Assembly: GCF_010093305.1 (NCBI RefSeq)
Contig: NZ_PDWS01000003.1
Location: 227,001 to 291,000, forward strand
DNA from: Pseudoxanthomonas sacheonensis
Lineage (GTDB): Bacteria; Pseudomonadota; Gammaproteobacteria; Xanthomonadales; Xanthomonadaceae
Reading direction: 5' to 3'
Length of the DNA stretch: 64,000 nt
How positions within the stretch are numbered: position 1 is the stretch's first letter; every line of letters starts with the position of its first letter. Of this stretch, positions 1 to 64,000 are shown piece by piece. The translations under genes and the position numbers were made by a program. A model generated the notes under the pieces. The model searched no databases. It was not told the origin of the DNA and saw only the letters and a list, made by a program, of their open reading frames with translations.

Positions 1-174
1 GCGCACCGGTTCGGGCAGCGACGGCGAGCCGGCCAGGTCGAAGCGCAGTTCCACCGCAGTGGAAACCTTGTTGACGTTCTGCCCGCCCGCGCCGCTGGCG
101 CGCACGAAGCGTTCGACCAGTTCGGTCTCGGGTATCGCCAAGGCAGGCGTGATTTCGAGTGCGTCGCTCCCCAT
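1..174 (-). CDS. arfB: Peptide-release rescue factor ArfB (YaeJ), N-terminal part
   Basis: Only the first 58 codons are inside the window; the gene runs off the left edge. The translation begins MGSDALEITPALAIPETELV and carries SGAGGQNVNKV, the class I release-factor GGQ loop (residues 30-32) whose Gln promotes peptidyl-tRNA hydrolysis. ArfB is a short, codon-independent hydrolase that frees ribosomes stalled on non-stop mRNA; the family uses a C-terminal basic tail to sense the empty mRNA channel, but that tail is not visible here. The GGQ lies near the N-terminus with no codon-recognition domain before it, which separates ArfB from RF1/RF2. The ATG at 174 is the first in frame before the conserved region. 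Confidence 0.85.
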   Translation of the reverse strand, partial: MGSDALEITPALAIPETELVERFVRASGAGGQNVNKVSTAVELRFDLAGSPSLPEPVR

Positions 175-291
175 GCGCCAATTGTAGGCGTGATGCGGCG
201 CCGCTGGAATCCGACGGATACGGTTTAACCGGCCGTTTACTTTGCGCTGGGCACTATGCGTCTCCCTTCATCCGCTCCAGGAACCTTCGGC

Positions 292-840
292 ATGCCGATT
301 CCACGCCTGTTTCCGCGCCTGCTGGCTGCCGCCTGTCTTGCCTTGTGCGCCGCCACGGCGCTGGCCGCTCCGCCGACCGATGCCGATATCGAGCGCCTGC
401 TCAAGGCTTCGCGCGCCGAAAGCATGCTCAATGCGATCCTGCCGCAGATGGAGGAGATGCAGCGCCAGCAGTTCGAGCAGATCACCAGCGGCAAGGACCT
501 GAGCGCCGAACAGAAGGCGGAAGTCGAACGCATCCAGGCGCGCACCAACCAGATCGTGCGCAAGGCCCTGGCCTGGGACGAGATGCGCCCCCTGTACATC
601 GACGTTTACAAGCAGACCTTCAGCAGCGAGGACGTCCGGGCCATGGCCAAGTTCTACGAAAGTCCGGCCGGCAAGAATCTGCTGGACAAGACTCCGGCGC
701 TGATGCAGAACCTGATGGGCGCGATCCAGAAGAAGATCATCCCGATGATGGAAGAGCTGCAGACCGAGCTGAAGGAATCGACCAAGGAAACGCCGGCGCC
801 CGAAGTCACTCCGCCGGCGAAGAAGAAAAAGAAAAGATAA
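292..840 (+). CDS. DUF2059 exported protein
   Basis: Small secreted helical protein of about 182 residues. It opens with a signal peptide (MPIPRLFPRLL, then Ala/Leu-rich to ATALAA), so the mature form is probably periplasmic. The body is DUF2059-like: a helix with QMEEMQRQQFEQI, then a segment with YKQTFSSEDVRAMAKFYESPAGKNLL, the family's most recognisable stretch (F-S-xx-E-hydrophobic-x-x-hydrophobic-x-x-F-Y-xS-P-x-G). The end is very basic (PPAKKKKKR). An in-frame ATG at 256 exists, but the ATG at 292 has AGGAAC about eight bases upstream and gives a cleaner signal peptide. The function of DUF2059 is unknown. The gene converges on ung across a REP pair. Confidence 0.8.
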   Translation: MPIPRLFPRLLAAACLALCAATALAAPPTDADIERLLKASRAESMLNAILPQMEEMQRQQFEQITSGKDLSAEQKAEVERIQARTNQIVRKALAWDEMRPLYIDVYKQTFSSEDVRAMAKFYESPAGKNLLDKTPALMQNLMGAIQKKIIPMMEELQTELKESTKETPAPEVTPPAKKKKKR

Positions 841-850
841 CCGAGGCGAC

Positions 851-933
851 TGTAGGAGCGGGCCCTGCCCGCGACGCTTTGGGATATCGCCCGAAGGCCG
901 CAAAAAGCGTCGCGGGCAGGGCCCGCTCCTACA
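851..933. repeat. REP inverted pair, class A (GTAG-GAGCGGGC...)
   Basis: Two 30-base arms (851-880 and 904-933) are exact reverse complements around a 23-base spacer. Each arm starts at its outer end with TGTAGGAGCGGGCCCTGCCC, a GTAG head followed by a GCGGGC/GCCCGC hairpin. This fits the GTAG-type REPs of Xanthomonadaceae and Pseudomonas. The right arm contains the TAG stop of ung (929-931). It can also fold as a large hairpin and end converging transcripts, although neither side has a T-run. Confidence 0.9.
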
Positions 934-1636
934 GTTTCAGCTCCGACTTGGGCGGCAGCCGCCAATCGATCGGCGTTTTGCCTTTTTGCGCCAGGAACTG
1001 GTTGGTCGAGGAGAAGTGCTTGCAGCCCAGGAAGCCGCGATGCGCCGACAGCGGCGAGGGGTGCGGCGCGCGCAGCACGCGGTGGCGGCGCGCGTCGATC
1101 ACCTTGCCCTTGGCCTGCGCATAGCTTCCCCACAGCAGGAACACGATGTCCTCGCGTTCGCGGGCCAAGGTTTCGATGGCGTGGTCGGTGAATCCCTCCC
1201 AACCCTTTCCCTGGTGCGCGCCGGCGCGGCCTTCTTCGACGGTCAGCACCGCGTTCAACAGCAGCACGCCCTGCCGCGCCCAGGGCAACAGGCAGCCGTG
1301 ATCCGGCCGCGGGATGCCCAGGTCGTTGTTCAGTTCTTTGAAGATGTTGTCCAGCGACGGCGGCACCGGAACGCCCGGCAGCACCGAAAAGCACAAACCA
1401 TGCGCCTGCCCGGCGCCGTGGTACGGGTCCTGGCCCAGGATCACCACTTTCACTTCCTCGAAAGGCGTGGCGTCGAAGGCGGCGAAGATCTGCGGACCCG
1501 GCGGAAAGATGCGCGCGCCGGCCTGCTTGCGCTGGCGCAGGAACGCCGACAGCTCGCGCATCTCGGGGCGTTGCAGCCAGTCGCCGACTTTCGCCTTCCA
1601 GGAGGGTTCCAGTTTGATGTTGTCGTTGTCGGGCAT
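929..1636 (-). CDS. ung: Uracil-DNA glycosylase, family 1
   Basis: Removes uracil from DNA by cleaving the N-glycosidic bond, starting base-excision repair. At 235 residues it has the family's normal length. The water-activating motif GQDPYH is at residues 68-73 (catalytic Asp70), the uracil-stacking and Asn region follows ([12 protein letters not shown], about 126-137), and the DNA-intercalating loop [17 protein letters not shown] begins at 192. The start is the ATG at 1636 ([13 protein letters not shown]). The gene is convergent with the DUF2059 gene, and its stop codon lies in the terminal CTACA of the REP arm, so the last codons probably changed when the element landed there. Confidence 0.97.
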
Positions 1637-1676
1637 GAGGGGAGAATGAAATTCGGGCGCGATGATTGATTGGAAT

Positions 1677-1704
1677 CGTCATCCCAGCGAAAGCTGGGAT
1701 GACG
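1677..1704. repeat. ATCCC palindrome (VIPAKAGI-type intergenic element)
   Basis: Perfect inverted repeat CGTCATCCCAGC-gaaa-GCTGGGATGACG between ung and the response regulator gene. One reading frame of this element reads VIPAKAGM, a signature that turns up as spurious ORF tails across proteobacteria. Related copies in this window lie at 25435, 31506, 56271/56383 and 62198. Confidence 0.85.
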
Positions 1705-1742
1705 TCAAGAAAATTGACGCCGCCAGAGAGCATCACGCATGT

Positions 1743-2585
1743 TCACACCAGCGCGCGAGCCTCGCCCATACTCGACACCCGCAGCTGGAACAGCACCTTG
1801 GTGATCAGCAGGCGTTCCTCGATGGGCTTGAGCACCAGATCGTTGGCGCCGGCCTGCAGCAGTTCGGACTGGTTGTTGCGGTTGTCGTCGCCGGTCATCA
1901 CCAGGATCGGCAGGCGGCGCTTGCCGTAGGCGAAATCGATGCGGACGCGCTGCACCACGTCGCGGCCGCTGAGTTCGCCCTTGAGGGTCACGTCGGTCAG
2001 CACCAGGTCGAAACGGTGGGTGGAATGGCCCAGCGATTCGGCGGTGAGCAGGGCGAAGGCGTCTTCGGCCTTGAGCACATGGACAACCTTGAGGTCGTGG
2101 CGTTCCAGCATGCGCTTGGTGGTTTCGGCCACCACGCGGCTGTCTTCCACGTACAGCACGGTGGCGCCGGCGACCGGTTCGGGCTGCACGTAGCCACGGA
2201 TGAAGGCCGCCAGCGCCTCGTGGCCCAGCGACTTGTCGAAATAGTCGGTGACGTATTCGGTGAAACGGCGTTCGACCAGATGTTGCTGCGCGTCGCCCGA
2301 TACCACGATCACCGGCACATAGGCCTGCCCGGCGGATTCGCGCACCGCACGCGCGATCTCGAGTCCGTCGCCGTCCTTCAGCGCCAGCGAGGTGGTGACC
2401 AGGTGTACCGCACCGTCCTCCAGCGCCTTGCGCGCGTCGGCGACGCTGGCGCAGCCGATGACCTCGACGCCCGGCAGTTCGCGGGTAAGCACGTCGGCGA
2501 TCATCTTGCGCACCATCTTCGAACCGTCGACCACCATCACCCGCGGGGTGTCGCTGATCAGATGTCGAAGTTCCTGCGAATGCAT
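1743..2585 (-). CDS. Response regulator with two receiver domains, first one degenerate
   Basis: A 280-residue protein made of two CheY-like receivers and no output domain, so it probably acts through protein-protein contacts or as a phosphate sink. Receiver 2 (about 141-270) is complete: acidic Glu147-Asp148, phosphoacceptor Asp198 (DLVLTDVTLKGE), Thr231 and Lys253 (VLKPI). Receiver 1 (about 14-130) keeps Asp20 and Lys118, but the position matching the phosphoacceptor is Ser66 in HLVTTSLALKDGDG, and the acidic pair reads Asp-Gly. It therefore should not be phosphorylated in the usual way. The gene lies 12 bases upstream of nothing obvious in its own pathway: its neighbours are ftsX and ung. 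No histidine kinase is in the window. Confidence 0.88.
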   Translation of the reverse strand: MHSQELRHLISDTPRVMVVDGSKMVRKMIADVLTRELPGVEVIGCASVADARKALEDGAVHLVTTSLALKDGDGLEIARAVRESAGQAYVPVIVVSGDAQQHLVERRFTEYVTDYFDKSLGHEALAAFIRGYVQPEPVAGATVLYVEDSRVVAETTKRMLERHDLKVVHVLKAEDAFALLTAESLGHSTHRFDLVLTDVTLKGELSGRDVVQRVRIDFAYGKRRLPILVMTGDDNRNNQSELLQAGANDLVLKPIEERLLITKVLFQLRVSSMGEARALV

Positions 2586-2597
2586 ATAGGACTTGTC

Positions 2598-3551
2598 CTA
2601 GGTTTCCGTCGGTCTGGTTTGACGCAGGAAATGCCCGGTGACCAGCCACGCGCCCAGCCAACCGATCGCCGTGGCGGCCAGCAGGAAACCTGCGGCACGC
2701 AAGGGGTCCAGTCCGCTGAGCGCGAAACCGCTACCGTAGCTTTGCGCCAATGCATGCAGCGGCGCGCGCAGAGCATACGCTGCCGCGGCCAGCAGACCCA
2801 AGGCCAGCGCGCCGGCGGCCAGGCCGTACCAGGCACCGAGATAGATGAAGGGGCGGCGGATGAAGCCGTCGGTGGCGCCCAGCAGCTGCAGCACGCCGAT
2901 TTCCTCCCGCCGCGACTGGATGTCCAAGCGCACGGTATTGCCTACGACCAGCAGCGCCCCCAGGCCGAACAGCGCCGCCAGCACCCAGGCCAGGCGTTCG
3001 CCGAAACCCAGCCAGCCCTGCAGGCGCTGGCGCCAGGCCGCGTCGTGCTGCAGCAGGCCGGTTTCCGGCAGGCGCTCCAGCGCCGCCACCAGGCTGGCGT
3101 CGTCTTCACCGGGTGTCACTATCAGCAGACTGGGCAGCGGGTTTTCTTCCAGCGCGCCGATCGCATCGCCCAGGCCGCTGCGCGCGCGGAACTCGGCCAG
3201 TCCCTGCTCCGGCGTGCGCACTTCCACCCTGGCCACGTCGCCACGCCCACGAAGTTCCGTCGCCAGCGCCTGCGCGCGCGCGACCTCGATCTCGGGCTTG
3301 AGGAACACGTCGATTTCGCGCGACTGCTCCACGCTGCCGGCGAAATGCTGCAGGTTCTCCAGCGCCAGCCCCAGGCCCAGCGGCAAGGCCAACGCCACTC
3401 CCATCACGCCGATGGTCAGCAGCGTGGCCCATGGCCGGCGCAGCACGCGGCCCAGGCTGGCGACGAAACTGTAGAGGTGCTGGTCGAGCCAGATGCCCAC
3501 GCCCGAACGCGGGCCGGCGGCGACTTTGGCGTTCTCGCTGGCTCCGCTCAT
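2598..3551 (-). CDS. ftsX: Cell division protein FtsX
   Basis: Permease-like partner of FtsE at the septum; FtsEX couples ATP hydrolysis to activation of amidases through EnvC-type partners. The 317-residue protein has the FtsX layout: a cytoplasmic N-terminus, TM1 near residues 40-62 (PWATLLTIGVMGVALALPLG), a periplasmic domain of roughly 110 residues (with IDVFLKPEIEVARAQ), and three more TM helices at the C-terminus. Its start codon overlaps the ftsE stop by four bases, the usual coupling in this operon. Confidence 0.95.
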   Translation of the reverse strand: MSGASENAKVAAGPRSGVGIWLDQHLYSFVASLGRVLRRPWATLLTIGVMGVALALPLGLGLALENLQHFAGSVEQSREIDVFLKPEIEVARAQALATELRGRGDVARVEVRTPEQGLAEFRARSGLGDAIGALEENPLPSLLIVTPGEDDASLVAALERLPETGLLQHDAAWRQRLQGWLGFGERLAWVLAALFGLGALLVVGNTVRLDIQSRREEIGVLQLLGATDGFIRRPFIYLGAWYGLAAGALALGLLAAAAYALRAPLHALAQSYGSGFALSGLDPLRAAGFLLAATAIGWLGAWLVTGHFLRQTRPTET

Positions 3552-4234
3552 TCGGCCAGATCCGCCGGAGAGATATCGTCCATCAGCTTGCCGTGGTCCA
3601 GGATCAACACGCGTTTCTTCATGCGCTTGATCAGGGTCAGGTCGTGGCTGACCACCAGCACGCTGGTGCCGCGTTCGGGCATGGAAGCGAACAGCGACAT
3701 GATTTCGGCCGCCAGCGTGGGGTCGAGGTTGCCGGTGGGTTCGTCGGCCACCAGCAGTCGCGGTTCGGCGACGATGGCCCGGGCGATGCCCACGCGTTGC
3801 TGCTCGCCCGCCGAAAGCTGCGAAGGCAACGCCTTCTCGCGATGGCCCAGGCCCATGCGCGCCAGTACTTCGCGCACGCGCTTGCCGATGTCGGTGCGGC
3901 GGTCGCCGCGCAGGATCAGCGGCAGGGCGACGTTCTCGGCCACGGGGCGCTCGGCCAGCAGCCGATGGTCCTGGTGGACGGCGCCTACTTCGCGGCGATG
4001 CAGCGGAATACGGCCGCCGCGGACTTTCAACAGATTGCGTCCGCCGAACACCACCGCGCCGCGGGTGGGCCGCTCGCTCAGATGGATGAGTTTGAGCAGG
4101 GTGCTCTTGCCCGCCCCGGAATGTCCGGTGACGAAGAGCATCTCGCCTTGCGCGACTTCGAAGCTGACGTCGGCCAACGCCTCATGGCCGCCGGGGTATT
4201 GCTTGCTGACGTTTTCGAATCGCAGAACGCTCAT
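3548..4234 (-). CDS. ftsE: Cell division ATP-binding protein FtsE
   Basis: ABC ATPase of the FtsEX division complex, 228 residues. Walker A is GHSGAGKST (residues 37-45), the Q-loop region reads GAVHQDHRLL, the signature is LSAGEQQRVGIARAI (Ala in place of the common first Gly) and Walker B is LLVADEPTGNLD, followed by the H-loop VVSHD. The start MSVLRFENVSKQYPGG is standard for the family. It is the first gene of an ftsE-ftsX pair; rhlB is upstream on the same strand, separated by a REP pair. Confidence 0.97.
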   Translation of the reverse strand: MSVLRFENVSKQYPGGHEALADVSFEVAQGEMLFVTGHSGAGKSTLLKLIHLSERPTRGAVVFGGRNLLKVRGGRIPLHRREVGAVHQDHRLLAERPVAENVALPLILRGDRRTDIGKRVREVLARMGLGHREKALPSQLSAGEQQRVGIARAIVAEPRLLVADEPTGNLDPTLAAEIMSLFASMPERGTSVLVVSHDLTLIKRMKKRVLILDHGKLMDDISPADLAE

Positions 4235-4265
4235 GCCGCGATTATGCCCTGTTCCCTTTCCACTC

Positions 4266-4334
4266 GTAGGTCGGGGTTACATCCCCGACGCGCGCGATGC
4301 CGGGCGCAATGGGTCGGGGGCGTAACCCCGACCT
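4266..4334. repeat. REP inverted pair, class B (GTAG-GTCGGGG...)
   Basis: Left arm begins GTAGGTCGGGGTTACATCCC; the right arm GTCGGGGGCGTAACCCCGAC ends CCT two bases before the rhlB stop (CTA at 4336). The right-hand head is mutated (GCAG instead of GTAG). Both arms fold as GTCGGGG/CCCCGAC hairpins. Located between rhlB and ftsE. Confidence 0.85.
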
Positions 4335-4335
4335 G

Positions 4336-6012
4336 CTAGCTGCCGGACACCAACGACTTGAGCTTGCGGCCAAGCTTGGTCAGGAACGAAGAATTGTCGG
4401 CGGGCGCGACGGGCTTGGGTGCAGTGGCGGTCTGCGTCTGCGCCGGAACCGAGTTCGCCACGGCGCCATCGACCGGCACGCCATGACGACGACGGCGGCG
4501 TTTGCGCGGCGGACGCGTCGGGTCGGCGGAAGGCGCGGATGCGCCGCTTGCTGCGGCTGCAACAGGGTTGGCGCCGACTACAGGCCTGGCGGGTGCGGCC
4601 TCGGCGCTGCGCGGCGGACGCGGCGCGCGCGGCTTGCCATCGCCGGAAGGGGCGCCGGAACGCGGCCGCGATGGACCACCGCGGCCGGAGCCGCTGCCAC
4701 TGCGGCCACCGCCACGACGCTGCTCGTCGGCGATGCGCTGTTCGCGCGCTTCCTTGAAGATCGTGCCGATGCTTTCGCCTGCATCCTCGTCCACTTCGTC
4801 GCCCGGCTGCGGGGCTGCGCGCGGCGGACGCGGGATGGCGGTCAGCAGTTCGGTGGTCACCGATTCCACCGGCAGCTTCTGGTCGATGTAGGCCTCGATG
4901 TCCGGCAGGCTTTGCGCATAGATCTCGCAGGCGAAGCTGATCGCATCGCCCTCGGCGCCCAGGCGCGCGGTGCGGCCGATGCGGTGCACGTAGTCTTCCG
5001 CGTCGAACGGCAGGTCGTAGTTGTACACATGCGACACGCCGTCGATATGCAGGCCGCGCGCGGCCACGTCGGTGGCCACCAGTATTTCGAGCTGGCCTTT
5101 CTGGAAGCGGTTGAGCAGCGACTCGCGCTTCTTCTGCGGCACGTCGCCCGACAGCACGCCGACGCGGTAGCCGGCCCGTTCCAGCGAACGCGCCACGCGC
5201 TCCACCCATACCTTGGTATTGACGAAGATCATGGTGCGCGCGCCTTCGCTGCGCGACAGCAGGCCGATCAGCAGCGGGATCTTTTCTTCGTTGGCCGGGA
5301 AGTAGACCTTCTGGCGCACCTTGGCGGCGGTGATGAACTCGGTTTCCACCACCAGCTTCTGCGGCTCGTTCATGTGCTCGTAGGCCAGCTCCAGCACGCG
5401 ATGGCTGAGCGTGGCGCTGAACAGCAGCGTCTGGCGGGTGGTGCGCTCGGGCATCTTGCGCAGCAGGAAGCGGATGTCCTTGATGAAGCCCAGGTCGAAC
5501 ATGCGGTCGGCTTCGTCCAGCACGCAGATTTCGCAGGCATGCAGCGACACCACCCTGCTCTGCTTCACGTAGTCGATCAGGCGACCCGGCGTGGCGATGA
5601 TCACGTCCACGCCCTGGGTCAGCAGCTCGCGCTGCTTGTCGTAGTCCACGCCGCCGTAGATCAAGGCGAAACGCAGGCCCAGGTCGGCGCCGAACTTCAC
5701 CGCATCCTTGTGGATCTGGATGGCCAGTTCGCGGGTCGGCGCGAGGATCAGCGCGCGCGGATCCTCCGGCTTGCGGTCGGCCAGCGCCGGCCGGGTCAGC
5801 AAACGGTTCATGACCGCGACCAGGAAGGCCAGGGTCTTGCCGGTGCCGGTCTGCGCCTGGCCGGCGACGTCGCCGCCCGGCAACGCCACGGGCAGCGTCA
5901 TCGCCTGGATCGGCGTGGTCCGCGAAAACCCGGCCGCCTCCAGCCCGGCGAGCAAGGCCGGATGCAGGTCGAACGAGGAAAAAGTGATATCGGTTAACGG
6001 CTTGTCGCTCAT
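4336..6012 (-). CDS. rhlB: DEAD-box ATP-dependent RNA helicase RhlB
   Basis: ATP-dependent RNA unwinding enzyme; in enterobacteria RhlB works in the RNA degradosome. Start chosen at ATG 6012 ([20 protein letters not shown]), preceded by the purine-rich AAAGAAGAAAG; the longer frame upstream lacks family similarity. Visible motifs are the Q motif ([13 protein letters not shown]), Walker [30 protein letters not shown] (DEAD), [12 protein letters not shown] (SAT), [15 protein letters not shown] and [10 protein letters not shown]. At 558 residues it is well over 100 longer than E. coli RhlB because of a C-terminal tail rich in Arg, Gly, Pro and Ala ([15 protein letters not shown], then [11 protein letters not shown]), a likely RNA- or partner-binding extension. 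It diverges from trxA, as in E. coli. Confidence 0.93.
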
Positions 6013-6230
6013 GCTTTCTTCTTTGGGGTGTTTCACGCGCATTGCGCGGGTCGATGCGCTTGCATCGTCGTCACCGGCGTCGCACACTGCGTTCCATGCC
6101 GGTGTACGCGAATCCAGGGGCAAACCCTTGAACGGAATCGCGGAACGCCCCAGTTTACAGCAATGCGGAGGCCGGCATTTCGGCCCACAACCGGGCCCCG
6201 CCCTCCGCGGACCCCGCAGGAGACCCCAAA

Positions 6231-6578
6231 GTGAGCGATAAGGTGACACACGTCGGCGATGCCGATTTCGAGACCGCCGTGCTGCAGTCCGAAGAACCGG
6301 TATTGGTGGATTTCTGGGCCGAATGGTGCGGTCCCTGCAAGATGATCGCCCCGGTCCTGGACGAGCTGGCCCAGACCTACGAGGGCAAGCTGAAGGTGGT
6401 CAAGCTCAACGTGGACGAGAACCGCGCCACCGCCATCAAGTACCACGTGCGCAACATCCCGCTGCTGCTGCTGTTCAAGGACGGCCAGGTCCAGGCCACC
6501 CAGGTCGGCGCCGTGGGCAAGGGCCAGCTGACCCAGATGATCGAAAAGGGCATCGGCTCGACCGCTTCGGCGGCCTGA
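6231..6578 (+). CDS. trxA: Thioredoxin 1
   Basis: Cytoplasmic disulfide reductase of 115 residues with the canonical active site WCGPCK at residues 32-37 inside [19 protein letters not shown]. The cis-Pro loop reads [14 protein letters not shown]; the residue after cis-Pro is Leu where most thioredoxins have Thr, a small departure near the substrate groove. The gene sits divergently from rhlB and upstream of rho, the same order as in enterobacteria, and is followed by a REP pair. A TGA stop is at 6576-6578. Confidence 0.97.
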
Positions 6579-6589
6579 ACACCCTGGTC

Positions 6590-6666
6590 TGTAGGAGCGG
6601 GCCGTGCCCGCGACGCTCTTCTTCCAACCTGACTCAAGAGCGTCGCGGGCAGGGCCCGCTCCTACA
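6590..6666. repeat. REP inverted pair, class A
   Basis: Starts TGTAGGAGCGGGCCGTGCCC and ends with its inverted copy GGGCAGGGCCCGCTCCTACA, eleven bases after the trxA stop. The arms differ at one base (CCGTGCCC against CCCTGCCC), so the pair is slightly diverged. Lies between trxA and rho. Confidence 0.9.
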
Positions 6667-6855
6667 GATAGACGCCTTCCTGAACGGGTTTGCGGCACGG
6701 CGCTTGCCGCCGCCGCTTCCCGGTGCTAGTTTCAACACTATCCGGCGCGGGGTCTGCGCCGCACCCATCTGACCGCACTCATTACGAGAGCCCACCCTTT
6801 CACCGTCCCGCCCGCATTCCGCTGGCGCTCGCAACCGTAGCGAGGAATCGCAACT

Positions 6856-8628
6856 TTGTCCGATAACACCCCTGAAGCCGGCGACGCCGGCGCTCCTGCC
6901 GAGAAGCGTGCGCGCAAGCCGCGCGTCGCCAAGGCCGCTCCCGCCTCCGAAGCACCCGCCGTCCCGGCGCCTGCTCCCAGCACGCCTCCACCGGCTCCCG
7001 CCGCGCCTCCGGCGCCGCGACCGGAATCTTCCGCGCCCTCCGCGCAGCCTGCCGCCGTGCAGGCGCAGCCCGCGCTTTTCCAACCGCAATCCCAGGGCGG
7101 CAACCAGGAAAGCAGCGGCCAACCCTCCCAGAATCCGCAAGGCCAGGGGCAAGGGGGCCAGCAGCAGGACGGCGAGCCGCGCGAACAGAACCAGAACCAG
7201 AACCGCTTCCAGAACGGCGGTGGCGGCAACAACCGTCGCGACCGTTTCCGCAACCGCCGCGATCGCGACCAGCGTCCGCGCAACGATGGGCTGCCCAGCG
7301 ACAACGGCGCCAACGAACCCTTCGTGCCGCGCGGCCCGGCCCCGGGCGTTCCCGAGGGCTTTCCGCAATATTCGCTGAGCGATCTCAAGCGCATGCCGGC
7401 GCAGAAGCTGCTGGACATCGCCGAACAGCTGAGCATCCACGAAGGCGTGGCCCGCGCGCGCAAGCAGGACGTGATCTTCGCCCTGCTGAAAGTGCTGACC
7501 CGCCACGGCGAAGGCGTCGCCGCCGACGGCGTGCTGGAAATCCTGCCGGACGGCTTCGGCTTCCTGCGCGCCGCCGAGGCCAGCTACCTGGCCGGCCCGG
7601 ACGACACCTACATCTCGCCCAGCCAGATCCGCCGCTTCAATCTGCGCACCGGCGACCATCTGAGCGGCCGCATCCGTTTCCCGAAGGATGGCGAACGCTA
7701 CTTCGCGCTGTCGGTGGTGGACACCATCAACGGCGAGCCGATCGAAGCCAGCAAGGGCAAGGTGCTGTTCGAGAACCTGACCGCGCTGTTCCCGCGCCGC
7801 CGCTTCACGCTGGAACGCGGCAACGGCTCCAGCGAAGACATCTCCGGCCGCATCATGGATCTGATGGCGCCGCAGGGCAAAGGCCAGCGCGCGCTGATCG
7901 TATCCCCGCCCAAGGCCGGCAAGACCATCCTGATGCAGCAGATCGCCACCGCGATCACCACCAACCACCCCGACGTGCACATGATCGTGCTGCTGATCGA
8001 CGAGCGTCCGGAAGAAGTCACCGAAATGCAGCGCACCGTGCGCGGCGAAGTCATCAGCTCCACCTTCGACGAACCGGCCGCGCGCCACGTGCAGGTCGCC
8101 GAAATGGTGATCGAGCGCGCCAAGCGTCTGGTCGAGCACAAGAAGGACGTGGTGATCCTGCTCGACTCCATCACCCGCCTGGCCCGCGCCTACAACAACG
8201 TGGTGCCCAGCTCGGGCAAGGTGCTCAGCGGCGGCGTCGACGCCAATGCGCTGCACCGCCCGAAGCGCTTCTTCGGCGCGGCGCGCAACGTGGAGGAAGG
8301 CGGTTCGCTCACCATCATCGCCACGGCTCTGGTCGAAACCGGCAGCAAGATGGACGAGGTGATCTACGAAGAGTTCAAGGGCACCGGCAACAGCGAAGTG
8401 CATCTGAACCGCCGTATCGCCGAGAAGCGCGTGTACCCGGCCATCGACATCAACCGCTCCGGCACCCGCCGCGAGGATCTGCTGATCGAACCGGAGCTGC
8501 TGCAGAAGATCTGGATCCTGCGCAAGCTGCTGCACCCAATGGACGAGATCACGGCGATGGAGTTCCTGCTGGACAAGATGAAGAACACCAAGTCCAACGA
8601 CGAGTTCTTCAGTTCCATGAAGCGCTGA
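6856..8628 (+). CDS. rho: Transcription termination factor Rho with long N-terminal extension
   Basis: Hexameric RNA-dependent ATPase that ends transcription. The start is a TTG at 6856 with GAGGAA upstream (6842-6847) and gives [12 protein letters not shown]. The conserved enzyme begins near residue 172 ([20 protein letters not shown]), followed by the RNA-binding fold ([15 protein letters not shown]), Walker A PPKAGKT (351-357), Walker B ([16 protein letters not shown]), and the secondary RNA site. At 590 residues it exceeds E. coli Rho (419) almost entirely through about 170 disordered N-terminal residues: Ala/Pro-rich first, then Gln/Asn-rich ([16 protein letters not shown]), then Arg/Asp-rich ([18 protein letters not shown]). 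A strong intrinsic terminator follows. Confidence 0.97.
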
Positions 8629-8651
8629 GCCAGCGCGTTATGCAGAAAAGT

Positions 8652-8679
8652 AAAAAGCCCCGCATTGCGGGGCTTTTTT
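8652..8679. terminator. Bidirectional intrinsic terminator after rho
   Basis: AAAAAGCCCCGC-attg-CGGGGCTTTTTT: an 11-12 base pair stem with an A-run on one side and a T-run on the other. It serves rho on the plus strand and the TonB_C-like gene on the minus strand, whose stops lie 24 and 23 bases away. Confidence 0.95.
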
Positions 8680-8701
8680 GTGCGGCGCATCTGTCGTCCT
8701 A

Positions 8702-9553
8702 TCAGGTCCCGTCCAAGGGCGTCAGCAGCTTCGGGCCATCATTCTTGCCGAGCATGTAAACGCCGCCATCGGCCAGCCCATCCGGCGAGAATCCCGGACG
8801 GTCCTCGTCCGACCACGGAATGGTCTGGCGAACGCCGGGAATGTACAACTCCCATTTGCCGTATGCGGCGTCGAAGCGCTTGTCCATATGGAAGGCGACC
8901 GGAACCCGCGCCGACCAGAACTCATCGTCGGCCAGCTCGCCTTTGGTCGGCGTGGCGAAAGTCCATTTGCGCGTCGCCTGCAATGCCGCATTGGACAGGG
9001 ACTTGCGCCATGCAGCCATTTCGCTCTCAAGTCCGACGGTCTTGAGGTTCACCTGTTCGATGATCGCATCTGCCACATGCCCGTCCTTGCCCACCTTCAC
9101 CACGACGTAGACGACGCCGGAGGCCCCGCTCATCGCCACGCTTTGCGGATAGGACGGCGGCGTCAGCTTCATGCCGGTCAGGGTTTCGCCTTCCCTGGGC
9201 GCAGTACCTTCGAAGTTGGCGTTGCGTATGCCGATCGAATAATTCTTGTCGTCGAGCCGCTTGGCGACCAGGCGGACGCTCATCGGGCTCCGCGTCGGGC
9301 GGGCCTTGCCATCGATGACCACCGGTTCGAACTTCCACGTGGCCACCTGCTTCTGGACGAAGTCGACGACGCCTCCGGGCAATTTCTCCGGTTTGTCGAT
9401 GGTGGTCGAGCTGACGGTGCCGTCTGCGCGGGTCTCGATGGTCCCCGTCACCAGCATGCTGGATTCGACCTGTTTGAGTATTTCCGAACGTTTCGCGGCG
9501 CCGGCCACGGCCGGGCACAGGAGCAGGGCCGCTACGATCCATGCGAACTTCAT
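8702..9553 (-). CDS. Exported TonB_C-like protein, paralogue 1
   Basis: A 283-residue secreted protein starting MKFAWIVAALLLCPAVAGAA, a clear signal peptide. Two segments resemble the TonB C-terminal fold: VTGTIETRADGTVSSTTID (about 34-52, ending in ATWKFEPVV) and SGVVYVVVKVGKDGHVADAI (ending in TRKWTFATPTKG). This G-x-V-x-V-x-hydrophobic-x-V-x-x-D-G-x-V pattern is typical of energy-transducer family annotations. Unlike true TonB it has no retained N-terminal anchor and no Pro-rich spacer. Function unknown. Its paralogue lies immediately upstream on the same strand, which suggests a local duplication. Confidence 0.75.
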   Translation of the reverse strand: MKFAWIVAALLLCPAVAGAAKRSEILKQVESSMLVTGTIETRADGTVSSTTIDKPEKLPGGVVDFVQKQVATWKFEPVVIDGKARPTRSPMSVRLVAKRLDDKNYSIGIRNANFEGTAPREGETLTGMKLTPPSYPQSVAMSGASGVVYVVVKVGKDGHVADAIIEQVNLKTVGLESEMAAWRKSLSNAALQATRKWTFATPTKGELADDEFWSARVPVAFHMDKRFDAAYGKWELYIPGVRQTIPWSDEDRPGFSPDGLADGGVYMLGKNDGPKLLTPLDGT

Positions 9554-9693
9554 GCGCGCTTCCTTTCCCAAGTGGATACGAGTGCAGTCTATGCCTGCCA
9601 GGGACGAAAGCAATCGCCTGCCTCGTCTTTGCACTGTCTGGTTCCTGTCGATGCAGCATCCCACTGGGCGCGCCGTCGGGAGCGCAACCCCGC

Positions 9694-10554
9694 CTACCCT
9701 GCAGGTGGTTCGAGCGATGTCTCCATACGCGGCCCCATACCCAGCACCTGCGGAACGCCTGCCTCGCCGGCGCCGAGCGCCATGCCATCCTCTTGCTGCA
9801 CCCACGGCACCGCGCGACGCGGGCCGGGCACGTAATACTCCCACTCCGCATAGCCCGGCCATTTGGTGACGTATACCATCGGCACGCGCACTACCAGATA
9901 GGGTTGGCCGGCGAGGGGCCCGACTTTCGGAAACCGGAACTTCCATTGCCGCACTGCGGCCGCTGTATGGGCAGCAAAGTCAGCCCGCGCCTTGGCGACC
10001 TCCGCAGGCGAACCGACGAAGTTCAGGTTGACCTGTTCGGTCACAAGATCCTCCACTTCGCCATCGCGTCCCACTTTCGCCACCACATACACGGTACCGC
10101 TTACCCCGATGTGCCCCAGTGAGCGAGGATATTGAGGCCTTCTCAGGCGACCGTCGGCGACCACGGCTTCCTCCGGACGCTGCTTCTCCATGATCGAAGC
10201 GCCGACCAGAGACAACGCGAAATAGCCATCTCCGCGCGGAGTGGCCATGACACGTACGCTGAAACGTTTGTTGCCTGCGCCACCATCTTTTTTCACCACT
10301 CGCCAGCGCGGCACGTAACGCGCCACGTGCCGCAACACTTCCGGCGGCACCTTTTCGGAATGGTCGATCGCATAGCCAGTAATCTTGCCATCGGCGCCGA
10401 TCGCGAGAGTCCCGGTCAATCGCATGCTGCCCACCACCTGGTTGCGCAGATCGCCCGTCTCGACAACGCCAACCGACTCCTGCGCGGATGCAAGACCCGT
10501 CACAACGAACATCCCTATTGCCAGCACCAAACCCCACCAGCTTCCTCGCTTCAT
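9694..10554 (-). CDS. Exported TonB_C-like protein, paralogue 2
   Basis: About 286 residues and clearly related to the downstream gene: signal peptide MKRGSWWGLVLAIGMFVVTG then ASA, a first fold unit (MRLTGTLAIGADGKITGYAI ... YVPRWRVV), and a second (SGTVYVVAKVGRDGEVEDLV ... VRQWKFRFPKVG). Shared landmarks with paralogue 1 include EQVNL and the C-terminal YVPG/YIPG...AVPW/TIPW stretch. The start at 10554 has GAAGGAA upstream; an in-frame ATG at 10572 is less favoured. There is no TM anchor beyond the signal peptide. The two may act together in the periplasm, but nothing nearby says on what. Confidence 0.75.
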   Translation of the reverse strand: MKRGSWWGLVLAIGMFVVTGLASAQESVGVVETGDLRNQVVGSMRLTGTLAIGADGKITGYAIDHSEKVPPEVLRHVARYVPRWRVVKKDGGAGNKRFSVRVMATPRGDGYFALSLVGASIMEKQRPEEAVVADGRLRRPQYPRSLGHIGVSGTVYVVAKVGRDGEVEDLVTEQVNLNFVGSPAEVAKARADFAAHTAAAVRQWKFRFPKVGPLAGQPYLVVRVPMVYVTKWPGYAEWEYYVPGPRRAVPWVQQEDGMALGAGEAGVPQVLGMGPRMETSLEPPAG

Positions 10555-10631
10555 GCCCGTTCCTTCATCCATGGATTCCCGGCCGGTCCGGCCCTATCCG
10601 CCGCATACTATCTATCATCATGAGATGGCGC

Positions 10632-10680
10632 ATGCACAGTAGCGATCTGGCACTGGCATTGGTTTTCTTGCCATCCGCAG
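10632..10680 (+). pseudogene. Decayed copy of the kefC 5' end
   Basis: The ATG at 10632 opens MHSSDLALALVFLPSA, matching MHGSGLELALVFLLAA of intact kefC (15159) at nine of the first thirteen residues, with most substitutions at third positions or single bases. The upstream context is also similar: ccgcatact about 31 bases before this ATG against ccgcataat about 29 bases before kefC. Similarity is lost after about 16 codons and the frame does not continue as a transporter. It lies just beyond the 3' end of the autotransporter gene, so the two copies bracket that gene in the same orientation. Confidence 0.55.
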
Positions 10681-10783
10681 ATGATCCATCGGCAGTTGCG
10701 AGCAGCTATGACTGCTCAGGGCGGAAGCGAGATCACACAGAAAGGTGCCGATGCGTCTCCGCGATTACCGGCACCGTTTCGCG

Positions 10784-13700
10784 TCAATCCTGGATCATGC
10801 CCGTGGACTGGCCGCCCGTCTCCTGTGCCGCATCGGCGACCGTCGAAACCGCCGAAGACCGTCCAACGGGACTGAAGGAGATCATCAGGCCGATGCTGGA
10901 ATTGGCCTGCTGGTCCGAGGCGTGTTCGCGCCGGAACAACAGCGACAGCCTCCAGCTTGGGGCGATAGTCATATCCAGGCCGGCGCCGTAGGTAAACGCA
11001 CTGTCGCCATAGCTGCGCAGGCCCAGGGTGTAGTCGGTCGACACCGGCATCACCACGTAGTTGAGCGAGACGTCGCTGTGGTTCTCGAACGCGTCGCGGT
11101 ATTCGACCATCCAATACGGTCGCAACTGATCGGTGGACTCGGCGAACAGATAACTGCCTTCCACACCGACCGCCACGCTGCTGTTCTGGATGGTCTGCTT
11201 GCCGTAGCTCAGGTCGTAAATGCCCAAGCCGAATTCCCGATAGGCATCCAGGCGCGTCCGGCTGGTATCCAGGCGACCGTAACCGGTCAGGCTCATGCCG
11301 CCGCTGTTGTGGTCGTAGCCCAGGGTCAACGAACCGAACGCCTGGTTGCCGTCGCGTTGCGCGGTGGCCGTTGCGCCGGCTATCGCGCTCCAACGCGTGA
11401 TGTCGAAGTCGAGGCGACCCCAACCGACGATGCCGTCGATGAAGAAGTGTTCGCCCTGGCGCCACAGGCCGTAGGCGGCCAACGACCGCTGGCCTGCATC
11501 CAATCCCGAGCGCGCTTCGTCGAACTTGGTGTCGTTCCAACCGAAGCCGCCGGCCACGCCGAAAAGGAAGCTGTCGTTGACGCGCCAGTCGGCGCCGACG
11601 GTGACGCCATCGCTGCGGAAATCGAAACCTTCGCTGCCCAAGCGACCGTCGCGATCGCCGAACGTCATCACGCCGGCGCTCCAGAGTCCCCAGCCTTTGG
11701 GCAAGTGGACCGCACTGTTCGGAGTCACCTCAGCGGCCGCCAGCGACATGCCGGCGCCCGAACCATTGGTCAGGTTGAGGCTTAGGCCATTGCTGGAAAC
11801 GTTGTCGCGGTTGTAGCGCTGCTGGCGCAGACGGTCGCGGATGTTCGACTGCTGCGCCAAGGCGAAGCGGACGCTGGCGTCGACCTGCGCCTGCAAACCG
11901 CCGACCACGCTCGCGTCGGTAGTCGGATCGGGCCGATCGGTGACCGTCAGAGTCGTGCTCACGCTGGCCTGGGTGTAATTGCCTGTCGCTGCCTGCGTGG
12001 CCACTAGCGTGGCTACGCCATCGCCGACGATCGTGACCGTGCGGCCGGCCACTGTCGCCACCGCAGCATTGCTGCTGGTGAAAGTGAAGGCGCCGCTGCT
12101 GTCGCTGGTGGGTACCGGCAGGTCGAAATCGGGTTCGCCGACACTCTTCTGCAAGTCGTCGATCCAGGTCAACGCCGGCGTAGCGGCGCCTATCGCCACC
12201 GACAAAGCGACTTGCGGCGCGGCGCTGTAGTTGGCATCGGCCGCCTGGTCGGCGGTGAGCGCGCACGCGCCCGCCGACAGCATGGTCACCGTGCTGCCGC
12301 TGATCGTGCACACCGCAGGCGAGGTGCTGGCGAACACCAACGGACTGGTGGAGGCGCCCGGCGTGGCCGAGACGGTGAAGGTGCCATTGGGTGCGTACAC
12401 CGGTGCGGCCGGATTGGCGGCGAAGCTGGTGATCGCCTGGCTCGCCATGCCGATGGTTACGTTGAGCGCGGCTTGCGGAGCGGCGCTGTAGTTGGTGTCG
12501 CCGGCCTGGTCGGCCGCCAGCACGCACGCGCCCGCGGACAGCATGGTCACCGTGCTGCCGCTTACCGTACACACGGTCGAAGAATTGCTGGAGAACACCA
12601 CCGGACTAGTGGAAGGTCTGCCAGAGGCCGAAATCACGAACGTTCCGTTCGGCGCGAATACCGGCGCGGAAGGATTGGCGACGAAATTCGTGATCGTCTG
12701 GTTAGCGGCGCCAATGGCCACATCGAGCGTCACCTGCGAGGCGGCGCTGTAGCCGCCGTCGCCGGCCTGGTTGGCGGTGAGCGCGCACGTGCCCGCCGTC
12801 ACTATCGTCACTGTGCTGCCGCTGACCGTGCACACCGCAGGCGACGTGCTGGCGAATACCACCGGACTGGTCGAAGGACCGGGCGTAGCCGACACGGTGA
12901 AGGTGCCGCCCGGCGTGAATACCGGCGCGGAAGGTGCCGCAGCAAAATTGGTGATCGCTTGGCTTGCCGCACCAATCACCACATTGAGCGAAACCTGTGG
13001 AGCTGCCGTGTAGTTGGCATTGCCCGCCTGGTTGGCGGTAAGCGCGCACGTACCGGATGACAGCATGGTCGCCACGTTGCCGGCGACCGTGCAGACGGCG
13101 GGAGAAGTACTGGCGAATACCACCGGATTGCCCGAATCGCCGCCAGTGGCGGACAACGCGAAAGTACCGCCCGGCGCGAACACCGGCATCGCCGGATTGG
13201 CGGTGAAGCTGGTGATCGCCTGGGCAATGGCCCCTATCGCCAGGGTATAGGCCCGCGACCCGCTGAAGCCATTGCTTGAAAGCGCAGTGACGGTGAAGTT
13301 GAACGAACCGGCCACTGTCGGCGTACCCGACAGCGTGCCTGCGGCCGACAAGGCGAGACCGGCCGGCAATGCGCCGGCGCTGATCGAAAACGTATAGGGC
13401 GCGCTGCCACCATTGGCGCTGCTTGCGCTTAAGGTTTGCGAATAGGCCGTACCGAACGCGCCGTCGGGCAGCGTCGCCGGGTTGATGGTCGTCGTTACCG
13501 TCGCGCAGCTGAGCGCGGCGCTGGAGACATCGGCACCGATGGCAATACCGTTGGCCGGGCTGACCGTACATATCTGCCCGGGAGGCGAAGCCAGCACGCT
13601 GACGTTCCAATTGGCGCCCTGCGGCAAGCGCGTGGGGAAGACATAGCTGCTCGCGCCCTGGGCCACGACGACCTGTTGCGTGCTGACCGGGTTGGTGGCG

Positions 13701-14740
13701 GCCAGTTGCAGCGTGACCGGCCCGGTCTGACCGTTGGCGCTGCCGCCCACCGCGAACTCCGTCTGCGAAAAACAGATCAGCGCCGCGCCATTGCCGGCCT
13801 GCACGCCATTGTTGATGGTGACCGCGGTCAGGCCGCTCGCGCCCGAGCTGCCGCCCGAACCGCCACCACCACCGCCGTTCCAGTTCTGCTGGCATGCGAT
13901 CGTGCCCACGCCCGCGCCGCCACCGCCTGCGCCGATCGTGGCGCCGCCGCCACCGCCGCCGCCGTAGCCGGCACCGGAGAACGAGCCGGAGAAGTTGAAG
14001 GAGTCGCCGCCCGCGCCCGTGGCCGCATTGCCCGCCGTAGCCGGAAAGCTGCCGCAGCCGCCACCGCCCGCACCGCCGGTGCCTACCGCACCGCCGCCGC
14101 CGCCGTACGGGCCGGGCCCTCCCGGCACATCGGCGCCCACGCTGCCCGTACCGCCGCCGCCCACCCCGCCTGCACCGCCGGCGATCACGTTGTTCGTACT
14201 CCAGCCTGCATTGCCGCCGCCGCCGCCGCCGCCGGCGATGCCGACCCGGTTGCCGATGCCGTTGCCACCCACGCGCAAATCGGTGGCGCCGCCGCCGATG
14301 CCGTCGACGCCCTGCCCCACGCCACCGGGATTGACCGCCTGCGAGCCCTGGCCACCCACCCAGATCGACAGCGTCGCGCCAGGCGTGACCGCCATCGTGC
14401 CGCGCACTCGTCCACCCAGGCCGCCAGCACCACCTGGCGAATTGGGACTGCCAGCGAGGGTGCCGGCACCGCTACGACCGGCACCGCCCTGGGCGCCACT
14501 GAGGTAGACGGTGATCGAATGCACGCCGGCCGGCACAGTGGCCGTCTGTTCGCCACCGGTGAACCCGAAGGCCGCCGGCGTTTCGCCGACACCGCAGCTC
14601 TGCGCGAACGCCGGAGCGGTCAGCGCCATGGCCGGCAGCAGCACCAGCCATCCCAGCATCCGCGCACGACGCTTGTCGGAACCCGCATGCGCTTGTGCCG
14701 ATGCGCCAACGCGCACCGCGGTATCGGTGGATAGATTCAT
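10784..14740 (-). CDS. Large autotransporter: Gly-rich domain, tandem 87-residue repeats, beta-barrel
   Basis: A type V secreted surface protein of 1318 residues. In order: an extended signal peptide (about 1-47, with KRRARMLGWLVLLPAMALTA, then PAFAQ); a very Gly-rich region of about 270 residues with GGGATDLRVGG and several paired Cys, reminiscent of the ALK/LTK-type glycine-rich domain; a putative-Ig unit (LPAGLALSAAGTLSGTPTVA); four tandem 87-residue repeats (ITSFTANPAMPVFAPGGTF ... VCTV ... CALTANQAGNANY), each with two Cys; one more Ig-like segment; a linker (RDRLRQQRYNRD); and a C-terminal autotransporter barrel (about 1040-1290, WGLWSAGVMTFGDRDGRLGS to SSIGLMISFSP). About 25 residues follow the last predicted strand, unusual because barrels normally end at an aromatic residue. 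Probable adhesin. Confidence 0.88.
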   Translation of the reverse strand: MNLSTDTAVRVGASAQAHAGSDKRRARMLGWLVLLPAMALTAPAFAQSCGVGETPAAFGFTGGEQTATVPAGVHSITVYLSGAQGGAGRSGAGTLAGSPNSPGGAGGLGGRVRGTMAVTPGATLSIWVGGQGSQAVNPGGVGQGVDGIGGGATDLRVGGNGIGNRVGIAGGGGGGGNAGWSTNNVIAGGAGGVGGGGTGSVGADVPGGPGPYGGGGGAVGTGGAGGGGCGSFPATAGNAATGAGGDSFNFSGSFSGAGYGGGGGGGATIGAGGGGAGVGTIACQQNWNGGGGGGSGGSSGASGLTAVTINNGVQAGNGAALICFSQTEFAVGGSANGQTGPVTLQLAATNPVSTQQVVVAQGASSYVFPTRLPQGANWNVSVLASPPGQICTVSPANGIAIGADVSSAALSCATVTTTINPATLPDGAFGTAYSQTLSASSANGGSAPYTFSISAGALPAGLALSAAGTLSGTPTVAGSFNFTVTALSSNGFSGSRAYTLAIGAIAQAITSFTANPAMPVFAPGGTFALSATGGDSGNPVVFASTSPAVCTVAGNVATMLSSGTCALTANQAGNANYTAAPQVSLNVVIGAASQAITNFAAAPSAPVFTPGGTFTVSATPGPSTSPVVFASTSPAVCTVSGSTVTIVTAGTCALTANQAGDGGYSAASQVTLDVAIGAANQTITNFVANPSAPVFAPNGTFVISASGRPSTSPVVFSSNSSTVCTVSGSTVTMLSAGACVLAADQAGDTNYSAAPQAALNVTIGMASQAITSFAANPAAPVYAPNGTFTVSATPGASTSPLVFASTSPAVCTISGSTVTMLSAGACALTADQAADANYSAAPQVALSVAIGAATPALTWIDDLQKSVGEPDFDLPVPTSDSSGAFTFTSSNAAVATVAGRTVTIVGDGVATLVATQAATGNYTQASVSTTLTVTDRPDPTTDASVVGGLQAQVDASVRFALAQQSNIRDRLRQQRYNRDNVSSNGLSLNLTNGSGAGMSLAAAEVTPNSAVHLPKGWGLWSAGVMTFGDRDGRLGSEGFDFRSDGVTVGADWRVNDSFLFGVAGGFGWNDTKFDEARSGLDAGQRSLAAYGLWRQGEHFFIDGIVGWGRLDFDITRWSAIAGATATAQRDGNQAFGSLTLGYDHNSGGMSLTGYGRLDTSRTRLDAYREFGLGIYDLSYGKQTIQNSSVAVGVEGSYLFAESTDQLRPYWMVEYRDAFENHSDVSLNYVVMPVSTDYTLGLRSYGDSAFTYGAGLDMTIAPSWRLSLLFRREHASDQQANSSIGLMISFSPVGRSSAVSTVADAAQETGGQSTGMIQD
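12179..13222 (-). repeat. Four in-frame 261-bp tandem repeats in the autotransporter
   Basis: Four units of 87 codons, starting on the minus strand near 13222, 12961, 12700 and 12439. Unit openings read QAITSFTANPAMP, QAITNFAAAPSAP, QTITNFVANPSAP and QAITSFAANPAAP. Each carries VCTV/VCTI and CALTANQA-type Cys positions about 17 residues apart, which could form a disulfide. The high DNA similarity makes unit number prone to change by recombination. Confidence 0.9.
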
Positions 14741-15158
14741 CGGTATTCCCCAAGACGGATCGCATGCGCTGCGTCCGGAAACTCGCCCAGTTCGATCGCG
14801 CTACGCCCGCGCCCCCGCACGCAACGCTTTCCCCAACCAAAGCTAACCACGTCAAATAATCCATGGCAACCCCAGTATCAGGTACTCGATCCATCCAAGG
14901 TTCCCTCGTTGGATGCCAGAGAAGGGCAGGTCGAGCCGCAGGCACTTCGGTGTCGAGTGACCTGAGGGGGCCGCCATGCTCATGTCATGCATTCCTTGGC
15001 ACCGGAACCGAATGCTCTGCGACGCAGGAATCCGTGCATCGACTCCGTTCGTCGCTGTCCGGATGGGCGCATTTCTTCGCGTGCGCCAAGGGCAAGCGCC
15101 TACCAATAATCACCTGATACGGGTAAGCGCCGCATAATGCAGCCACGGAGGTGCGCGC
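14741..15158. other. 418-bp gap between the autotransporter and kefC starts
   Basis: The two flanking genes diverge, so this must hold both promoters. For kefC I see a strong ribosome-binding site GGAGG at 15147-15151 and a possible -10 CATAAT at 15133-15138 without a convincing -35. On the autotransporter side no clear promoter hexamers or operators stand out. No credible ORF, RNA or repeat is seen. Confidence 0.5.
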
Positions 15159-16976
15159 ATGCACGGTAGCGGTCTGGAACTTGCCCTGGTCTTCCTGCTG
15201 GCCGCAACGCTGGCGGTGCCGCTGTTCAAGAAATTCGGACTGGGCGCGGTGCTGGCCTACCTGGTGGCCGGTGCGGTGCTGGGGCCGTACGGCCTGAGCC
15301 TGGTGAGCGACGCCGACCGCATCCTCAACGCCGCCGAGATCGGCGTGGTGATGATGCTGTTCGTGATCGGCCTGGAGCTTTCGCCGCAGCGTTTGAAGGT
15401 GATGCGCAAACCGGTGTTCGGCGCGGGCGGCCTGCAGGTGCTGTTGACCGCGGCGGCGCTGGGCGGCCTGACCCTGACCGTGATGGACATGCATTGGAAG
15501 ACCGCGCTGGTGGTGGGGTTGGGCCTGGCGCTGTCGTCCACGGCGGTGAGCCTGCAGCTGCTGTCCGAGCGCAAGGAACTCACCACCGACTACGGCCGCC
15601 TCGGCTTCGCGATCCTGTTGTTCCAGGATCTGGCGGCGATTCCGCTATTGGCCGCGATTCCGCTGCTGGCCGGCGCCAAGAACGAAACCCTGAGCTGGAC
15701 CATGGTGTTCCAGGCCGTGGGCGCGATCGCCATCGTGGTGTTCGGCGGACGCCTGCTGCTGCGGCAGGTATTCCGCGTGGTCGCGCGCACGCGCATGCCC
15801 GAGGTGTTCACCGCCAGCGCCCTGCTGGTGGTGCTGGGCACGGCCTGGTTCATGCAGCTGGCGGGCTTGAGTGCGGGACTGGGCGCTTTCCTGGCCGGCG
15901 TGATCCTGTCGGATTCGGAATTCCGGCACGAACTGGAATCGCAGATAGAACCGTTCAAGGGCCTGCTGCTGGGTCTGTTCTTCATCGCCGTGGGCATGGA
16001 CATAGACCTTCACCGCGTGGCCGCCGAACCGCAGATCATCGCCGCGGGCGTGGCGGTGCTGTTGGCGGTGAAGTTCTCGATCCTGTACCTGCTCGGCCTG
16101 CGTCCCGGCAAGCTGGCGCCGCGCGCCGCGCTGATGCTGGCCGGCGTACTGTGGCTGGGCGGCGAATTCGCCTTCGTGGTGTTCAGCGAGGCGGTGCGCG
16201 TGGGCCTGCTGGACGATCCCACCCGCGACCGGCTGGTGGCGATGGTGGGCGTGTCGATGGCGATGACGCCGCTGTTGCTGATCGCCATGTCCAAGCTGCT
16301 GGCGCGGGTGAAGAATCCGGTGGTCAAGCCCGAGTTCGACAGGATCGACGAGATCGATTCGCAGCAGCCGCAGGTGCTGATCGCGGGCATGGGGCGTTTC
16401 GGCCAGATCGTGGCGCGCCTGCTGACCGCGCAACGCATTCCGTTCGTGGCGCTGGAACACAGCCCGGAACAGGTGGAGGACATGCGCCGTTTCGGCAGCC
16501 GCATCTACTACGGCGACCCCACCCGTCCCGAACTGCTGCGCGCTGCCGGCGCGCAGCACGTCAAGGCGTTCGTGATCGCCGTCGACGATACCGAAACCAA
16601 TATCAAGGCCACGCGCCTGATCCGGCGCATGTACCCCAAGGCGCTGATCTTCGCGCGCGCGCGCAACCGCCGGCACGCGTGGCGGTTGATGGATCTGGGA
16701 GCTGAAGCTTTCAGGGAGACCTTCGGCACCAGCCTGGAGATGGGAGAAAAAGTGCTGGTCGCGTTGGGCTTGCCGCCCGAAACGGCGGCCGACCACACCA
16801 GGCGTTTCCGCACCCACGACGAGAAACTGCTGCGCGCGCAGCACCTGATCTACGACGACGATGTCGCCGTGGTGCAGACCGCGCGCGATGCGCGCGCGGA
16901 CCTGGAGAAGCTGTTCGAGGCCGATGTCAGCGACAGCGATACGGTGGAGCAACCCAAGGCCCCCGGGCAGGCTTGA
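15159..16976 (+). CDS. kefC: Glutathione-regulated potassium/proton antiporter, KefB/KefC type
   Basis: CPA2-family inner membrane transporter of 605 residues. About twelve TM helices fill residues 1-390, with family landmarks LAYLVAGAVLGPYGL, LFVIGLELSPQRL, GLALSSTAVSLQLL and GLLLGLFFIAVGMDIDL. A RCK/KTN NAD-binding domain begins at about 405 (VLIAGMGRFGQIVARLL) and continues through VIAVDDTETN and RARNRRHAW. In E. coli such proteins release K+ and acidify the cytoplasm when electrophile-glutathione adducts bind. A KefF/KefG-type ancillary oxidoreductase is not adjacent. A decayed copy of its first codons lies at 10632. Confidence 0.9.
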   Translation: MHGSGLELALVFLLAATLAVPLFKKFGLGAVLAYLVAGAVLGPYGLSLVSDADRILNAAEIGVVMMLFVIGLELSPQRLKVMRKPVFGAGGLQVLLTAAALGGLTLTVMDMHWKTALVVGLGLALSSTAVSLQLLSERKELTTDYGRLGFAILLFQDLAAIPLLAAIPLLAGAKNETLSWTMVFQAVGAIAIVVFGGRLLLRQVFRVVARTRMPEVFTASALLVVLGTAWFMQLAGLSAGLGAFLAGVILSDSEFRHELESQIEPFKGLLLGLFFIAVGMDIDLHRVAAEPQIIAAGVAVLLAVKFSILYLLGLRPGKLAPRAALMLAGVLWLGGEFAFVVFSEAVRVGLLDDPTRDRLVAMVGVSMAMTPLLLIAMSKLLARVKNPVVKPEFDRIDEIDSQQPQVLIAGMGRFGQIVARLLTAQRIPFVALEHSPEQVEDMRRFGSRIYYGDPTRPELLRAAGAQHVKAFVIAVDDTETNIKATRLIRRMYPKALIFARARNRRHAWRLMDLGAEAFRETFGTSLEMGEKVLVALGLPPETAADHTRRFRTHDEKLLRAQHLIYDDDVAVVQTARDARADLEKLFEADVSDSDTVEQPKAPGQA

Positions 16977-16986
16977 TGCGGGGAAT

Positions 16987-17122
16987 GCAGGGCGGGCATT
17001 GCCCGCCATTGCCATCCACCCACGCGCGGCGGCGATTATCGAAACCATGACCGCATCGAACCGGTTTCGATACGGGCCGATGCAAATTGATCCTCCGCGA
17101 TGGCGGGCAATGCCCGCCCTAC
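16987..17122. repeat. REP inverted pair, class C (GTAG-GGCGGGC...)
   Basis: Left arm GCAGGGCGGGCATTGCCCGC (head mutated to GCAG) and right arm GGCGGGCAATGCCCGCCCTA, whose outer end is the complement of GTAG (17119-17122). Between them ATCGAAACC and GGTTTCGAT form a second inner hairpin. It fills most of the gap between the convergent kefC and ankyrin genes. Confidence 0.85.
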
Positions 17123-17139
17123 GGTGGTCCTCGTTTCTT

Positions 17140-20100
17140 CTATCGCGGTTCGCGCAGGAACCTGGCCATCGATGCGCCGGAAACCGCGGGCGAGAACTCC
17201 GCGGCCACATCGACGAAACCGCGCATCACCGCGATCTCGCGCGGCGTGCGGTTGAGCGCATCGCGCAGGTCCGGATCGGCGCCGGTGCGCAACAGGCGTT
17301 GGACCACGCGCAGCAATCCATGCAGCGCCGCCAGATGCAGCGGACCGAAACCGCGCGGATCCTGCACGTCCAGCGAAACTTCTTCGTCCAGCAGGCGCTC
17401 CAGCGCGGCCAGCACTACTTCCTCATCGCAGGCGGTGCCCGGTTCGGCGCGCGCGCCCAGCAACAGCAGCAGCGGCGTGACCGCACCGGCGGCAATCTGC
17501 TCTGGTTCGGCGCCGGCCAGCAGCAAGGTATCGAACAATGCGACCAGGCGCGGCTTGTCGCGGGCGATGAATCCGAACAGCGCGGCGCAGTGCAGCGGCG
17601 TCAGTCCCTGCGCGTCGCTGGCATGGACGTTGGCGCCGGCGGTGAGCAGGCGCGCGGCGATATCCGGCAAGCCCAGCGCCGAAGCCAGCATCAATACGGT
17701 GACGCCGCCCGGCAGGCGGTGTTCGATCTGGGCGCCGGCGGCGAGCAGATCGTTGACGATATCGGCCTGGCGCATGCTGACCGCTGCCGACAGCGGCGTG
17801 GCGCCGGTGTTGGCCGCGTGCTGCGGATCGGCACCGTGACCGATCAGCAGATCGACGGTGACGCGGTGGCCGCCGCCCGCCGCGCGCAGCAACGCGGTGC
17901 AGCCCTGCGCGTCGGGCGAGTCGACCGCGAAACCCAGATCCAGCAGGCGGCGTACCGCGTCGGCGTCGCCGGCCATCGCCGCAGCGGGCAAGTCGGCGGC
18001 GCGCAGGGCGCGCTTGGGCAGGGGCCAGCCGCGCCAATCCAGCCAATCGGCAAGATCGCGGCGGCCACTGGCCAGCGCCACGCCGAGCGGCGTCTGCCCA
18101 TCGGCCGCGCGCGCCTCCGGCGAAGCGCCCTTGGCGATCAACTGCTTCAACAATCCTTCGCGGCCCAGCGCGGTGGCCAGGTGCAGGGCGGACATGCCAT
18201 GCCCATCGCGCGCTTCGCGATTGAGGCCCAGATCCAGCAGGCGATCGAGCAGGCGGCTCCACCCCAGACGGACCGTCAGCGACAGCGGCGGATCGCCGTT
18301 GCGCGAAGGAGCGAAGGGATCGGCGCCGCGCTCCAGCAATTCCAGCGCGAACGCTTCGGCGCCGCGCATCGAAGGATTGCCTTGCAGGCAGGCCGACAGG
18401 AAGCGGGACAAGCCGCCGGCGCCGGCGGGCGACAGGCCACGCTGCAGCAGCAACCGCAGCAGCGGCAGCGCTTCGGGCCCGCGCGCCAGCAGTGCGAATA
18501 CCGCCACATCGCCCTGGCTGTCGCGCGCTTCGCCATCGGCGCCTTGCCGCAACAGCCACTCCACGCGCGCGGGCGAAGCGACGATGTCCGGGTCGTGCAG
18601 CAGCGTGCCCAGCTCCTGCGCCGAACAGAGCCTGGCCAGGGCTTCAAGGCCTTCGCGCCGGTCGGCCTGCAGGCCGTCGCGGACCAGGCCCAGCGGCGCG
18701 CGATCGGGCGGCGCCTGGTCTTCTTCGCTCTCGGCTACCGCCGAGGGCAGGGCATAGGCGGGATCCAGTGCGGACACGATGGCCCAGCGACCGGCCTCGG
18801 CCGCCAGATCGACTGCGCGCCTGCCATGGCGATCGGCGTGGTCCGGGTCAACGCCCAGTTCCAGCAGGCGGCGCACCAGCGCCGCGGGCACCGACTCGCC
18901 AGCGCAGGCCAGGTTCAGAGCGTTGCGGCCGTCGCTGTCTTCGTCGCTGGGAAGCGAACCCGCTTCGGCCAGCACGTCCAGAACGGAGACATGGCCGCCA
19001 CGCGCCGCTTCCAGCCAGGGGGTGCGGCCGGCCTGGTCGCGGCCCTGCACGTCGGCGCCGGCATCGAGCAGTGCGGCGGTGATGTCGGCGTGGCCGGCGA
19101 AGGCCGCTTCATGCAGCGCAGTGCGGCCACGGCTGTCGCGCGTGTCGACCTTGGCCTTGTGCTTGAGCAGCAACGACACGCCGGCCGAATCGTCCTCTTC
19201 GGTAGCCGCGGCGGCCAGCAGCACCGGCTGTCCCCCGGTCGGTTCGGGTTTGGCACCACGCTCGAGCAGAAACTTGGCCAGACGCCAGTTGCCGGCAACG
19301 CAAGCCACCGCCAGCGGGGTCATGCCCTCTCCGTTCAACGCGTCGATTTCCGCTGCGGCGTCGCGCAGCAACGCGGCCACGCCGGGATCGGAGCTGCGCG
19401 CGGCATGGTGCAGGGGGGTGTTGCCTTCGCTGTCGGCGGCGCGCGGATCGGCCCCGTTGGCCAGCAGGGTAGTCACCGCATCGGGCCTTCCATGCCAGCT
19501 GTCGCGGGTGGCGGCCAGCAAAGGCGTCATGCCCGCCTGCGCCTGGTTCAGGTCGATGCCGCGGCCGATCAGGGCGCGCAGCAGGCGCAGATCGGGCAGC
19601 ACCGCCGCCAGCGTGGCCAGGCTGCGCTGGTCGCGGGTGTCGGTAGACGCGGCGCGCGGGTTGGCTCCGGCCTCCAGCAGCTCCAGCGCGCGCTCCACCC
19701 TTCCTGCGCGCGCCGCGGCGAACAGCGCTGTATCCAGATCCTCTTCGGCAGCGGGCAGTGCGGCGACGGAAGCGGAACTTGCATCGGCCGTGGCCGGTGT
19801 CATCACCAGCACCGGCAGGGTGCGGGCCGCGGCGGCGCGCTGCAGCGCCCAATGCAGCACCGGCAGCAGCAGCGTGTAGGCCAGCGCAAAAAAAATCCGC
19901 AGGTGCGCAGGCACCAATCCGGGCCAGGCCAGCACGCCGCCAAAACCGATGGCCACCGCCACCAGGGCCGCCACGCCCAGTCCATGCCAGGCATGGATGT
20001 CGCGCTCGGACAGGCCGCGCCAGTGTTCGGCGAGCGAACCGCCCTCGCGTTCCAGCAGATGCCACAGCGGCCAGGTCCGCCACAATCCGATCAGCAATGC

Positions 20101-20442
20101 GCCCACCACCGCGCTCAGGCCCAGCGCCGCAGGCAGGCTGCCGCTCTGGCGCAGCGCGCTCAGCGGCCATGCCACCAGCAATGCGGAGGCGAGGAAACCC
20201 ACCGCCCACAGCGACAGCAACGCCAGCGCTTCGCCGCGCCAGGCCATGCCGGAGGGGCGCGCACAGGTCCGGCGCTGCCACGAAACCGCCAGCGCCAGCG
20301 CCGGTTGCGCCAGCAGCGCGCCCGCTGCGGCGGCGACGCCGCCGATGCCGGTGAGCGCGGCCAGCAGCAGGCCCAGCGCCAGGGCGACCCAGGGCGCGGC
20401 ACGGGACAGGGACGCTTTCCTAGCCATCCGAGCGGCCGGCAT
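17140..20442 (-). CDS. Giant membrane-anchored ankyrin-repeat protein
   Basis: 1100 residues. The first ~210 hold five or six hydrophobic segments ([77 protein letters not shown]), so the N-terminus is an integral membrane module. The rest, from about 235 to the end, is an ankyrin solenoid of at least fifteen units, many with TPLHxAA-type cores ([49 protein letters not shown]). Ankyrin repeats bind proteins; the partner is unknown. The ATG at 20442 has CAGGA five bases upstream and overlaps the ycgL 3' end by 23 bases, so the two are likely co-translated. There is no catalytic domain. Confidence 0.9.
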
Positions 20443-20692
20443 CGCCGTCCTGCAGGTCGAATATCCGCGGCGGAAACTGCAGATGGAAGCCGCGCGCGGC
20501 CAGATTCTGGCGAACCGTCTCGGTGTTTTCCCGCGCCAGTTTGCGCTCGGGCGTCAGCGCCACCTCCAGCACGAAGGCCAGCTCGCCCAGCGGCGCGCGC
20601 AGGGACTCGGGAATGCGTTCGAAATCGTCGCGTGCGGCGAGGTAGACGAAAGTGTCGGCCTTGCGCTGGCTCTTGTAGACGTAGGCTTGCAT
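20420..20692 (-). CDS. YcgL domain protein
   Basis: A 90-residue cytoplasmic protein beginning [20 protein letters not shown], the hallmark opening of the YcgL (DUF709) family: C/A-x-VYKS-x-K-x-x-TFVYL. The family's central LxxxFG-type segment appears here as [20 protein letters not shown], followed by [20 protein letters not shown] and the family ending FPPRI. Function unknown; in other gammaproteobacteria it is linked to RNase D genes, which are not seen here. The ATG at 20692 begins the conserved domain directly. It is translationally linked to the ankyrin gene. Confidence 0.88.
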
Positions 20693-20896
20693 CCGCGCGT
20701 GACGCGTCCTGCGTTTGGGGGTGGGAGGATTGTGGAGGAAACGCGGGCATAGCGAAACCCGCGGCGGCGCGCGCGAACGTGCGGGAGGGCTCGAAACAGC
20801 GGTATTTGCGAGGGGAGAATGAACGCCTGGCGCGGTTTGTCTCACAAGGCTGAATCCGGCGCTTCGCCGCCGCGCGCGCCATTAAGCCGGCGCGAA

Positions 20897-20924
20897 TTTT
20901 CCCGCTGTCGCCACTGGCTATACT
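20897..20924 (+). promoter_or_regulatory. Possible promoter of the first pigment operon
   Basis: A -10-like TATACT (20919-20924) lies 28 bases before the GTG start of the ketosynthase gene. The -35 position holds only a weak TTTTCC about 16-17 bases upstream. This is the only good hexamer in the 260-bp gap between ycgL and the cluster. Confidence 0.35.
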
Positions 20925-20952
20925 TCGGGCACGTTAGTTCACGGAATACCGC

Positions 20953-22179
20953 GTGCAGTCATCGCCGTTGTCACCCATGCCTGCCCTGGCGATCACCGCC
21001 TATACCGCCACTACCGCCCTGGGCCGCGGCCGCGGCGCGCTGACCGAAGCGCTGCATGGCCGCCGCAGCGGACTGCGCCGCAACGATTTCGGCGGCGAGG
21101 GACGCCTCGACTGCTGGATCGGGCGCGTGGACGGACTGGAAGACGCGCCGCTGCCGTCCGCGCTGTCGGGCTGGGAATGCCGCAACAACCGGCTGGCATG
21201 GCTGTCGCTGCAGCAGGACGGGCTGCCCGAAGCGGTGGCCGAAGCGGTCGCACGCCATGGCGCCGACCGTGTGGCGGTGGTGGTGGGAACCTCCACTTCC
21301 AGCATCGGCGCCACCGAAGAGGCCTACACGCGGCTATCGGGCGGATCGCCGGGCGAAGGCGGCCATTTCCCGGCCGACCTGGACCGGCCGATGCTGCACA
21401 CGCCGCATTCGCTCGGCGACTTCGTGCGCCACGCCACCGGCTTGCGCGGTCCGTGCATCACCGTGGCCACCGCCTGCTCCTCCAGCGCCAAGGTATTCGC
21501 CCAGGCCGCGCGCCTGATCCAGGCGGGCCTGGCCGATGCGGCCCTGGTCGGCGGTGTGGATACCTTGTGCGGCAGCGTGCTGTTCGGCTTCAACGCCTTG
21601 CAGCTGGTTTCGCCGGAACCGTGCAGGCCCTTCGATGCGAACCGGACCGGCCTTTCGCTCGGCGAAGCCGGCGGTTTCGCAGTGCTGGAGCGCCCGGCGA
21701 AAGGCGAAACCGAAGGCCTGCGATTGCGCGGCTACGGCGAATCCAGCGATGCCCACCACATGTCCGCACCGCATCCCGAAGGACTGGGCGCGCGCCTGGC
21801 CATGCGCGATGCGCTGGCGCGCGCCGGCATCGGCGCAGGCGAAGTGGATTACCTCAACCTGCACGGCACCGCTACGCCCGCGAACGACTCGGTCGAGGCC
21901 CGCGCGGTCGCCGGCATGTTCCCCGAGCGCCTGCATGCCAGTTCCACCAAGGGCTGGACCGGACACACGCTGGGCGCGGCGGGCATCGTCGAATCGGCGA
22001 TCGCGCTGCTGGCGCTGGAAAGCGGACTGCTGCCCGGCACGCTCAACAGCGCCACCCCCGACCCGGCCTGCGGTCCGCAGATCCGCTTCGACAACGCACA
22101 GCGCAGTATCGGTTTGGCCATGAACAATTCGTTCGGTTTCGGCGGCAACAACGCGTCCCTGGTCTTCGGACGCGTATGA
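20953..22179 (+). CDS. Beta-ketoacyl-ACP synthase of the aryl polyene cluster
   Basis: Condenses malonyl-ACP onto the growing polyene chain. The 408-residue thiolase-fold protein has the KAS II-type triad: Cys175 in TVATACSSSAK, His304 in NLHGTATPANDS and His338 in GWTGHTLGAAG. C-terminal NNSFGFGGNNASLVFG is also typical. The GTG start at 20953 has GGAA upstream; an ATG at 20977 (MPALAITAYTATTALG) matches where related proteins begin and may be the true start. First gene of a four-gene operon with four- or eight-base overlaps. Only this one ketosynthase in the window keeps the full triad. Confidence 0.93.
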   Translation: MQSSPLSPMPALAITAYTATTALGRGRGALTEALHGRRSGLRRNDFGGEGRLDCWIGRVDGLEDAPLPSALSGWECRNNRLAWLSLQQDGLPEAVAEAVARHGADRVAVVVGTSTSSIGATEEAYTRLSGGSPGEGGHFPADLDRPMLHTPHSLGDFVRHATGLRGPCITVATACSSSAKVFAQAARLIQAGLADAALVGGVDTLCGSVLFGFNALQLVSPEPCRPFDANRTGLSLGEAGGFAVLERPAKGETEGLRLRGYGESSDAHHMSAPHPEGLGARLAMRDALARAGIGAGEVDYLNLHGTATPANDSVEARAVAGMFPERLHASSTKGWTGHTLGAAGIVESAIALLALESGLLPGTLNSATPDPACGPQIRFDNAQRSIGLAMNNSFGFGGNNASLVFGRV

Positions 22180-22988
22180 CTTCGCCGGTTCTTTCGGCCG
22201 GCATCGCCGGTATCGGTTTCTGGACCCGCGGCCTGCCCTCGTGGGCGGCGGCGTGCGCCTACCTGGCCGACGGCCCGCCCGCCAATGGCATGCCGCCCGA
22301 CGACGCGCCGGCCAAGCCTTCGCCCCAGCTGCTGGCGCCCAACGAACGCCGGCGCGCGCCGGAAACCGTGGCGGTCGCGCTGGAAGTGGCTTTGGCCGCC
22401 TGCACCGCCGCCGGCCGCGATCCGACTACGCTGTCTTCGGTGTTCGCTTCCACCCATGGCGACCTGGCCATCACCGACTACATGTGCCAGACCCTGGCCA
22501 GCGACCCGCATAGCCTCTCGCCCACCCGCTTCCACAACTCGGTGCACAACGCGGCGGCCGGCTACTGGACCATCGGCGCCGGCGCCATGGCCCCGGCCAC
22601 GGCCATCAGCGCCTACGACGCCAGCTTCGCGCAGGGCCTGCTGGAAGCGCTGGCGCAACTGGCCACCGGCACCGACGCCGTATTGCTGGTCGGCTACGAC
22701 AGCGCCGCGACCGGACCGCTGAGCGAGGTTTCCCGCAGCCAGGGTTTGCTGGGCGGCGCGTTGTTGCTGGTCGCCGATCCGCAGCCGGGCATGCCGCGAC
22801 TGCGCGCGAGCATTCAGGAAGCGACGGGAGTTACCGCCGAAAATGACGGCGCGCTTTCGCGAATGGCCGCCGGCAACGCCATGCTGCCGATGCTGCCGTT
22901 GTTCGAAGCGCTTGCCTTGTCGCGCCCACACGCGGCGATAACGGCCGGATCAGGGAAGATTCTGCAGATGGAGATCGCTTATGACTGA
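22176..22988 (+). CDS. Ketosynthase-like chain-length factor
   Basis: A 270-residue protein of the 'beta-ketoacyl synthase chain length factor' family found in aryl polyene clusters. The characteristic block is SPTRFHNSVHNAAAGYWTIG followed by SAYDASFAQGLLEALAQL. It matches only the N-terminal half of a ketosynthase and lacks the catalytic Cys-His-His set, so it should pair with the upstream synthase rather than condense. The ATG overlaps the upstream stop (ATGA). It is followed by an eight-base overlap with the glycosyltransferase gene. Confidence 0.85.
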   Translation: MTSPVLSAGIAGIGFWTRGLPSWAAACAYLADGPPANGMPPDDAPAKPSPQLLAPNERRRAPETVAVALEVALAACTAAGRDPTTLSSVFASTHGDLAITDYMCQTLASDPHSLSPTRFHNSVHNAAAGYWTIGAGAMAPATAISAYDASFAQGLLEALAQLATGTDAVLLVGYDSAATGPLSEVSRSQGLLGGALLLVADPQPGMPRLRASIQEATGVTAENDGALSRMAAGNAMLPMLPLFEALALSRPHAAITAGSGKILQMEIAYD

Positions 22989-23808
22989 GCCTAAACGGCT
23001 CGAACGCAACCAGGTCGCAGTGCTGATCCCGGCATTGAACGAATCGCTGCGTATCCGCGAAGTGGTGGAGGGCGCGCTGACGCAGTGCCCCAACGTGATC
23101 GTGGTCGACGACGGCTCCACCGACGGCACCGGCGAACGCATCGCCGACCTGCCGGTGACCGTACTGCGGCACGAGCAGCGCCAGGGCAAGGGACAGTCGC
23201 TGCGCGACGGTTTCGGCGAAGCGCTGCGGCGCGGCTTCAAGGGCGTGCTGACCATGGACGGCGACGGCCAGCACTCGGCCAGTGACTTGCCGCGCTTGCT
23301 GGACGCGGCCAACCGCCATCCCGGCTGCATCGTGATCGGCGCGCGCCTGCGCAAACGCGCCTCGCAGCCTACCTACCGCCGGCTGGCCAACGAGTTCGGC
23401 GACTGGGGCATCGCCTGGGGCACCGGTTATCAGATCGCCGACAGCCAGAGCGGCCAGCGCTTCTATCCGGCCGAAGTGCTGGCGCTGGACGACATCCCTG
23501 GCGAGAATTTCGTGTTCGAAGCGCAGATCGTGATTTCCGCGGCCCGCACCCTGGGCACGCGTTGCGTGTCGGTGCCGATCGAATCGCGCTACCGCAGCGC
23601 CGGCAGCGAGGAGCAGTTCCGGCCCAGCCACTTCCGGCCCCTCACAGATCTTTACCGCATCACCAGCCACATTGTGAGGCAGGCCCTGCGTTACGGCGGC
23701 ATTCCCGCGGTATACCGCAGCATCCAGGCCAACCCGCCGATCATCGACGATCCCAGCGGGGAATTCGGTGCTCCACCGGTCACCTCCGAGGTCAGGAAAC
23801 CCGCATGA
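22981..23808 (+). CDS. Family 2 glycosyltransferase
   Basis: GT-A-fold transferase of 275 residues: nucleotide-sugar-binding VAVLIPALNES near the start, VVDDGSTDGTGERI (about 41-54) and a metal-binding DxD in LTMDGDGQHSASDLPRL. No TM helices are evident in the core, so it likely works at the inner face of the membrane. Such enzymes are recurrent in aryl polyene clusters and may glycosylate the pigment or its lipid carrier; the acceptor is not deducible. Start overlaps the previous stop by eight bases and its own stop overlaps the next start (ATGA). Confidence 0.9.
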   Translation: MTEPKRLERNQVAVLIPALNESLRIREVVEGALTQCPNVIVVDDGSTDGTGERIADLPVTVLRHEQRQGKGQSLRDGFGEALRRGFKGVLTMDGDGQHSASDLPRLLDAANRHPGCIVIGARLRKRASQPTYRRLANEFGDWGIAWGTGYQIADSQSGQRFYPAEVLALDDIPGENFVFEAQIVISAARTLGTRCVSVPIESRYRSAGSEEQFRPSHFRPLTDLYRITSHIVRQALRYGGIPAVYRSIQANPPIIDDPSGEFGAPPVTSEVRKPA

Positions 23809-25424
23809 ACTCCACCGCCACCGACGTCGTGATACTGGGTGGCGGACTGGCGGGATTGAGTTTGGCGATACAACTGAAGCAGCGCGAGCCGGCGATCGGC
23901 GTCACCGTGCTGGAGCGACGCGCGCATCCGGTGCGCGAGGCCGCATTCAAAGTCGGCGAATCGACGGTGGAGATCGGGGCGCACTACTTCGCCAATGTGC
24001 TCGGTTTCCGCGAGCACCTGGAGAACGAACAGATACGCAAGTTCGGCTTCCGGTTCTTCTTTTCCGAAGGCCGCAACGACATCGACCGCTGCACCGAGTT
24101 GGGCGTAAGCGAACTGCTGCCCGCGCCCTCCTGGCAGCTCGACCGCGGGCGTTTCGAAAATTTTCTCGGCGAACAGGCACGCGCGCTGGGCGTGGATTTC
24201 CGCGACGAAGCGGTAGTGCGTGGAATCGAGCTGGACGAAAAGAACCAGCCGCATGCGGTGAGCTTCGAGCAGGCGGGCGAAAGCGTCACGCTGGCTGCGC
24301 GCTGGGTGGTGGATGCGGCCGGCCGCGCGGGCCTGATCAAGCGCAAGCGCGGGCTGGCCCAGCCCAACGACCACGACGCCAATGCGGTGTGGTGGCGGGT
24401 GGACGGTTTCGTCGATCCCGACCAATGGTCCGACGACCCGCAGTGGCTGGCGCGTTGCGTACCGCCGGATCGCTGGCGCTCGACCAACCATATGTGCGGA
24501 CCCGGTTACTGGTTCTGGCTGATTCCGCTGGCGTCGGGCGCGCATTCCCTGGGCATCGTCTGCGACGCGAAGATGCACCCGCTGGAAACCATGAATACCT
24601 TCGACAAGGCGATGGCCTGGCTGCATGAGCACCAGCCGCAGGTGGCGCGTTCTCTGGAAAAGCCCGAACACCGGCTGCAGGACTTCCTGTTCCTGCGCCA
24701 CTTTTCCTATGGCTGCAAACAGGTGTTCAGCGGCGACCGCTGGGCGTTGACCGGCGAAGCGGGCCTGTTCCTGGATCCGTTCTATTCGCCGGGCAGCGAT
24801 TTCATCGCCATGAGCAACACTTTCATTTGCGACCTGATCGGCAAGGACCGCGCCGGCCGGTCGTTCGCGCCCTATGCCGAGATCTACCAGCAGATGTACT
24901 TCTCGTTCTACGAAAATACGTTGACGTTGTACCAGGATCAGTATCCGCTATTCGGCGATGCGCAGGTGATGCCGGTCAAGGTGATCTGGGACTACACCTA
25001 CTACTGGGCGTTGCTGGCGCCGTTGTTCTTCGGTCGGCGGCTTACCGAGATCGCCTTGATCGGAAAACTGCGACCGCAATTCCTGCGCGGCCGCCAGCTG
25101 AACCTGTCGATGCAGGCGCTGCTGCGCGAATGGGGCCGGCGCAATAGCGCGCCGCTGCGCCCGGACGACCGCTTCCTCAACCAGTACGAGGTCGACTGGT
25201 TCCATGAAATGAATCGGGCGCTGCTGGATGAACTGGACGATGCCGCGTTTATGCAACGCATAGGCGACAACGTGGCGCGGATGGAGTGGCTGGCGCGGGA
25301 GATACTGGGGCGGGCCAGGGCCGAACATGGACAGATCGATGGGTATGGGTTGGATGAGTTGCTTGCGGGTTCCGAAAGTGCGGAGATTTCACTGGCCTCG
25401 TTCTGGTATGCCGACGCCGCCTAG
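23805..25424 (+). CDS. FAD-dependent halogenase-like flavoprotein 1
   Basis: A 539-residue flavoprotein of the tryptophan-halogenase superfamily. The Rossmann motif is DVVILGGGLAGLSLAIQL, then FKVGESTVEIGAHYF, and the W-x-W-x-I-P signature of flavin-dependent halogenases appears in GYWFWLIPLASG. A second FAD contact is GEAGLFLDPFYSPGSDF. Xanthomonadins are brominated aryl polyenes, so a halogenase role is plausible, but related cluster proteins may instead act as oxidoreductases. Last gene of the plus-strand operon; its start overlaps the glycosyltransferase stop. Confidence 0.87.
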   Translation: MNSTATDVVILGGGLAGLSLAIQLKQREPAIGVTVLERRAHPVREAAFKVGESTVEIGAHYFANVLGFREHLENEQIRKFGFRFFFSEGRNDIDRCTELGVSELLPAPSWQLDRGRFENFLGEQARALGVDFRDEAVVRGIELDEKNQPHAVSFEQAGESVTLAARWVVDAAGRAGLIKRKRGLAQPNDHDANAVWWRVDGFVDPDQWSDDPQWLARCVPPDRWRSTNHMCGPGYWFWLIPLASGAHSLGIVCDAKMHPLETMNTFDKAMAWLHEHQPQVARSLEKPEHRLQDFLFLRHFSYGCKQVFSGDRWALTGEAGLFLDPFYSPGSDFIAMSNTFICDLIGKDRAGRSFAPYAEIYQQMYFSFYENTLTLYQDQYPLFGDAQVMPVKVIWDYTYYWALLAPLFFGRRLTEIALIGKLRPQFLRGRQLNLSMQALLREWGRRNSAPLRPDDRFLNQYEVDWFHEMNRALLDELDDAAFMQRIGDNVARMEWLAREILGRARAEHGQIDGYGLDELLAGSESAEISLASFWYADAA

Positions 25425-25434
25425 TTAAAATAGT

Positions 25435-25466
25435 GCCGTCATCCCGGCGCATGCCGGGATGACGGC
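25435..25466. repeat. ATCCC palindrome between convergent genes
   Basis: GCCGTCATCCCGGC-gcat-GCCGGGATGACGGC, a perfect 14-base-pair stem eleven bases after the flavoprotein stop. It is a variant of the VIPAKAGI-type element with CCGG instead of CAGC at the tip, and can act as a hairpin between the convergent halogenase-like and fabG genes. Confidence 0.85.
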
Positions 25467-25497
25467 CGGAAGAAAATGGGCCCGGAATATTTTTTGG

Positions 25498-26232
25498 CTA
25501 ACCCATCCCTCCATTGACCCCAATCACCTGCCCATTGATATACCCCGCCTGTTCCCCGCACAAGAATCCCACCAGCGCCGCAACCTCTTCCGGCTTGCCC
25601 ACCCGCCCCGCCGGCACTATCTGCTTTACCACCTCAGACGGAAAAGCATCGCCAGCCATGCTGCCCTCAATCACCCCCGGCGCCACCACGTTGACGGTGA
25701 TGTTGCGCGCGGCCATCTCGCGCGCCAGGGATTTCGAGGCGCCGTGCAAGGCGGCCTTGGCGGCGGCGTAGTTGGTCTGGCCGCGGTTGCCCAATACCGC
25801 GGCGACCGAAGACACGCTGACGATGCGCCCCCAGCGCGTGCGCGCCATCGGCAGCAGCAACGGCTGGGTGACGTGGAAGAAACCGTGCAGCGAAACATCG
25901 ATCACCCGCTTCCACTGCGCTTCGGACATGCCGGCCATCGGAGCGTCGTCGTGGATGCCGGCGTTGTTGACCACCACCTGGATGGGACCGTCCTGCAACA
26001 GCGCTTCGACAGCCTTTCGCGTCGCATCGCCTTCGGCGACATCGAAAGCGACGGCTTCCGCACTTCCGCCGTCCGCGCGGATGTCGGCGGCCACCGCCTC
26101 GGCGCGCGCAAGATTTCCGTTGGCATGGACGATCACATGCAGGCCGTCCGCCGCGAGCCGCTTGCCGATGGCGCCGCCGAGGTCGCCGCTACCGCCGGTG
26201 ACCAGTGCGCGCTTCATGGATTCCTGTTGCAT
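25498..26232 (-). CDS. 3-oxoacyl-ACP reductase, FabG family
   Basis: NADPH-dependent short-chain dehydrogenase reducing the beta-keto group after each condensation. 244 residues: cofactor motif ALVTGGSGDLGGAIG (10-23), NNAG (89-92), catalytic Ser142, Tyr155 and Lys159 (SVSSVAAV ... NYAAAKAALHG). C-terminal INGQVIGVNGGMG is standard. Two starts are possible: ATG 26232 (AGGGAG upstream) and ATG 26217 (AGGA upstream); the latter gives MKRALVTGG. It is the last gene of the minus-strand pigment operon, separated from the hotdog gene by a REP pair. Confidence 0.93.
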   Translation of the reverse strand: MQQESMKRALVTGGSGDLGGAIGKRLAADGLHVIVHANGNLARAEAVAADIRADGGSAEAVAFDVAEGDATRKAVEALLQDGPIQVVVNNAGIHDDAPMAGMSEAQWKRVIDVSLHGFFHVTQPLLLPMARTRWGRIVSVSSVAAVLGNRGQTNYAAAKAALHGASKSLAREMAARNITVNVVAPGVIEGSMAGDAFPSEVVKQIVPAGRVGKPEEVAALVGFLCGEQAGYINGQVIGVNGGMG

Positions 26233-26278
26233 CTCGGATTCTCCCTTAGTTCGTTGAACAACTGCGCTCGCGCGTTTT

Positions 26279-26369
26279 TGTAGGAGCTGCGTAAGCTGCG
26301 ACCGTAAGAACCGGGTCGCGCACGCATGCGATCGGAAAGACCACGGTCGCAGCTTACGCAGCTCCTACA
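26279..26369. repeat. REP inverted pair, class D (GTAG-GAGCTGCGTAAGC...)
   Basis: Outer ends TGTAGGAGCTGCGTAAGCTG and its reverse complement (27-base arms 26279-26305 and 26343-26369) flank a 37-base spacer. The right arm lies inside the 3' end of the hotdog gene: its last codons read GCT-GTA-GGA-GCT-GCG-TAA, entirely made of REP sequence, including the stop at 26354-26356. Confidence 0.92.
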
Positions 26370-26794
26370 GCCTGAAGCATGACTGCGGCGCGGCCTTCGA
26401 CAAGAAGATGGTCCCCCTGGTGGATGCGGAACGCATACTGTTGGCTGCCCTCGCCTTCGGCCAGCACCTCGGCTTCGCACTCGAGCGCACCGGGCAACGC
26501 GTCGATGTAGGACACATGAAGCTGCACGCCACGCAACGCGACCAGCAGGCCTGGGCCCGCATCGCCGCCACGCGCACGTGCGCGCAATCCGCCATGCACG
26601 GCCATGGCCTGCGCGCCGTATTCGCACAGATGCACGGCGCGCAGCCTGTCGCCGGACCGCAGCGGATGCGCAATATCGCGATGGTTGCTGGCGCGCAGGA
26701 CGATCCGATGCGCGTCCCACTCCACCACCTGGTCCCACAGGCACATGCCGCCCTTGTGCGGAATCATCGCTTCGATCTGCTCACGGGGCAGCAT
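26354..26794 (-). CDS. Hotdog-fold 3-hydroxyacyl-ACP dehydratase (ApeP-like)
   Basis: A 146-residue single hotdog protein. The opening IEAMIPHKGGMCLWDQVVEW matches the PHxGxMxLxD motif of the dehydratase family found in aryl polyene clusters (ApeP type), and CEYGAQAMAVHGGL follows, where the family has E-x-x-A-Q-x-x-A. It probably works with the second dehydratase (30713) to make the conjugated double bonds. Start overlaps the MMPL stop by 14 bases. The C-terminus (AVGAA) is encoded by a REP arm, so the native end was probably replaced. Confidence 0.82.
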   Translation of the reverse strand: MLPREQIEAMIPHKGGMCLWDQVVEWDAHRIVLRASNHRDIAHPLRSGDRLRAVHLCEYGAQAMAVHGGLRARARGGDAGPGLLVALRGVQLHVSYIDALPGALECEAEVLAEGEGSQQYAFRIHQGDHLLVEGRAAVMLQAVGAA

Positions 26795-29120
26795 CGGGAG
26801 CCTCCTGCACCGGCTGCCGCGACACCAGCAGCGCCAGCACGAAATTGGCGAACACCCCGATGGCCACGGTGCTGCCGATCGCGCGCAGCACGGGGATGGA
26901 GGACAACGCGAGCAGACTGAACACCAGCAACGTCATCAGACTGCACACGATCAGTGCGTGCAAAGTGCGCAGCTGATCGGCGCGGTCGTCGCCGGCGTGA
27001 TCGAAGAACAGCGCATAGTCCAGGCCCAGACCGGCGGCGAGGATCAACGCGACCAGGTGGAACAGGTTCAATTCGACCCCCAGGCCACGCAGCACGGCCA
27101 GGATCAGCAGGGTCGTCAGCGCCATCGGCAACAGCACCCGCAGCACGCGCCGCGGCTGGCGCAACGCGATCCACACCGTGGCCGCAAGCAGCAGCGCGGC
27201 GACGGCCAGCGCCGCCAGCACGCGGCCACGGTAGGCGGCCACCAGCGATTCGGAGGCTTCCTTCAGATCCAGCAATCGCGCGCCGTTGGCCGCAGCCACC
27301 TTCGCGACCGCCACCGGATCCTGCAGGCCGTTCAACGACACCAGCGCGGTGGCGTGGTCGCTGCCGGGCAGCAGCAAACCGGCAACGCTAGCCGCCAGCG
27401 GCGTGCCCTGCAGGCCGGTCCGGGAAAGCACGGGCGCGCGCTTGGCGGCCTCGATGTCGGTGATGAAGGGATCGAACGCATCCGCGTTGAAAGGCGAATC
27501 CTGCAGCACCGTTGCCAGCATTGCCTGAAGGCGATCGCGCGACGGCAGCGCCTGCTGGCGCGCGCGTTGCACCTGCGCACTGGGCAGGTAGCGCGCAGCC
27601 AGGTCGTAGCCGGCCAACGCACGCGTGGCCACCAGCCGATCCAGCGCCGGACGCAAACGTTCCGAAGCCTGCAGCACCTGGTCTTCGGTCTTTCCCTCCA
27701 GCGTGAGCACATAGCGCACATCCGGCGCGCCCAGCTCGTCGCGCAGCACCGCATCCTGCGCCAGCGCATCGGCGGGCACCGGCGTGAGTTTGGAAAGGTC
27801 GTTCTGCCAGAACGGGCCGGGCGCGAACGCGATGACGCCCAACGCGGCCAGGGCCAGTATTGCCAGCGACCCCTTCGGTCGCGGCAAACGCGCGATGCCC
27901 CGCCACATTGTCGCCAGCGCACGCGAATCGGCGAAGTCGCGCGGTGCGGGGTCTATCAGCGCAGGAAGCAGGAAACGCGTACTGATCGCGGCAGCGCCCA
28001 GTCCGGCAATGGTGAATGCCGCCAACTGTTTCAACCCGTCCACGCCGGAGAACAGAAAAGTGACGTAGGCGATGCAAGTGGAGGCTACGCCGGTGGCCAG
28101 CGTCGGCCACAACGAACGCGCGTTGGTCCACGGCGACATTCCCGGACGCTGATGGCTGAAAAGGTGGATCGGGTAATCCTGCACCACACCGATCAGGGTG
28201 AAGCCGAAGGCGACAGTAATGCCGTGCACGCCGTCGAACAGCAACGCCACCGCGCCCAACCCGGCCAATCCGGCGGTGGCCAATGGCAACGCGCCCAGGA
28301 TCGGCATCTTCCAGCTGCGGTAGGCGATCCCCAGCAGCAGGATCAGGCCGATGGTATCGACCATGCCGATCCATTGCGCCTCGGCGGCGGTGCGCCCGCC
28401 GATCTCCACCGAGAACGCACCCGGGCCGGTCAGCGTCAATGCGCTGCCGGTGCCGGCGGCGATCTTTTCGAAATCGGAACGGATGGCGTCGACCGCCGCC
28501 TGCTGGCCGGTGGGATCGAAACCCGCCGCCCGCGTCTGCGCCACCAGCAGGACCTTGTCGCCGGCGCGGTCGAACCAGACCTCGTGCAAGCGTTGCGGCG
28601 CGTTGGCCGGCTGCCAGCGCTCGGCCAGTTTCAGCGTTTCAAGAGTAGGGTCGGCAGGCAACAGCGGCTCGATCAGCGAGGCCGCCGGCGAGCCGAGGTC
28701 CTGCATGCGCGCATCGAGTTCTTCGCGCAGCATCGCTTCATCGAACGGCTGCGTATCGAAAGTGTCGGTCAGCAGGTAGCGGTACGGACGCAGCCGCTCC
28801 GGAATGGAATCCAGGCTGGCATCGCCGCCGTTGGCGACCAGCGCGAACTCCGGCCGCGCCGCCAGGGCGCTGCGCAGCGCCTGCGATTGCACGGCGAGGA
28901 TCTGCGCATCGGCGCCGGAGATCGACATCAGCAACAGGCGCGAACCCGGGCCTTCGCCCAGCTCGTCGATCAGCAGTTTCTGCGCCGGGGTTTCGGCGGC
29001 AGGCATGAACTTGCGCAGGTCGCCGCTGAGTTGCAGCCGCTGAGTGATCGCCCACGCGGCCAGCGCCAGCATGGCGAGCCACAGCAGGGCCAGCGCGATT
29101 CGGCTGCGCGCCGACAGCAT
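26781..29120 (-). CDS. MMPL/RND-type exporter of the pigment cluster
   Basis: An inner membrane exporter of about 779 residues. It has RND-like symmetry: TM1 near the N-terminus (ALALLWLAMLALAAWAI), a large periplasmic loop, a bundle of TM helices near 240-370 (MVDTIGLILLLGIAYRS; GITVAFGFTLIGVVQDYPIH), a second loop, and a C-terminal bundle (LILAAGLGLDYALFFDHAGD; IGVFANFVLALLVS). Aryl polyene clusters nearly always carry such a protein, believed to pass the pigment lipid across the membrane. The ATG at 29120 overlaps the LolA-like stop (TGATG) and is preferred to an upstream in-frame GTG. Confidence 0.9.
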   Translation of the reverse strand: MLSARSRIALALLWLAMLALAAWAITQRLQLSGDLRKFMPAAETPAQKLLIDELGEGPGSRLLLMSISGADAQILAVQSQALRSALAARPEFALVANGGDASLDSIPERLRPYRYLLTDTFDTQPFDEAMLREELDARMQDLGSPAASLIEPLLPADPTLETLKLAERWQPANAPQRLHEVWFDRAGDKVLLVAQTRAAGFDPTGQQAAVDAIRSDFEKIAAGTGSALTLTGPGAFSVEIGGRTAAEAQWIGMVDTIGLILLLGIAYRSWKMPILGALPLATAGLAGLGAVALLFDGVHGITVAFGFTLIGVVQDYPIHLFSHQRPGMSPWTNARSLWPTLATGVASTCIAYVTFLFSGVDGLKQLAAFTIAGLGAAAISTRFLLPALIDPAPRDFADSRALATMWRGIARLPRPKGSLAILALAALGVIAFAPGPFWQNDLSKLTPVPADALAQDAVLRDELGAPDVRYVLTLEGKTEDQVLQASERLRPALDRLVATRALAGYDLAARYLPSAQVQRARQQALPSRDRLQAMLATVLQDSPFNADAFDPFITDIEAAKRAPVLSRTGLQGTPLAASVAGLLLPGSDHATALVSLNGLQDPVAVAKVAAANGARLLDLKEASESLVAAYRGRVLAALAVAALLLAATVWIALRQPRRVLRVLLPMALTTLLILAVLRGLGVELNLFHLVALILAAGLGLDYALFFDHAGDDRADQLRTLHALIVCSLMTLLVFSLLALSSIPVLRAIGSTVAIGVFANFVLALLVSRQPVQEAPDAAP

Positions 29121-29791
29121 CAGCGCGCGGCGCCCGCGCGGCACAACGCGGCCAGCGCAGCGGCGGAGCTCGCCTTGGCGGCCTCATTGGCGGCGCCCGC
29201 GAGCAGCGTGCGCTGCAGGTCGCCTTTGAGGGGCCGGGTTTCGATGCAGCGCAACTCGGCGCCGCGCCCGTACAGGGTGATGTCGCGCACGCTGCTCTTC
29301 ATCTGCGCATCGAGGGGCGCGAGCAGAAGCGTCCATTGCTGGCGCGTGCCCTGCGGCGTCAGCCGGTAGTGCTTTTCCAGCAAGGCGCGGTCGCCCGAAA
29401 GCAACGCGCCGAAACTGGCCTGCAGGCCCGCCAGCTCCGGCACCCGCGACAGCGCGAACTTGCGCGGCGACTTGCCTGCGCGGGCGATGGTCGCCTCGCC
29501 GTTGCGCAGGGTGGTGGTTTCCACGTACGGCGAACGCACCGCGCGCACCAGCGTGTCTTTGTCGAGGCGCTGGTATTCGCCCTCGATGCGCAGCGGCGCC
29601 TTCAGCATCGCCGATCCGCGCAGCTCCACGAAAGCGGTGCGCACCGGCGCGGGCCGCGCCAGCTTCTGCAGGATCCAGTCCGCATCGACCGCCGCAGCCG
29701 CGCCGGCTTCAGGGGTTGCGGCGCACGGCCACGCGACGCTGCACAGCAGCATCAGCATCGGCATGATCGATCGCCACGATGCGCGGCGCAT
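29120..29791 (-). CDS. LolA-like outer membrane lipoprotein carrier
   Basis: Exported protein of about 223 residues in the LolA-like family seen in pigment clusters. Supporting features are a signal peptide (MRRASWRSIMPMLMLLCSVA, then WPCAA), and the LolA-type strands VRTAFVELRGSAMLKAPLRI and YVETTTLRNGEATIARAG, with an ASFGALLSGDRALLEKHY segment. It could carry the polyene lipid through the periplasm between the MMPL exporter and the outer membrane. The start is uncertain (ATG at 29818, 29791 or 29764); 29791 supplies a basic n-region. Any of these overlaps the acyltransferase 3' end by 56-110 bases. Confidence 0.75.
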   Translation of the reverse strand: MRRASWRSIMPMLMLLCSVAWPCAATPEAGAAAAVDADWILQKLARPAPVRTAFVELRGSAMLKAPLRIEGEYQRLDKDTLVRAVRSPYVETTTLRNGEATIARAGKSPRKFALSRVPELAGLQASFGALLSGDRALLEKHYRLTPQGTRQQWTLLLAPLDAQMKSSVRDITLYGRGAELRCIETRPLKGDLQRTLLAGAANEAAKASSAAALAALCRAGAAR

Positions 29792-30716
29792 CGGCCGTGG
29801 ACGGCGTGCTGGCTTCATCTTCGTTGCCCCAGAAATCATAGAAATTGAACCAGTTGTAGGGTGCGGCACGGGCGTGATGCTCCAGCCTGGCGGCGTAACG
29901 CTGGATGAGCGAGAGCACCGCCTGGGCGCGCTGCTGGCGCGGCATGGCGATGCTGTCGCTGAAACGCTCGAACGCCAGATGGTAGCGGTGGCCCTCCAGG
30001 TACAGGCCGAAAGCCAGCACCACCGGCACCTTGAGCGCCGAGGCGATCAACCAGGGCGCGGTCGGGAAGGGCGCCTCGCGGCCCAGGAACCGAGTATTCA
30101 ATGCGGGCTCGCCGGGACGCGCGCGATCCACCAACAGCGCGACCAGCGCGCCTTCGTCGGTGGCCTGCTTGATGGCCATGGCTATCGACGGCCCATCCTG
30201 TCCGGCATCGATCACGCCGGCGGCGATCTCCGGATTCAGCGCATCCAGCAACTGCGTCATCGCCGGGTTGTGCGCTTTGTCCAATACCACCCGGATCTTG
30301 TAGTCGGAGCGTTGCTGGGCCAACACCCGCATCACTTCGAAGCTGCCCAGGTGCGAGCCGAACAACAGCACGCCCTGACGGCGCTCCATCGCTTCGTGCA
30401 GTCCCGGCAGACCGGTGACGCGCACGTCGAAACCATCGAAGCGCCCACCCAGCAGGAAAACCCGGTCCAGGATGGTCGCGGCGAAAGTATGGATATGCCT
30501 GGCCACCGCCCACAGTCCCGCCTTGCGGCCCAGCACACGCGTCAGGTAGGTGCGCGAGGCGCGCCGTTCCGGACCGCGCACCAGCAGGAAATAAAGCGTG
30601 ATGGGATACAGGCACATGCGGGCGACACTGCGCCCGCCGTAGCGCGCGATGCCGCGGATCAGCCAGATGGCGAAACGTCCCCCGCCTTCCGGACGCTGTT
30701 TCCAGTGGGCGCTCAT
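29709..30716 (-). CDS. LpxL-type lysophospholipid acyltransferase of the cluster
   Basis: A 335-residue LPLAT enzyme. An N-terminal membrane anchor region (VARMCLYPITLYFLLVRG) is followed by the HxxxxD-type catalytic motif as GSHLGSFEVM (His-x4-Glu, as in LpxL/HtrB), then LVDRARPGEPALNTRFLG. It probably transfers the finished polyenoyl chain from ACP to a lipid or other carrier. About 45 residues beyond the conserved NWFNFYDFWG end form a low-complexity tail that overlaps the LolA-like gene in another frame, hinting at a lost earlier stop. Start overlaps the dehydratase stop (ATGA). Confidence 0.87.
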   Translation of the reverse strand: MSAHWKQRPEGGGRFAIWLIRGIARYGGRSVARMCLYPITLYFLLVRGPERRASRTYLTRVLGRKAGLWAVARHIHTFAATILDRVFLLGGRFDGFDVRVTGLPGLHEAMERRQGVLLFGSHLGSFEVMRVLAQQRSDYKIRVVLDKAHNPAMTQLLDALNPEIAAGVIDAGQDGPSIAMAIKQATDEGALVALLVDRARPGEPALNTRFLGREAPFPTAPWLIASALKVPVVLAFGLYLEGHRYHLAFERFSDSIAMPRQQRAQAVLSLIQRYAARLEHHARAAPYNWFNFYDFWGNEDEASTPSTADAPRIVAIDHADADAAVQRRVAVRRNP

Positions 30717-31006
30717 GCCGCGGCCTGCGCTTCGGCCACGATCTCGCCGCTGGCCAGCACTTCCGTGCCGCGCAACACCCGGAAACGCCAGCGCGGCGCT
30801 TGGCCCGACAACTCCACCGAAGCGGATTGGCCGGGCAGCAAGGGCTTGAGGAATTTGACCTGCGGCAAACGCAACGGCGGCAGCGGCCCGCAATCGGATT
30901 CGATGGCCTCGATCACCCGGTCCAGAAGAACCACGCCCGGAACGATCGGCCGACCGGGGAAATGCCCCGGCAAGCTCGGGTGATCCGCTGGAATGATGAA
31001 CTGCAT
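30713..31006 (-). CDS. FabZ/ApeI-like 3-hydroxyacyl-ACP dehydratase
   Basis: A compact 97-residue hotdog protein: MQFIIPADHPSLPGHFPGRP followed by IVPGVVLLDRVIEAIE. The HPxxxGHFPGxPxxPGVxxxD block is the FabZ/FabA active-site region, with the catalytic His in GHFPG. Its short length and the sequence LPQVKFLKPLLPGQSA fit the ApeI-type dehydratases of aryl polyene clusters. First gene after the 563-bp gap and translationally coupled to the acyltransferase. Confidence 0.88.
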   Translation of the reverse strand: MQFIIPADHPSLPGHFPGRPIVPGVVLLDRVIEAIESDCGPLPPLRLPQVKFLKPLLPGQSASVELSGQAPRWRFRVLRGTEVLASGEIVAEAQAAA

Positions 31007-31147
31007 ACCGCATTTTCCTGGCTGTCCCCTGCACACAAGGATACCGGAGCGCCTTGCTGAACGCCGCGAACCTTGCGGCGCACCGCTTTTGTTTGGCTTT
31101 TTGGCTTTTGGCTCCGGTTCTTGCTCCACCAGCCCCGTGAGACGCGG

Positions 31148-31342
31148 CAAGCAGGCCGGGACAAACCCTGCAGGGGCGGCGCACATGGATGTGCGCCGTT
31201 TCCGTAGACACGGGATGTGTCTTACGGAAATTCCCGGCCTGCTTGCGAACCCCACGGCTTCATCGTGGGGCGCGACGTTAGGGTGTGTTTCTCTGGTTAC
31301 TTTCTTTGCACAAGCAAAGAAAGTGACTCGCGCAAAGCGCGA
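31148..31342. repeat. Multi-hairpin intergenic element
   Basis: A 14-base outer stem (31148-31161 with 31232-31245, exact complements) encloses two hairpins: 31177-31198 (CGGCGCACAT-gg-ATGTGCGCCG) and 31199-31230 (TTTCCGTA...TACGGAAA). Three more hairpins follow: 31250-31270 (CCCCACG...CGTGGGG), 31296-31327 (14-base stem with one wobble, loop acaa) and 31328-31342 (TCGCGC-aaa-GCGCGA). A frame of the region reads VTFFAQAKKVTR, a phrase I associate with repeated intergenic elements of Xanthomonadaceae. It splits the pigment operon between the membrane-protein and dehydratase genes. Confidence 0.8.
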
Positions 31343-31392
31343 AACGCTCTTTCTTCCAAGCAAGAATAAAGATCAAAGCAAGATCAAAAGCA

Positions 31393-31525
31393 CCCCTCCT
31401 CAATAATCCTCCCCTGCGCTGCGCGCAAGGGAGGAGGCAGAGGCAGAGGCAGAAGCAGAAACAAATGCAGGAGCAGGAGCAGGAGCAAAATCAAGATCAA
31501 AATGGATCCCAGCATTCGCTGGGAT
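31393..31525. repeat. Simple repeats and ATCCC palindrome tail of the 563-bp gap
   Basis: Contains a CCTCCC/GGGAGG hairpin (about 31408-31436), then GAGGCA and GGAGCA hexamers repeated about three times each (31434-31487), then a stretch caaaatcaagatcaaaatgg leading into the palindrome ATCCCAGC-attc-GCTGGGAT (31506-31525). The last 45 bases resemble the sequence at 56360-56406. No gene is seen. Confidence 0.75.
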
Positions 31526-31569
31526 GACGGCAAGAATGACGCGCCGCGCGCGAGTGACGCACGGCGCGC

Positions 31570-32316
31570 TCACCGCATCAATTCATTCCAGAACCGCGGC
31601 CCCAACCGCGCCATCTGCTGGACGAACTCGCCCACATTGCGATACGGCCGATGCGGAAACCGGCGCTTGCGCAACCAGTATTCGACGACGAAAAAACCCC
31701 CGACGATCCCGTAATTCAGAACATTGGCGAACAACGACCATTGTTCATCCGTCACCGAAACCACAGGCGTATGGCCGAACTGGTGCAGCACGCCGCTGGG
31801 CACCGCGCACAGCGCAAGCAACAGGTTCAACACCGCCAACACCCCCAGCACCGCGGCCCAGGCCACCGTCAACTGGCGGGTGTAGAGATACAGGGCGGGG
31901 CTCACCGGCATGGACGCCTGCGCATACAACCCTTCCACGATGCGCGTGATCAGCGGAACCCTGCCCGCATACAACGTGCGCCCGAACAGCCACGCCACCA
32001 GCGCCACGAACACCACCGGCGGCGCCAGCAGCGGCATCAACGCATAACGCGACTGTGAGACCGCCCACAGTGCCAGCAGGCACAGTCCCAGCAGCGACAG
32101 CGCCCACAGCCGGCGCTTGAGCAACGGCTCCAGCAGCAACAGCAGCACGATGTCGGCCAGCGCCAGCGCCGCCCAGCCACCATCGGCACGGGCGCTGGCC
32201 AGGTGGGCGAACACCGGATAGGCCAGAGCCAGCAGCAGCCGCAGCCCCATCAGCAGCCCCCCGGAAACCTCCGGAACGGCCGGTGCGGGGTCAGGCGGCC
32301 TTGTTGGTTTCGACAT
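31570..32316 (-). CDS. Integral membrane protein of aryl polyene clusters (COG4648-like)
   Basis: A 248-residue polytopic protein with roughly six hydrophobic helices (LLMGLRLLLALAYPVFAHLA; LADIVLLLLLEPLL; LLGLCLLALWAV; LLAPPVVFVALVAWLFG; AAVLGVLAVLNLLLALCAV; LFANVLNYGIVGGFFVVEYW) and a conserved-looking tail FPHRPYRNVGEFVQQMARLG. This family of membrane proteins is found beside ACP genes in aryl polyene loci and is often mislabelled ketosynthase; its role is not established. Start overlaps the ACP stop region by 26 bases, so translation is coupled. Confidence 0.8.
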   Translation of the reverse strand: MSKPTRPPDPAPAVPEVSGGLLMGLRLLLALAYPVFAHLASARADGGWAALALADIVLLLLLEPLLKRRLWALSLLGLCLLALWAVSQSRYALMPLLAPPVVFVALVAWLFGRTLYAGRVPLITRIVEGLYAQASMPVSPALYLYTRQLTVAWAAVLGVLAVLNLLLALCAVPSGVLHQFGHTPVVSVTDEQWSLFANVLNYGIVGGFFVVEYWLRKRRFPHRPYRNVGEFVQQMARLGPRFWNELMR

Positions 32317-32560
32317 GCGCCGACAGTGCGCGCAGCGACGCGAAGATGCGACGGTTCTCGTCGTTGTCCGAACGCAGCTGGAAGCCGTACTTCTTGCTGA
32401 TCGCCAGCGCCAGCTCCAGCGCGTCGATGGAATCCAGGCCCAGACCGGTGTTGAACAACGGCGCCTCCGGATCGATCGCCCCGGCCTCGATATCCTCCAG
32501 GTTCAGGCTTTCGACCAGCAGATCGGCGAGTTCGCGTTCAGCGGCGGTTTGCGTGGACAT
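32291..32560 (-). CDS. xanC: Acyl carrier protein (XanC-type)
   Basis: An 89-residue ACP carrying the polyene intermediate on 4'-phosphopantetheine. The attachment site is Ser44 in LFNTGLGLDSIDALELALAI, the canonical GxDSI/L motif, and ISKKYGFQLRSDNDENRRIF forms the helix II/III region typical of pigment ACPs. It is the first gene of the minus-strand operon and diverges from the second flavoprotein gene across about 145 bases that should contain both promoters. Many aryl polyene clusters carry two ACPs; only one is visible here. Confidence 0.9.
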   Translation of the reverse strand: MSTQTAAERELADLLVESLNLEDIEAGAIDPEAPLFNTGLGLDSIDALELALAISKKYGFQLRSDNDENRRIFASLRALSAHVETNKAA

Positions 32561-32704
32561 CCAGTGACTTCCCTAAGTGGCAGGGGCGACACGATCCGGC
32601 ATCCGCGCCCGCTTGGCAACCGGCGCGGACGATGGCCGCCCGCAACGCCCGAGTTATCATGCGCGCCTGCTTCTTCCGCGAACAACGAATATGGTTCAGC
32701 CAGG

Positions 32705-34093
32705 ATGACCCAAGCCGACCCCGCAAGCGCACAGCCCCGTACGGAGGATCCGCCGGCCGCACCGGCTCCGGTCCCGGCGGCGGTCGATGTCCTGGTGATC
32801 GGCGGCGGACCGGCCGGCACCACCGCCGCCACCCTGCTGGCGCGCAAAGGCTGGCGGGTGGTATTGCTGGAAAAAGGCGAGCACCCCCGCTTCCATATCG
32901 GCGAATCACTGCTGCCGATGAACCTGCCCATCCTGCAGCGCCTGGGCGTGCTGGAGCAGGTGAAGGAAATCGGCGTGTTCAAGCCGGGGGCCGACTTTCC
33001 GCTGCAGGACAACGCCAACAGCGTCAATGTGTTCCGATTCGAACGCGCGCTCAACCCCGTTTTCCCGCATGCCTATCAGGTCAAGCGCGAAGAGTTCGAC
33101 CACCTGCTGTTCCAGAACTCGCTGGACAACGGCGTGGATGCGCGCATGCGCACGACGGTGGAGAAGGTTGAATTCGGCGCCGATGGCCGTCCAGCCATCG
33201 TGCAGGCACGCACCGCCGAAGGAGAAATGCTGGCATTCGCGCCGCGCTATCTGGTCGACGCCAGCGGCCGCGATACTTTCATGGGCGGCAAGCTGAAGCT
33301 GAAAAAGAAGAATTCGCTGCACCAGTCGGCGGCCATCTTCAGCCACTTCCGCGGCGTGACCCGCCGGGAGGGCGCCGATGCAGGCAACATCACCGTCGAA
33401 CGCTTCCCGCACGGCTGGATGTGGCTGATTCCGCTGCGCGGCGACGTGATGAGCGTGGGCGCGGTGTGTTTCCCCGAATACCTCAAGCAGCGCCGCGGCG
33501 ACAACGAAGGCTTTCTGATGCAGACGCTGCAGGCCACGCCGTCGGTGTGGTCGCGCATGCAACAGGCCGAACGGGTGGCGCCGGTGCACGTCACCGGCAA
33601 CTATTCCTACACCTGCACGCGGATGACCGGGCCGGGCTGGGTGATGGTGGGCGACGCCTATGCCTTCATCGACCCGGTGTTTTCGTCGGGCGTGTACCTG
33701 GGCATGAACAGCGGCGAGCACGCCGCCAGCGTGGTCGATGGCGCGTTGCGCGACCCGGCCAGCGAAACGGCGTTGCAACGGGCCATGGAAAAGCGCCTGA
33801 AACGCGGTTTGAAGCATTTCTCCTGGTTCATCTACCGCTTCACCACCCCGGTGATGCAGCGCCTGTTCGCCCAGCCGCGCAACGATTTCCAGATCGAACA
33901 GGCGGTCATTTCGATGCTGGCCGGCGACGTGTTCGACAACCGGCCGGTGCTGCGGCGCCTGCGCCTGTTCCGCCTGATCTACGCGTTCAACGCGCTGCAG
34001 CTGGCGCCGCGCGCGTTCCGGGGCTGGCTGCGCCGCAAGCGGCAGGTGGGCGAGAATTTCGGCGGCGACACTTTGCAGGAAGGCAATCCATGA
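32705..34093 (+). CDS. FAD-dependent halogenase-like flavoprotein 2
   Basis: A 462-residue flavoprotein: Rossmann motif DVLVIGGGPAGTTAATLLA after a Pro/Ala-rich N-terminus, EHPRFHIGESLLPMN, the W-x-W-x-I-P signature in HGWMWLIPLRGD, and the FAD-binding VGDAYAFIDPVFSSGVYLG. It belongs to the same superfamily as flavoprotein 1 but is only distantly alike, so the two are not a recent duplication. It could halogenate or oxidise the aryl head group. The ATG at 32705 follows CAGG directly, so initiation may be weak. Stop overlaps the xanB2 start (ATGA). Confidence 0.85.
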   Translation: MTQADPASAQPRTEDPPAAPAPVPAAVDVLVIGGGPAGTTAATLLARKGWRVVLLEKGEHPRFHIGESLLPMNLPILQRLGVLEQVKEIGVFKPGADFPLQDNANSVNVFRFERALNPVFPHAYQVKREEFDHLLFQNSLDNGVDARMRTTVEKVEFGADGRPAIVQARTAEGEMLAFAPRYLVDASGRDTFMGGKLKLKKKNSLHQSAAIFSHFRGVTRREGADAGNITVERFPHGWMWLIPLRGDVMSVGAVCFPEYLKQRRGDNEGFLMQTLQATPSVWSRMQQAERVAPVHVTGNYSYTCTRMTGPGWVMVGDAYAFIDPVFSSGVYLGMNSGEHAASVVDGALRDPASETALQRAMEKRLKRGLKHFSWFIYRFTTPVMQRLFAQPRNDFQIEQAVISMLAGDVFDNRPVLRRLRLFRLIYAFNALQLAPRAFRGWLRRKRQVGENFGGDTLQEGNP

Positions 34094-35097
34094 GCCGGCC
34101 GATGACCTCGATGCCCGCCGCGGCCGCCCACGCGCGATTGGAAGTGGACTATGTGGGCGCCGACTCTCCGGCCGCGCTACTGGCCGGCGACGATGTCCTG
34201 GCGGTGCTGGGTTTCGGCAACGATGCGCCGCACAGCGACGATCCGCGCTATCTGCGCATACCGCTGCAGCCGCATGGCGCGGCGCCGTTCGAGGTGTGGC
34301 GCGCCAACGCGCCGGTCACCTGCGGACGCGACGGCGATATCGCCTGGGCCACCGATGGGCAGCTGCTGTTCGGCGCGATCGAGATCGACGAGCGCGCGAT
34401 AGGCATCGAAAGCGCGGCCGATGTCGCCTACGCCCAGCTGATCGATTTCGTGCGCCGCAGCGACACCCCGCAACTGCTGCGCATCTGGAACTACCTGGAC
34501 GCCATCACCCTGGGCGACGGCGATGCGGAACGCTACCGCCAGTTCTGCGTCGGACGCGCGCGCGGCATGGGGAATTTCGACGCCTCGCGCCTGCCCGCCG
34601 CCACCGCGATCGGCCGCTGCGACGACGAACGCGTCATCCAGATCTACTGGCTGGCCGCGCGCGAAGCCGGCACGCCGGTGGAGAATCCGCGCCAGGTCAG
34701 CGCCTATCGCTACCCGCGCCAGTACGGCCGGCAGTCGCCCAGCTTCGCCCGCGCCATGCTGCCGCCGCCGGGCGGGACGATGCCGCTGCTGTTGTCGGGC
34801 ACGGCCAGCGTGGTCGGGCATGCCTCGCAGCATGTGGGCGAACTGCTGGCGCAGATCGAGGAAACCCTGGCCAACTTCGATGCGTTGCTGTCCGCGGCGC
34901 GGATGCGCGCGCCGTCGTTGCCGGCGCAGTTCGGCGCCGGTACGCGGTTGAAGGTTTACGTGCGCGACCGCGCCGATCTGCCGGTGGTGGCGCAGGCGCT
35001 GGACCAGCGTTTCGGCGACCGCGTGCCCAGGCTGCTGCTGCACGCCGCGATCTGCCGGCGCGAACTCAGCATGGAAATCGACGGCGTGCACGGGTAG
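34090..35097 (+). CDS. xanB2: Chorismatase XanB2 (3-hydroxybenzoate synthase)
   Basis: Converts chorismate to 3-hydroxybenzoate, with 4-hydroxybenzoate as the second product in Xanthomonas, feeding the pigment starter unit and, through 4-HBA, ubiquinone. The 335-residue protein has the FkbO/Hyg5-family RidA-like layout. Landmarks are LLRIWNYLDAITLGDGDAER, YRQFCVGRARGMGNFD, FPA-type substitution SRLPAATAIG, SAYRYPRQYGRQSPSFARAM and LLLSGTASVVGHASQHVGEL. These match the RIWNY, YxxFCxGR and SGTASIxGH motifs of the family. The TAG stop (35095-35097) is supplied by the head of a REP. Confidence 0.93.
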   Translation: MSRPMTSMPAAAAHARLEVDYVGADSPAALLAGDDVLAVLGFGNDAPHSDDPRYLRIPLQPHGAAPFEVWRANAPVTCGRDGDIAWATDGQLLFGAIEIDERAIGIESAADVAYAQLIDFVRRSDTPQLLRIWNYLDAITLGDGDAERYRQFCVGRARGMGNFDASRLPAATAIGRCDDERVIQIYWLAAREAGTPVENPRQVSAYRYPRQYGRQSPSFARAMLPPPGGTMPLLLSGTASVVGHASQHVGELLAQIEETLANFDALLSAARMRAPSLPAQFGAGTRLKVYVRDRADLPVVAQALDQRFGDRVPRLLLHAAICRRELSMEIDGVHG

Positions 35098-35162
35098 GTC
35101 GGGGCTACGCCCCCGACGCGGAATCCGGTTATCCGTGGGTCGGGGGCGTAGCCCCGACCTAC
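35094..35162. repeat. REP inverted pair, class B, giving the stops of both flanking genes
   Basis: GTAGGTCGGGGCTACGCCCC at 35094 and its reverse complement ending at 35162, about 21 bases of spacer. The GTAG heads face outward: TAG at 35095-35097 ends xanB2, and TAG on the minus strand at 35161-35159 ends the ligase gene. The whole intergenic region is the REP pair. Confidence 0.95.
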
Positions 35163-36511
35163 GAGCCAAGCATCCGCAACAACTCCGCGCGCGGCAGCTT
35201 GCCGGTTTCGCTGCGCGGCAGCGCCGGCACCCGCTTCAACGGCCTGGGCAGGAACACCGGATCGATGCTCTCGCGCAGCGCCGCCAGGATCGCGGCTTCC
35301 TCCAGGTCGGGCGCGACCACCAGTGCGGCGATGCGCGCCACGCCGCGGTGGCCGCAATCGTCCAGCTGCAGCATCACTCCGTCGGCCACGCCGGGAATGG
35401 AGAGCAGGCGTTGGGTCAGATCGCCCAGCGAGGCGCGCTTGCCCGCGATTTCCAGCAAATCGGCCTGACGGCCACGCAGATGGAAACGGCCGTCGCTTTC
35501 CACTTCCACCAGATCGGCCAGCGCCACCGGCACCGGCAGGTGGGCGGCATGGACCAAGGTGCCGTCCGGCTTTGGGTGCAGGCGCACCCCGGGCAGCGGC
35601 GTCCATGCGTCTTCGCGGGCGGTACGGCGGCGGGCGATCACGCAGGTCTCGGTGGAACCGAAGACTTCGCGCACCTCGCAACCGAAGCGCGTCTCGGCGG
35701 CGGCCGCCAACTCCTGGGAAAGCGGCGCGGTGGCCGAGACGATTCCGCACAGCGCAGGCAAGCGCACGCCCGACTCGACCAGCGCGCGCAGGTGCACGGG
35801 CGTGGTGGCCAGCAATCGCGGCTCCGGCGTTTCCGCCAGCGCCAGCGCCACGTCTTCGGGAAAGAACGGGCGACCGGCATGCAGCCCGGCCGGCCCCAGC
35901 AACGGCAGCAGCACCGACAGCTCCATGCCGTACATATGCTGCGGCGGCACCGTGGCCACCACATGCGGCATCGCATGCCCCTGCCACAGGCTTTCCAGCG
36001 CGGCCAGATTCTGCGCGGTGCTAGCGCGGAAGGCGAACCAGGTCTTGGGATTGGCTTTGGGCGTGCCGGTGCTGCCCGAAGTGAAGCCGATGGCCACCAC
36101 CGCGGCGGCGTCGATCATCGGCGTGTCGCCCTGCGATTCCGGCAGCATGTCCGGCAACAGCCAGTGGCCTGGCGGCATTACCGCCAGCGAGGCGTCGCCC
36201 AGGCTGTAGCTTTCCGGATATTGCGCCAGCACGTCGGTCACCACTTCCGGCGCCCGCGAGTGCGGCAGCAGGGTGATCTGCCCGCGCAAGGCCACCGCGC
36301 AGAACGCCACCAGGAAACGGTAGCGGTCTTCGCACAGGTTCACCGCATGCAGTCCCGCCGGCAGCGCCGCCGCGACTCCGCGCACCTGGGCCAGGAACGT
36401 GTCCAGGCCTATGCGCTGCCGGCCATCCAGGGCCACAGTGCGATCCGCATGGCCCACGGCCAGCGGTTGCGGGACTCCCGATCCGAAAGGAGCGTTGACG
36501 ACTGCCGACAT
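35159..36511 (-). CDS. xanA2: AMP-dependent 3-hydroxybenzoate:ACP ligase (XanA2-like)
   Basis: Activates the aryl starter acid with ATP and loads it on the ACP. A 450-residue member of the ANL superfamily, short for the family: P-loop AIGFTSGSTGTPKANPK (P-loop residues 144-152), REVFGSTETCVIARR as the A5 region, GRFHLRGRQADLLEIAGKRA as A8, and the catalytic lysine motif RSETGKLPRAEL near the end. The adjacent chorismatase and ACP fit XanA2 of Xanthomonas. It is convergent with xanB2; both stops come from the same REP pair. The start MSAVVNAPFGSG leaves about 205 bases to the divergent S9 peptidase. Confidence 0.88.
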   Translation of the reverse strand: MSAVVNAPFGSGVPQPLAVGHADRTVALDGRQRIGLDTFLAQVRGVAAALPAGLHAVNLCEDRYRFLVAFCAVALRGQITLLPHSRAPEVVTDVLAQYPESYSLGDASLAVMPPGHWLLPDMLPESQGDTPMIDAAAVVAIGFTSGSTGTPKANPKTWFAFRASTAQNLAALESLWQGHAMPHVVATVPPQHMYGMELSVLLPLLGPAGLHAGRPFFPEDVALALAETPEPRLLATTPVHLRALVESGVRLPALCGIVSATAPLSQELAAAAETRFGCEVREVFGSTETCVIARRRTAREDAWTPLPGVRLHPKPDGTLVHAAHLPVPVALADLVEVESDGRFHLRGRQADLLEIAGKRASLGDLTQRLLSIPGVADGVMLQLDDCGHRGVARIAALVVAPDLEEAAILAALRESIDPVFLPRPLKRVPALPRSETGKLPRAELLRMLGS

Positions 36512-36716
36512 GGTGCTGCGATCTCCCTGGTAACGGTACGGCTTCCCTTATGCGGTTCGCCCTGCTTGCCTGCGCGCCGATCGACGGCAGCAGTCCGATT
36601 GTGTCGGAAATCACGGTCTTAAGGAATTGCGCGCCGGGCCAGGCATGACCACTGGCCGGGTCGTCCGCCTTGGGCCGCTGGTAACCTTGCCGATTCGCGT
36701 ATGCCACGGAAACCCT

Positions 36717-39104
36717 ATGCGTCCCCGCCTGAACGCCCTGTTGCTCGCCCTCCCCCTTGCCTTCGCCGGCGCGCTCTTCGCCGGCGCGGCCTCAGCGCAG
36801 GACGCCGGCGCCCTGACCATCGAACAGGTCATGGCCGATCCCGACTGGATCGGCCCGCCCGTGGAAGCGGCCTGGTGGGCATGGGACGGCAAGCACGTGC
36901 AATACCAGCTCAAGCGCCAGGACAGCCCCATCCGCGATACCTTCCAGCAATCCATCGCCGGCGCCGCCGCCCAGCGCGTGGACGATGGCGAACGCGACAC
37001 GCTGGATGCTGCCAATCCCGTCTACGACCAGCCGCGCCGGCGCATGGTCTTCGTGCGCAACGGCGATGTGTTCCTGCGCGATCTGCGCGGCGGCGCGCTG
37101 ACCCAGCTGACGCGCAGCAACGATGAGGAAACGCAGCCGCAATTCGCCACCGATGGCGGAGTGATCTGGCGCGTGGCCAACCAGTGGTACCGGTGGACCC
37201 AGGCCGGCGGCGTGGCCCAGGCGGCGCTGGTGAAAGCCGAAAAGGATCCCAACGCCAAGCCCAAACCCGACGCGCTGCGCGAACAGCAGTTGCGCACGCT
37301 GGAAACGCTGGCGCGCGACAAGGCCCAGCGCGATGCGTTGCAGACGCAGAACGAGCGCTGGCGCAAGGCCGACCCGAGCCGCGCGCCAATGCCGGTCTAT
37401 CTGGGCGATGAAGTGGAGATCATCCAGAGCGCGCTGTCTCCGGACGCGCGCTGGCTGCTGGTGGTGACGCAGAAGAAAGGCGCCGATGCCGGCCAGGCGG
37501 GCAAGATGCCGCGCTACGTGACCGAATCGGGCTACGAGGAATTCCAGGAAGTACGCACCCGGGTGGGGCGCAACGCGCCACAGCCGCAAACGCTGTGGCT
37601 GGTGGACCTGGCCAGCGCAAGCGCGCGCGAGCTGAAGTTCGATGCCTTGCCCGGCATCGCCGACGACCCTCTGGCGGCCTTGCGCAAGGCCGCGGGCAAG
37701 GACGCGCTGAAAGGCAACCGCGACGTGCAGGTGGCCACCAGCGGCGACAACGGCGACGGCGCCACCATGCGCTGGAGCGCCGACGGCCGCAACGTGGCGG
37801 TGATGGTGCGCGCCATCGACAACAAGGATCGCTGGATCGCCAGCGTGGACCTGGCCGGCGGCAAGCTGCAGCCGCGCCACCGTCTTACCGATCCGGCATG
37901 GATCAACTGGAGCTTCAACGATTTCGGCTGGCTGGCCGACAACCGCACCTTGTGGTTCCTGTCCGAGCAGTCGGGCCATTCGCATCTCTATACGCAGCGC
38001 GATTCCGGCAAGCCGGCGCAGCTCACCTCGGGCCAATGGGAAGTTTCATCGCCGGTTCCCGTGCCCGATGGCGGCTTCTTCTTCCTGTGCAACCGCAAGA
38101 CGCCCGGCGCGCATGAGATCTGCCGCGTCGATGGCGGCAAGGTACGCGAGCTGACCGCGCTGGGTGGAGTCGAGGATTTCACTCTCTCGCCGGACGGATC
38201 GAAACTGCTGCTGCACCACTCCGGCAGCTACCTGCCCGCGCAACTTGCCGTCGTCGACAGCAAGGGCGGCGATGCGAAGACGCTGACCGATACGCGCACC
38301 CCGGCGTTCAAGTCGCGCGCCTGGATCGAACCGGAGTTCGTGCAGGTGCCTTCGCAGCACGGCGCCGGCAAGGTATGGGCCAAGTATTACGGGCCGGCGA
38401 CGCTGGAACCGGGGAAGAAGTATCCGGTCGTGATGTTCGTGCATGGCGCCGGCTATCTGCAGAACGTGCACCAGCGCTACCCGGCTTATTTCCGCGAACA
38501 GATGTTCCACAACCTGCTGGTGCAGCGCGGCTACCTGGTGCTGGACATGGACTACCGCGGCAGCGAGGGCTATGGCCGCGACTGGCGCACCGCCATCTAC
38601 CGCAACATGGGCCATCCGGAACTGGAAGATTACCTGGACGGCCTGGACTGGCTGGTCGCCAACAAGCAGGGCGACCGCGACCGCGCCGGCATTTATGGCG
38701 GCTCCTACGGCGGCTTCATGACCTTCATGGCGCTGTTCCGCGAACCAGGCAAGTTCAAGGCCGGCGCGGCGCTGCGACCGGTGGTGGACTGGACCCAGTA
38801 CAACCACGAATACACCAGCAACATCCTCAATACGCCGGAACTCGACCCCGAGGCCTACCGTAAATCCTCGCCCCTCGAATACGCGGCCGGCCTGCAGGAC
38901 CATCTGCTGATCGCCCACGGCATGATCGACGACAACGTGTTTTTCCGCGACTCGGTAGTGCTCACCCAAAAGCTCATCGAGCTGCACAAGGACAACTGGG
39001 AAATCGCACCCTACCCGCTGGAACGCCACAGCTTCACCCGCGCCGATTCCTGGCTGGACGAATACAAGCGCGTGCTGAAGCTGTTCGAGGAGAACCTGAA
39101 ATGA
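36717..39104 (+). CDS. Exported S9 family prolyl-oligopeptidase-like peptidase
   Basis: A 795-residue secreted serine peptidase. Signal peptide MRPRLNALLLALPLAFAGAL to AASA; N-terminal beta-propeller with repeated SPDG/SADGR turns (about 50-560); then an alpha/beta-hydrolase domain. Catalytic Ser663 is in IYGGSYGGFMTF, Asp in HGMIDDNVFFRD (738/739) and His771 in LERHSFTRADS. Substrates are probably short peptides in the periplasm. GGAA six bases before the ATG at 36717 supports the start. It is the first gene of a three-gene unit (ATGA overlaps) with a membrane protein and an ABM-domain protein. Confidence 0.93.
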   Translation: MRPRLNALLLALPLAFAGALFAGAASAQDAGALTIEQVMADPDWIGPPVEAAWWAWDGKHVQYQLKRQDSPIRDTFQQSIAGAAAQRVDDGERDTLDAANPVYDQPRRRMVFVRNGDVFLRDLRGGALTQLTRSNDEETQPQFATDGGVIWRVANQWYRWTQAGGVAQAALVKAEKDPNAKPKPDALREQQLRTLETLARDKAQRDALQTQNERWRKADPSRAPMPVYLGDEVEIIQSALSPDARWLLVVTQKKGADAGQAGKMPRYVTESGYEEFQEVRTRVGRNAPQPQTLWLVDLASASARELKFDALPGIADDPLAALRKAAGKDALKGNRDVQVATSGDNGDGATMRWSADGRNVAVMVRAIDNKDRWIASVDLAGGKLQPRHRLTDPAWINWSFNDFGWLADNRTLWFLSEQSGHSHLYTQRDSGKPAQLTSGQWEVSSPVPVPDGGFFFLCNRKTPGAHEICRVDGGKVRELTALGGVEDFTLSPDGSKLLLHHSGSYLPAQLAVVDSKGGDAKTLTDTRTPAFKSRAWIEPEFVQVPSQHGAGKVWAKYYGPATLEPGKKYPVVMFVHGAGYLQNVHQRYPAYFREQMFHNLLVQRGYLVLDMDYRGSEGYGRDWRTAIYRNMGHPELEDYLDGLDWLVANKQGDRDRAGIYGGSYGGFMTFMALFREPGKFKAGAALRPVVDWTQYNHEYTSNILNTPELDPEAYRKSSPLEYAAGLQDHLLIAHGMIDDNVFFRDSVVLTQKLIELHKDNWEIAPYPLERHSFTRADSWLDEYKRVLKLFEENLK

Positions 39105-39703
39105 GCGCCACGCCGAACCTGCCGCCTCCGATCCCGGTCAACCCGCGGCCGGCCAGCAATTTCGTTACCGTACTGGCTTGGATTTCCATCGCGCTGGCGC
39201 TGCTCGGTCTTTTGTACGGCCTGATGCAGACAGTCATGGGCCTGGTGCTGCCGGCGGATTTCTACCTGCGCATGCTCAACCCCTACGGCGGCGAACCGCC
39301 GCGGTTGCCGCCGCTGATGCACTGGATCTATACCAACACGTTGTTGATGGGCGTGTCGATGCTGGTGCTTTCGGCGATCTTCCTGTGGGTTTCGTGGGCC
39401 GTGCTGAAGCGCCGCGAATGGGGCCGCAAGGGTTTCATCGCCATCCTGGTGCTTGGCACGCTGTGGCAGTTCGCTTGCATCTTCGCCCTGCCGCAGTTCA
39501 TCGAGGGCATGCTGGCCGTCCAGGCCGGCGCGCTTCCGCAGGGACAAACCATGCCGCCGGAACTGGAAGGCTTCATGACCGCCGCCATGCTGATGGGCGG
39601 GGTGGTGGCCGTGGTGTTCGCTGCGCTGCACCTCTGGATAGTCTGGAAACTGTGCACGCCGGCGGTGCGGGCGGAGTTCGATCCCCGCAAGGAACCTCAA
39701 TGA
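39101..39703 (+). CDS. Four-helix membrane protein
   Basis: A 200-residue inner membrane protein with a Pro-rich N-terminus (MSATPNLPPPIPVNPRPASN) and four predicted helices (VLAWISIALALLGLLYGLM; TNTLLMGVSMLVLSAIFLWV; GFIAILVLGTLWQFACIFAL; MLMGGVVAVVFAALHLWIVW). No family recognised. Its start overlaps the peptidase stop (ATGA at 39101-39104), and its own stop overlaps the next start, so it is co-translated with both. The function may relate to peptide uptake or peptidase output, but the sequence does not show it. Confidence 0.75.
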   Translation: MSATPNLPPPIPVNPRPASNFVTVLAWISIALALLGLLYGLMQTVMGLVLPADFYLRMLNPYGGEPPRLPPLMHWIYTNTLLMGVSMLVLSAIFLWVSWAVLKRREWGRKGFIAILVLGTLWQFACIFALPQFIEGMLAVQAGALPQGQTMPPELEGFMTAAMLMGGVVAVVFAALHLWIVWKLCTPAVRAEFDPRKEPQ

Positions 39704-40008
39704 CCTCTCACGCACTCATCATCAGACACAAGACTCAACCCGGGAAACGGGATGAAGTCAGGAAGGTATGGGAGCGGCACATGGCACCGGCCGTTTCGGC
39801 CAACCCCGGCCACATCGCTTACTTCTATTGCTTCGACAATGCCGATCCGGATGCGATCGTTGCGTTCCAACAGTATGTCAGCGCCGAAGCGGCTGGCCAG
39901 TTCCTGAAGACGGACAGCTACGCCGCCTACTTGCAGGAAGTCGAACCACTGCTGTCCGGTCCGCCGCAAGTCACGACACTGACCCCGATGTGGTCGAAAG
40001 GAAGCTGA
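39700..40008 (+). CDS. Antibiotic-biosynthesis-monooxygenase (ABM) domain protein
   Basis: A 102-residue single-domain protein with the ABM ferredoxin-like pattern: HALIIRHKTQPGKRDEVRKV, then PGHIAYFYCFDNADPDAIVA and EAAGQFLKTDSYAAYLQEVE. Members range from heme-degrading and quinol monooxygenases to proteins of unknown role. No metal or heme ligand can be assigned with confidence. It is the third gene of the S9 peptidase unit, linked by an ATGA overlap, and is followed by a class E REP pair that may stabilise or end the transcript. Confidence 0.8.
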   Translation: MTSHALIIRHKTQPGKRDEVRKVWERHMAPAVSANPGHIAYFYCFDNADPDAIVAFQQYVSAEAAGQFLKTDSYAAYLQEVEPLLSGPPQVTTLTPMWSKGS

Positions 40009-40022
40009 GAAACCTCCAGGCC

Positions 40023-40088
40023 GCAGAGCCGAGCTTGCTCGGCTGCTCCTGAGTTCGAACAACAGCAGCCGAGCAAGCTCGGCTCTAC
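40023..40088. repeat. REP inverted pair, class E (GTAG-AGCCGAGCTTGC...)
   Basis: Left arm GCAGAGCCGAGCTTGCTCGG (head changed to GCAG) and right arm CCGAGCAAGCTCGGCTCTAC (complement of GTAG at 40085-40088). Each arm itself folds AGCCGAGC/GCTCGGCT. Lies between the ABM gene and the Cys-rich protein gene. Confidence 0.9.
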
Positions 40089-40169
40089 AAAATTCATCTT
40101 GGAAGCCATCGGGCTCGGCAATCGGGGATAATGAATCCCCCTGTTAGCTGATTGCCCTGGAGTTCTTCA

Positions 40170-41732
40170 ATGCCAAACGGAATTGGAAGGCTCGGCCTGC
40201 TGGCCGCGCTATTGTTTCTCACCGACGCCGCGGACGCCGTGGCGCTCGCCTGCGGCGTCTACCAGGATCAGAAGAACGAAAACTCCCGGCTGGTGATAGA
40301 AAGCGGCGCGCAGGCGCTGGAGCTGTCCGCCGGCAGTGCGCCGCGCCGCTTCGAATACCGCCGCGCCGGTGCCGAATTGCAAATGGCGGACCTGGAGGCA
40401 GGTTATGTCTCCAAGTACAAGGTCGACGCTGGCAACCGGATTACCGACGGCCTCGATTTCCACGAATACATGCTATCCGAGCCCGCCGCCTGCAAACCAT
40501 TGCCGCAAGCCGCAGCCACCGGGACCTGCCGCGCCGACCTGTCGCAGTGTCTGGACAATGCCTACAGCGCCGATGAAGCCACCCTGCAGCGATGGTGCGA
40601 GGTGGAAGCACTGCCCTTCGCCTGCGACAAATTGATCGATCTGTACCAGACGCAGGCCAAGCAGTCCGGGCCACCCGAACCGGAGATCGAAAAACCGCCC
40701 GTCTGCCAGGAAGGCACCCCGGCTTTCTCGGAGGAAGGGTGCATAGCTGCAGCCAAGCAAATCCTCAGCGAGCAGATCGCCAAGAGCCTGGTGGGAGCGC
40801 TCGGCTCGATGTACGCCGATGCCGTGGCTTTGTCCCCCTCGCACCTGGATCAGAGCATCGCCATGTGCGACCGCACCGGCTCGGCCAAGGTCTGCAACAA
40901 CGCCGCCGGAAAACTATGGACCGCCGGCCGCTACCTGCAGGCGCGCAGCGCATTGCAGACCGCATGCAGCGAAGCCGGCGACCCGGATGCCTGCAAGAAG
41001 GCCGAACCCCTGCAAAGCCTGACCGACGCAGATCAGCGCTTCGCCCCGGCCACGCAGCTGCCGTGCGGCGACTACGCGGCCGCCACCGGCCTGATGTCTG
41101 AATTGAAGTTCGGCGATCACGGCATGATCGAAGGCGGTTTCGGCAGCCGCATGCGCGCGCGCCTGGAGAACGGCCTGGTGCGCATCCGCCACGACAAGGG
41201 CGGCGATTTCGTGTTCCGCGTACTCGATGCGCAGCGCCTGCTGGGTATCGACAGCTGGAACGAGTTCGCCCTGTACGAACGCCAAGGCGGCGCCGATCGC
41301 TGCAGCGCGCCGGTGGCCTATGTCGAAAAGCCGCTGGAGCAGGACTGTCCGGCGATCATGGAGGAAGGCGGCGCCAAGGCTTGTTGCGACACAGGCAAGC
41401 TGCAGGGCTGCAACGCCCTGGGCAACCAACGCGCGCTGCAGGGCGACTGGACCGGCGCCAAGGTCTATTACCAGCAGGTCTGCGCGCAAGGCGTGCGTAC
41501 CGGCTGCGAGAATCTGACCCAGGTGTACGCCAATGCCGGCGACGAATCGGTGATCGATTCGCTGGACCGGTTGTGCGAGAAGGATCCGAAGCATGTCGCC
41601 TGCGACGTGCGCGAAACCAGCAATTGGGAAATGCTGAAAGCGGTCAACGCCCTGCAGAAGCTGGGCGATTCGCTGGAGGCGGAGTTGCCTGCCGAAGACG
41701 ATAGCGGCGAGAGCAATCCCAACAAGAATTGA
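40170..41732 (+). CDS. Cys-rich exported protein of unknown function
   Basis: 520 residues, secreted (signal peptide MPNGIGRLGLLAALLFLTDA, then ADAVA). It has about 25 Cys, often in short motifs (CRADLSQCLDN, KACCDTGKLQGCNALG, QQVCAQGVRTGCENL) that alternate with helical, TPR/Sel1-like stretches such as RYLQARSALQTACSEAGDPD and GDWTGAKVYYQQVCAQGVRT. The pattern resembles Cys-stabilised Sel1 repeats, as in HcpA-type proteins, but I would not assign the family firmly. The C-terminus is acidic (EDDSGESNPNKN). The ATG at 40170 has GGAG seven bases upstream. A GGGGAT/ATCCCC hairpin and a GATAAT hexamer lie 30-45 bases before it. Confidence 0.75.
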   Translation: MPNGIGRLGLLAALLFLTDAADAVALACGVYQDQKNENSRLVIESGAQALELSAGSAPRRFEYRRAGAELQMADLEAGYVSKYKVDAGNRITDGLDFHEYMLSEPAACKPLPQAAATGTCRADLSQCLDNAYSADEATLQRWCEVEALPFACDKLIDLYQTQAKQSGPPEPEIEKPPVCQEGTPAFSEEGCIAAAKQILSEQIAKSLVGALGSMYADAVALSPSHLDQSIAMCDRTGSAKVCNNAAGKLWTAGRYLQARSALQTACSEAGDPDACKKAEPLQSLTDADQRFAPATQLPCGDYAAATGLMSELKFGDHGMIEGGFGSRMRARLENGLVRIRHDKGGDFVFRVLDAQRLLGIDSWNEFALYERQGGADRCSAPVAYVEKPLEQDCPAIMEEGGAKACCDTGKLQGCNALGNQRALQGDWTGAKVYYQQVCAQGVRTGCENLTQVYANAGDESVIDSLDRLCEKDPKHVACDVRETSNWEMLKAVNALQKLGDSLEAELPAEDDSGESNPNKN

Positions 41733-41770
41733 CGCAAAGGCATACCCAATTCGAAGAGCACCGGCGCACA

Positions 41771-41892
41771 CCCCCTTTGCAAAAGGGGGTCGCCCGGCTT
41801 TGCCGGGCGGGGGATTTGCTCTTGATCTTGTTTGGAAGCAGCCGAGCAAAGTCAAAAGCAAATCCCCCTCAATCCCCCTTTTTCAAAGGGGG
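41771..41892. repeat. Nested palindromic intergenic element
   Basis: Four inverted repeats in 122 bases: CCCCCTTTGCAAAAGGGGG (41771-41789), CGCCCGGC-ttt-GCCGGGCG (41791-41809), GGGGGATTTGCT (41809-41820) paired with AGCAAATCCCCC (41857-41868), and CCCCCTTTTTCAAAGGGGG (41874-41892). It fills the gap before hemF. No ORF is convincing here. Confidence 0.85.
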
Positions 41893-41976
41893 AGGTCATT
41901 CGAGTTCCCTTTTTTTGTTTTTACCCGATTGATTGCGATCAAAGCAGCCGTATCTGCTCACAGCTAGAATGCGCGC

Positions 41977-42888
41977 ATGAACGATATCGACGATGTCCGC
42001 GACTACCTGACCGGCCTGCAGGACCGCATCTGCGCCGCCATCGAAACCGCCGACGGCAGCGCGCGCTTCGCCGAAGACAACTGGACCCGTGCCGAAGGCG
42101 GTGGCGGCCGCACCCGCATCCTCCGCGAGGGCTCGGTATTCGAGCAGGCCGGCGTGGGTTTTTCGGACGTTTCGGGAACCAGGCTGCCACCCTCCGCCAG
42201 CGCCGCGCGTCCTGAACTCGCCGGCGCGTCCTGGCGCGCGGTCGGCGTATCGCTGGTGTTCCATCCGCACAACCCCTACCTGCCCACCACCCACGCCAAC
42301 GTGCGCCACTTCCGCGCCGAACGCGGCGGCGAAACGGTAGCCTGGTGGTTCGGCGGCGGTTTCGACCTGACTCCGTTCTATCCCTTCGACGAAGACGTGC
42401 TGCACTGGCACCGCACCGCGCGCGGGTTGTGCGAACCCTTTGGCGGGGATGAGCGCTACCAGGCGCACAAACGCTGGTGCGACGATTACTTCTTCCTCAA
42501 GCACCGCAACGAAACGCGTGGCGTAGGCGGTCTGTTCTTCGACGACCTGGGCAACGATTTCGAACGCGACTTCGCTTACCAGCGCGCGGTCGGCGACGGC
42601 TTCCTGGACGCCTACCTGCCCCTGGTCGAGCGCCGCACGGACACGCCCTATGGCGAACGCGAGCGCGAATTCCAGCTGTACCGCCGCGGACGCTACGTGG
42701 AATTCAATCTGGTCTACGACCGCGGCACCCTGTTCGGCCTGCAAAGCGGCGGACGCAGCGAAAGCATCCTGATGAGCCTGCCGCCCCGCGTACGCTGGGA
42801 ATACGGCTTCGTGCCGGAAGCGGGAAGCCCGGAATCGCGCTTGGCCGATTATCTGCGTCCTCGAGACTGGCTGGCCGAGCTGACCTGA
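41977..42888 (+). CDS. hemF: Oxygen-dependent coproporphyrinogen III oxidase
   Basis: Oxidatively decarboxylates coproporphyrinogen III to protoporphyrinogen IX in heme synthesis. 303 residues, the normal bacterial length. Family blocks are visible in order: [100 protein letters not shown], and [20 protein letters not shown] near the C-terminus with [10 protein letters not shown]. The conserved His and Asp/Arg residues of the substrate site are present. It stands alone between a palindromic element and a class A REP pair. Confidence 0.98.
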
Positions 42889-43005
42889 CCTTGTAGGAGC
42901 GGGCCCTGCCCGCGACCGCTTTTGAGAGGCGTTCCGCAAGGCGCTACAGACGATGGCGATCATCGTGCCAAAAAGCTGTCGCGGGCAGGGCCCGCTCCTA
43001 CAAGG
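42889..43005. repeat. REP inverted pair, class A, directly after hemF
   Basis: CCTTGTAGGAGCGGGCCCTG at 42889 (the base after the hemF TGA) and its reverse complement ending at 43005; arms match over 28 bases including the CCT beyond the GTAG head. Spacer about 60 bases. The convergent DUF421 stop is eight bases beyond. Confidence 0.92.
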
Positions 43006-43012
43006 TCGGCGG

Positions 43013-43507
43013 CTATGCGGCAGGATCCTGCTTGACGATGGTGATGTGGCCGTTGGTTTCCAGCACGGCCAAACCGATGTCCTCCACCTCCACGCAACCG
43101 GCTTCGCGCATCGCCTTGTCGAAATCGGCGCGGCTGATCAGCTCTCTGCGCAGCACATCCTTGTAGACCTTGCCGTTGCGCGCCAGCAGCACGGGCGAGC
43201 CTTCGATCATCGCCTCTACCCTGGGACTGCGCGCGGACACCAGGCCCACGGTCCAGTTGAGCGCGATCAGGGTCACCGCCAGCAGCAGGCCGCCACCGAC
43301 GGAGGTGTCCTGGCCCAGCAGCGCGTTCTGCACCGCATTGCCCAGCAGCACCACCAGCAGCATGTCGAAAGGAGTGAACTGCCCCATGGTGCGTTTGCCG
43401 GAAGCGCGGATCATCACCAGCAACACGAAGTACACGATGCACGCACGCAACACGAAGACCCACCACGGCATGGCCAGGTCGAACATCTCTTCAAACACTT
43501 GCGGCAT
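43013..43507 (-). CDS. DUF421 (YetF-like) membrane protein
   Basis: A 164-residue protein with two or three N-terminal TM helices (WWVFVLRACIVYFVLLVMI; LLVVLLGNAVQNALL; LLLAVTLIALNWTVGLV) and a C-terminal soluble domain beginning SPRVEAMIEGSPVLLARNGK, then LLREL-like VLRRELISRADFDKAMREAG. The RxxGKRxxxQxTxFD pattern (RASGKRTMGQFTPFDMLLVV) is diagnostic of DUF421. Function unknown. Start at ATG 43507 (MPQVFEEMF); an upstream in-frame ATG at 43594 lies in the sRNA terminator and is not used here. It is oriented like polA and the sRNA, downstream of both. Confidence 0.88.
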   Translation of the reverse strand: MPQVFEEMFDLAMPWWVFVLRACIVYFVLLVMIRASGKRTMGQFTPFDMLLVVLLGNAVQNALLGQDTSVGGGLLLAVTLIALNWTVGLVSARSPRVEAMIEGSPVLLARNGKVYKDVLRRELISRADFDKAMREAGCVEVEDIGLAVLETNGHITIVKQDPAA

Positions 43508-43578
43508 GGTCCGGTTCCGGTACGGGGATGCGCGCACAGTAACGCAGAGCATTGGCCGCTCCGCAAAAAACCTTCCGC

Positions 43579-43618
43579 AAATAAAAAGCCCCACCGACCA
43601 GGGGGGGGTCAGCGGGGC
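43579..43618 (-). terminator. Intrinsic terminator of the sX13-like RNA
   Basis: On the minus strand GCCCCGCTGACC-ccccccT-GGTCGGTGGGGC, a twelve-pair stem with two G-U wobbles, followed by TTTTTATTT. The C-run loop is probably functional in target pairing. Confidence 0.9.
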
Positions 43619-43705
43619 CAGGGAACTAGGCCTGGGGAGGGGCCTTCGTTCCGGAGATCACTCCAGGGGATGGGAGAGATCCAGCGACAGACCTTGCATC
43701 TGTCA
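43580..43705 (-). ncRNA. sX13: sX13-like C-rich small RNA
   Basis: Read on the minus strand: hairpin GACAGA...TCTGTC (43704-43686); a stretch with TCTCCCATCCCC; a hairpin GGAAC-gaa-GGCC...GGCC-ta-GTTCC (43652-43622) with loop CCTCCCCA; and a terminator with a CCCCCCT loop. Three exposed C-rich motifs, about 120 bases and a position just downstream of polA match sX13 of Xanthomonas, an Hfq-independent regulator that pairs with G-rich ribosome-binding sites; I recall that sX13 is also next to the DNA polymerase I gene. A -10-like CATATA (43716-43711) gives a start near 43705. E. coli Spot 42 and Pseudomonas ErsA also lie beside polA. Confidence 0.75.
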
Positions 43706-43884
43706 CGGGCTATATGACCAGACCGCGCATGGATAGTTCGTGAAGATTCCGGTTAAAAAACCGTAAGGTTTAAGGCATATTCAGTTTATTGAACTAGCCA
43801 GTATTGAATTAAAGACGCAAGCGCCGCTACAGATATCGGCCGTAACTATCCGCTTTGTCACGGATTTGGGCCGGAATACCCGCG

Positions 43885-46644
43885 TCAATGCGCCTCATCC
43901 CAGTTATCGCCCACTCCGCTGTCGACCACCAGGGGAACGGAGAGTGTCGCGGCACCCGACATTCTGCCGGTGACTTCCCGGAGCAGCGTCTCGACGAAAT
44001 CCTGTTCAGCTTCGAACACCAGTTCGTCGTGCACCTGCAGGATCATCAACGCGCGCGCCGCGTGGTCGGCCAGCCAGGCATCCACCGCGATCATCGCGCG
44101 CTTGATGATGTCGGCGGCGGTGCCCTGCATGGGCGCATTGATCGCGGCGCGCTCGGCGCCGGCGCGCTGGCCCTGCGTGCCCTTGTTGATGTAGTCCAGG
44201 TAGAGGCGGCGGCCGAACACGGTTTCCACGTAGCCCTGCTCGCGCGCCTGCTGGCGCGTGCGCTCCATGTAGTCGCGCACGCCCGGATAGCGGCTGAAGT
44301 ACAAGGCGATGTAGTCCTGCGCTTCGCCGCGGCCGATACCCAGCTGCCGCGCCAGCCCGAACGCGCTCATGCCGTACATCAGACCGAAGTTGATGGCCTT
44401 GGCGGCGCGGCGCTCGTTGCCGGTGACGTCTTCGAGCTTGCGGCCGAACACTTCCGCCGCCGTGGCCTTGTGCACGTCGACGCCGGATTCGAACGCACGC
44501 ACCAGGCCGGGATCCTCGGACAAATGCGCCATGATCCGCAGTTCGATCTGCGAGTAGTCGCAGGCGACCAGCTTGCGTCCGGGCGGGGCGACGAAGGCGC
44601 GGCGGATGCGGCGGCCATCGTCGGTACGGATCGGGATGTTCTGCAGATTGGGATCGGACGAAGACAGGCGGCCGGTGGCGGCACCTGCCTGGTGGTAGCT
44701 GGTGTGCACGCGGCCGGTTTGCGGGTTGACCATTTCCGGCAGCTTGTCGGTGTAGGTGCTGCGCAACTTCGCAAGCCCGCGGTATTCCAGGATCACGCGC
44801 GGCAGTTCGTGCTGGTCGGCGATGGCTTCCAGCGCTTCTTCGTTGGTGGAAGGCTGCCCGGTCGGTGTCTTCAGCATCGCCGGCAGTTTCAGTTCTTCGA
44901 ACAGCAAGGCCTGCAATTGTTTGGGCGAATCGAGATTGAAGCTGCGCCCGGCCAGTTCCGTCGCTTTCTGCTGCGCGGCGAGCATGCGCTTTGACAGGTC
45001 GGCGGACTGGCGGCGCAGTTCGTCGGCGTCGATCATCACTCCGTTGGCTTCGATGCGCTCCAGCACCGGCACCAAGGGCATTTCTATTTCGCGATACACG
45101 CTTTCCAGGCCGGGCTCGGCGGCCAGCCTGGGCGACAGGGTGCGATGCAGGCGCAGCGTGATGTCGGCGTCCTCGGCCGCGTAGCGCGTGGCGTCGTCCA
45201 GCGCGACCTGCGAGAACAGGATCTGCTTGGCGCCTTTGCCGGCCACCTGTTCGTACTTGATGGTGTCGTAGCCCAGATAGCGCTTGGCCAGGCTGTCCAT
45301 GTCGTGGCGGCTGCTGCCCGAGTTCAACACGAAGCTTTCCAGCATGGTGTCGTCGGCATAGCCGGCCACCGCGACGCCATGGCGGCGCAGGACGTGCAGG
45401 TCGTATTTTCCGTGCTGTCCGAGCTTCTTCTTGCCGGCGTCGGCGAACAGGGGCGAAAGCGCAGCCAGCGTCGCGGCGCGGTCGAGCTGCACGGGCGCGC
45501 CGGGATATTCGTGCGCCAGCGGAAGGTAGACGGCCTTGCCGGGTTCGACCGCAAAGCTCAATCCCACCAGGTTGGCCTGCATGGGATCCAGGCTGTCGGT
45601 TTCGCTGTCGAAGGCGAACTCGTCGGCTTTGCGCAGCGCGCCTATCAGCGCATCGAGTTGTCCGGCGCTGAGCACGGTTTCGTATTGGCCCTGCGCCGAC
45701 AGCGCAGGATCGATGGCCGAGGTCTCCATCGCAGCGGCGGCCACGAAACCGGTACCGCGCGCGCGGCCCGGCTCCTTTTCCGCGACCGGACCGGCGGTTT
45801 CGCCGCCCAGTTCCTTCAGCGCCTGGTTGAATCCGTAACGCTGGTAAAGCTGCCGCAGCGAATCGACATCGCGTTCGCGCATGCCCAGGCTTTGCGCGTC
45901 GCCGTCCAGCGCGACGTCGGTCTTGATGGTGACCAGTTGGCGGTTCAGCGGCAGGCGTTCCAGCGCGGCGCGCAGGTTGTCGCCGATCTTGCCCTTGATG
46001 TCGGCGGCGTGCGCCATCACCCCGTCCAGCGTGCCGTACTCGGCCAGCCATTTGGCCGCCGTCTTGGGACCGCACTTCTCCACGCCGGGCACGTTGTCCA
46101 CGGCGTCGCCCATCAGCGCTAGCAGGTCGACGATCTGCCCGGGCTTGACGCCGAATTTCTCGAACACGGTCTCGTCCGAATCCATGCGGCTGCCGCTCAT
46201 GGTGTTGACCAGCGCCAGCCCGGGCCGCACCAGCTGCGCGAAATCCTTGTCGCCGGTGGAAATGGTCACCTCGATTCCATCGGCATTGGCCTGCAAGGCC
46301 AACGTACCGATCACATCGTCGGCTTCCACGCCGTCGACGCGCAGAATGGGCATGCCCAAGGCCTGCACGATCTCGCACATCGGCATGACCTGCGCGCGCA
46401 GGTCGTCCTGCATGGCGGCGCGGTTGGCCTTGTACAGCGGATACAGGTCGTCGCGGAAGGTCTTGCCGGGCGCGTCGACCACGAAGGCGACGTACTCGGG
46501 ATTCTCCTTCAAGGTCGCGCGCAGCATGTTGACCACGCCGAACAGCGCGCCGGTGGGCTCGCCCGCGGCATTGGTCAGCGGAGGAAGCGCATGGAAGGCG
46601 CGGTAGAGGTAACTGGAACCGTCGATCAGTACGAGTCTTGGCAT
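43885..46644 (-). CDS. polA: DNA polymerase I
   Basis: Repair and Okazaki-fragment-processing polymerase, 919 residues. The 5'-3' exonuclease occupies about 1-290 (MPRLVLIDGSSYLYRAFHAL; RVDGVEADDVIGTLA; STGDKDFAQLV). The 3'-5' exonuclease begins near 310 and keeps its acidic residues in EFAFDSETDSLDPM. The polymerase domain has motif A VACDYSQIELRIMAHLSEDP, the O-helix RRAAKAINFGLMYGMSAFGL and motif C LQVHDELVFEAE. All three activities should be intact. It diverges from the DUF2782 lipoprotein gene and is followed by the sRNA. Confidence 0.98.
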   Translation of the reverse strand: MPRLVLIDGSSYLYRAFHALPPLTNAAGEPTGALFGVVNMLRATLKENPEYVAFVVDAPGKTFRDDLYPLYKANRAAMQDDLRAQVMPMCEIVQALGMPILRVDGVEADDVIGTLALQANADGIEVTISTGDKDFAQLVRPGLALVNTMSGSRMDSDETVFEKFGVKPGQIVDLLALMGDAVDNVPGVEKCGPKTAAKWLAEYGTLDGVMAHAADIKGKIGDNLRAALERLPLNRQLVTIKTDVALDGDAQSLGMRERDVDSLRQLYQRYGFNQALKELGGETAGPVAEKEPGRARGTGFVAAAAMETSAIDPALSAQGQYETVLSAGQLDALIGALRKADEFAFDSETDSLDPMQANLVGLSFAVEPGKAVYLPLAHEYPGAPVQLDRAATLAALSPLFADAGKKKLGQHGKYDLHVLRRHGVAVAGYADDTMLESFVLNSGSSRHDMDSLAKRYLGYDTIKYEQVAGKGAKQILFSQVALDDATRYAAEDADITLRLHRTLSPRLAAEPGLESVYREIEMPLVPVLERIEANGVMIDADELRRQSADLSKRMLAAQQKATELAGRSFNLDSPKQLQALLFEELKLPAMLKTPTGQPSTNEEALEAIADQHELPRVILEYRGLAKLRSTYTDKLPEMVNPQTGRVHTSYHQAGAATGRLSSSDPNLQNIPIRTDDGRRIRRAFVAPPGRKLVACDYSQIELRIMAHLSEDPGLVRAFESGVDVHKATAAEVFGRKLEDVTGNERRAAKAINFGLMYGMSAFGLARQLGIGRGEAQDYIALYFSRYPGVRDYMERTRQQAREQGYVETVFGRRLYLDYINKGTQGQRAGAERAAINAPMQGTAADIIKRAMIAVDAWLADHAARALMILQVHDELVFEAEQDFVETLLREVTGRMSGAATLSVPLVVDSGVGDNWDEAH

Positions 46645-46730
46645 GGGCCGATTCTAACCCCCCGCGCGCTCACGCACGCTTAGCGCAGCCGGCGCATAAT
46701 CCAGACCCGGCATCGCAATACGAGACCCCC

Positions 46731-47030
46731 ATGAAAACCCTATTGATCGCACCCTTGCTGGTGCTTGCCGGTTGCGCTTCCCTGGGATCGTCGCAAAACG
46801 ACCCCGGCGTGGACCTCGCCAATGCCCAGGTCGCGGTGCGTACCGAACCCAACGGCGATGTCATCGAGGAATACCGGGTGGCCGGCCAGATGCGCATGGT
46901 GAAAGTCACCCCTTCGCGCGGCGCGGCCTACTACCTGATGGATGAGAACGGCGACGGCCGCCTGGACCACAGCAAGGGCGCCAGCGAGAAGGACATCTCG
47001 CCGGTTTACTGGAAGCTCTATGGCTGGTGA
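46731..47030 (+). CDS. DUF2782 lipoprotein
   Basis: A 99-residue putative lipoprotein. The signal peptide MKTLLIAPLLVLAGCASLGS has a lipobox LAGC with Cys15 as the lipidated residue. The body EEYRVAGQMRMVKVTPSRGA, then YYLMDENGDGRLD, and PVYWKLYGW is the DUF2782 signature. Members sit next to polA in several gammaproteobacteria; the function is unknown. The DxNGDGxLD stretch looks like a half EF-hand loop and might bind Ca2+, although that is inference. No clear ribosome-binding site; the start is fixed by the signal peptide. Confidence 0.88.
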   Translation: MKTLLIAPLLVLAGCASLGSSQNDPGVDLANAQVAVRTEPNGDVIEEYRVAGQMRMVKVTPSRGAAYYLMDENGDGRLDHSKGASEKDISPVYWKLYGW

Positions 47031-47046
47031 GTGATTCCGGCATGCA

Positions 47047-47094
47047 GTCGGGGACGTAGCCCCGACCTACGTAGGTCGGGGCTACGTCCCCGAC
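47047..47094. repeat. REP pair, class B, head-to-head 48-bp perfect palindrome
   Basis: Two 24-base arms with no spacer: GTCGGGGACGTAGCCCCGAC then CTAC-GTAG at the centre, then the mirror image. Here the GTAG heads meet in the middle, whereas in the other pairs they face outward. Between the convergent DUF2782 and CxxCH-protein genes. Confidence 0.93.
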
Positions 47095-47123
47095 GCTCTT
47101 CAATTACCTCGCGCGACCGCTTC

Positions 47124-48671
47124 TCAGGGATCGCGCGTCACCTCGTACTGCTCGACATCGGCCTGCTGCAACCGCGCCGCCTGCGGCGAAAGCGCGACCA
47201 GTGCCGAAGGCGGCGGCGCATTTTCGTTCCAGGTGCAGGGATTGAAGGTCTGTCCGCCGGTCGCGGTGGGCAAGGCGCGCGCCACCGTCGCCGACAGCTG
47301 CAGTGAGTAGTCCGCAGCAGTAACGGTCACGCCGGACGGCAGATTCGTCTGGCAGGTCTGCCCCGAGGCCTGGCGACGGCCGAAGGCGGTGGTGCCGCGC
47401 AGATTGCGGAACCAGTCGGCGCGGAACGGCGCTTGGGCGCAAGCGCCGGTGGGCAGCATTCCCGCCAGCGACGGCGCCTGTGCGGTGCTGTGGCAACTCA
47501 TGCAGGCCGAAGCGGGATTGTCGACCGGTCCGTTGAGCCGGCCGTCCACGCCCAGATGCGCCAATGCATAAGCCGGCGCTGCGGTATTGATCCAGGACTC
47601 GGTGATCGGCGCACCGTCGGGGTCGTTGCCCCACATCAATCCCACCGGCGCCATCTTCTTCCACGGCGATGCGCCGGGTTGCGAAGCGTCGTAAGCGTAA
47701 GTGGCGAAATACCAGCCGGTATCGCTGGCGCGCCTGTCCTTGACCGCGATGTCGATCTGCATCAAGCGTACCGATACCGGAGCCCCTCCCGGATTGGGCA
47801 GAATGTCGAGCTTGAGCGATCCGGCGAGCAGATCCTGGGGAAAAGCGCCTGGCGCCGCAGCGCTGTATAGCAACTTGAACACGAAGCTGCCTTCGGTGAA
47901 CCTCATCCCACTGAGCTTGGGCTGATCGACGCCGGGCGTGGTCGTCTTCCACAAGCGCTGGAAAACGCGCCCGCCGCGCGCGTCGTAATAGGCGACGGCG
48001 TAGTTCTGGAAGGCCGTGGTGTTATTGCCCAGTTCTCCGACGCGCACCGTGCGTTCCAGGGTCATGCCATGGGCGGCCTCGCGCGTGCCGGGCGAATTGG
48101 TGGGTCCGTAGAACATGCGCGGCGCGGGATACCACTTCTGGTTGCGTTGCGCGGCCGTCACTGTGCCGCCTGCGGCATCGCGATAATCGGAATCGGCGGT
48201 CAGCTGCGGCGTCAGGCCACGCACGACCGCACTGCTGAACGCGTAATTGCGCAGCGCCAGTGCGTAAGCCAGCCGTTCGTCGGGATCGCGCGGATCGAAA
48301 GCGAGCCACGGGCGCGAACCGCTAGGCACGCCGGTGGAGGCCTGTTCCAGCAGATTCGGCTGGAACCAGGGACCCGCATAGGCGCCTGGCAGCGTCGTCT
48401 TCGGCACGATGAAATCGGCGAACTTGCCGCGGCATTGCGCAACAAAGGTTCCGCTGGCCAAGGGCCTTCCCGTGCCGGTGACCGAAAGGCAGCGGGTACC
48501 CGGCGCGCAACCGGTGGCCGCAGGCAGAAGCGCCGCGGACATCGAAGTTGCGTCGGTATCGCCGGCCAAAGCGGCCGGCTCCTGCGAACGCACGCGTGCG
48601 TCCTGCGTGCAGGTGACCAGCGCGAAAGGCGCCAGCATTGAAAATGAAAGTCGAGCGATGCGGATATCCAC
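47124..48671 (-). CDS. Exported protein with a single CxxCH heme-binding motif
   Basis: About 515 residues; family not recognised. The N-terminus MDIRIARLSFSMLAPFALVT then CTQD reads as a signal with a weak lipobox (LVTC). Most of the protein looks beta-rich (MRFTEGSFVFKLLYSAAAPG; VRLMQIDIAVKDRRASDTGW). Near residue 385 NPASACMSCHSTAQAPSLAG holds CMSCH, the covalent heme c motif. The GTG at 48671 has GGAG seven bases upstream and is preferred over a TTG two codons earlier. It diverges from the protease operon across 234 bases. A cytochrome c-linked oxidoreductase or sensor role is possible but not shown. Confidence 0.72.
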   Translation of the reverse strand: MDIRIARLSFSMLAPFALVTCTQDARVRSQEPAALAGDTDATSMSAALLPAATGCAPGTRCLSVTGTGRPLASGTFVAQCRGKFADFIVPKTTLPGAYAGPWFQPNLLEQASTGVPSGSRPWLAFDPRDPDERLAYALALRNYAFSSAVVRGLTPQLTADSDYRDAAGGTVTAAQRNQKWYPAPRMFYGPTNSPGTREAAHGMTLERTVRVGELGNNTTAFQNYAVAYYDARGGRVFQRLWKTTTPGVDQPKLSGMRFTEGSFVFKLLYSAAAPGAFPQDLLAGSLKLDILPNPGGAPVSVRLMQIDIAVKDRRASDTGWYFATYAYDASQPGASPWKKMAPVGLMWGNDPDGAPITESWINTAAPAYALAHLGVDGRLNGPVDNPASACMSCHSTAQAPSLAGMLPTGACAQAPFRADWFRNLRGTTAFGRRQASGQTCQTNLPSGVTVTAADYSLQLSATVARALPTATGGQTFNPCTWNENAPPPSALVALSPQAARLQQADVEQYEVTRDP

Positions 48672-48837
48672 GGGCAATCTCCATTCTGTCGCTGCGCTTG
48701 CGCGCGCATAGCCGTTGCTTCGGCGTCATCGCGACGCGCCCACCCCACGCCGTTAATTCTTCCCAACGCGGCATCGCAGCAGAGCCGGACACTCGGGATG
48801 CGATGGCCCGAACTCGCGTGCAACCGCGTTGGTACTG

Positions 48838-48862
48838 TTACGCAGCGCATTGCGCAACGTAA
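48838..48862. promoter_or_regulatory. 25-bp imperfect palindrome upstream of the protease operon
   Basis: TTACG-ca-GCGCAtTGCGC-aa-CGTAA, inverted repeats TTACG/CGTAA and GCGCA/TGCGC centred 56 bases before the protease ATG and about 180 bases from the divergent CxxCH-protein start. The size and symmetry fit a dimeric-repressor operator, but no regulator gene lies nearby. Confidence 0.4.
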
Positions 48863-48905
48863 AAACTTCACATCGCACGATCTTTCCCCCGGGAGATCCC
48901 ACGCA

Positions 48906-50393
48906 ATGAAACACTCTGGTTTCTGCGCCAGTCTTGCCCTGTTCCTATGCTGCATGTCGCCGCTCACGGCCCTGGCCCAGGACGCGCCGCGCGAGCAGCG
49001 CATCAGCACCAGCGAACTGCGCGAGCAGGTGCGGCGCAGGCCGCAAGGCGTGGTGGTGCCTGTCGAAATCACCAAACAGGGCGGCAAAGTGGTGCTGCAG
49101 ACGGCCGATTCGGCGGTGGCGGTTTCCAATGTCGATGCGGTGGCGCAGCAGGTACGGCAGGTGCCGGTGCAGGCCGCGGTGGTCGAAGGCCCCGGCGATT
49201 CGGTGCAATTGCAGAACGTGCAGCTGCAGGCCACCAAGCGCTGGAACGATCTCGCGCCCACACAGCGCGCCAAGTACCGCAACGTCGATGCCGCGCAACG
49301 GCGCATGAGCAGCATCGCCGAAACCGCGCTCGGCGCCGACGCGACCGAAGCCGATCTTGTTCAGCTCAAGCGCAGCGCCGAAAACACCGAGCGGCAACTC
49401 GTGCAGGCCTACAAGGCCTTGGACGACAGCCAGCGCGCGGAGCAGCGCGAACTGGTGGAGCAGCACGCCGAAGTCCGCCGCCTCAGCAAGTCGCTGTACG
49501 GACTGGACCACGACGACCGCTACCCGCCGCAGACCTACCAGCGCATCTACGCGAACTCGCGCGGCGCTTTCGCGCTCAGGGCGCGACAGGAAGAAAAACC
49601 GCGCTGCAGCGCGGTGCTGATCGGCGAAAGGCTGGCGTTGACCAACAACCACTGCATCCTCGAGGAGACCCCGGAGGAATTCGAAGCCGTTTTCGACTAC
49701 GAGGACGATCTGGCCGGCAACCATCTCGCCAAGCAAGTGTTCCCCGTGAGCGCGATCCGGTTGAGCGACGAGGACGAACGCGGGAACCTGGATTTCGTGC
49801 TGCTCGAACTCGGCGTCAACGCCGACGGCGTGCTGCCGGGCGCCGCCTATCCCCCGCAATGCCTGTCGCTGGCGCAGGTGAAACGCGACGACCCGCTGTA
49901 CGTCATCGGCTATCCGCTGGGAGAACCGCGCACGGTGCACGACAACAGCTTCGTGTACTTCCCGTTCCGGGTCACGCCGGACGAGTACATCGCCATGAAG
50001 CTGCTGGTCAGCGCTGAATTCGATTCCATCGAGGCCGAGGACCTGTCCTACCGCGAGGGCAAGCTCAAGGAGTTCGTCGACAGCTACCAGCTGCGCGAAG
50101 GCGACGGCGCGCCCTATTACGAGTACATCAGCGTGCGCTTCGACCGGCAGCCGACCATCGGCGCCGACAGCGACACCTACCGCGGCAATTCCGGATCACC
50201 GGTTTACCACCGCCGCTCGCACGCGGTGATCGGATTGCTCTTCGACGGGCAGGAGGATCTGTCCGAACCCTGGGCCGCCGGCTGGCGCGCGCACGAAGCG
50301 GTGCTGCCCATCACCAAGGTGATCGAACGCCTGGACATCGCCGCGCCGGCCTGGCGCGAGGATTCCCGCGTTTGCGTACTGCCCGCCACTTGA
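48906..50393 (+). CDS. Exported trypsin-fold serine protease
   Basis: 495 residues. Signal peptide MKHSGFCASLALFLCCMSPL to TALAQ. Residues about 30-225 form a helical, charged N-terminal region (AENTERQLVQAYKALDDSQR), probably a propeptide or partner-binding coiled coil. The chymotrypsin-like domain follows with the triad His249 (LALTNNHCILEE), Asp296 (ERGNLDFVLLEL) and Ser429 (TYRGNSGSPVYHR). The GNSGSP box and the lack of PDZ domains resemble V8/glutamyl endopeptidase-type enzymes rather than DegP. First gene of a four-gene secreted unit; the next gene begins eleven bases after its stop. GGGAGAT upstream serves as the ribosome-binding site. Confidence 0.88.
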   Translation: MKHSGFCASLALFLCCMSPLTALAQDAPREQRISTSELREQVRRRPQGVVVPVEITKQGGKVVLQTADSAVAVSNVDAVAQQVRQVPVQAAVVEGPGDSVQLQNVQLQATKRWNDLAPTQRAKYRNVDAAQRRMSSIAETALGADATEADLVQLKRSAENTERQLVQAYKALDDSQRAEQRELVEQHAEVRRLSKSLYGLDHDDRYPPQTYQRIYANSRGAFALRARQEEKPRCSAVLIGERLALTNNHCILEETPEEFEAVFDYEDDLAGNHLAKQVFPVSAIRLSDEDERGNLDFVLLELGVNADGVLPGAAYPPQCLSLAQVKRDDPLYVIGYPLGEPRTVHDNSFVYFPFRVTPDEYIAMKLLVSAEFDSIEAEDLSYREGKLKEFVDSYQLREGDGAPYYEYISVRFDRQPTIGADSDTYRGNSGSPVYHRRSHAVIGLLFDGQEDLSEPWAAGWRAHEAVLPITKVIERLDIAAPAWREDSRVCVLPAT

Positions 50394-50403
50394 GGACAAC
50401 GTC

Positions 50404-52098
50404 ATGCGTCCAGCGTTCCTGCTGTTCCTGTTGCTGCCGATCGCAGCGTGCAAGCGCGAGCAACCCGCGGCCCCGACGCCGCCGGCCACGGCTGCGCCAG
50501 TAGCGCCGCCCGCCGCCGCGCCCGCTTATACGCAGGGCTACGTGGTGGAACTTGCAGCCGCACAGACTCCCGCCGATCTGCGCACGGCCGCCGAGGACGT
50601 GTTCGCCGACGTGGTCGGCATCGAACCTTTGTTTCCCGACGTCCCGGCGAACGACGACCCGGAAGGGCTGTCGCGCATCCATCGCCTGCGCGTGTCCGAC
50701 CCGCCGCAGGGCAATCCCTGGGACTCGGCCAATGCCTTGCGCGAGCGCGGCGGTTTCCTTCAGGTGGAACCGGACAGCGAGGACACGCTGGTCGAAGCGC
50801 AGAAGCGTTCTGCGGTAGCCGCCTGCCTGGGCGACAACGGTATCGCCGCGCCAACGAATCCGGCATGGTCGCTGGATGCCCAGCACATGGCGGTCGAGGC
50901 GGCGCGCAAGCTCGCGCCGCCGCCCGGCGGCAAGACGCTGGGCGAAGGCGTGCGCATCTGCCACCCGGACAGCGGCTGGACCGATCACGTCGACCTGGAC
51001 TCCGGACGCATCGACCGCAGCTTCACCCTCAACCTGATGGAAGGCGGCAACGACGCGCGCGATCCGTTGGGCTATTCCGGCAATCCGGGGCACGGCACCA
51101 AGACCGGCAGCGTGCTGATCAGCGACGGCGGCTTCGACGTCAGCGGCAACACCACCGCGCCCGGCCGCATCGACGGCCTGGCGCCCAAGGCGACCCTGGT
51201 GCCCATCCGCACCTTCAACAGCGTGATACGCGTGCTGGATTCCAATACCGCGCGGGCCGTGCGCCATGCGACCAAGGCGCAGTGCGACGTGATTTCGATG
51301 AGCCTGGGCGGGCGCGCGTTCTTCGGTCTTGAGCGCGCCATCAACGACGCCGTGCGCCGCGACATCATCGTGGTCAACGCCGCCGGCAACTGCATCGGCA
51401 TGGTGGTGGCCCCGGCCAGCTACGACAACGCCATCGCGGTGGGCGCCACCAATGCCGACAACAAACCGTGGAAGGGTTCCTCGAAGGGACGCGCGGTCGA
51501 CATCTCGGCGCCCGGCGAGGACGTCTATGTGGCCGACGCCGTGGTCGGCACAACCGGCATAGAGTCCAGCCCGGGCAACGGCACCTCGTTCGCCACCGCA
51601 GCGGTGGCCGGCGCGGCCGCCAGCTGGATCGCGTTCCATGGACGCGACCGCATCAAGGCCGCGCAGGGAAGCCTGACCCGGCGCGATCTGTTCGTGCAGG
51701 CGATGCAAGCCAGCGCGCGCGTGCCGCAGGGATGGGATGGGCAGCGCTATGGCACCGGCATCCTCAATCTGGACAAGCTGCTGCGCCAACCGCTGGGATC
51801 GCCACGCACGCAACTGCGCGCGCCGCCCAAGGACGACACCGTCAGCTTGTTGTCGCGCACGCTGGACCGCGACCCGGCCGAATTGCGCGCGGGCTTGCAG
51901 CGCTTGCTGGGCCAGCCCGCGGATCTGGAAGCGGAACTCGCACGCTTCGGTCCGGAACTGCTGGATCTGGCGATGCGCGACCCCGAAGCGTTCCAGCGTG
52001 CGCTCGAGGCGCCGCGGCCCGGCCAATTGCAGTCGCCCAATACGGTGAAACCGAAAGCTTCGCGCGCGCTCGCCGCGCGCATGCCGGGTACGCCATGA
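50404..52098 (+). CDS. S8 subtilisin-like protease lipoprotein
   Basis: 564 residues. The signal MRPAFLLFLLLPIAACKREQ carries a lipobox (IAAC, Cys16), followed by a Pro/Ala linker and an N-terminal prodomain-like region (about 42-150). The subtilase fold has Asp189 (VRICHPDSGWTDH), His230 (GNPGHGTKTGSV), oxyanion Asn329 (VVNAAGNCIG) and Ser395 (GNGTSFATAAVAG). A helical C-terminal region of about 110 residues (DRDPAELRAGLQRLLGQPAD) follows. Likely outer membrane-anchored and active in the periplasm or on the surface. Its stop overlaps the next start by ATGA, so it is co-translated with the small lipoprotein. Confidence 0.92.
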   Translation: MRPAFLLFLLLPIAACKREQPAAPTPPATAAPVAPPAAAPAYTQGYVVELAAAQTPADLRTAAEDVFADVVGIEPLFPDVPANDDPEGLSRIHRLRVSDPPQGNPWDSANALRERGGFLQVEPDSEDTLVEAQKRSAVAACLGDNGIAAPTNPAWSLDAQHMAVEAARKLAPPPGGKTLGEGVRICHPDSGWTDHVDLDSGRIDRSFTLNLMEGGNDARDPLGYSGNPGHGTKTGSVLISDGGFDVSGNTTAPGRIDGLAPKATLVPIRTFNSVIRVLDSNTARAVRHATKAQCDVISMSLGGRAFFGLERAINDAVRRDIIVVNAAGNCIGMVVAPASYDNAIAVGATNADNKPWKGSSKGRAVDISAPGEDVYVADAVVGTTGIESSPGNGTSFATAAVAGAAASWIAFHGRDRIKAAQGSLTRRDLFVQAMQASARVPQGWDGQRYGTGILNLDKLLRQPLGSPRTQLRAPPKDDTVSLLSRTLDRDPAELRAGLQRLLGQPADLEAELARFGPELLDLAMRDPEAFQRALEAPRPGQLQSPNTVKPKASRALAARMPGTP

Positions 52099-52736
52099 AC
52101 GCAACGCGCATTCCGTACGCGGTGTCGCGCGCATTACTGGCGCTGCTGACTTTGGCTTGCGCCTGCACGGCCTGCAGCGCACCTGCGCCACCGGCCGGCG
52201 ATGCCGACAGCGCACCTTCCGAATCTGCGTCTGCGCCCAGCGCGCCGGATCCCGACACCTACCCGATGGAAGCGACAGTTCCCGATACGCCTATCACGGA
52301 AACGGCCGCGCCAACCACGGCATCGCCCGCACCGACCGGCGCGCCAGCACCGCCGCTTCCGTCAAAGCCAAAGCCCACATCCCCCAGCAAGACACCCGCG
52401 AGTCCCGTACCACCGCCGACATCGCCCATCACCGACGCGAAGGACACCCAACCCGTGCGCATCACCATCGACGCACTCTCGCGCGGCAAGGGCGTCCCTG
52501 CGGAAACCCGCGAAGCATTCAAGCAAATACGCGCGCTGCTGGAACGGCAGCAAGCGACCTCCGCCGTCGCCGCCATGCGCTACCAACGCATCGGCATCGA
52601 AGGCGAATCACGGCTTTGCGTGGAATTCCGCAATGCCAGCGACGCACAGGCCGCGCTGACCGAGATCCGCAAGATCGCGGCCGGCGCCGACCTGCTCAAC
52701 GTCGTCGAAGCACCCTGCCCCTCCAACAAGGAATAG
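52095..52736 (+). CDS. Small lipoprotein between two protease genes
   Basis: 213 residues. Signal sequence to a Cys-rich lipobox region (LLALLTLACACTACSAPAPP), then about 85 residues of Pro/Ser/Thr/Ala linker (PLPSKPKPTSPSKTPASPVP), then a C-terminal domain of about 95 residues (RITIDALSRGKGVPAETREA; YQRIGIEGESRLCVEFRNAS; ALTEIRKIAAGADLLNVVEA). Two Cys in that domain could pair. No family recognised. Being translated between a subtilase and a metalloprotease, and having a compact alpha/beta domain on a tether, it might be a chaperone, inhibitor or specificity partner; this is inference only. Confidence 0.72.
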   Translation: MNATRIPYAVSRALLALLTLACACTACSAPAPPAGDADSAPSESASAPSAPDPDTYPMEATVPDTPITETAAPTTASPAPTGAPAPPLPSKPKPTSPSKTPASPVPPPTSPITDAKDTQPVRITIDALSRGKGVPAETREAFKQIRALLERQQATSAVAAMRYQRIGIEGESRLCVEFRNASDAQAALTEIRKIAAGADLLNVVEAPCPSNKE

Positions 52737-52741
52737 AACCC

Positions 52742-54124
52742 ATGAGCGCACCCACTTCCCCCTTCGCGCGTCCGTTGCTGACCCTGGCCATCGCATTGGC
52801 GCTTGCCGGCTGCAAGCAGGATGCCCCCACCGCGACGGTCGACCCCGCCCCGTCGGTGGAACCTGCGCCCGCACCCGCCGACAGCGACATAAAACCGGCC
52901 ACGGGCGCTGTGGCGGCGACCGACGAGAACATCGCCGCCGCGCAGAAATCCATCGAGGAGGCGGCCGATGCCGCGCGCAGGAAATGGATCGGCAAGACCT
53001 TCGAGGAATTCGAAGCGTCGGTCTACAAGGAGCCGGGCGAAAGCGGCAAGTACATCGTCAATGGCGACATCGCCATTCCCGACCGCAAGCTGCTGCAGGA
53101 ATTCTTCGAGAAAATGCAGAAGGAAACCGATGGCGTGGCCAACGGCAAGCTGACCGTGGCGCTGGCCGCCGCCAAGGGGGCCGCTGGCGGCGTCGATATC
53201 TGGACCAGCGCCAAGAAGAAGCAACTCACCTATTGCGTCAGCAACGCGTTCGGCACGCACAAGGCCGCGGTGATCGCCGACATGGAAGCGGCCGCACTCG
53301 CCTGGGAAGAAGCGGCGAAGGTGGATTTCATCCATCTACCGGCCCAGGACGGCGGCTGCAACGCAAGCAACCCGAACGTGCTGTTCGATGTGCGGCCGGT
53401 GGACGTGGGCGGCGAATACCTGGCGCGCGCGTTCTTCCCAAGCGACCAGCGCAGCGACCGCAACGTGCTGATCGACAATTCCTCCTTCGATCTACCCTCC
53501 AACGAGCCGCTGCAACTGGTCGGCATCCTGCGCCATGAGCTGGGCCATACGCTGGGCCTGCGCCACGAGCACACGCGTCCGGAGGCCGGCATCTGCTTCG
53601 AGGACGATCAGTTCGAGCCATTGACCGCCTACGACAAGTTCTCGGTCATGCATTATCCGCAATGCAACGGCGGCGGCGACTGGTCGCTGGTGCTCACGGG
53701 CCTGGACAAGGCGGGTTCGGCCTGCCTGTATGGAAAAGGCAGCAACAACCCGGAAAACCTGGCGCAGTGCGTCTATCACGCCCCCGAAGCGCCGGCGACC
53801 GGCGCTACCGAGACGAAGGTGTTCGACAACCAATCCGTGGCCAAGAACGCCAAGAAGCAGTACGGACCGTTCGCGGTCAAACCCGGCTCGATCGCCCAGG
53901 TGAAGATGCAGGGAGCCGGCGGCAATGCGGGCGATCCCGACCTGTACGTGCGCTATGTCGGGCCACCGGACACCTCAAGCTGGATTTGCCGCCCTTATCT
54001 CAGCCACGCCAACGAAACCTGCGAACTGGAAGTGCCGGCCAACCGCAACAAGATCTACGTGATGGTGCGGGGTTACGCGGCGGGCAACTACAAACTGGAA
54101 ATCACTTACACCAAGCCGGACTGA
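52742..54124 (+). CDS. Metzincin zinc metalloprotease lipoprotein with PPC domain
   Basis: 460 residues. Lipobox ALAGC (Cys24). The catalytic domain has the extended zinc motif HELGHTLGLRHEHTRPE with ligands His265, His269 and His275, general base Glu266, and a Met-turn SVMHYPQ (Met303), which together define a metzincin close to the astacin-like peptidases. A C-terminal domain (about 355-460), AKKQYGPFAVKPGSIAQVKM to DPDLYVRYVG and AAGNYKLEITY, matches a bacterial pre-peptidase C-terminal domain, usually cut off after secretion. Last gene of the secreted protease unit, six bases after the small lipoprotein gene. Confidence 0.92.
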   Translation: MSAPTSPFARPLLTLAIALALAGCKQDAPTATVDPAPSVEPAPAPADSDIKPATGAVAATDENIAAAQKSIEEAADAARRKWIGKTFEEFEASVYKEPGESGKYIVNGDIAIPDRKLLQEFFEKMQKETDGVANGKLTVALAAAKGAAGGVDIWTSAKKKQLTYCVSNAFGTHKAAVIADMEAAALAWEEAAKVDFIHLPAQDGGCNASNPNVLFDVRPVDVGGEYLARAFFPSDQRSDRNVLIDNSSFDLPSNEPLQLVGILRHELGHTLGLRHEHTRPEAGICFEDDQFEPLTAYDKFSVMHYPQCNGGGDWSLVLTGLDKAGSACLYGKGSNNPENLAQCVYHAPEAPATGATETKVFDNQSVAKNAKKQYGPFAVKPGSIAQVKMQGAGGNAGDPDLYVRYVGPPDTSSWICRPYLSHANETCELEVPANRNKIYVMVRGYAAGNYKLEITYTKPD

Positions 54125-54185
54125 GGGTGCTTCACGGTTCCGTCCCGTTGCCGCAGTGGCCATGCGGCAACGGGCGATTGCGTTT

Positions 54186-54815
54186 TCAAAGCCTGCGCCA
54201 GACCAGGCCTTCTCCGCGGCGGTAATAGACGGCGACCGCACGGCCATACAGCTCGCTTGCCGGCACCAGCCCGAAGAAACGCCCATCGATGCTGTTGCCG
54301 CGCGCATCGCCCAACATCAGTACCTGCCCATCGGGCACGGTCAGGCCGTGGATGTCCGGTCCGCCGCCATGCGACAGGTTGAGCGCGGCGCGGTGGTTGC
54401 GGAAGACCTCGGTATCCGTTGCGTCAATCGCTCCCAGCGTGACGCCGCCGATGCTCAGCCTGCCATCGACCAGTTCCACCTCGTCTCCCGCCACCGCGGC
54501 CACGCGCTTGATCAGGCGAGAGCCGTCCTGCGGCGAATCGAACACCGCGATGTCTCCGCGCTCTGGTTTGCCGGTAGCCATGAGCTGCACATCGGTGAAC
54601 GGCAGGCGCACGCCATAGGCCCGCATGTCTACCGCCACGCGGTCGCCTATCTCCAGCGTGTGTTCCATCGACCCCGACGGCACGTAGTAATGATTGGCGA
54701 ACGAATCGCGCGCCGCCGCCAGCAACGCCAGCATCAGTACGATCTGCGGCAGTTCGCTGCGGATCCAGCGCCTGGCTTTTCCTGGGCGGCTGGAGGGTAC
54801 TGCTTGCGTTCGCAT
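54186..54815 (-). CDS. lepB: Signal peptidase I
   Basis: A membrane serine protease of the S26 family that cuts Sec/Tat signal peptides. 209 residues with a single N-terminal TM helix (LPQIVLMLALLAAARDSF). Box B is VPSGSMEHTLEIGD with catalytic Ser49 (His replaces the usual Pro after the Glu), box D SRLIKRVAAVAGD with Lys103, and box E LGDARGNSIDGRFFG. It lacks a second TM helix, so it is a short variant rather than the housekeeping LepB beside era/rnc. It lies downstream of the HlyD and C39-ABC genes on the same strand and may process their cargo or accessory proteins. Confidence 0.9.
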   Translation of the reverse strand: MRTQAVPSSRPGKARRWIRSELPQIVLMLALLAAARDSFANHYYVPSGSMEHTLEIGDRVAVDMRAYGVRLPFTDVQLMATGKPERGDIAVFDSPQDGSRLIKRVAAVAGDEVELVDGRLSIGGVTLGAIDATDTEVFRNHRAALNLSHGGGPDIHGLTVPDGQVLMLGDARGNSIDGRFFGLVPASELYGRAVAVYYRRGEGLVWRRL

Positions 54816-54997
54816 GGGCGTCTCCGGGTCTTTTCCGGAGAAAGTAACTCACGCACCGGCGCGATCCGCATATGCCATGGGTCATGCGGCCCATTCGGCA
54901 GCCGTAGCGCACGCGCCGCAGCAACCCGCATCTGCTACGCGGCGACTTCGGCATTCCGGAACGGCATGGGAGGCGACGCCGCTTTGCGCTTGAAGCC

Positions 54998-56245
54998 CTA
55001 GCTTCCCAACTTTCCACGCAACGAGTACAGCGGCTCCAACACCCACTCGTACAGCTTGCGGCGCTCGCCCAGTATGTCCGCATCCAGCCGCATGCCCGGC
55101 CGCAATGGCTCCTGCTTGCCGTAGGCAGTGATGGATTGCTCATCCAGGGCGACCAGTACGCGGTAATAAGGTTCGGCGTCTTGTGCGCCATCGCCCGCGG
55201 GGGTAATGGCGCTGCGCGAAACACGGATCACTTTGCCGCCATGGTGGCCGAACTTCTGGTAGGGATATGCCTGGTAGCGCAGCAGTACCCGGTCGCCCGG
55301 CTCGATAAAACCTACCGCCGCGCTCGGCACCAGCAACTGGGCCTGCAGCCGGGAACCTTTCGGCAGAACGCTCATCACAGGCTGTCCGGCCTGCACGGCT
55401 TGGCCCGGCTCGATCAGGCGGTTGGCGATTAGCCCGGCCAATGGCGCCCGCACCAGCAACTCGCCGTTGGCCTCCTGCTGCACGCGCTCCTGCTCCAGCA
55501 TCGCCAGATCGCGGCTGGTCGTGGCCTGCAGGCCTCTGCGCTGGGCGGGAAGTTCGCGCAGCGTCTGATCCAGTTGCGCGATGCTGCGGCGGATAGAAGT
55601 GGCTTGCCGTTCCAGGCTTTGCTGGGCGTTGACCAGTTCGAGCAGGGATTGCTGTTGCTGGTTCACCTGCACCTGACTGACGTACTTCCGGTCCGCTACC
55701 AGCTGGTAGCGCTCCGTGGTTTCCTTGCCTATGCGCACCTGTTCGCGGCGAGTCGATATTTCGTTCTCGATCTGCGCCAGCTCGCGCTGCGCGGCGGCGC
55801 GCTGGCGGCCGATGCCCTGGATCTGCGCGTCGATCTGCGCGGCTTGCGACTGCCCCAGTTCGGTCAGGCTGTCGCGCCGGGTTTCCAGACCGTCCCTGAT
55901 CACCGTCAATGCGTCGCTGCCGGCGGCGGTCACTCGCGGCACGTCGATCAGGGTCAGCGCATCGCCGGCTTTCACCTCGTCGCCTTCTTCGGGGAAGAGC
56001 CGGCCTACGACCCCATTGGTCGGCGATACCACTGTCGATAGCCCCAGATCCGGCACCAGTTCTCCCGCCACCCGCGAGCGTCGCGTGTAGTCGCCCATGA
56101 TCAGGAAGCAGATCACGGCCGAGGCAGCGAGCATCGCGAAGCCGGCCAGCGTCCAAAGCCGCAGCGGCTGAGCGAGCGAGATGCCCCCCAGCCAACTACT
56201 GCGTTTGGCTTCCAGCACTTCATGACGAAACAAGGAATCAGTCAT
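54998..56245 (-). CDS. HlyD-family membrane fusion adaptor
   Basis: About 415 residues; periplasmic adaptor linking the ABC exporter to an outer membrane channel. One TM helix (LWTLAGFAMLAASAVICFLI), a biotinyl/lipoyl half-motif (VVSPTNGVVGRLFPEEGDEV), a long coiled-coil hairpin of about 170 residues (REQVRIGKETTERYQLVADR; NQQQQSLLELVNAQQSLERQ), the second lipoyl half (VRAPLAGLIANRLIEPGQAV) and a beta-barrel domain. Start MTDSLFRHEVLEAKR at 56245 is preferred to an ATG at 56302, which lies inside the repeat region. No outer membrane TolC gene is in the window. Confidence 0.92.
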   Translation of the reverse strand: MTDSLFRHEVLEAKRSSWLGGISLAQPLRLWTLAGFAMLAASAVICFLIMGDYTRRSRVAGELVPDLGLSTVVSPTNGVVGRLFPEEGDEVKAGDALTLIDVPRVTAAGSDALTVIRDGLETRRDSLTELGQSQAAQIDAQIQGIGRQRAAAQRELAQIENEISTRREQVRIGKETTERYQLVADRKYVSQVQVNQQQQSLLELVNAQQSLERQATSIRRSIAQLDQTLRELPAQRRGLQATTSRDLAMLEQERVQQEANGELLVRAPLAGLIANRLIEPGQAVQAGQPVMSVLPKGSRLQAQLLVPSAAVGFIEPGDRVLLRYQAYPYQKFGHHGGKVIRVSRSAITPAGDGAQDAEPYYRVLVALDEQSITAYGKQEPLRPGMRLDADILGERRKLYEWVLEPLYSLRGKLGS

Positions 56246-56270
56246 ACGACGCGCATCCAACAACGTTCGT

Positions 56271-56406
56271 AATTCCAGCGAGAGCTGGAAGCTGATTTTC
56301 AACAGTCGAATGGTTGGTCATCCATTTTGACTTTGCTGTTGCTTGGCTTTTGGATACCAAGAGCAAATCAAGATCAAGATGGATTCCAGCTTTCGCTGGA
56401 ATGACG
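56271..56406. repeat. Two ATTCC palindromes with linking repeat
   Basis: AATTCCAGC-gaga-GCTGGAA (about 56271-56290) and ATTCCAGC-tttc-GCTGGAAT (56383-56402) flank a spacer that contains gcaaatcaagatcaagatgg. This last part is nearly the same as 31478-31505, and both run into the palindrome. Occupies the gap between the exporter and adaptor genes. Confidence 0.85.
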
Positions 56407-56416
56407 GTTGAGGGGT

Positions 56417-58537
56417 TCATAGCGCCACCGCCGTCAGCGTCGCAGCCGCAACTCCCGCCGGACGATGCTCTTCCATGATCCTTCCGCCATGCATCACCAG
56501 AACCCGGTCGGCGCTGGCAATGGTCTCCGGTCGGTGCGCGATGATCACCTTGGTCAGTTTGAGCGCACGCACCGCCTCATTGACCAGACGCTCGCGCTCC
56601 ACATCCAGGTGGCTGGTGGCTTCGTCCAGGAACAGAATGCGCGGCATGCGGTAAAGAGCGCGCGCCAGGATCACTCGCTGCTTCTGCCCGCCCGACAGCG
56701 TGGTGCCCATGTCGCCGATCAGGCTGTGGTAGCCCATCGGCATGGCGGCGATCTCGTCGTGCACGGCCGCCAGGCGGGCGGCGGCTTCGATACGTCCGGA
56801 ATCGAAGCCTTCTTCGCCGAAGGCGATGTTCTCGGCCACGCTGCCGGCGAACAGCTGGTCGTCCTGCATCACCGCGCCTACCATCTGCCGGTAGTTGTGC
56901 GGCCCCAGCTTGGCGATATCGTGGCCGCCTGCGGCAATCGTGCCTTGCGTTGGTTTCAACAGACCCAGCAGCAGCTTTACCAGAGTGGTCTTGCCGCAGC
57001 CCGAGGGACCGACGATGGCGACCGATTCGCCTTCCTCCACGGTGAAACTGCAGTCCCGCAGCACCCATGGTTCGCCTTCGGCGTAGCGGAAGTTCAGCCC
57101 ATCGACTTCCAGGCGTGTACTGGCGGGCGGGGCCTGTTCGAAGCGATTCCCGTCCAGGACTTCCGGTTCGGCCAGTGCGATATCCGCCAGGCGTTCGCCA
57201 TGCAGACGCAGCATGCGGAACTCGACCCATTTGTCGATCAGGCTGCTCACCCGCCCTGCGAACTGGTCCTTGTAGGCCAGGTAGGCGATCAGCATGCCTA
57301 CCGAGAACACGTTCTGCATGGCCAACAGCGCGCCCATCCAGATCACCGCGATGCGCTCGGCGCCGAAGATCAGCTGGCTGGCGGTGTTGAAGCCCAAGCC
57401 CAGTTTGGCCAGCCAGACATCGCGGTTGACGGTGTCGTTCATCAAGTTGAGGTAGGTGGATCGACGACTGGTTTCGCGGCCGGCGATCTTGACCGATTGC
57501 ACGCCGCGGATCGACTCAAGCAGATGGCTTTGCTGTTTGGCGCTGGCGACCAATTGCTGTTCGGTGCCTTCACGCACCGGGCGGAAAGCCAATGCGCGAA
57601 GACCGAGATACAGCGCTACGGCCAACAAGGTGACCGAAGCCAGTTTCCAGCTGTAGAGCAGCATCATGCCCAAAGTCACCACGGCCATCAGCCCGTCGAT
57701 CAGGGCTTCGACGAAGCTGGTGGTCAGGGTGCGCTGGATGGTCTGCACGCTGCCCATGCGCGAGGTGATGTCGCCCAGGTGGCGCTTCTCGAAGAAATCC
57801 AGCGGCAGCTTGAGCAGATGACTGAAGACGTTGCCCATCCACTGCAGGCCCAACCGCGTGGACAGGTAAACCACCGACCAGCCGCGCAGCAACCCGATGC
57901 TTACTTGAAGCAGCAGGACGAGACTGAACCCCAGGCCGAGCACGGTCAGCAGGTTGCGGTCGGCGGAGATCAGTACCTGGTCCACCACCCATTGCATGAA
58001 GAAGGGGGCCAGGATGACGAAGACCTGCAGAGCGACCGACAGCGCCAGGATCAAGGCCAGCGAACGCCACAGGCCGGTAACGCGACCAGTCAGCTGGCGG
58101 AAGGAAATTGTGGGCGCGGCCTTCTGCGGCTTGAACTCGGCGGTAGGGGTCAGCTCCAGCGCCACGCCGGTGAAGTGGTCGGAGACTTCGGCGTAGCTGA
58201 GTTCGCGCTTGCCGAAGGCAGGATCGAGAACGGTTATTTTCTTCTTGCCGACTTTGGCCAGGACGATGAAGTGGTTTAAGTTCCAATGCAGGATGCAGGG
58301 CAGCTTGAGCTGGCCCAAGTGCTCCATATCCAATCGCAATGGTCGGGATTGGAAGCCCAGTTGCCCGGCAACCGTCATCAGACGCGTGAGGCTGGCACCT
58401 TTCAATGACAATGGAAAGCGGCGACGCATTTCCGCCAGGCCAAGCTTCATGCCGTTCGCGTCAGCGACCATCGCCAGCGAAGCGAGGCCGCACTCGGCGG
58501 CTTCGGATTGGACGTCACAACACCTGCAGGTTCGCAT
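56417..58537 (-). CDS. Peptidase-containing ABC exporter (C39, bacteriocin type)
   Basis: 706 residues. An N-terminal C39 cysteine protease (about 1-130) has oxyanion Gln10 and catalytic Cys16 (VQSEAAECGLASLAM), His89 (HWNLNHFIVLAK) and Asp105 (VLDPAFGK), all intact, so it should cut double-glycine leaders during export. A six-helix TM domain and an ATPase follow: Walker A VGPSGCGKTTLVK, signature TLSGGQKQRVILARAL, Walker B ILFLDEATSHLD. The ATG at 58537 lies inside the end of uvrD (23-base overlap) with a poor ribosome-binding site, so expression may depend on uvrD translation. No leader-peptide gene is visible beside it. Confidence 0.93.
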   Translation of the reverse strand: MRTCRCCDVQSEAAECGLASLAMVADANGMKLGLAEMRRRFPLSLKGASLTRLMTVAGQLGFQSRPLRLDMEHLGQLKLPCILHWNLNHFIVLAKVGKKKITVLDPAFGKRELSYAEVSDHFTGVALELTPTAEFKPQKAAPTISFRQLTGRVTGLWRSLALILALSVALQVFVILAPFFMQWVVDQVLISADRNLLTVLGLGFSLVLLLQVSIGLLRGWSVVYLSTRLGLQWMGNVFSHLLKLPLDFFEKRHLGDITSRMGSVQTIQRTLTTSFVEALIDGLMAVVTLGMMLLYSWKLASVTLLAVALYLGLRALAFRPVREGTEQQLVASAKQQSHLLESIRGVQSVKIAGRETSRRSTYLNLMNDTVNRDVWLAKLGLGFNTASQLIFGAERIAVIWMGALLAMQNVFSVGMLIAYLAYKDQFAGRVSSLIDKWVEFRMLRLHGERLADIALAEPEVLDGNRFEQAPPASTRLEVDGLNFRYAEGEPWVLRDCSFTVEEGESVAIVGPSGCGKTTLVKLLLGLLKPTQGTIAAGGHDIAKLGPHNYRQMVGAVMQDDQLFAGSVAENIAFGEEGFDSGRIEAAARLAAVHDEIAAMPMGYHSLIGDMGTTLSGGQKQRVILARALYRMPRILFLDEATSHLDVERERLVNEAVRALKLTKVIIAHRPETIASADRVLVMHGGRIMEEHRPAGVAAATLTAVAL

Positions 58538-60704
58538 AAGCCAGCACCAGCCATTTGCTGCCTTCGCTGTCGAAGTTCACCTGCACGCGCGCGTGGGCGC
58601 CTGCGCCTTCGTAGTCGGTGACCACGCCTTGCCCGAACTTGGGATGCGAGACATTGGCGCCCAGCTTGAGCGGCGGCGCTTCGATGGGCACGTGGCCGAA
58701 GCTGCGGGACGCGCCGGCCGAATAGGTGCGCGACACCTGCACCTTGGGCCGCACTTCGTGCAGCAGGTGCGTCGGAATTTCGCGCAGGAAGCGCGACGGG
58801 ATGCCGTACATGTCCTGGCCGTGGATGCGCCGGGTTTCCGCATAGCTCAACATCAGCTTCTGCCGCGCGCGGGTAATGCCGACGTAAGCCAGGCGGCGCT
58901 CTTCTTCCAGCCGCCCGCTTTCGTCCAGCGACTTGCCGCTGGGGAAAAGCCCTTCTTCCATGCCGCCCAGGAACACCACCGGGAATTCCAGGCCCTTGGC
59001 CGAATGCAGCGTCATCAGCTGCACGCCATCCTCGCCCGCCTGCGCCTGGCCTTCGCCGGCTTCCAGCGAGGCGTAGGCCAGGAACGCGGTCAGCTCGCTC
59101 ATGCCCTCGCGGCTTTCATCGAGGATGTCTTCGTCGTCGCGTCGAACGAAACGGGAGGCGACCGAAACCAGTTCGTCCAGGTTCTCGGTGCGCGAATCCA
59201 GCTGGCCCTTGCTTTCGTTGAGATAGAAATCGCGCAAGCCCGAGCGCATCAGCACGTGGTCGATCTTGTCCTTGAGCTCGAGTTCGGCGACCTCCACCGA
59301 CAATGCCTCGATCAAGGTGATGAACCCCGCCAGCGCGTTGCGCGCGCGGCCCGCCAGCTCGTTGCCCACCGAAAGCGCGCGCGCCGCCTCGAACAGCGGC
59401 TGCGACAGCGTGCGTGCGCGCTTGCGCACTTCGTCCAGGGTGCGGTCGCCGATGCCGCGCGTGGGGGTGTTGACCGCGCGCTCGAACGCCGCGTCGTCGG
59501 CACGATTGGCGATCATGCGCAGATAGGCCAGCGTGTCCTTGATCTCGGCGCGCTCGAAGAAGCGCATGCCGCCATAGACCCGGTACGGCACCTGCTCGGC
59601 CAGCAACGCTTCTTCGAAGGCACGCGACTGCGCGTTGCTGCGATAGAGCACCGCCGCCTCGCCGTAGCTGCCGCCGTCGCGGACCCATTGCAGGATGCGG
59701 TCTACCACATAGCGCGCTTCGTCGACTTCGTTGTAGGCGGCATACAGATCGATTGGCTCGCCGTCGCCGGTATCGGTCCACAGCTGCTTGCCGATGCGGT
59801 CCGGATTGTGTGCGATCACCGCATTGGCCGCACCCAGGATATTGGCGCTGGAACGGTAGTTCTGCTCCAGGCGGATGGTCTGGGCGCTGCTGAAATCCTT
59901 GAGGAAACGCTGCACGTTCTCGACCTTGGCGCCGCGCCAGCCATAGATGGCCTGGTCGTCGTCGCCGACCACGAATACGTGCCCGGTGTCGCCGGCAAGC
60001 AGGCGCACGAATCCGTACTGGATGGCGTTGGTGTCCTGGAATTCGTCCACCAGGATCTCGCGGAAGCGCGCGCGGTAATGCGCCAGCAACGCGGGCTGGT
60101 CGCGCAACACCTCGTGCGCGCGCAGCAGCAGTTCGGCGAAATCCACCAGCCCGGCGCGGTCACAACGCTCCTGGTACAGCACATAGGCGCGACGCAAGGT
60201 ATCGGTCCATTGGTCGTCGCCGGGCTGGATATGCTCGGCGCGGCGGCCTTCGTCCTTCTGCGCGTTGATCCACCAGGCGATCTGGCGCGGCGGGAAGCGC
60301 GCCTCGTCCAGCTCCATCTGCTGGACCACGCGCTTGACCAGACGCAGCTGGTCGTCCGAATCCAGTACCTGGAAGGTCTCCGGCAGCTTCGCCTCTTGCC
60401 AGTGCAGGCGCAGCATGCGATGGGCCAGGCCGTGGAAGGTACCGATCCACATGCCGCGGCTGCCGTTGCGCAATTGCGCGTCGGCGCGGTGGCGCATCTC
60501 GCCGGCGGCCTTGTTGGTGAAGGTGACGGCAAAAATGCCGTGCACCGGCACGCCGTGCACTTCGTTCAACCAGGCGATGCGGTGGGTGAGCACACGCGTC
60601 TTGCCCGAACCGGCGCCTGCGAGCACGAGATAGTGGCCCGGCGGCGCGGAAACCGCTTCGCGCTGCGCCGGGTTCAGATCATCGAGTAAATGGGAGACAT
60701 CCAC
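58515..60704 (-). CDS. uvrD: DNA helicase II, UvrD
   Basis: 3'-5' superfamily 1 helicase for nucleotide-excision and mismatch repair, 729 residues. Motifs in order: LNPAQREAVSAPPGHYLVLA, Walker A GAGSGKT, FTNKAAGEMRHR (Ia), GTFHGLAHRMLR, DEFQDTN (II), VGDDDQAIYGWRGA (III), LEQNYRSS (IV), TLHSAKGLEFPVVFLGGMEE (V) and RLAYVGITRARQ (VI). The C-terminal Tudor-like end GANVSHPKFGQGVVTDYEGA is also UvrD-like and interacts with RNA polymerase in other species. It is followed without a gap by the C39 exporter. Confidence 0.96.
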   Translation of the reverse strand: MDVSHLLDDLNPAQREAVSAPPGHYLVLAGAGSGKTRVLTHRIAWLNEVHGVPVHGIFAVTFTNKAAGEMRHRADAQLRNGSRGMWIGTFHGLAHRMLRLHWQEAKLPETFQVLDSDDQLRLVKRVVQQMELDEARFPPRQIAWWINAQKDEGRRAEHIQPGDDQWTDTLRRAYVLYQERCDRAGLVDFAELLLRAHEVLRDQPALLAHYRARFREILVDEFQDTNAIQYGFVRLLAGDTGHVFVVGDDDQAIYGWRGAKVENVQRFLKDFSSAQTIRLEQNYRSSANILGAANAVIAHNPDRIGKQLWTDTGDGEPIDLYAAYNEVDEARYVVDRILQWVRDGGSYGEAAVLYRSNAQSRAFEEALLAEQVPYRVYGGMRFFERAEIKDTLAYLRMIANRADDAAFERAVNTPTRGIGDRTLDEVRKRARTLSQPLFEAARALSVGNELAGRARNALAGFITLIEALSVEVAELELKDKIDHVLMRSGLRDFYLNESKGQLDSRTENLDELVSVASRFVRRDDEDILDESREGMSELTAFLAYASLEAGEGQAQAGEDGVQLMTLHSAKGLEFPVVFLGGMEEGLFPSGKSLDESGRLEEERRLAYVGITRARQKLMLSYAETRRIHGQDMYGIPSRFLREIPTHLLHEVRPKVQVSRTYSAGASRSFGHVPIEAPPLKLGANVSHPKFGQGVVTDYEGAGAHARVQVNFDSEGSKWLVLAYANLQVL

Positions 60705-60757
60705 GCGGCTATTTTACGCCGTACCGCGCGCAAGCACTGAGATCGATCAAGGGCAAA

Positions 60758-61363
60758 TCAGTGCTCGGTTTTGGGTTTGTTGGTCACGTGGCTCATCAAA
60801 CGGTCAGTGTAGGCAATGCCGATGGCCGACAGGATGAACACGCAGTGGATGATGGTCTGCCACATCACGCCCGATTCGGTGAACTTGCTGTCCGGCATGC
60901 CCAGGTCGCCGACTTCGATGAAAGTCTTCAGCAGGTGGATGGAAGAGATGCCGATGATCGCCATGGCCAGCTTCACCTTCAGCATGCTGGCGTTGACGTG
61001 GCTCAGCCATTCGGGCTGGTCCGGGTGCCCTTCCAGGCGCAGGCGCGAGACGAAGGTTTCGTAGCCGCCCACGATCACCATCATCAACAGGTTGGAGATC
61101 ATCACCACGTCGATCAGTCCCAGCACGATCAGCATGATCGCCACTTCGGCCGTGGGGCCGCCTTCGGCCAGCTTGGCGGCCTGCTCGGCTTCGCCGCCGT
61201 GCAGGAACACCTCGTTCACCAGATGCACCAGCTCCACGCCGAACTGCCAGACATAAACCGCCTGGGCGACGATCAACCCCAGATACAGCGGCAACTGCAG
61301 CCAGCGCGAAGCGAAGATCAGCGAGGGAAGCGGGCCGAGGCGATTGGGTTGCTGATGCGACAT
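60758..61363 (-). CDS. UPF0114 (YqhA/TIGR00645) membrane protein
   Basis: A 201-residue inner membrane protein. Family landmarks are ASRWLQLPLYLGLIVAQAVY, IMLIVLGLIDVVMISNLLMM, VIVGGYETFVSRL and LKVKLAMAIIGISSIHLLKT, with a fourth helix IIHCVFILSAIGIAYTDRLM. This GxxxxxD-V-hydrophobic-M-hydrophobic-x-N-L pattern is diagnostic of UPF0114. Function unknown. It ends 53 bases from the uvrD start on the same strand and diverges from the glutathione transferase gene. Confidence 0.92.
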   Translation of the reverse strand: MSHQQPNRLGPLPSLIFASRWLQLPLYLGLIVAQAVYVWQFGVELVHLVNEVFLHGGEAEQAAKLAEGGPTAEVAIMLIVLGLIDVVMISNLLMMVIVGGYETFVSRLRLEGHPDQPEWLSHVNASMLKVKLAMAIIGISSIHLLKTFIEVGDLGMPDSKFTESGVMWQTIIHCVFILSAIGIAYTDRLMSHVTNKPKTEH

Positions 61364-61476
61364 GGGACCGGAATGCTGCGTTGCGGGGATGCGGCAGGTT
61401 ACCGGCCCATGGTGACGCTGCCAAGCGCGACGACGGGGCTAAACTCCACTTCCCTTGCCCCACAACGAGTTTCGCC

Positions 61477-64000
<2,524 letters not shown>

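Follow-up and report, generated by a model that had tools for sequence, protein, structure and literature searches.

The sX13 RNA gene downstream of polA in Pseudoxanthomonas sacheonensis, probably one version of an older polA-engB small RNA

The window, as we call the whole 64-kb stretch of Pseudoxanthomonas sacheonensis DNA that was analysed, carries polA on its minus strand, followed on the same strand by a small RNA gene that lies ∼190 nt past the polA stop codon (Table 1). The Rfam family sX13 (RF02232), whose founding RNA was reportedly first mapped in a Xanthomonas transcriptome study, matched this gene over the entire model (115 of 115 positions) in a covariance-model search, with 92.6 bits and an E-value of 3.2e-16 against a gathering cut-off of 50 bits. 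The original prediction, made from the letters alone, had proposed an sX13 homologue beside polA and was borne out in family as well as in place; the minus-strand architecture that it described, with hairpins, a GGAAC/GTTCC stem and a terminator with a CCCCCCT loop and a T-tract, was recovered in every part at computed coordinates. sX13 was the sole Rfam match in the window at gathering scores and is a single-copy gene in the genome. No covariance-model match over the cut-off was obtained between the window RNA and ErsA (RF01719) or anti-hemB (RF02837), and Spot 42 (RF00021) matched neither the window nor the genome. The gene is a known family member and ordinary as such, sX13 beside polA having already been published for Pseudoxanthomonas (PMC3771888).

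Downstream of the RNA lies a gene of the DUF421/YetF family (43013-43594, minus strand). Its open frame extends back to 43594, into the sX13 terminator, and an ATG at 43507 is the likelier start. The engB gene of this genome is located on another contig than polA and the RNA. Among the 80 named loci compared, the nearest named relative by PolA is Pseudoxanthomonas sp. CF125 (97%).

Table 1. Positions in the window of the RNA gene, its predicted promoter and its upstream neighbour
Feature	Position	Strand	Basis or remark
polA, DNA polymerase I, upstream neighbour	43885..46644	-	Same strand as RNA
Predicted -35 element GAACTA, sigma-E-like promoter	43734..43739	-	Inferred
Predicted -10 element TCATA, spacing 16	43713..43717	-	Inferred
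Match of class-wide models R1 and R3, promoter -10 through terminator	43580..43721	-	Model search
5′ hairpin HP0, arms GTGACAGA / TCTGTCGC	43684..43706	-	Covariation; upstream of and across Rfam 5′ end
RF02232 sX13 match, model 1-115	43582..43695	-	Rfam covariance model
Hairpin 1, C-rich loop CATCCCCT at 43672-43665	43656..43682	-	Fold
Hairpin 2, GGAAC/GTTCC stem, C-rich loop CCTCCCCA at 43640-43633	43622..43652	-	Fold
Hairpin 3, intrinsic terminator, loop CCCCCCT at 43606-43600, T-tract at 43587-43579	43579..43619	-	Stem 43619-43588

The minimum-energy fold of 43710-43575 (minus strand) consisted of four hairpins with a free energy of -66.7 kcal/mol (z -5.28), and none of 200 shuffled sequences was as stable. 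Three stem-loops with loops of 4C, 4C and 5C are a trait of sX13, and CATCCCCT, CCTCCCCA and CCCCCCT have this composition. Loss of the C-rich loops among relatives had been named at the outset as grounds for giving up the assignment; when 40 Xanthomonadales sequences were folded singly, 39 kept three hairpins with C-rich loops and the remaining one (L225) showed two. For the 5′ hairpin HP0, four of six pairs changed on both sides in an alignment of the RNA's own family (A3), as did five of six in an alignment of family f12 (A4), and the stem sequences of the two families are unlike. Because HP0 covaries in both families on unlike stems, this hairpin, which the Rfam model cuts through, likely belongs to the transcript.

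HP0 bears on where the RNA starts. Published sX13 has a length of 115 nt and starts 175 bp after polA (PMC3771888), a 5′ end that falls within the HP0 loop. The loop sequence AACG starts 172-175 nt past the polA stop, or no more than 10 nt from that, in 7 of 14 named Xanthomonas loci (six at 172-175, one at 183), the others having it at 159 (four loci) or at 357 or more (three). A published end within the HP0 loop suggests a processing site, and could also be the true start. In P. sacheonensis the 5′ end of the primary transcript is predicted near 43706, ∼11 nt upstream of the Rfam start.

Across the order, RF02232 matched 237 of 397 genomes at E≤1e-3, with 142 over the cut-off; among the matches listed, all came from the RNA's own family or f12, the exceptions being a single f4 genome and a single f11 genome. 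The model remained below its cut-off in all 24 genomes of the order that were searched further, mostly without any match at E≤1e-3, and as a probe for a deep family it was discarded, those 24 having yielded sub-threshold matches only. Some of the weak matches were situated directly after polA (G005, G014, G024 and G237); we therefore suspected a wider family and built a model, R1. Apart from this, the sX13-like RNA of two f11 genomes (L255 in G021, L256 in G011) was found on another contig than polA, to which the gene may have moved, and G225 carries on its second contig a diverged second copy of sX13 (L201, 74 bits) apart from the first.

Stretches downstream of polA were fetched from 95 genomes that belong to the class but to other orders. 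Rfam at its cut-offs, applied to 92 of the 95, annotated the RNA site as anti-hemB in L139, L141 and L269, as ErsA in L186 and as nothing else. Among 40 stretches that were read, many had a like plan, namely a 5′ hairpin, a hairpin with a CCUCCCU loop, a hairpin with a UCCCCAA loop and a terminator with a C-rich loop. R1 was trained on 20 polA-downstream RNAs that had been chosen by eye in the flanks of that gene, and 19 of these come from outside the order; the reciprocal model R2 contains sX13 sequences alone; and R3 was made from 53 RNAs, none of them from the order of P. sacheonensis and none of them ErsA L186. All E-values of these models stem from short calibrations and are rough.

R1 matched 47 of the 96 sources in the other-order set (19 being training loci) and every one of the 40 sX13 loci L192-L231. 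It gave one match at E≤10 in the window, which was sX13 (E 5.3e-8), and sX13 was likewise its only match at E≤1e-3 in the genome (E 3.4e-6). Of 80 named Lysobacteraceae loci, 78 have an R1 match downstream of polA, and in the two exceptions (L038 and L052) the sequence ends <300 nt after polA. Among 23 polA stretches from order genomes with no or weak sX13, R1 produced 12 matches at E≤5, including its training locus L240; in L234 and L235 the match is on the strand opposite polA. In the reverse direction, R2 recognized 25 of the 96 other-order sources at E<1e-3, in the same places. R3 matched all 40 sX13 loci, the window RNA and ErsA L186, and in the 4-Mb genome sX13 was its only significant match (E 2.6e-8, the next at 0.089). 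Since a model free of the order thus finds sX13 as its sole good match in a genome, sX13 and the RNAs of other orders appear to be related, and we take R3, not R1, as the main evidence. The E-value of 3.4e-6 that R1 gives sX13 is no better than that of its best matches outside the class.

An alignment made with the model (A5), which hence leans to the model's structure, contained 147 double-change cells against 36 in shuffles, a signal that was lost when the partners were slid. For the consensus structure of hairpin 1, MAFFT aligned the loop but shifted the 5′ arm, so that the helix 1 stored in A5 is probably not the true stem. Pairing row by row gave a hairpin in 44 of 53 rows by the rule used, a few of these being plainly hairpin 2.

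In a sample of 276 genomes of the class, R1 had matches at E≤1e-3 in 157 and none in 119. A sample of the phylum gave, at the same threshold, 49 matching genomes out of 249, of which 15 belong to other classes (1.1e-6 to 7.9e-4). Three of these other-class matches were fetched (L327, L331 and L332) and neither polA nor engB adjoined any of them; a reach of the family beyond the class is not supported. In three genomes of the RNA's own family, R1 matched a second place besides sX13 (G001:C22:263738, E 4.2e-7; G023:C128:10116, 1.9e-6; G040:C4:113458, 8.3e-6); these matches are possibly a further C-rich RNA. A second, weak match of R1 and R3 occurs in L203 (752-872, plus strand), ∼330 nt from sX13 and on the other strand. 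Tandem copies follow polA in L268 (five, 169-924), L266 (three), L170 (two) and, in the same family as P. sacheonensis, L250 (two), and G547 and G640 have four R1 matches each.

We surveyed the genomic place of the RNA in 128 genomes, among the matches listed of the 157 R1-positive ones; the polA place was listed for 90 of the 128. An RNA was counted as adjoining when it was ≤3 kb downstream of polA or ≤3 kb from the 3′ end of engB. It adjoined polA in 59 of the 90 (40 of these not training genomes, the RNA sharing the strand of polA in 37 of the 40) and engB in 20 of the 31 genomes where it was not beside polA, as well as in 24 of the 38 lacking a listed polA place. The RNAs next to engB were convergent with it in 40 of 44 cases. 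Altogether 103 of the 128 genomes have the RNA beside one or the other gene; by our estimate, two 3-kb stretches in a genome of ∼3 Mb would capture well under 1% of matches by chance. Neither gene was shown beside the RNA in the other 25; engB was not found for 10 of them, and one, G597, has the RNA beside polA by tblastn. In 34 genomes whose polA flank was previously unseen, the neighbour was polA in 20, engB in 8 and neither in 6. A tblastn search of the 30 best loci identified polA in 25, engB in 22 and either in 28. For the phylum sample, polA or engB was present at 23 of 30 fetched loci; the remaining seven are L309, L313, L314 and L326, of the class, and L327, L331 and L332. E. coli has the order polA, spf, yihA (engB). 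The simplest reading of these data is an ancestral order polA-RNA-engB, the RNA having remained beside one of the two genes wherever these became separated, as in the P. sacheonensis genome.

The RNA shares a promoter-like motif in addition to its place. GAACTT-N16-TCnnA, which we take to be the sigma-E/AlgU promoter type, precedes the start of the R1 match at a nearly fixed distance, 18 nt upstream in most of 71 loci. A promoter score of at least 8.5 was reached in 54 of the 71, with 0.77 expected from shuffles, and the -35 box lies outside the stretches used to build R1. The window motif, GAACTA-N16-TCATA, scores 8.5, a value that 3% of shuffles reach for the window locus alone. The 71 loci comprise 44 of the 47 R1-matched loci of the other-order set (first copy only, with L123, L174 and L259 dropped) and 27 others, which are the window, L194, L200, L205, L210, L217-L231 and seven of the polA stretches L232-L254; left out were the remaining loci of the RNA's own family and L234, L235, L244, L247, L250, L255 and L256. 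The gene is probably tied to the envelope-stress sigma factor in many lineages.

Within its own family the sigma-E-like box is not general. Of 78 named loci sought, 76 were found, with GAAC kept in 53 and GAAC together with TCATA in 33; many of the Xanthomonas and Stenotrophomonas loci deviate from the box. Xanthomonas has GATC with TTATA in 9 of 13 loci. Most of the Xanthomonas loci that were located carry GATCC at the box and TTATA as the -10 element. The -35 box of this family sits inside a longer conserved block, CTTCACGAACTATCCATG (window 43745-43710; named loci L032-L111).

Noting that Spot 42 and ErsA also adjoin polA, the original prediction had raised the possibility of one ancestral small RNA site. 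For ErsA this is well supported, as it is for anti-hemB: both share the place with sX13 and are joined to it by model matches. For Spot 42 the agreement is one of place only. R1 and R3 gave no match to E. coli spf, and Spot 42 as a sequence relative of sX13 is not supported; RF00021 matched none of the 276 sampled class genomes, and hence this sample cannot show a transition. When Rfam was applied at the R1 matches of 20 further loci, six were anti-hemB, two were ErsA and 12 belonged to no Rfam family.

Family membership, structure, conservation and place of the RNA were established by computation. We read the window, with a probability of roughly 0.85, as carrying the sX13 gene, the Xanthomonadales version of an old polA/engB RNA with ErsA and anti-hemB as kin, equipped with a predicted sigma-E-type promoter and an upstream start that includes HP0. 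New in this reading is the suggestion that sX13 is one version of an old gene of the Gammaproteobacteria (as defined by GTDB), placed between polA and a convergent engB or beside one of them. It is unlikely that sX13 was instead invented in the Xanthomonadales, with the other C-rich RNAs downstream of polA having converged on loops against ribosome-binding sites. Such an origin would accord with the occurrence of C-rich loop RNAs in distant bacteria (PMC3771888), with the failure of RF02232 to reach its cut-off in 24 of 24 further-searched genomes of the order and with the modest R1 match to sX13 in the genome (E 3.4e-6). However, R3, which holds no sequences of the order, finds sX13 as its sole significant match in 4 Mb, the reciprocal model R2 works too, and both the place (103 of 128 genomes) and, in most orders seen, the promoter type agree.

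The promoter-like box present upstream in most loci tested speaks in addition against a simpler account, by which the element is the mere terminator region of polA, a 3′ UTR and no separate RNA gene. That account draws on the location of the element, on the polA strand ∼190 nt past the stop codon, and on the terminator in which it ends. In 20 genomes, however, the RNA adjoins engB with polA not within 3 kb (some of these assemblies have many contigs), and sX13 of Xanthomonas is a separate RNA of 115 nt (PMC3771888); we regard the 3′ UTR as very improbable. We give even less credence to a protein-coding or dual-function RNA after the manner of Spot 42 with SpfP. The annotation of E. coli spf with this small protein provides a precedent, but conservation in the sX13 gene and its relatives falls on C-rich loops and on stems whose changes compensate each other, a pattern that does not look like coding sequence.

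What the RNA does can be projected from Xanthomonas. sX13 has been described as a 115-nt RNA always located downstream of polA in Xanthomonas, Xylella, Stenotrophomonas and Pseudoxanthomonas (PMC3771888). In Xanthomonas its three C-rich loops target mRNAs that carry G-rich motifs close to their start codons, and both the loops and the motifs were shown to be needed; Hfq is not required and hfq itself is repressed (PMC3771888). Targets, promoter use, 5′ end and processing in P. sacheonensis are predictions. An envelope-stress sigma factor would probably start the RNA near 43706, and the product, about 115-125 nt long, would fold into four hairpins, the last being the terminator. Loops 1 to 3 may then base-pair with mRNAs at G-rich stretches of the ribosome-binding site or the first codons, which, as in Xanthomonas, would mostly block translation of several mRNAs without Hfq. 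The hfq gene of P. sacheonensis reads ATGTCCAAGGGGCAA, with GGGG at +9 to +12 counted from the A of its ATG, close to the sX13 site reported for Xanthomonas (PMC3771888).

Three Rfam families that are filed apart, sX13, ErsA and anti-hemB, appear to be one gene in one place across the class, and this class-wide RNA is unannotated in Rfam at most places scanned. Whether the polA locus of other bacteria encodes RNAs was asked in the 2013 paper on sX13 (PMC3771888), and the survey offers a concrete answer together with a model to search with. A full-text literature search, whose reach mostly excludes subscription papers, showed, among the papers listed, none joining sX13, ErsA and anti-hemB; the available text of a paper that contains polA, Spot 42 and ErsA draws no link among them (PMC10306973). 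We put forward a further step tentatively, holding it to be rather more doubtful than probable. By this proposal a single envelope-stress RNA gene, its C-rich loops directed at ribosome-binding sites, would have been present between polA and engB in the last common ancestor of the Gammaproteobacteria (GTDB). Its direct descendants would include sX13, ErsA and anti-hemB, with many carriers never annotated; in enterics and vibrios the same gene would have been rebuilt in sequence and brought under CRP in place of sigma-E, giving Spot 42. The joining of the three Rfam families would allow findings on ErsA and sX13 to be compared directly, and it makes the origin of Spot 42 a question open to test.

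Compared with published sX13, the predicted gene is longer at its 5′ side: the complete HP0 hairpin and the sigma-E-like promoter fall outside the RF02232 match, and neither is mentioned in the text on sX13 in PMC3771888. ErsA of Pseudomonas (also Pseudomon-1) resembles sX13 in its polA-engB place (PMC8575079), its sigma-E-type promoter and its C-rich terminator loop; its locus L186 is matched by R1 and R3, and the ErsA loci L321 and L324 by R1. ErsA is strictly sigma-22-dependent (PMC7565897) and uses Hfq in repressing algC (PMC8395346), whereas sX13 acts without Hfq (PMC3771888). Anti-hemB, also known as Burkholderia RNA 7, is a 105-nt transcript in Burkholderia cenocepacia (PMC5688073), and all nine matches to it that were obtained fall on the R1 site beside polA or engB; its name suggests a possible antisense role to hemB. 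Spot 42 of E. coli occupies the same site as sX13, between polA and the convergent yihA/engB, and ErsA has been called its functional orthologue (PMC8395346). The sX13 paper itself compares its polA locus with those of Spot 42 and the alpha-r7 RNAs of Alphaproteobacteria, the latter being neighbours of polA with three hairpins and apical C-rich motifs (PMC3771888).
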